A stretch of DNA of 21,354 nucleotides from assembly GCA_016789785.1 (NCBI GenBank), contig JAEUQE010000160.1, forward strand, positions 1 through 21,354, written 5' to 3'. Made by a program: the position numbers and the translations under genes. Below are positions 1 to 21,354 of this stretch, one piece after another; the stretch's first letter is position 1, and each line of letters begins with the position of its first letter. Source of the DNA: Bryobacterales bacterium. GTDB taxonomy: Bacteria > Acidobacteriota > Terriglobia > Bryobacterales > Bryobacteraceae. Under the pieces are notes generated by a model that was not told the DNA's origin, did not search any database, and was given only the letters and a program-made list of their open reading frames with translations.

Positions 1-147
1 TTCGCCGACGCCAGCAATGATCTTCAGAAGGCTGTCGCGGAGGGCCTCGAAGAGACGTTCTTCGGAGAAGAGAGCCATGTGTTCGGCGGTGAAGCCGTGG
101 GTACGTGCGTTCTGAGAAGCAGAGGACACTCCTGAATCGTGTTCCAC
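1..147 (-). CDS. Partial hypothetical protein, N-terminal 49 residues, last visible gene of the ars operon
   Basis: An open frame runs off the left edge of the window. The most upstream plausible start is a GTG at 145-147 whose G is also the last base of the acr3 stop codon (TAGTG overlap), which suggests translational coupling. An in-frame ATG at 76-78 is an alternative start. The visible protein contains an NARTHGFTAEH stretch followed by an acidic/hydrophobic helix-like segment (FSEERLFEALRDSLLKII). I do not recognise the family. The N-A-x-x-H-G-x-T-A motif resembles the N-termini of hypothetical proteins I associate with acidobacterial genomes, but this is a weak resemblance. No arsenate reductase P-loop (CxxxxxR) is visible in this piece. 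Its place directly after acr3 implies co-transcription with the arsenic genes; function is unknown. Confidence 0.45.
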   Translation of the reverse strand, partial: MEHDSGVSSASQNARTHGFTAEHMALFSEERLFEALRDSLLKIIAGVGE

Positions 148-1229
148 TATGCGGTCGTCCGGCAGGTGCCGATCTCCTCAAATCTGCCGTCGAAATACTT
201 TCGATTGATCCACAAGGCGACATTCACCAGTCCGATCAGCACGGGCACTTCCACAAGTGGCCCGATGACAGCCGCGAAGGCCGCGCCATGGTGGATTCCG
301 AACGTCGCGATGGCCACAGCGATCGCCAACTCGAAGTTGTTGGAAGCTGCCGTGAATGACAGTGTCGTCGCCTCGGCGTAGCGCGCGCCAACCTGTTTGC
401 TCATCCAGAACGAAGCGAAGAACATCAGCACGAAGTACACGGTGAGTGGGATCGCAACACGGATCACATCGAACGGGAGTTGCACAATCATCTCCCCTTT
501 GAGCGAGAACATGACGACGATGGTGAAGAGAAGCGAGATCAAGGTGACCGGACTGATGCGCGGTATGAACTTCGTTTCATACCAGGGCTTCCCGTGCGCC
601 CGGACGAGTGTGAAGCGCGTGATCATGCCGGCAAGAAACGGGATTCCCAGGTAGATGAAGACGCTCTTGGCGATCTCCGCCATGGAGATGTCGACTTCCA
701 CCGCCGACAGCCCGAGCCAACGTGGGACGGTCGCCAGGAAAAAGTAAGAATACACCGAGAAAAACAGCACCTGAAAGATCGAATTAAAGGCCACCAGGCC
801 AGCGGCATACTCCCTGTCCCCACGCGCAAGGTCATTCCACACGATGACCATGGCGATACATCGCGCCAGCCCAATCAGAATCAAGCCAGTCATATACTCG
901 GGCTTGTCGCGCAGGAACAGGATCGCCAGAACGAACATCAGCACCGGCCCCACCAACCAGTTCTGAATCAGGGACAGCAAGAGCACGCGCCGGTGTTGGA
1001 ATACACGGCTCAACTCCTCATACTTCACTTTCGCGAGCGGCGGATACATCATCAGAATCAGTCCGATGGCGATCGGGATGGAAGTTGTCCCGACGCTGAA
1101 CCGGTCCAGGAACGGAACAATGCCAGGAAAGAGGTATCCGGCGCCCACGCCGAGCCCCATAGCCGCGAAGATCCACAGCGTCAGAAACCTGTCCAGAAAC
1201 GACAAGCGCGGTTGAGCATCATTCGTCAT
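147..1229 (-). CDS. acr3: ACR3-family arsenite efflux permease
   Basis: Inner-membrane antiporter that extrudes As(III) (and sometimes Sb(III)) from the cytoplasm. The 360-residue length and about ten hydrophobic segments fit the ACR3 family of the BART superfamily. Family landmarks are present: the conserved cysteine in the fourth membrane segment (Cys124 within [14 protein letters not shown]), the [14 protein letters not shown] loop near residues 60-72, and the essential glutamate in SNNFELAIA (Glu300). The ATG at 1227-1229 is preceded by a purine-rich GGAAGGATAGGA stretch that serves as ribosome-binding site. It lies 30 bp downstream of the multiheme cytochrome gene and overlaps the next gene by one base, so it is part of the long ars operon controlled by the ArsR encoded near 7 kb. 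The family is clear from these residues; the exact substrate range (arsenite alone or also trivalent organoarsenicals) is not. Confidence 0.95.
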
Positions 1230-1259
1230 AGTGATCCTATCCTTCCATTGACAATAGAA

Positions 1260-3638
1260 TTATCGAACCATACTGGCGTTCTTGTCCCGATGCGCAAGCA
1301 GGACCGCTGTTTGAATCAGCAACGCGGCCGCCAGCAAGACAATAGACAGGTCGAAGACAGAGTAGGCAACCCACCATAGACCAGCGAGCATCAATCCGCC
1401 CGAAGCGCAAGCGATCAGCAGGATCCACGACAGAAACCGTTTGATCACTCCCGGAGGAAGAACGAACGCCGCCACCCCCGCCGCCAGAATCACAATTCCG
1501 GAAACCCAGAAGTGGTTGGCGTCCAGCGTAAACCGCTGAAAGGTCATGTACTCCAGAAGCTTTGGCGACAGGGCGGCTGTCGAGAGCGCGATCAACCCGG
1601 TGCCCCATACAAACCATCCGGCCCGCGCTCCGTACCCGGCTGACGCACGCTCCAACCTGCGGCCGACGGCGACAGCAATCCATCCAAGCGCCGTGATCAA
1701 CAGGATGCCGTAGAGCGCCGGCTTCAACGCGACCTCGCGGAAGGCGCCCAGACGGACCTGTGCGGCGGAGAGGCCGATCACTTGATCGTTGGACAACCAG
1801 ACGGTGTTCCCCGCTTCATCGAATGGGCGTCCAAGGTTGCGGCCTTCAAAGAAGGCGGACTGGTGATCGTGGCAATCCGTGCAGCCTCTCGCTCCGAGCG
1901 CTGCCCTTGCGGGCAGCACATTGTGGGAGTACTTGTACACGGAAGAGTATGGGGACGCCTCGTGGGACTCCTTGGCCAGCGTCCGGTATGAGGTCCCCGT
2001 GCTGTATACCCGGTCGTCGCTGACATAGACGATGCGCCGCCCGTCCAGTGGGAAGCCCGTGGCCTTCAAATGAGCGGACGTGGCCGCGAGCAGCGCATCG
2101 ATCTCCTCGGGCCGGTTCACTTCCACCATTCCGTCACCACTGTCGTCGCGAACAGCAGCCAGCCCGGCGTATTTCAGCGGGTCGTTTTTATGCGCCAGCC
2201 ACATGCCATAGAAATCCTTCATGAACAGTTGATTCAGGCCCGGCTTACCGTCCTCCTCAATCCCGACCCAGGCAGAGTGCACGCGGTCGACGGGGTATAT
2301 CTTGCCCTTGTAACGGGCCAGTGAAGGGCGAAACTCACTGGCCGATTTGTCGTTGGCCGTGAACAGTTCCAACTCGCCATAGTGGTTCCAGAAGTTCATG
2401 TCCTGGTCGTAAAACGTCCAGATTCGCTTCGGTGGCGGCATGATCCGGGGTGCGCCGTTATATACGTCGCTGGCCTGAACGAGCGCGGCCTTCGTGTAGC
2501 GGCGAGGAATGTGGCAGGTGACACATGCCACTTTCTCCAGGTGGAGCGGAGGCAGCCAGGAGTGTTTCGCGATGGGTGCTCCCAGCGTTCCCTCGGAGTG
2601 GCAGGACTCACAGGAGCGTACCGTATTATCGAGGTCATTGCGCACCCAACCTGACGGATCGTCGCCTTTGCCGATCTGATGAACCTCTTTTCCACGGATC
2701 CTCGGGTCGGACGCGTTGCGGCCCGACGTGTGGCAATCCACGCATTTCAGCCCCTTGGCCAAATGAACATCGGTGTGAGCCGAAAAGGAAGCACCGCGCT
2801 TCTTCCAGTCGGGTTTGGCATGACAATGCAAGCAGGTCTCATTGCGGGGCGCGGGAGCAATGTGGATCGAAACGTTTCCGTTCTCATCAAAGAGGGCCTT
2901 GTTGTACTGAACTTTCGGCTTCTCGCCGGCTGCGACTTTGCCCGTCACCACGCCGAAACCCGCTCCCTCCGTCGCCGCCCAGCGAAAATTGAGGTTCGCC
3001 AACTGAGTGTTCCGTTTCTTGTAGTCATATTCCGGCTGGTGGCAGAGGAGGCAATCCGCTTCAATTACTCCAGTCTCCGCCCATCGCGCCTTGAAGTAGT
3101 CGCCATCCAGTCCATTGTCACCGCCGGGAGTCAGTCCGCTCGCGGGATCGCTCATCCGATGGTCATAGCGCATGCCGTCCCGGTCGTACTCAAGAGGGCC
3201 GCCGCCGGGATGGCAGTTGCCGCATGTCGCGGTGACAAAATCGAACGAGGTCATGTCGATGGTTCGCGGGTTCGTGTTCTTCTTGGCGGCCAACTGCCGG
3301 TAGAGCGGCGCGGGCGAGCACCAGTTGCCTCCGTAATTTCCTGGACTGGATGCCCATGGATACCGGGCAGCGAAGTCCTTGGGCATTGATTCTCCCTTGC
3401 CCTGCTGGAAGTGGAAACCCTGCGTGATCTTTTCGTAGTCGTGACACCCGCTGGCTCCGCAGGTTTTCTTGGGAGAATAGGGAACGTTCACCTTGGCATC
3501 GGCGGCCGGATTGATGATTTTCCCTGCTTCATCCCGCAGCGGAAAGGGTGGGCACACACCGAAGGGCTGTCGCGTAGTCTGGCCGGAGAGCCCGGTGACC
3601 AGCATTGCCGAAAACAAAGATAGTCGCAGCAGCGGCAT
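1260..3638 (-). CDS. Octaheme c-type cytochrome with a C-terminal membrane domain, inside the ars operon
   Basis: A 792-residue exported electron-transfer protein. Residues 1-20 look like a signal peptide. Eight haem-attachment sites are visible: an unusual CX4CH at residues 60-66 (CGASGCH) and seven CXXCH motifs at 139, 196, 269, 299, 343, 372 and 586. The last motif is separated from the others by about 210 residues. Residues about 640-785 contain some five hydrophobic segments, one bounded by an NHFW motif, so the haem domain should face the periplasm and be tethered to, or exchange electrons with, the inner membrane. A good AGGAG ribosome-binding site (3645-3649) precedes the ATG. The gene sits 14 bp after arsP and 30 bp before acr3. 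Octaheme proteins include hydroxylamine- and tetrathionate-reductase-like enzymes, but I cannot place this one in a named family. Electron transfer between the quinone pool and a periplasmic substrate is inference; its link to arsenic is contextual. Confidence 0.85.
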   Translation of the reverse strand: MPLLRLSLFSAMLVTGLSGQTTRQPFGVCPPFPLRDEAGKIINPAADAKVNVPYSPKKTCGASGCHDYEKITQGFHFQQGKGESMPKDFAARYPWASSPGNYGGNWCSPAPLYRQLAAKKNTNPRTIDMTSFDFVTATCGNCHPGGGPLEYDRDGMRYDHRMSDPASGLTPGGDNGLDGDYFKARWAETGVIEADCLLCHQPEYDYKKRNTQLANLNFRWAATEGAGFGVVTGKVAAGEKPKVQYNKALFDENGNVSIHIAPAPRNETCLHCHAKPDWKKRGASFSAHTDVHLAKGLKCVDCHTSGRNASDPRIRGKEVHQIGKGDDPSGWVRNDLDNTVRSCESCHSEGTLGAPIAKHSWLPPLHLEKVACVTCHIPRRYTKAALVQASDVYNGAPRIMPPPKRIWTFYDQDMNFWNHYGELELFTANDKSASEFRPSLARYKGKIYPVDRVHSAWVGIEEDGKPGLNQLFMKDFYGMWLAHKNDPLKYAGLAAVRDDSGDGMVEVNRPEEIDALLAATSAHLKATGFPLDGRRIVYVSDDRVYSTGTSYRTLAKESHEASPYSSVYKYSHNVLPARAALGARGCTDCHDHQSAFFEGRNLGRPFDEAGNTVWLSNDQVIGLSAAQVRLGAFREVALKPALYGILLITALGWIAVAVGRRLERASAGYGARAGWFVWGTGLIALSTAALSPKLLEYMTFQRFTLDANHFWVSGIVILAAGVAAFVLPPGVIKRFLSWILLIACASGGLMLAGLWWVAYSVFDLSIVLLAAALLIQTAVLLAHRDKNASMVR

Positions 3639-3652
3639 GATTTACTCCTGAA

Positions 3653-4630
3653 CTAAGTCATCAGCGCGTTGAAAAGATACCCGACACAGATAATGCCCGC
3701 GGTCATGATGGCGATGAAAGTGAACAGTAACTGTGGCCGCAGCACCTTCCGCAGGATGACCATCTCGGGCAACGACAGGGCTGTCACGGCCATCGTGAAG
3801 GAGAGCACCGTCCCCAGCGGGAGCCCTTTTCCCACCAGAGCTTCCGTGATCGGGAGTACACCCGCGATATTGGCGTACAGCGGAACCCCCAATGCCACGG
3901 CCACCGGCACGGCGAACGCGTTCCCTGGCCCCGCCCAGCGCACAATCAGGTCCGCGGGGACGTAGCCATGAATTCCCGCGCCGACACCAATTCCCACGAC
4001 GATGTACGGCCAGACCTTCGCCACGATCTCGCGCGAACTCCTCCAGCCTTCCCTCATCCGGTCCCGCAAGCTCATTGGTGGCAGGCCAGAACCGTCATCG
4101 GTAAGTCCGGCCGGAATTTGCCACACAAAGGGTTCCACCCAGCGTTCCAGGTGAAGCAATCCGATGGTGAAGCCTGCGACGATGGCCAGAGTCACGCCGA
4201 AGCCGACGTAGATCGCGGTAATCCGGAAACCGAACAAGCCCCACAACAGCGCCACCGCCACCTCATTCACCATTGGCGCGGAGATCAAGTAGGAGAACGT
4301 GACGCCCAGCGGAACACCACCCTTTAGAAACCCGATGAAAAGAGGCACTGCCGAGCAACTGCAGAATGGGGTCACCACTCCCACCGCCGCCCCAATCGTA
4401 TTTCCCAGCAGGCTCTTCCGTCCGCCAAGCCACCGGCGTACCTCACCGGCATGCAGCGAGGTCTGTATTGTTCCGACGGCGAAGCTGATCGTCAGTAAGA
4501 GCATCAGCACCTTCGGCACGTCGTAGAAGAAGAAGTGAACGCTGGCGCCGAGGTGAGAGTCCAGTGGAAGGCCGAGGACAGAGGTCACCAGCCACTTGGC
4601 CAACCAGTCGAACACTGCGAAAGGGCTCAT
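3653..4630 (-). CDS. arsP: ArsP-type organoarsenical efflux permease (DUF318/YraQ family)
   Basis: A polytopic inner-membrane protein of 325 residues with about eight hydrophobic segments. It carries the family signature TPFCSCSAVPLFIGF (about residues 86-100) with two conserved cysteines, followed by GGVPLGVTFSYLISAPMVNEVA, the hallmark of the permease family that includes ArsP. Characterised ArsP members export trivalent methylarsenite and aromatic arsenicals such as reduced roxarsone. The ATG at 4628-4630 has a GAGGAA ribosome-binding site that lies on the end of the upstream small zinc-protein gene. It is followed after 14 bp by the octaheme cytochrome gene. Many members of this superfamily are annotated only as 'permease', and the closest relatives outside ArsP are of unknown substrate. 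The ars context makes ArsP the most likely assignment. Confidence 0.85.
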   Translation of the reverse strand: MSPFAVFDWLAKWLVTSVLGLPLDSHLGASVHFFFYDVPKVLMLLLTISFAVGTIQTSLHAGEVRRWLGGRKSLLGNTIGAAVGVVTPFCSCSAVPLFIGFLKGGVPLGVTFSYLISAPMVNEVAVALLWGLFGFRITAIYVGFGVTLAIVAGFTIGLLHLERWVEPFVWQIPAGLTDDGSGLPPMSLRDRMREGWRSSREIVAKVWPYIVVGIGVGAGIHGYVPADLIVRWAGPGNAFAVPVAVALGVPLYANIAGVLPITEALVGKGLPLGTVLSFTMAVTALSLPEMVILRKVLRPQLLFTFIAIMTAGIICVGYLFNALMT

Positions 4631-4642
4631 TGCGCGGCTTCC

Positions 4643-4870
4643 TCAAGCCGAAAGCGGCAGGTGCGGATGTTCCAGGGCCTTGGCGCAGGTTGCACACAGC
4701 ACCATCCTCGCTGGAATGGGCAGTTCTTCCACCTTGTAGATGGGAGCAAGCCGCTTGAGGCGCAGCGGCGTCACACGGGCGTGCTCCAGACACAACCCGG
4801 CGAAGCAACAATGGCAAAGCCCGACGGCTTCCTGTTTCACGCCCCGGTTGGCGCATTCCATGCATTGCAT
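4643..4870 (-). CDS. Small cysteine-rich DUF2180-like zinc-binding protein
   Basis: A 75-residue protein with two or three zinc-knuckle-like cysteine clusters: CMEC near residue 3, CHCC and LCLEHA near residues 19-29, and CATC near residue 60. This layout matches the short DUF2180 family as I remember it, which is repeatedly seen beside arsenic and heavy-metal genes but whose role is not established; a metal or As(III) chaperone/sensor is only a guess. The ATG at 4868-4870 is preceded by AGGTGG about six bases upstream. It lies 52 bp after arsG and 12 bp before arsP in the same operon. No signal peptide or membrane segment is present, so it should be cytoplasmic. Confidence 0.75.
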   Translation of the reverse strand: MQCMECANRGVKQEAVGLCHCCFAGLCLEHARVTPLRLKRLAPIYKVEELPIPARMVLCATCAKALEHPHLPLSA

Positions 4871-4922
4871 AGGGCCACCTCGAATCCGATCGCCATGACG
4901 GCCTCCGTCGTCTTAGACCAAG

Positions 4923-5630
4923 CTAGGAGAAGACTTCGAACACGTAGTTGAGGGTGTAGTACAGTCCAACCAGGATGAACACAACGCCCGTCACGCGGCG
5001 GGCCCAGTATTCGAGCGCTGCCACCCGCTGGAAACCGTCACTGAGAGCTCTCGCCCCCAATCCAATCACTCCCGCAAAGAGGATCACCGGCAACCCGGTA
5101 CCCACCCCGTACAAAGAGGGCATTGCGACGGAACTCCCCGTGGCCACCGCAAGGGGGATCAGGCTGCCGAAAAACAGCGCCGCCGAAACCGGGCAAAACG
5201 ACAACGCGAACAGGGCACCAATGGCCATTGCCCCGGCAAGTCCCCATTGGCTCATGTGTTCCGTCAACGCATGGCTTGGACCGGCGCCCATCGCCCTGAC
5301 ACGAAGCAACTCCAGCACGAACATGCCTGCCAGAATCAACACTGGTCCGAGAATCTGATTCATCATGCGCTGCAGGCCATTCGAAAGGCTGACGGCGTTC
5401 ACCAGGCTGGAGATCAGCACGGACCCCAGCAGAACATACATCAGCACCCGTCCCAGCGCGTAAAGAGCTCCCGCCAGGAGGATACGCCGGGGCGCCGCAA
5501 TGCTCTTTCCGATATAGGAAATGGCGGCAATGTTGGACGCCAGCGGGCAGGGGCTGATCGATGTCAGCACTCCCAGCCACAACGCTGTTCCCGCGGCTAT
5601 CCATTGGCTCTCCGCGGCGATGGGATTCAT
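4923..5630 (-). CDS. arsG: ArsG-like aromatic arsenical efflux permease (CcdA/DsbD transmembrane family)
   Basis: A 235-residue protein with six or seven membrane segments in two related halves, each carrying a Cys-Pro pair (Cys28 in SISPCPLASN, Cys146 in SFCPVSAALFFGS). This is the arrangement of CcdA/DsbD-type thiol-electron carriers. I place it with the ArsG branch described from Shewanella arsEFG-type operons, where ArsG exports aromatic amino-arsenicals. The long open frame extends upstream to 5840, but the true start is the ATG at 5628-5630. It overlaps the upstream stop by one base (TGATG), has a GGAAG ribosome-binding site, and begins the conserved region. An alternative reading is that it moves electrons across the membrane to the thioredoxin-fold protein encoded just upstream rather than exporting arsenicals. 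Family assignment is confident; transported species is inference. Confidence 0.8.
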   Translation of the reverse strand: MNPIAAESQWIAAGTALWLGVLTSISPCPLASNIAAISYIGKSIAAPRRILLAGALYALGRVLMYVLLGSVLISSLVNAVSLSNGLQRMMNQILGPVLILAGMFVLELLRVRAMGAGPSHALTEHMSQWGLAGAMAIGALFALSFCPVSAALFFGSLIPLAVATGSSVAMPSLYGVGTGLPVILFAGVIGLGARALSDGFQRVAALEYWARRVTGVVFILVGLYYTLNYVFEVFS

Positions 5631-6108
5631 CAAAGCTTCCGCAAGTAGTCGCGGACCTCCCGTTCCACGTAGCTCTGCATGGCAGGCTTGTCCCCCACCA
5701 GTTCCCATGTATCGTTCAGGACTTTGTATTCCTGCTGCCGGCCATTCGCTTCGCGAACAAGAACCAGCGATTTGGTAAAAAGCCCGTAGTCCTGAATGAA
5801 GTGCCGGTTCTCCGGCAATTGCACATTGACCAGACGCCATTCCAACGCGCTGCCGTAAGCTCGGGCCGAAAACGCTGGTGAATTACTTCCTTCGAGTAAG
5901 CTTCGATGTTACGGCAGGTGGTGCAACGAACCGTGACATGAAAGTAATAAGCGATGATCTTAGCAGGGCCTGTCGAAGCTTCGAGGGTGTCCCCGGCTTT
6001 CTGCTTCGCGGCTGGTGCGGGCGCGCTGTTACCCCGGAAGGCGATCCAACCAAGGCTCACCCCGACAAAGGCGAGTAGAGCGGCCGTGACCAGCCTTCGC
6101 GGATTCAT
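5630..6108 (-). pseudogene. arsF: ArsF-like exported thioredoxin-fold protein, broken by a one-base frameshift
   Basis: Residues 1-25 form a signal-anchor (MNPRRLVTAALLAFVGVSLG), followed by a linker and a thioredoxin-like domain with a CTTC active-site motif (Cys62, Cys65). The start ATG (6106-6108) overlaps the upstream stop as ATGA. The frame holds through KEVIHQRF (residue 80), and the coherent continuation (LEWRLVNVQLPENRHFIQDY...YLRKL, stop at 5630-5632) lies in another frame. The span is 479 bp, one short of a multiple of three. Adding one A to the AAAA run at 5869-5872 (T-run on the coding strand) joins the halves into a 159-residue protein. The family is the ArsF-type partner of ArsE and ArsG, linked to reduction of nitro-aromatic arsenicals. 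The break may be a sequencing/assembly error, a real mutation, or a -1 slippage site; the perfect flanking overlaps favour an error or a very recent event. Confidence 0.75.
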
Positions 6109-6752
6109 AAAACCGCCCGCACCGGCGCTGCCGGCAGGCAACGGCGAAGCGCCTCGACCGCTTCGGCAACGCGCTCTTCGGTAACCGGAGTCTTGCCCTT
6201 CTCCCACCCGAGGTCCGTCACACGGAAATGCGCGAAGCCCGAAAAGCCGTTCTTTTCCATCGTCTTCCTGGCACAATCACCAGCACAGCCGTCCACGACG
6301 AACAGGCGGCCGGCTGCTTTCGTGGTCTGGACCATCGGCTCCACATCGGCCGCGATCCCGGCAAGGCAGAACATCCTGGCTTCTTTGTTCTTGTGGATCG
6401 CGCGCACTGCCCGGTCCGCGATCTCCGCCGTATCCGCCGCGCCGGAGCAACAGAACATCATGTAAACAGCTTCCTGAGTGGAGCACTTTGGTGCGGTTTC
6501 CATTCCTGCATTCTCCTTCGCTTCACTCAACAGATTTCTGATCTCAGCCGGGCTGGCGACCTTGCCGGCCAGCTTCACTTTCCCATCCACCGCCAGAGCG
6601 GGCGTGGTCATGACGCTGAACTTGACGATGTCGGCGATGCCGGTCACCTTCTCCAGTTCAAAGTCGATCCCCATCTCACGGGCAGCCTGCTCGGCGTTGG
6701 CGGCGAGTTGCTTGCACTTCGAGCAGCCTGTACCCAGTATCTGTATCTTCAT
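6105..6752 (-). CDS. Fusion of an ArsE-like small thioredoxin domain and a DGC-type putative zinc-binding domain
   Basis: A 215-residue cytoplasmic protein with two domains. Residues 1-78 are a small glutaredoxin/thioredoxin of the TM0996/MTH895 type, with the CSKC redox motif at residues 10-13 and the cis-proline segment SVMTTPALAVDG. Residues about 88-205 match the DGC family: a CCSG motif at 101-104, MFCLAGIAA (Cys129), and VDGCAGDC at 153-160. Both units commonly occur in arsenic operons as separate genes; here they are one frame with an internal Met84 near the junction that could be an internal start. The ATG is preceded by an AAAGGA ribosome-binding site, and the gene begins 12 bp after arsR. 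Thiol-disulfide reduction of arsenicals, or arsenic/zinc binding by the cysteines, is the likely role. It may serve as electron donor to the ArsF/ArsG pair encoded next. Confidence 0.8.
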   Translation of the reverse strand: MKIQILGTGCSKCKQLAANAEQAAREMGIDFELEKVTGIADIVKFSVMTTPALAVDGKVKLAGKVASPAEIRNLLSEAKENAGMETAPKCSTQEAVYMMFCCSGAADTAEIADRAVRAIHKNKEARMFCLAGIAADVEPMVQTTKAAGRLFVVDGCAGDCARKTMEKNGFSGFAHFRVTDLGWEKGKTPVTEERVAEAVEALRRCLPAAPVRAVL

Positions 6753-6764
6753 CCCGCGGTCCTT

Positions 6765-7091
6765 TCAATGGATGCAAACCAGTTCTCTCTTCCTCTCAGC
6801 GGCGGCCATGACATCGCCCACGCAGTCGAAGAAGTGAAGAACGCAAGGCATACTGAGGCTGTAATAGACCTGCATCCCGCGCTTGTCATCGGCGACGATA
6901 CCGGCGGACTTGAGCACCGAGAGGTGCTTGCTCACCGTGGACATGTCGGCGCCCACCATGGCGGTGAGTTCACAGACGCACCGCTCCCCTTTGGAGAGCA
7001 CGTCGATGATGTAGAGCCGCGAAGGGTGGGCGAGTGCCTTGAGAATTCGGGCTCGCGCCTCGAATTGAGCTTGAGTCCTGGCATCCATCAT
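6765..7091 (-). CDS. arsR: ArsR/SmtB-family arsenic-responsive repressor
   Basis: A 108-residue winged-helix repressor, first gene of the ars operon. It shows the ArsR core: ILKALAHPSRLYIIDVL, then ERCVCELTAMVG with the As(III)-binding CxC pair (Cys38, Cys40), then the recognition helix STVSKHLSVLKSAGIV and the wing GMQVYYSL. Further cysteines near residue 83-90 and the C-terminal VCIH could supply a third arsenic ligand. Two adjacent ATGs (7089-7091 and 7086-7088) can start the protein; a TTG at 7116-7118 in frame lies inside the operator and is less likely. The protein should repress transcription from the region to its right, where two matching 20-bp palindromes lie, and release DNA on binding As(III) or Sb(III). 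Confidence 0.93.
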   Translation of the reverse strand: MMDARTQAQFEARARILKALAHPSRLYIIDVLSKGERCVCELTAMVGADMSTVSKHLSVLKSAGIVADDKRGMQVYYSLSMPCVLHFFDCVGDVMAAAERKRELVCIH

Positions 7092-7108
7092 CCTGGCTCG
7101 GGGCAAGC

Positions 7109-7128
7109 ACTTGGCCAATCGGCCAAGT
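7109..7128. promoter_or_regulatory. ArsR operator candidate 1 (perfect palindrome)
   Basis: Perfect 8-bp inverted repeat with a 4-bp centre: arms ACTTGGCC and GGCCAAGT. It lies 17 bp upstream of the arsR start, so bound repressor would block the transcript start or the ribosome-binding site. It shares the pattern A-Y-TTGGC...GGCCAA-R-T with a second site further upstream, which supports a common binding protein. The assignment to ArsR is inferred from position and symmetry. Confidence 0.75.
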
Positions 7129-7171
7129 ACGCTCCAGCCGCGTTTTCAGGCCTTTCGCCGAAACGGTCAGC

Positions 7172-7191
7172 ATTTGGCGATTGGGCCAAAT
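7172..7191. promoter_or_regulatory. ArsR operator candidate 2 (near-perfect palindrome)
   Basis: Inverted repeat with arms ATTTGGC and GCCAAAT around a 6-bp centre, same 20-bp length and consensus as the site at 7109-7128. The two centres are 63 bp apart, about six helical turns, so two dimers would sit on the same DNA face. A possible -35 (TTGAGG, 7193-7198, minus strand) lies next to it, so this site would fall between -35 and -10 of the ars promoter; the -10 is not convincing. Confidence 0.7.
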
Positions 7192-7250
7192 ACCTCAATC
7201 GCGTGATCTCACCCAGCAATTCCGCACACCCCAGCCAGCCCGCCCGGCAG

Positions 7251-7520
7251 CTAATGGATAAAAGCTTGCAACTGGCACTGAAGCACATTGTTCGCCAGCG
7301 GTCGGATTCTCTCCTGCCTGACGACATACGAGGCCATCACCTTGAAGCGATTCTTGCGGAGGTAGTAGTTCAGCCCGAGTGTGGTCTGCCTGGTGTCTTT
7401 CCCGTTGAGCAGACTCACGTTCGGATCGAAGCCCTCCACTTTCACGACTGCTTGCAGTTTAGGACGGATGAATTTGGCTGCCTGGATGTACCACCCTTCC
7501 GCGATCAGATCGGTTCCAGA
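7251..7520 (-). pseudogene. 3' remnant of an outer-membrane phosphate-selective-porin-type gene
   Basis: About 88 codons ending at a stop at 7251-7253 encode a beta-barrel C-terminus: GWYIQAAKF, then LQAVVKVEGFDPN, then TTLGLNYYLRKNRFKVMASYV, then a final strand ending QLQAFIH. The alternating aromatic/polar strands and the 'TTLGLNYYL' pattern fit the porin O/P (phosphate-selective porin) family. The upstream part of the same open frame shows no similarity to a barrel and has no signal peptide, so the gene is truncated at its 5' side near 7520. Such porins elsewhere pair with phosphate or oxyanion uptake; here only a relic remains beside the ars promoter. Not expected to be functional. Confidence 0.6.
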
Positions 7521-7685
7521 CGTTTGGGCACGGTGAGCTCTGAGTTTGTGTCCCGAGGATTGCCAACAATGGCATGGTGCTGTGACCACGGCACCCGAAC
7601 CGGGGGGAATCATTTGTTCAGCTAAGGGATTTTTCGGTGCAACTTGGCAGATTCGGGTGACATCTTGCACGGTAATAGGTGTAGC

Positions 7686-8276
7686 ATGCCTCGGCGATTT
7701 CTCATTGCTCTTGTACTCGCGGGAATCAGTGGGCTGCCCGCTGCCTGCCAAACCGAAGTGGAAGTCAGGAAGACTCCTATTGGCGTGCAGTATCGCATCA
7801 CGGATGGTGGTGTGGAGGCGGTACTCACGGCTGGGGGCAAGCGTGCGTCGTACCGGGCGAAGGTCAGCCCGAACGCAACGCCCGCGCGGCAGTTTCAACT
7901 GCTTGGGAAGCTGTTTGCGAGAGTACAGCAGGAGGGTCCACTGCCAGCGGCCTTCTCCTTCGCGATGGGGGGCTACGAAGAGCCGGTGGAGCACTTGGCG
8001 CGGACAGCCGCATGCAGTTCGGACTGGGACGGAGCGCGCGGGCGGCCCGTGAAGGGCACGGCGAATGCGTATCTGTTGAAGCAGCTTTCGAATGAGGCGG
8101 CGTTCCGGTCGCTGTCGGAGTTCTTCCGGGGAATGGGGTACCGCAGCCGGGCCGTGTCGGTCGAGCAGATTCTCCTGGAAACCTGTTCCAAACCACAGTG
8201 CGACGCGCGATGCGCGGGGGCCGGCAAGCAAAGGGTGCCCGCCAGCGCGGCGATCAGCTACGAAATCTTCAAATAA
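7686..8276 (+). CDS. Secreted protein of unknown function, upstream of the Tae4-like pair
   Basis: A 196-residue protein. The open frame reaches back to 7644, but the ATG at 7686 begins a clear signal peptide (MPRRFLIALVLAGISGLPAAC), so it is chosen as start. The mature part has a beta-rich N-terminal stretch (TEVEVRKTPIGVQYRI), a central helix-rich region and a C-terminal part with three or four cysteines (ETCSKPQCDARC) that could form disulfides in the periplasm. I do not recognise a family. It lies 55 bp upstream of the first of two Tae4-like amidase genes on the same strand, so the three may be co-transcribed. A periplasmic partner next to peptidoglycan amidases raises the possibility of an immunity or chaperone role, but no sequence motif proves it. 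Confidence 0.65.
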   Translation: MPRRFLIALVLAGISGLPAACQTEVEVRKTPIGVQYRITDGGVEAVLTAGGKRASYRAKVSPNATPARQFQLLGKLFARVQQEGPLPAAFSFAMGGYEEPVEHLARTAACSSDWDGARGRPVKGTANAYLLKQLSNEAAFRSLSEFFRGMGYRSRAVSVEQILLETCSKPQCDARCAGAGKQRVPASAAISYEIFK

Positions 8277-8331
8277 GCGGCAACGGTCCCGACGGGAGTC
8301 CGCTGACCGCGCAGCAACGGAGGAAAACAAG

Positions 8332-8817
8332 ATGGCAAAACTGCCACAATGGTCCGTCTTTTGGGGCCAGTATTACGACTACATCAACTTCACTTCGCCC
8401 TACGTGAAAGAAATGATCGGAGGCGCGGTGAATGCGAGTTGGATCACGAACACGTGCGCAATCCGCATGAGCTACGCAATGAACTACATCGGCTTCCCGA
8501 TTCCGAAGGGATTTCCCAACTTGAACACGATCAAGGGCGGCGACGGGATGCGGTACTCGTTTCGCGTACGGGAACTGCGGCCTTGGCTCCGTCACACCTT
8601 TGGTGCGCCGGACTTCGAGGTGACGAAGAAGGCCAACGAGGCGTTCGACCGGAAGCAGATCGAATCGATGCTGGGGCTGATTGCGTTCGACATCAACTTC
8701 AAAGACGCCACGGGCCATCTGGATGCGACCTTCAACGGCACGTTCAGTTCGGAAGGCAACATTTCGAAGGACTACTTCGCTCTGGCGACGAAGGTTTCGA
8801 TCTGGAAGTGCGCCTGA
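8332..8817 (+). CDS. tae4: Tae4-like peptidoglycan amidase (T6SS amidase effector family), copy 1
   Basis: A 161-residue protein with no signal peptide. It matches Tae4, the effector family with an NlpC/P60-like papain fold that cuts between D-Glu and meso-DAP in peptidoglycan. Visible landmarks: MIGGAV (residues 28-33), then NTCAIRMSYAMNYIGFPI (residues 40-57) with catalytic Cys42, and ATGHLD (126-131) with catalytic His129 and Asp131. The spacing agrees with Salmonella Tae4, whose corresponding stretch I recall as ACPIRMSYVLNATGFPI. The start is the ATG at 8332 with a strong GGAGG ribosome-binding site at 8319-8323. A longer upstream open frame in this register is spurious. A second copy follows after 101 bp. 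No T6SS structural gene lies in the window, so delivery route is unknown; a domesticated or antibacterial role remains inference. Confidence 0.85.
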   Translation: MAKLPQWSVFWGQYYDYINFTSPYVKEMIGGAVNASWITNTCAIRMSYAMNYIGFPIPKGFPNLNTIKGGDGMRYSFRVRELRPWLRHTFGAPDFEVTKKANEAFDRKQIESMLGLIAFDINFKDATGHLDATFNGTFSSEGNISKDYFALATKVSIWKCA

Positions 8818-8918
8818 AGGGGCTCTTCGCTGGCGGGATGAGCAGTTTTTCCGGCCGATTTCACAGTATCCAGTGGAGCGGGCACAATACGAAACCACCC
8901 GCCCGCTGGAGGATCAAA

Positions 8919-9404
8919 ATGGCGAAACTGCCATCGTGGCCCGTACTCTGGGCCCAGTATTACGACTATGTGAACTACTCGAGTGAGACCGTGAAGCAGG
9001 AGATTGGAGGACGGGTCACTTCAGAGAAGATCAAGAATACCTGTGCGGTCCGAATGAGCTACGCAATGAACTACATGGGGATCAAGGTGCCGGCGAATTT
9101 TCCGGGCATGGTTACCGTGGCGGGAGGCGACGGGTTACGGTATGCGGTGCGGTCGCTGGAAATGCGCGAGTGGCTGCGGCATGAACTGGGCACGCCGGAC
9201 TTCTATCTGAAGAAGAAGGCGAACGACCCGTTCGACAAGTCGACGATTCCACCGATGCAGGGAGTGATCGCATTCAAGATCAAGTTTACGGACGCGTCGG
9301 GCCACTTGGACGTATGGACGAACGGGCGTTTCAGCGCTGACCAAATCGCGACGAAGGACTACTTCAACGCGGCGACGCGGATCTCGATCTGGCGCTGCGC
9401 CTGA
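8919..9404 (+). CDS. tae4: Tae4-like peptidoglycan amidase, copy 2 (tandem paralogue)
   Basis: A 161-residue protein aligning without gaps to the preceding one, with about 91 of 161 identical residues by hand count (roughly 57%). The catalytic Cys42 (NTCAVRMSYAMNYMG) and His129/Asp131 (ASGHLD) are conserved, as are the C-terminal SIW-x-CA residues. The charged linker after the PDF motif (residues 94-112) is the main divergent region. The start is the ATG at 8919, preceded by GGAGG at 8908-8912; the upstream in-frame extension to 8349 overlaps copy 1 and is not real. The two copies may differ in substrate preference or be neutralised by different immunity proteins. No small Tai4-like periplasmic gene follows; the next gene is convergent and ends at 9445. 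Confidence 0.85.
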   Translation: MAKLPSWPVLWAQYYDYVNYSSETVKQEIGGRVTSEKIKNTCAVRMSYAMNYMGIKVPANFPGMVTVAGGDGLRYAVRSLEMREWLRHELGTPDFYLKKKANDPFDKSTIPPMQGVIAFKIKFTDASGHLDVWTNGRFSADQIATKDYFNAATRISIWRCA

Positions 9405-9444
9405 GCGGGAGCGCACGGACGACCGGCAGTGAATCGGGGGTCGA

Positions 9445-11247
9445 TTACGGCAGGCCGAACACCAAAACGGTCGGCCCGGCCTCGACCGCGACATACTGCT
9501 TCCCGTCGATCTGATAGGTCATCGGCGATGCCTTCCAGTTGGCGTTGGCCGGGAATCGCCATAGCGGCTTGCCGGTCCTGGCGTCGGCAGCCGCGAAGTC
9601 GCCGTTGTCGGCACCGTAGAACACCAAGCCTCCGTCCGTGCTGAGGACACCGCCCCAACTCCGAGCCATGCCCTGTTGCGGCAATTCCCAGACGATCTTG
9701 CCCGTCTTTGGATCAAGCGCGCGCAGCACCTTCTGACCCGGTTCATTGGGCACGTTGCGTGTGTTGCCGTTGTAGAAACTCTTGCCGGCTTCCCACGAGC
9801 CGCCAGTCCGCGTGTAGATGGTGCACTTTTCGAGTGCCATCACATAGAACAGACCCGTGCCCGGGTGCCAGGCGACCGAGAACCAGTTGGTCGCGCCTTC
9901 CACGGCGGGACAGGCCTTCACGCCGCCTGCCGCCGGAGCCGCTTCATCGCGGACCCTGGGCCGTCCCTTGGCATCGATCCCATCCGCCCACGTGAGCGTC
10001 TTCACGAAGGGAGTAGCTTGCAGGAACTCGCCAGTCAAGCGGTCGAGCACATAGAAGTAACCGTTGCGATTGGCTTGCAATAGCAGCTTGCGAGGACGTC
10101 CCCGCCAGTTCATGTCGACCAGCACCGGAACCTGCGTTGCGTCCCAGTCATGCAAATCGTGCGGAGTGAACTGAAAATACCACTCGAGCTTACCGGTGTC
10201 AGGGCGCAGCGCGAGCACCGAGTCCGAATACAGGTTGTCGCCCCCGCGCTGCTCGCCGTCGTAGTCCGGGCATGGATTGCCGGTGGGCCAGTAGACGAGA
10301 TTCGCCTCGGGATCGTAGGTGCCGGTGAACCAGGTGGCGGCGCATCCGTGCGCGATGTCGCGTCCGCGCCACGTCTCCGAGAGAGGCTCGCCGGGTGCGG
10401 GCACGGTGTAGAATCGCCACAGCCGTTCACCGGTGGACGCGCGAAACGCATCAATGAACCCACGTACACCTTCATCGCCGCCGGAGACCCCCGCGATGAC
10501 CACATCGTTGACAACCAGCGGCGGCGACGTGGCACCGTAGTTCTGACTCGAATCGGCCATCGGGGAATCCCAGAGTAACTTGCCGGTTCGCCGGTCGAGC
10601 GCGAGTACGTGCGCGTTGTCGGTGACCAGAAACACCCGCGAAGGGTCCAGCGCGACGCCCCGGTTGATGCCCGATGAGGTGTCGCCCACCAGTCCCGAGG
10701 AGCGCGGCCGCCGAAACCGCCAGATGGAACGTCCGTCACGCGGATCGACCGCGAATACTTCGTTCACCGAAGCGATGAACATCACCCCATCGCTCACAAT
10801 CGGCGTGGCCTCATGCAGTCCGCTGGAGGGAACGTTGAACATCCAGCGCGGCGCCAGTTGGTGCACGTTACCGGCGTGGATCTCACGCAGGGAACTGTGC
10901 CGGTTGCCCGACAGCAGGCCGTGATAGAACGGCCAGTCCCGCTTCAGGCCTTTGCTTGGAACGATCGCGCCGAGTGGTTGATCGGGGACGGCGGTGGCGC
11001 GCAGAAGCCGGGAGACGAACTGCTCGATGGAGCCGAGTTCCACGCTGGTGAGCGTCATCGGCGGCATCGTACCGCTGCCTTCGCGAATCAATTTGGCCAG
11101 GTTGCCGCGATCCGAACGGATGCGCGGACCGCGTTCTCCGCCGAGTCCATCCGCGCCGTGGCAGGCGCCACAGCGTGCGCCGAACACACGGGCCGGTTCG
11201 TTCTGTGCAAAGAGCGGCGCCACTGCCAATAGCAGGTAAAGAAGCAT
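9445..11247 (-). CDS. PQQ-dependent dehydrogenase with N-terminal cytochrome c domain
   Basis: A 600-residue periplasmic quinoprotein. Residues 1-15 are a signal peptide; residues 20-85 are a monohaem cytochrome c domain with CGACH at 26-30 and a likely axial Met in GTMPPM (residues 59-64). From about residue 105 on it is an eight-bladed PQQ propeller with repeated tryptophan-docking blades such as LDRRTGKLLWD and LDPKTGKIVWE. Metal and catalytic residues include Asn324 in PTGNP and the DWD motif (Asp367, Asp369); the second Asp is the position linked to lanthanide use in XoxF-type enzymes. The adjacent Cys-Cys ring typical of methanol dehydrogenase is absent. The start is the ATG at 11245-11247, with GGAG upstream; the longer open frame to 11355 lacks a signal peptide. 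Substrate is probably an alcohol or aldehyde, unproven. Confidence 0.88.
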   Translation of the reverse strand: MLLYLLLAVAPLFAQNEPARVFGARCGACHGADGLGGERGPRIRSDRGNLAKLIREGSGTMPPMTLTSVELGSIEQFVSRLLRATAVPDQPLGAIVPSKGLKRDWPFYHGLLSGNRHSSLREIHAGNVHQLAPRWMFNVPSSGLHEATPIVSDGVMFIASVNEVFAVDPRDGRSIWRFRRPRSSGLVGDTSSGINRGVALDPSRVFLVTDNAHVLALDRRTGKLLWDSPMADSSQNYGATSPPLVVNDVVIAGVSGGDEGVRGFIDAFRASTGERLWRFYTVPAPGEPLSETWRGRDIAHGCAATWFTGTYDPEANLVYWPTGNPCPDYDGEQRGGDNLYSDSVLALRPDTGKLEWYFQFTPHDLHDWDATQVPVLVDMNWRGRPRKLLLQANRNGYFYVLDRLTGEFLQATPFVKTLTWADGIDAKGRPRVRDEAAPAAGGVKACPAVEGATNWFSVAWHPGTGLFYVMALEKCTIYTRTGGSWEAGKSFYNGNTRNVPNEPGQKVLRALDPKTGKIVWELPQQGMARSWGGVLSTDGGLVFYGADNGDFAAADARTGKPLWRFPANANWKASPMTYQIDGKQYVAVEAGPTVLVFGLP

Positions 11248-11489
11248 TACTCGACTCCGAGGTGGTCGTTTCAGTGTACCCGCACGGGAACCGCAAACGG
11301 AGCAGCCCGTGGAGCGGCATTCGCTGCCGCGCTGCTTACGCTCGTGCACCGGCAATTGCTCCGCAGTCAGCAGCCACAGCCGTGAGGAAGTGGTTGCCCG
11401 GAGTTCTCAATCCTGCGCAAGTAAGCGGCAACTGACGCTCGAATGCGGCGGAAGGGCTCACTCAGTTGGCCGTCTTTAAGTAATCGATA

Positions 11490-11503
11490 CGGCGCCTGCG
11501 CCG
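11490..11503. repeat. Short GC palindrome in the intergenic region
   Basis: Five-bp arms CGGCG and CGCCG around CCTG. Too short to assign a role; it may belong to the same repeat tract as the hairpin 130 bp further on. Confidence 0.3.
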
Positions 11504-11635
11504 TCCTGACGGGCCATTACCGCTAATTGCCAGCACCGGCACAAACTCAGGAGTTACACGATCTTCCGGCAATCCGCGCGGCACTGCTTCCCTGATTACT
11601 CTTCGGCGGCAGGCGGCAGGCTCGGGCACAGCCAA

Positions 11636-11657
11636 GCGTCCCGAGGAGCCGGGACGC
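11636..11657. repeat. GC-rich perfect hairpin, possible REP-like element
   Basis: Two 8-bp arms (GCGTCCCG and CGGGACGC) enclose a 6-base loop. It is followed by GGTGAAAGCCTGCGCTACCG (11665-11684), a phrase that looks like a dispersed intergenic repeat in acidobacterial genomes as I remember them. No T-run follows on either strand, so a rho-independent terminator is unlikely. Confidence 0.45.
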
Positions 11658-11779
11658 GGCATGGGTGAAAGCCTGCGCTACCGTAAGGCGAGCGGCGCGA
11701 ACTCGCAGAGTGAAGAGTGTTGTCCCCGGTCCGGCGGTCCGGCAACCGGCCTCGTGAGTTCTCCGTTCACTTATGGCAC

Positions 11780-14700
11780 TTACGGTGTGAGCAAACCGCG
11801 TACGATAAACACGCTCATCTGCCCGCGGGTGGTGTTGTCATCGGCGCAGTAAGTGGTTGCCGTGCAACCGCTGGTGACGGCGAGTTGGCGCATCTTCTGA
11901 ATGAAGCTGAAAAACGGGTGAGTCGCCGCGACGTCGGTGAAGAAGGCCGTGGCTGGAAAGGCGAGCGGGTCGCCGGAGGCAAGGCCGAGCCTTGCGCGGA
12001 TGAGGAACACCGCCATCTGGCCCCGGGTTACTCCGGCGTCCGGGCAGTAGGTGGTGGCGGTACAGCCGGTAGTGATTCCGAGTTCGCGCATTTTCTGAAT
12101 CCACTTGAAGAACGGGTGATCCGCCGCAACATCGGCAAAGTAAGGTCCGGCGGGGAATGGAAAGTTATCACTGCCATAGATGGCGCGGATGATAAATACC
12201 GACATCTGCCCGCGGGTGGTAATCGCATCAGGACAGTAGTTGTTATTCCCACAGCCGGCCGTAATGGAAGCGTCGCGCATCATGGAAATGAAGTTATAGA
12301 AGGGGTGCGTGAGGGGGACGTCGTTGAACTGCACGGACGGATTGGAAGCGCTCTGGATTACCTGGTGGATTTCGCCCGCAACCGAGACGCTCGCGCTGCG
12401 AACCATGGCGCCGGCATTGGCGGCCACGGTGTAGTTGGCGTTGCCCGGTCCACCCGCGTTCGGCGCCTGCGGGATGGTGAGGAAGTTCTGCGAGGAGATC
12501 GCGGTCCAAGGGCAGCCTGCGCTGGTGTTGACGGCGAAGCTGAAGTTGCCGCCCGCCTGAACGGTGCTCTGGGACGATGGACTGATGGCGTAGGAGCAGC
12601 CCGAGCCTGCCTGCGTCAGCACGAACGAGCGTCCGGCGATGGTCAGGTTGGCCACACGCGGCATGCCGGCATTCGCCGCCACGGTGATTCGGAGCGCGCC
12701 GGCGCCTGTTCGCGGAAAAGTGCCGCCGAAGGTCACCCACGCCGCATCGGATTGCGCGTTCCAGGAGCAGGAGGACTGATTCGTGGAGATGGTGAGTCCC
12801 AACGTGTCACCGAGCGGCGAAGCCGTACCAACAGTCCGGTTGGTCGAATAAGTACATGGCACGCCGCCAAGCTGGTTAATGTAGATAGCGATCATGTTAC
12901 TTTGTGACGTGGCGGCGGTAACCACGGCGAAGTCCATGCTGCCGTTGTTGTCGAAGTCGGCGGCAAGCAGCTTGGCAGGGGATCCTGGGGGATGATGGCG
13001 CATGTCCTGAAACGTTCCATCCCCGTTGCCGAGGCGGTAAGTGATATCGGTATCTCCGCAGCAGTTGGCGGTCAGGAGGTCGGCCTTACCATCAGCGTTG
13101 AAATCGGCGAGGATCGCGTCGGATGGGCCAAAATCGGCGGTGAAGAACACAGCGTTGTTGAAGGTCCCGTCGCCCTTGCCGGTGAGGAGGGCGGTGTGGA
13201 AGCCGAAGCCCGTTCCGGAAGCGGTCACCACCATGTCGATCCGCCCATCGTTGTTGGCGTCGCCGAAATTGACCGATGTCGGGTTCCTGCCGATCGCATA
13301 GCGCATTGCAGTCTGGAACGTGCCGTTGCCATTGCCGAGCAGCACGGAGACGTCGCCTGGCATCGCTGTGGAATTGAACTCGCCGTAGTTGGTGGTGATG
13401 AGGTCGAGGCGGCCATCGCCATTGAGGTCGCGCAGTTGGACTTCCTGCGGATTAGCTCCAGCGGCGATTTCGACCGGCGCCTGGAACGTACCATTGCCGT
13501 TGCCACGAAGAAGTACGACATTGTTGATCACTCCAACGTTGGGCGACTGCCCGGCGACCAAGTCGAGGTTGCCATCGCCATTGACGTCACCCGCGGCAAG
13601 GCCTCGGGGTGAGGTTCCGGCAACGGTGCGAACCGCGCGCTGGAAGGTGCCATTGCCATTGCCGGGGGCGACATGAATCGCGGCATCGCCGGTTTCCAAA
13701 ATCGCGACATCCTGCTTGCCATCCTTGTTGAAGTCGCCCGTCAAGACATCGCTCGCGAAGACATTACCGGAAGCGGGCGCACCGCGCTCGATGTTGACCT
13801 TAGTGGATGGGCCGAATGCGCCGCCGTCCTGTGCCGGCAAATAGAAGAATCCTCCGCTCGCCGCACTGACTATGTCCGCGCGGCCGTCGCCATTGATATC
13901 CCCCGTCGTCAGTGTCGCGCCGAAGGAACCCACCGCATAGGCGGGCGCCCCATAAAAAGTGCCATCGCCGCGGCCGAAGAGCACGGAGATGACATAGTTG
14001 CCGAAGTAGACTCCAGTCAGCGCATCGGGGTGGCCGGAAGCGACGGCGATGTCGAGGTTTCCGTCGCGATCGACATCGGTGACGATGACATTGGCGGGGT
14101 CACCACTTACCGCGTAATCCCGGCGGGTAGGGAATGTGCCATTGCCCGCCCCGAGCATGACGACGATACGGCCGGTCTGGGAGTCGGCAATGACTAAGTC
14201 GGTGCGGCCGTCTTTGTTGACGTCGGACGGTGCGATGTAATTGGCGGTGAAGTCGGTGCTGAGATTGGTGGGCGCCTGGAAGGTGGCATCACCGTTCCCG
14301 CGCATGATGACGAGAAATCCCATGTTGCCGCCGATGAGATCGGCCTTGCCGTCGCCAGTGACGTCGCCGGCCGCGATGGAACGCATGAAGGAAGCACTGG
14401 TGAAGTTGGTGGCAGTGGTGAGGGTGCCGTTGGCATTGCCGCGCAGAATGGACACATTGCCCTGCTCCTGGTTGGCAACGGCAAGGTCAGACCGCCCATC
14501 CCCGTTGAAGTCGAAGGCGGTCATCTGGTCGGGGTAGCCACCCACTGGATAGGTGACGGCAGCCTGGAGGGTACCGTCGCCGTTGCCGAGGAAGACGGAG
14601 ACAATGCCGGAAGTCTGCCGGTTGTGGACGACCGCGATATCGCGCTTGCCATCGCCATTGAAGTCGGCGGCGACCAGGCCCTCTCCGTCGCGCTGAATAG

Positions 14701-15145
14701 GATAGTCCGTGCGGGGTGCGTTGGGGTTGTTGAGGTCGTGGAAGTGGACCGAGAGGTTGTTGCCCTGGAGAAGGCCAACAATGGCCGGAGTAGCGGTTCC
14801 CTTGAGGTTGGCGACTACCGGGTTGCGCGAGGAGACGCCTGGTTCGTCACCGAAGGTAATGGAGGGAGCACTGGCGGGATTGCGCGGGCCGAGAGTTGTG
14901 CACTGGAGCAACTCGTTCACGAAGTTGGCGGTGGAGCCGGCGCGGGCAAAGGGTGCGAGAGTGCGGTAACGGTATTCGGTGCGCGTGCCATCACTTTGGA
15001 GTGCGATACCCGCTACGTAGGCGTTGGTCCCGCCGGTCAGGTAGGAAGTCGATTCCGGCGCCGAGATGAACCGCAGCGCGGGACACAGGGATTGGGCCGG
15101 CATGAGACCGGCTGTCGCGAGCAGGCATGGCAGAATCAGGCGCAA
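11780..15145 (-). CDS. Large secreted FG-GAP/VCBS protein with BACON-like and S-layer-homology domains
   Basis: An 1121-residue exported protein. Residues 1-18 are a signal peptide. Residues about 115-765 hold roughly twelve FG-GAP/VCBS repeats, each with a calcium-loop motif of the D-x-N-x-D-G-x-x-D type (for example DFNGDGKRD, DVNGDGNLD, DANNDGRID) followed by LGNGNGTFQ-like strands, predicting an extracellular beta-propeller or fibre. Residues about 770-935 are two BACON-like beta-sandwich repeats (CSWNAQSDAAWV, CPWTAISSQNFL). Residues 937-1121 are three S-layer-homology-like units (FNDVPLTHPF...GQMSVFIIRA), each with a paired cysteine pattern GC...YC. It starts at a TTG (15143-15145) with a well-spaced AGAGG ribosome-binding site; no better ATG begins a signal peptide. 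Role is probably surface display, adhesion or glycan binding; ligand unknown. Confidence 0.88.
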   Translation of the reverse strand: MRLILPCLLATAGLMPAQSLCPALRFISAPESTSYLTGGTNAYVAGIALQSDGTRTEYRYRTLAPFARAGSTANFVNELLQCTTLGPRNPASAPSITFGDEPGVSSRNPVVANLKGTATPAIVGLLQGNNLSVHFHDLNNPNAPRTDYPIQRDGEGLVAADFNGDGKRDIAVVHNRQTSGIVSVFLGNGDGTLQAAVTYPVGGYPDQMTAFDFNGDGRSDLAVANQEQGNVSILRGNANGTLTTATNFTSASFMRSIAAGDVTGDGKADLIGGNMGFLVIMRGNGDATFQAPTNLSTDFTANYIAPSDVNKDGRTDLVIADSQTGRIVVMLGAGNGTFPTRRDYAVSGDPANVIVTDVDRDGNLDIAVASGHPDALTGVYFGNYVISVLFGRGDGTFYGAPAYAVGSFGATLTTGDINGDGRADIVSAASGGFFYLPAQDGGAFGPSTKVNIERGAPASGNVFASDVLTGDFNKDGKQDVAILETGDAAIHVAPGNGNGTFQRAVRTVAGTSPRGLAAGDVNGDGNLDLVAGQSPNVGVINNVVLLRGNGNGTFQAPVEIAAGANPQEVQLRDLNGDGRLDLITTNYGEFNSTAMPGDVSVLLGNGNGTFQTAMRYAIGRNPTSVNFGDANNDGRIDMVVTASGTGFGFHTALLTGKGDGTFNNAVFFTADFGPSDAILADFNADGKADLLTANCCGDTDITYRLGNGDGTFQDMRHHPPGSPAKLLAADFDNNGSMDFAVVTAATSQSNMIAIYINQLGGVPCTYSTNRTVGTASPLGDTLGLTISTNQSSCSWNAQSDAAWVTFGGTFPRTGAGALRITVAANAGMPRVANLTIAGRSFVLTQAGSGCSYAISPSSQSTVQAGGNFSFAVNTSAGCPWTAISSQNFLTIPQAPNAGGPGNANYTVAANAGAMVRSASVSVAGEIHQVIQSASNPSVQFNDVPLTHPFYNFISMMRDASITAGCGNNNYCPDAITTRGQMSVFIIRAIYGSDNFPFPAGPYFADVAADHPFFKWIQKMRELGITTGCTATTYCPDAGVTRGQMAVFLIRARLGLASGDPLAFPATAFFTDVAATHPFFSFIQKMRQLAVTSGCTATTYCADDNTTRGQMSVFIVRGLLTP

Positions 15146-15182
15146 GGGAAGTTACCTCTGATGGAATGTGAGCCGAGTCCGC

Positions 15183-15191
15183 AGAATATCA
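15183..15191 (-). promoter_or_regulatory. Candidate extended -10 promoter element for the FG-GAP gene
   Basis: On the minus strand the bases read TGATATTCT, an extended -10 (TGn plus TATTCT). It lies about 38 bp upstream of the TTG start and would give a short leader that still contains the AGAGG ribosome-binding site. No convincing -35 was seen, which is common with extended -10 promoters. Confidence 0.4.
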
Positions 15192-15234
15192 CGCAGTTTT
15201 CTTCGATCGAGGATGCGGAAGGGTACTAGAATGA

Positions 15235-17213
<1,979 letters not shown>

Positions 17214-17214
17214 C

Positions 17215-17220
17215 TATAAT
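17215..17220 (+). promoter_or_regulatory. TATAAT -10 box placed for a leaderless ABC-permease transcript
   Basis: A perfect TATAAT ends five bases before the GTG start at 17226, and TG lies two bases upstream of the box. Transcription would begin at or next to the G of the start codon. No Shine-Dalgarno-like sequence is present between box and start. Confidence 0.5.
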
Positions 17221-17225
17221 GCAGT

Positions 17226-19745
17226 GTGCCCACCCAGCCCCGCTTCGGAACCGCCTGGATTGTGTGCCGGCTGGCGTGGCGCGATCTGCGGTTTGCACGC
17301 CGGCGTCTGATGGCGGCGATTCTCGCCATGGCGGCGGGTGTGGCGGCAATGAGCAGTGTGCAGGGCGTCAGCGCCCGAATGCGGCGGATGATCGCTGGAG
17401 ATATCCGGCAGTGGATCGGGGCCGATGTTACTGTAAGTTTCGCGGAGCCACTTAGTGAGGAAGAAGAACGGGTTATCGAAGGACTGAAGGGGCAAGGCGT
17501 TCGTTCGACGGTGGTCATCGACACGCACGCCATGATCTCCTCCGGGCAAGCGCCTGCCGTGGTGCCCGCGACTCTAAAACTGGTGGATCCGGCCACTTAT
17601 CCGCTGTACGGTGAGTTTATCCTGAAACCGGCGGGAAGTCTCGCAATGCATCTGCGCGAGGGCTGGGTGGTCGTGTCAGAGAACTTACTGGAGAGGCTCG
17701 GGACCGGCACCGGCGGCGCGATTCGTATGAACGGAGTAACCCTGCAGATCGCCGCTGTGATTGTGTCCGAGCCCGACCGTTTCGCGGGATATCCGAGCCC
17801 AATGTTGCGCGTACTCATGACGCCGCAAGACTATGAACGCAGCGGTGTCGGACGTATGGGCGCGACGCATCGCTTTCAGTTCCGCTTTCGCGCGGCGCCC
17901 GCCCTGGAGGCGATGGAGTTACGGCGGCGTCTGGAGACGGCGTTCCCCTACGCAGATGTTACGGACTACCGCGACCCCGAGCCGGCGGCCATCCATTCCT
18001 TAGATACGTCAGTTACTTTCCTTGGATTGGTGGCGTGGATGGCGCTGGTCTTCGGCGTGACGGGAATGGGTTTGACGGCATACCTCCATGTCCGCAGCCG
18101 AATGGAGTCGATTGCGGTGATGAAGGCGCTGGGAGGGGCGAGTGGGCGGATCGCTTCCATTTACCTCGTGCAAATTGGAGGCATCGGACTGGTGGGGTCT
18201 CTGGCGGGATGGTTGATTGGCAGAGCATTCGAGGAGGTGTTGGCCGCTACAGTGATGCGTTTGCTCGGAACCGGGATCGGCGGAGTGGCTGCGAACAGCG
18301 CGGCGTTGCAGACCATCGGCGCTGGTGTTGCGGCGGCGATCCTCGTGCCGGCGGGACCGCTGTGGATGGTGACGAACATTAGGCCGCTGGCCTTGCTGCG
18401 GCGCGACTATCAGGTTCGGCCAGTGCCCTGGACGCTGACCGCCGGCGCACCGTTGGCGGGCTTGGGTCTGTTGGCGATGTGCTTGATGAAGCCTTCGGCG
18501 GTGACCGCCGGGTTCCTCTTAGGCGTTCTTGTAACGCTTGTATTGGTCGCTGGGATGGTGCGGGGAGGGCTGCGGTCAGCGCCGGCGTGCGTGTGGGCGC
18601 TGTCGGCGCGCGTGGGGCGGAAGGGGACCTGGCTGCGAGCCATGGGGTACGGTGCGCGAAGTCTCATGCGTCCCGCGACAAGCGCACCGCAGATGGGACT
18701 CGCCATCGCAGCCGGCACTTTCATCATGACTGCGTCGTGGGTGGGCCAGGCTGCGTTGAGCGAGCATGTCACTGCGTCCCTACCCGGCCCTGGCGCGGAC
18801 TTCTTCGTCATCGGCGCCACGAACAGCGGGCTGATGGAGATGAAGAAATTCGTCGACTCGCACTCCGCTGCGGAGCCACCCATGGAGGTCCTGCCTCTGG
18901 TGTGGATGCGGCTGGCGAGGGTGAACGGCAACGAGGTTCTGAAGGAAACCCCGCGCATGTGGTTCAGCACGTGTCTCGATTCGCAACCGGAGCCACTGGA
19001 AAAGGGCCGTTGGGTGCGCGCGGGGCAGACGCCAGCGGAGGTGGTGATCTCAAGCATGGCTGCGAACACCATGCGCGCCGCAATAGACTCGCTGCTCGAA
19101 TTCAACGTGCGAGGTGCGAAGTTGACAGCTCGCGTGGTTGGAATCCGCCGCCTCGATCGCGTGATGGACTCATCCTATGCCGTGACCTTCGCTTGTGATG
19201 CGTTTGGCAATCTGCGTCAGGTTTACCACGGGGGCGTGCGCGCGCTTGCGGGTAGAGAGGAGCATTTGCTGCGCGACGTGATGCGCGAGTTCCCGGCGGC
19301 AGCCATCGTGCGGCGCGCTGAATTCCGCGGCATGGTGTACACCGCCGCGGGCCGCGCGATGGACGCAGTGCGTTTCCTGGCGGCGCTGGTGCTGATCACC
19401 GGCGTTCTGCTTTTGATGGTGCTGATCGGCGCAACCCGCGCATACCGGGCGCGAGAGATCGCGACCTGGAAGATGCTCGGCGCTGATGGGCGATGGATGG
19501 CTGCGGAGATGGCGGGCGAATTCGGAACGTTGGGTGCGGTCAGCGGATTCGCGGGAGGCGTATCCGGGTGTGTGTTCGCGAGTCTGCTGGTAAGTGTACT
19601 GCTCGCGAAAGCCGTGGTCGAGTTTTCGGTCCTGGCGGTAGTTGCGGCGGCGCTGGGCGGCGCGTTGTTGTCGATCGCGGCGGGAGGGATCTCGACAAGG
19701 CGCATGCGGTCCGCGAGACCGCTGGCGATCCTGCGCGAGGAGTGA
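17226..19745 (+). CDS. ABC transporter permease with two FtsX/MacB-type domains
   Basis: An 839-residue inner-membrane protein. Layout: a cytoplasmic WRDLRFARRR stretch, a first membrane segment (about residues 28-45), a periplasmic domain (about 50-260), an FtsX permease core with three membrane segments (265-385) containing the family phrase MKALGGASGRIASIYLVQ, a central membrane pair (405-445), a second periplasmic domain (about 490-710), and a second FtsX core (about 715-825) with the matching phrase WKMLGADGRWMAAEMAGE, ending RPLAILREE. This is the ABC3/YbbP-like architecture of permeases that move lipids, lipoproteins or peptides with an ATPase partner. The GTG start is chosen because the conserved LAWRDLR stretch must be included. 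No ATPase gene is next to it, and its divergent neighbour is unrelated; substrate unknown. Confidence 0.85.
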   Translation: MPTQPRFGTAWIVCRLAWRDLRFARRRLMAAILAMAAGVAAMSSVQGVSARMRRMIAGDIRQWIGADVTVSFAEPLSEEEERVIEGLKGQGVRSTVVIDTHAMISSGQAPAVVPATLKLVDPATYPLYGEFILKPAGSLAMHLREGWVVVSENLLERLGTGTGGAIRMNGVTLQIAAVIVSEPDRFAGYPSPMLRVLMTPQDYERSGVGRMGATHRFQFRFRAAPALEAMELRRRLETAFPYADVTDYRDPEPAAIHSLDTSVTFLGLVAWMALVFGVTGMGLTAYLHVRSRMESIAVMKALGGASGRIASIYLVQIGGIGLVGSLAGWLIGRAFEEVLAATVMRLLGTGIGGVAANSAALQTIGAGVAAAILVPAGPLWMVTNIRPLALLRRDYQVRPVPWTLTAGAPLAGLGLLAMCLMKPSAVTAGFLLGVLVTLVLVAGMVRGGLRSAPACVWALSARVGRKGTWLRAMGYGARSLMRPATSAPQMGLAIAAGTFIMTASWVGQAALSEHVTASLPGPGADFFVIGATNSGLMEMKKFVDSHSAAEPPMEVLPLVWMRLARVNGNEVLKETPRMWFSTCLDSQPEPLEKGRWVRAGQTPAEVVISSMAANTMRAAIDSLLEFNVRGAKLTARVVGIRRLDRVMDSSYAVTFACDAFGNLRQVYHGGVRALAGREEHLLRDVMREFPAAAIVRRAEFRGMVYTAAGRAMDAVRFLAALVLITGVLLLMVLIGATRAYRAREIATWKMLGADGRWMAAEMAGEFGTLGAVSGFAGGVSGCVFASLLVSVLLAKAVVEFSVLAVVAAALGGALLSIAAGGISTRRMRSARPLAILREE

Positions 19746-19806
19746 AACGCAAGGTGATGGATGAACATGGACCAGTGCGAACGACACACAGGAGCCGCAT
19801 TGTCTC

Positions 19807-20324
19807 ATGGGACACAGGCCACACCTCAGCCGGCGCGAACTGGTTGCTTCGATTCCGGTGCTCACCGGGGGATCGATTCTGAGACCGATCGTCGCGCAAC
19901 GTCCGAAGATTGGACACGGCATCATCCGGGGCAGCATTAGCGATGCGGCGACGGGGAAGCCGGTTGCGGCGAAGGTTCGTGTGGCCGGCACGGCCGATGG
20001 CCGGGCCTACTTCCCGGAGAAGGCCATCCGCCATGCCGAAGAAGACGGGTCCGGATGTGCGGCATTACTTCTACGCGCGCGGGCCATACGAGATCGCCGT
20101 ACCGCCGCTCCGGTTCCGCATCGAAGTGGTTCGCGGAATCACGCATGAGCCGGAAGTACAGTTCAGCGAAGTGGGCACGGGGGTGACGCATGTCCACGAC
20201 TTCGCCATGCGCGGGTGAAAGGATTGGCCCTTGGGCTGGTACGGCGGCAACACACATACGCACTATCACATCGAGATCGATGAGGACCCGAACGCGAAAC
20301 AGCGCTCCCGACCGCGTGGACGTT
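19807..20324 (+). pseudogene. Decayed Tat-exported metallohydrolase (CehA/McbA-like), N-terminal part
   Basis: An ATG at 19807 with an AGGAG box (19790-19794) opens a twin-arginine-like signal (SRRELVAS plus hydrophobic stretch), followed by a carboxypeptidase-regulatory-like segment (IRGSISDAATGKPVAAKVRV, AYFPEKAIR). The coherent sequence then changes frame near 20030 (MPKKTGPDVRHYFYARGPYEIAVPP...GVTHVHDF) and again after 20215, where GWYGGNTHTHYHIEIDED (20234-20290) carries the HxH metal-binding motif of PHP-type hydrolases. The rest of the catalytic domain is absent. Two frameshifts and a 3' deletion make this a clear pseudogene. It begins 61 bp after the ABC permease on the same strand. 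Confidence 0.65.
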
Positions 20325-20336
20325 ATGTTTGAAACG

Positions 20337-20631
20337 ATGGCCACCGTGACCGAGATCGGTAGCCTGATTTCCCGACGCCCCGAGATCCTCGGCGGCACCC
20401 GGGCATTGCCGGGACGGGTGTATCTGTTCGCCGGATCGCTGTCTGGCATGACATGGGCCTGATCCCGGAAGAGATCGCAAGGAAGTTCGGTCACCTCTCA
20501 CTGGCGCAGGTTCATGCTGCCGTCGCTTACTACTACTCCACCAAGACCGAAACGATACAGATCTCGATGCCGAAGGACGCGAGGTGGAGGCGCTCGAACA
20601 GCAGCATCGTGGCGATCGCCAGTGGACCTAA
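20337..20631 (+). pseudogene. Frameshifted DUF433-type antitoxin gene
   Basis: Reading across three frames gives MATVTEIGSLISRRPEILGG, then TGVSVRRIAVWHDMGLIPEE with IARKFGHLSLAQVHAAVAYYY, then TDLDAEGREVEALEQQHRG and a stop at 20629-20631. This is the full domain order of DUF433 proteins, which act as antitoxins to DUF5615 (PIN-like) toxins. Frame changes fall in the G-rich run near 20408-20416 and near 20549-20556. The stop overlaps the start of the toxin fragment that follows, the usual layout of the pair. No longer functional as written. Confidence 0.7.
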
Positions 20632-20726
20632 TCAAGATCTACACCGACGAGGACGCGATGGACAGCGATTTTGTCATCGCGCTTCGCTCTCGGGACGGAA
20701 CTGTGTTCACGCCTTTAGATTCTAGC
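20622..20726 (+). pseudogene. Truncated DUF5615 PIN-like toxin, N-terminal fragment
   Basis: A GTG at 20622 overlaps the antitoxin stop by ten bases. It opens LIKIYTDEDAMDSDFVIALRSRDGTVFTPLD, which corresponds to the family's N-terminal strand with the acidic DED motif and the following helix. After about 35 residues the expected sequence (the 'G..D..HL..A...' region) is lost, although the frame stays open to 20843 with unrelated composition. Remnant of a toxin-antitoxin module. Confidence 0.6.
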
Positions 20727-20964
20727 CCGTCAAATCTGAGAATTGGTCTCTCACAATCTTTCATTCACGTCATGCGCTCCGATGCCGTTCGTAGGGCCGA
20801 GCGATCAGGCGTCAGCGGTCAGCCATGCAGACCGGCCCTGTGACCTTTGCTTGCTTCGAGAGGATCGCCAAGTTCACTCCAGGACTTCTGATAGAGCAAT
20901 TCGGCGAGAGATTCGACACCAGTCCGCAGCGGCCCGACGAGAGGAGATTGTCCCAGGAGGATGA

Positions 20965-21354
20965 TCAAGCGGCCAGGAGATCGACGAGTTTCTGAATCGC
21001 AGCGTCGGCTTTGTGGTAGGCCACTTCGATCTTGGCAGGGGGCTTGGATTGGGAATCTGGCCGATGGTGAAACAGCGAGTTGGCCAAAGGGCCACAAACG
21101 CGCTGGTGAAATAGGACGAACATCGCCGCCACACGCTTTCCCTTTTCGGTGAGACGGTACGAATAGCGTTTGCCATCGCGCTCCAGCAGCCCATGGCCTC
21201 TCATCTTGCGCAGGTCGTACCGCAGTTGAGTCAGGTTGTAGGCATTGGTGGAGAGACCAAACGCGCTCAGGATGGCTTCATGGATCTGCTTCGTGCGCCA
21301 GCCGTTGAGTTGAGTGCCGCCGTGAAGCAGCACTTCCATCAGACGCATCATCCG
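20965..21354 (-). CDS. Uncharacterised winged-helix-like protein, C-terminal part (cut by window edge)
   Basis: At least 129 residues are visible before the TGA at 20965-20967; the frame is open to the right edge, so the N-terminus lies outside, unless an ATG near 21349-21351 is the start. The region around residues 15-70 (TKQIHEAILSAFGLSTNAYNLTQLRYDLRKMRGHGLLERDGKRYSYRLTEKG) reads as a winged helix with a recognition-helix-like LTQLRYDLRKMRGHGLL and a wing ending YRLTEKG. It is followed by FHQRVCGPLANSLFHHRPDS and a C-terminal helix (AAIQKLVDLLAA). I recall longer hypothetical proteins in soil bacteria ending this way, but I know no function. The DNA-binding role is inferred from the fold-like pattern only. 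Confidence 0.55.
   Translation of the reverse strand, partial: RMMRLMEVLLHGGTQLNGWRTKQIHEAILSAFGLSTNAYNLTQLRYDLRKMRGHGLLERDGKRYSYRLTEKGKRVAAMFVLFHQRVCGPLANSLFHHRPDSQSKPPAKIEVAYHKADAAIQKLVDLLAA

Follow-up and report, generated by a model that had tools for sequence, protein, structure and literature searches.

The window, which is the whole 21,354-nucleotide stretch of Bryobacterales DNA that was analysed, contains a row of minus-strand genes in the order arsR, ArsE-DGC fusion, arsF-like gene, arsG, small Cys-rich ORF, ArsP_1-family permease, octahaem c-type cytochrome and acr3 (Table 1). An earlier sequence-only reading placed the cytochrome 14 bp after arsP and 30 bp before acr3, and both intervals were recovered (ArsP_1 gene stop at 3653 to cytochrome start at 3638; cytochrome stop at 1260 to acr3 start at 1229). 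The permease belongs to PF03773 by its domain profile, which makes it a putative organoarsenical permease (ArsP), and it scores under the SaoE and SO_0444 equivalog cut-offs. Counterparts of the Cys-rich ORF lie directly 5' of arsP in three related loci (L002, L003 and L004; 46–67% identity). The arsG product also has a weak similarity to DsbD_TM (20.8 bits, under the cut-off of 27.1), and the N-terminal piece of the arsF-like gene matches NF040494 at 39.8 bits, under the cut-off of 60, with the remainder of the gene in a different frame. No molybdopterin enzyme domain was found among the matches of the nine window proteins scanned. An exported PF03358 flavoprotein found in related operons was considered as an ArsH-like protein and rejected, as it is nearer to WrbA; it is absent from the window.

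Table 1. Features of the arsenic gene row, in coordinates of the window.
Feature	Coordinates	Strand	Basis or detail
acr3, arsenite efflux transporter	147..1229	-	TIGR00832, 458 bits vs cut-off 283
Octahaem c-type cytochrome (792 aa), membrane domain at its C-terminus	1260..3638	-	ORF, eight haem motifs
Membrane module, about 5 helices, residues 625-782	1293..1766	-	Model, alignment
Soluble OTR-like octahaem domain, residues about 24-622	1773..3569	-	
Cys107 codon (TGC), non-haem Cys	3318..3320	-	Cys in 83/83 rows (partly built in by a search pattern)
Cys29 codon, second conserved non-haem Cys	3552..3554	-	Cys in 82/83 rows
ArsP_1-family permease	3653..4630	-	PF03773, E 6.6e-66, 222.9 bits vs cut-off 32.3
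Small Cys-rich ORF, 75 aa	4643..4870	-	
arsG	4923..5630	-	NF040495, 263 bits vs cut-off 200
arsF-like gene, reading frame interrupted	5630..6108	-	NF040494 on N-terminal piece
ArsE-type thioredoxin + DGC domain fusion	6105..6752	-	TIGR00412, PF08859
arsR, likely ATG 7091	6765..7118	-	NF033788, 90.6 bits vs cut-off 55
Perfect palindrome, candidate ArsR operator	7109..7128	.	ACTTGGCC-N4-GGCCAAGT
Second palindrome, 3 mismatches	7172..7191	.	

The spacing and common strand of these genes, together with the palindrome at arsR, suggest that the row is a single operon. The perfect palindrome lies approximately 18 bp upstream of the likely arsR ATG. The palindrome scan returned two sites compared with a shuffle mean of 0.08, and no shuffle reached two. 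In close kin of the window, palindromes of a similar kind occur near arsR (CTTGGC-N6-GCCAAG in L003 and TTGGCC-N4-GGCCAA in L058), and TTTCGTA/TACGAAA palindromes located about 60–80 bp 5' of arsR are common to five Bacteroidota units (L025, L029, L032, L039 and L047). Promoter and terminator scans of positions 1–8400 gave matches no more numerous than in shuffles and are thus uninformative.

The cytochrome contains one CX4CH haem motif (residues 60–66) and seven CXXCH motifs, with the haem His residues of the latter at positions 143, 200, 273, 303, 347, 376 and 590. The Cys and His residues of the haem motifs are invariant across an alignment of 83 rows. The sequence-only reading described an exported octahaem protein with a polytopic C-terminus, and this description is upheld by the eight motifs, by a hydrophobic, signal-like N-terminal helix (identified by eye and in the structure model) and by a C-terminal part that has approximately five long helices in the model and hydrophobic stretches in the sequence. 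The side chains of K639, D706 and H709 in this membrane module are invariant in 74 aligned rows. This predicted anatomy is compatible with a protein that conducts electrons between membrane and periplasm.

Homology searches scored 7,997 candidates, and 1,060 of them matched the window cytochrome at E <= 1e-3, so it is far from being an orphan. None of the NCBIfam models scores above its cut-off for this protein, and Pfam gives generic multihaem matches only. Searches of PDB sequences with the single sequence and with a profile gave no match to the cytochrome, and Foldseek returned nothing at E <= 0.001 for either structure model. The octahaem cytochrome 1sp3 (octahaem tetrathionate reductase, OTR), known as a tetrathionate reductase, surfaced only in a VIA-align second look. 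Fold and homology both relate the window cytochrome to OTR; it combines the OTR fold with eight haem c groups, and it reaches 44.6 bits with the OTR model TIGR04315, for which the cut-off is 375. It also differs from OTR in being about 260–320 residues longer than the aligned OTR frames and in having its own membrane module. True OTRs contain an invariant Cys (in NNFC) that, as in the window family, lies between haem 1 and haem 2 and is preceded there by a His. The OTR active site is taken here to consist of the NNFC Cys and a lysine-ligated haem. K279, K280 and C107 of the window cytochrome are colinear with K199 and C112 of OTR; as hhalign left these residues, the two Cys columns included, unpaired and the model is weak in this region, the equivalence of C107 and the OTR Cys is a proposal.

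The distribution of the family was probed using 60 loci drawn from genome contigs by the exact patterns FWNHYGE and YGGNWCSP, which together with the window make 61; these include cytochromes that frame breaks have split (e.g., L049, L050, L056 and L057). By record title, the 60 loci fall in about a dozen groups: Acidobacteriota, Aminicenantes, Desulfobacterota, Myxococcota, Nitrospirota, Bacteroidota, Planctomycetota, Verrucomicrobia with Kiritimatiellae, Gemmatimonadetes, Ignavibacteria with Kapabacteria, Leptospiraceae and KSB1. The distribution across genomes is sporadic, with the cytochrome present in 8 of 396 Acidobacteriota genomes and in 2 of 395 Bacteroidota genomes (both already among the known loci). 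For Desulfobacterota, matches occur in 49 of 395 genomes (51 matches at E <= 1e-50, distant relatives included). Phyla are interleaved in the cytochrome tree, suggesting horizontal transfer. No plasmid homologues were found. A separate Desulfobacterota draw comprised 20 loci from 19 genomes, of which 17 (>=44% identity) were assigned to the family and three (33–35%) were counted apart; L101, L102 and L103 within this draw are close kin. Three of the four extra Acidobacteriota loci (L120, L121 and L123) duplicate L048, L022 and L010, and this small sample, which stands outside the main counts, was consequently not used as independent evidence; the only new locus, L122, has acr3 located 451 bp from the cytochrome.

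Linkage to acr3 and arsP was scored within a 10 kb radius using neighbour-family HMMs built for this analysis. Of the 61 loci, counting that of the window, 35 have one or both genes near the cytochrome, and the record titles of these assign them to eleven groups. The proportion is 26 of 43 where the flank reaches 10 kb or more, 9 of 17 among the Desulfobacterota family loci and 0 of 3 among the distant Desulfobacterota relatives. A looser count of 40/61 takes in CcdA-like proteins of the ArsG cluster, and the stricter 35/61 is preferred; the two counts place the flank threshold slightly differently, giving 39 and 43 loci, respectively, whose flank reaches 10 kb or more. The neighbourhood survey proposed in the sequence-only reading therefore finds acr3 and arsP recurring near homologues. 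The homologues do not lie mostly away from arsenic genes, the outcome that would have refuted that reading, and a large minority lacks acr3 and arsP in this radius (26/61 loci; 8/17 in Desulfobacterota). Whole-genome HMM matches in 41 genomes place 27 cytochromes no more than 10 kb from a match to ArsG or ArsP, compared with an expectation from match density of at most 0.52, and a further five have such a match at 10–20 kb. As a control, none of 10 true OTR genes of the same genomes is near ArsG or ArsP, which sets the ars-linked window family apart from OTR. The recurrent linkage of the family to arsenic genes is thus above chance, and homology and conserved linkage exclude a chance origin of the cytochrome observation.

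The identity of the neighbours bears on whether the role of the protein is specific to arsenic. The nearest named upstream neighbour within 400 bp is most often arsP (9), arsR (5; L006, L018, L047, L051 and L059) or a rhodanese (5), and the nearest downstream neighbour is a porin (7), arsC (5), arsE-like (5) or acr3 (4). Across the 61 loci, sulfur- and metal-related neighbours include rhodanese (14), TauE (11), CDF (9) and RND (8). The CDF, RND, FmdE and TauE neighbours could reflect a redox protein for metal(loid)s in general or for selenium, frequent in resistance islands and lacking a specific arsenic role. Such a protein would also fit eight loci (L007, L011, L021, L035, L037, L044, L053 and L054) whose flank is 10 kb or longer and in which acr3, arsP, arsG, arsC and arsM are all absent within 10 kb, and it has a precedent in ExtKL of Geobacter, a multihaem selenoprotein candidate whose cluster is tied to selenite and tellurite reduction in the excerpted text of its source (PMC5877670). 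The commonest partner families, however, are ArsE-like, ArsR, ArsG-cluster, ArsP and ArsC, and the observed linkage far exceeds expectation (27/41 vs <=0.52), making a general role decidedly unlikely. Many contigs in the locus set are short; the eight loci without these five genes nevertheless have the full flank.

The sequence-only reading suggested, as one option, that the cytochrome reduces aromatic nitro-arsenicals, which would make it a nitro-reductase partner of ArsEFG. In favour of this suggestion, arsE, arsF-like and arsG genes are in the same row, and excerpts of the literature give OTR a part in nitrite reduction. In Acidobacteriota, ArsG co-occurs with the cytochrome (4 of 8 cytochrome genomes vs 30 of 388 others; Fisher 0.0025). 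The link to nitro-arsenicals through arsG is weak at best: ArsG scores over the curated cut-off in only 22 of 41 cytochrome genomes, and units of arsR and cytochrome (L006 and L018) or of arsR, rhodanese and cytochrome (L025, L029, L031, L032 and L039) exist, mostly on short contigs. Furthermore, the frame of the window arsF is broken, and nitro-arsenicals are recent and man-made, yet the family occurs in about a dozen groups. A dedicated nitro-reductase is consequently highly improbable.

The arsR-rhodanese-cytochrome units, together with the frequency of rhodanese and TauE neighbours and the nearest fold relative, 1sp3, could instead indicate a sulfur-compound reductase acting on tetrathionate, thiosulfate, sulfite or polysulfide. 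Such an enzyme would produce sulfide or thiols in the periplasm, and As(III) leaving the cell would be captured by these as thioarsenic or sulfide. This explanation is somewhat unlikely given the low TIGR04315 score and the lack of ars linkage among the 10 true OTR genes; in addition, the rhodaneses of L029 and L037 carry an Asp at the usual position of the active-site Cys.

C29 and C107 are the only non-haem Cys residues conserved in at least 85% of the 83 rows, and for C107 this conservation is partly built into the locus rows because the search pattern YGGNWCSP contains it; K279 and K280 are invariant. As the pattern includes the Cys, forms with TGA at this position cannot be found by it, and protein databases likewise miss them. 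In the Desulfobacterota sample, many cytochrome matches contain exactly one in-frame TGA, and in 11 of 11 close forms this TGA aligns with C107. Among the 17 Desulfobacterota family loci, the site is TGA in 11 and Cys in 5, and L110 does not cover it (the tree nonetheless labels L110 as Cys). The 11 close TGA forms retain the eight haem motifs, C29, H76, H292, H320, H359, H366, H572, K280, K324 and K404, with K279 retained in 10 of 11, while H259, H419 and H454 vary. In the three distant TGA forms, the TGA is in the same motif, two alignment columns off.

Several features of the TGA forms resemble those of selenoprotein genes. A hairpin loop AGTT begins 22 nt 3' of the TGA in the close forms and 16 nt 3' of it in the distant ones, and the QLA codons read CAG TTG GCG in 14 of 14 TGA forms and in none of 27 Cys forms with a readable QLA. 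A strict SECIS-like hairpin rule is satisfied by 10 of 14 TGA forms, with four failing, vs none of 64 Cys forms. When the 50 nt 3' of the site were simply folded, the mean z was -1.1 (14 TGA) vs -0.06 (64 Cys); these z-scores come from mononucleotide shuffles and are weak, and the SECIS claim is carried by the codon and hairpin test. The selA gene is present in 19 of 20 TGA genomes (missing from one) and in 15 of 26 Cys-form genomes, where it occurs in none of the seven genomes from Bacteroidota, Ignavibacteria or Kapabacteria. By computation, the Desulfobacterota relatives therefore combine an in-frame TGA at the Cys site, a SECIS-like hairpin and selA; the TGA forms are very probably selenoproteins, and position 107 is very probably a redox-active site. 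The window copy has Cys instead of Sec here, as its codon 107 is TGC. Both acr3 and arsP are absent within 10 kb in 6 of 11 close TGA forms and in 3 of 3 distant forms.

The membrane module has been exchanged repeatedly within the family. A PF01292 cytochrome b is fused in place of the helix module in L016, L019 and L036, and such fusions account for 6 of the 120 homologues listed (of 1,060), while in L055 the cytochrome ends in a tail of one helix and PF01292 follows in a gene of its own. Branches with support of at least 95 in the family tree force six changes of module label. That the module has been swapped repeatedly with a cytochrome b of the quinone type is suggestive, though no proof, of contact between the window module and quinone as well. 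The OTR fold, the cysteine/selenocysteine site and the module swaps all lay beyond the view of the sequence-only reading.

Taken as an ars-associated, quinone-linked enzyme of the OTR fold with a catalytic Cys/Sec, the family is quite likely to be described correctly. The favoured, more specific reading, with a probability of roughly 0.4, is that the cytochrome is a quinol-to-periplasm reductase that acts on an arsenical at Cys/Sec107 and serves ArsR-controlled ars operons. First the membrane module would trade electrons with menaquinol. Next, the eight haems would relay these electrons to an active site in which Cys107, or selenocysteine in some relatives, lies close to a haem and the conserved lysines. 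The thiolate or selenolate may then attack As, or an As-bound S or O, leading to reduction of an arsenical outside the inner membrane, and Acr3, ArsP and ArsG would export arsenicals alongside. Computation shows the gene row and its linkage, the family and its fold, the module swaps and the interchange of TGA and Cys; the quinone link, catalysis by C107, the arsenical substrate and the reductive direction are inferred from these. As extracellular reduction of pentavalent arsenicals often raises toxicity, the benefit of an arsenical reductase is not obvious. A direct resistance benefit would follow if the enzyme instead oxidized trivalent arsenicals after their export, whether As(III) itself or its methyl or aromatic forms, and passed the electrons to quinone, locking arsenic outside as a less permeant pentavalent anion. 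Linkage to acr3 and arsP exporters places the substrate on the correct side for such an oxidase, and Cys and Sec bind As(III). Oxidation of As(III) by menaquinone is energetically uphill, however, and many hosts are Desulfobacterota or Bacteroidota, which use menaquinone, as do sulfate reducers; OTR, furthermore, is known as a reductase. An oxidase is thus unlikely, if less so than a general metalloid protein.

The periplasmic arsenical reductase would have consequences for how arsenic resistance is viewed. The usual picture is one of cytoplasmic conversion and efflux, with electrons drawn from cytoplasmic thiols. If the reading is true, a quinone-linked octahaem enzyme adds a periplasmic step of the respiratory chain to arsenic resistance in eleven groups (by record title). 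The presence of the cytochrome in ars clusters of many unrelated bacteria, together with the apparent replacement of its probable reactive Cys by selenocysteine in some relatives, suggests that a redox enzyme of arsenic defence has gone unrecognised. The Cys/TGA interchange also pinpoints one residue for a direct mutational test, and the cytochrome gene is a possible marker of arsenic transformation that surveys using arr, aio, ars and acr3 would not target.

That a multihaem cytochrome may contain selenocysteine is in itself a known idea. A 2026 review lists, in its excerpted text, ExtKL and, as annotated in GenBank, the TIGR04315 octahaem family among selenoproteins (PMC13188914). As described in excerpts, ExtKL resembles the window family in being a multihaem (seleno)protein clustered with rhodanese, porin and cytochrome b genes, and differs in having five predicted haems and in the description of its ext cluster, which names no ars genes there (PMC5877670). 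The ExtKL model NF040886 gave no match at E <= 10 to nine proteins, including that of the window and five TGA forms, in a scan where the HMMER filters discard most weak matches. Operons containing ArsEFG, ArsP and Acr3 share their regulator and transporter families with the window row; unlike this row, the published ars gene lists, so far as their excerpts go, include no multihaem cytochrome as an ars component. The sequence-only reading had proposed an undescribed component of arsenic-resistance clusters, and this agrees with the open-access literature: among the matches listed, no title or abstract beginning describes an octahaem cytochrome of an ars operon, the ars linkage of the family or the Cys/TGA site. 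Tentatively, then, the family would be an undescribed group of quinone-linked octahaem (seleno)enzymes forming a dedicated arsenic-resistance module for periplasmic arsenical redox at Cys/Sec, and the first multihaem cytochrome known to function in an ars operon. The Arr and Arx/Aio systems of arsenic respiration or oxidation likewise carry out periplasmic, quinone-linked arsenic redox; those are molybdopterin enzymes, whereas the window cytochrome is an octahaem protein.

Candidate selenocysteine forms of the octahaem cytochrome family occur at L101-L109, L111, L112 and L117-L119, which are loci from a separate Desulfobacterota draw, and the bases 3' of the TGA codon are codon-locked in these forms. 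The frame of the second cytochrome copy of L007, a locus with a homologue of the window cytochrome, is shifted downstream of its TGA site (see table). No match to the selenocysteine-machinery gene selA was found in the L007 genome.

Besides the rhodanese-like proteins listed in the table, the related loci L001-L004, L042 and L058 encode, alongside ars genes and the cytochrome, a PF03358 flavoprotein that resembles WrbA and whose N-terminus is of the RR type; this flavoprotein is absent from the window. The TAT model scored above its cut-off in one of the three PF03358 flavoproteins scanned from related loci (that of L042). At L063, L064 and L068, true genes for octahaem tetrathionate reductase (OTR), which served as the control, are adjoined by another multihaem cytochrome (2-1426 in L063, 2781-4247 in L064) that distantly resembles the window's; the L064 protein matches the window cytochrome at 28% over 126 aa.

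Features of the window and of loci with cytochrome homologues
Feature	Location	Strand	Description
arsF-like gene with broken frame	window 5630-6108	(-)	N- and C-terminal portions read from different frames
ORF upstream of arsR	window 7251-8330	(-)	weak phosphate-selective porin match, C-terminal third
Second cytochrome copy	L007 17344-19799		TGA at the site of the conserved non-haem Cys C107, then CAGTTGGCG bases as in other TGA forms
Rhodanese-like protein adjoining cytochrome	L029 1237-1659		Asp in place of usual catalytic Cys; C-terminal CMCQL motif
Rhodanese-like protein adjoining cytochrome	L037 12405-12839		Asp in place of usual catalytic Cys; C-terminal CMCQL motif

Within the window, the ORF upstream of arsR looks degenerate. 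In contrast to the interrupted arsF-like gene of the window, its relatives at L002, L003 and L058 have an unbroken frame, and the window copy may be either a true pseudogene or the product of a sequencing error. The window ArsG is DsbD_TM-like and, judged by eye, has two Cys-Pro motifs; ArsF, likewise by eye, is a CxxC protein anchored in the membrane.

The ArsE/ArsF/ArsG set might act as a source of reductant for the periplasm or for haem attachment. Taken together, ArsE (a thioredoxin), ArsG and ArsF (window 4923-6752, minus strand) look like a split version of the DsbD transmembrane thiol relay.
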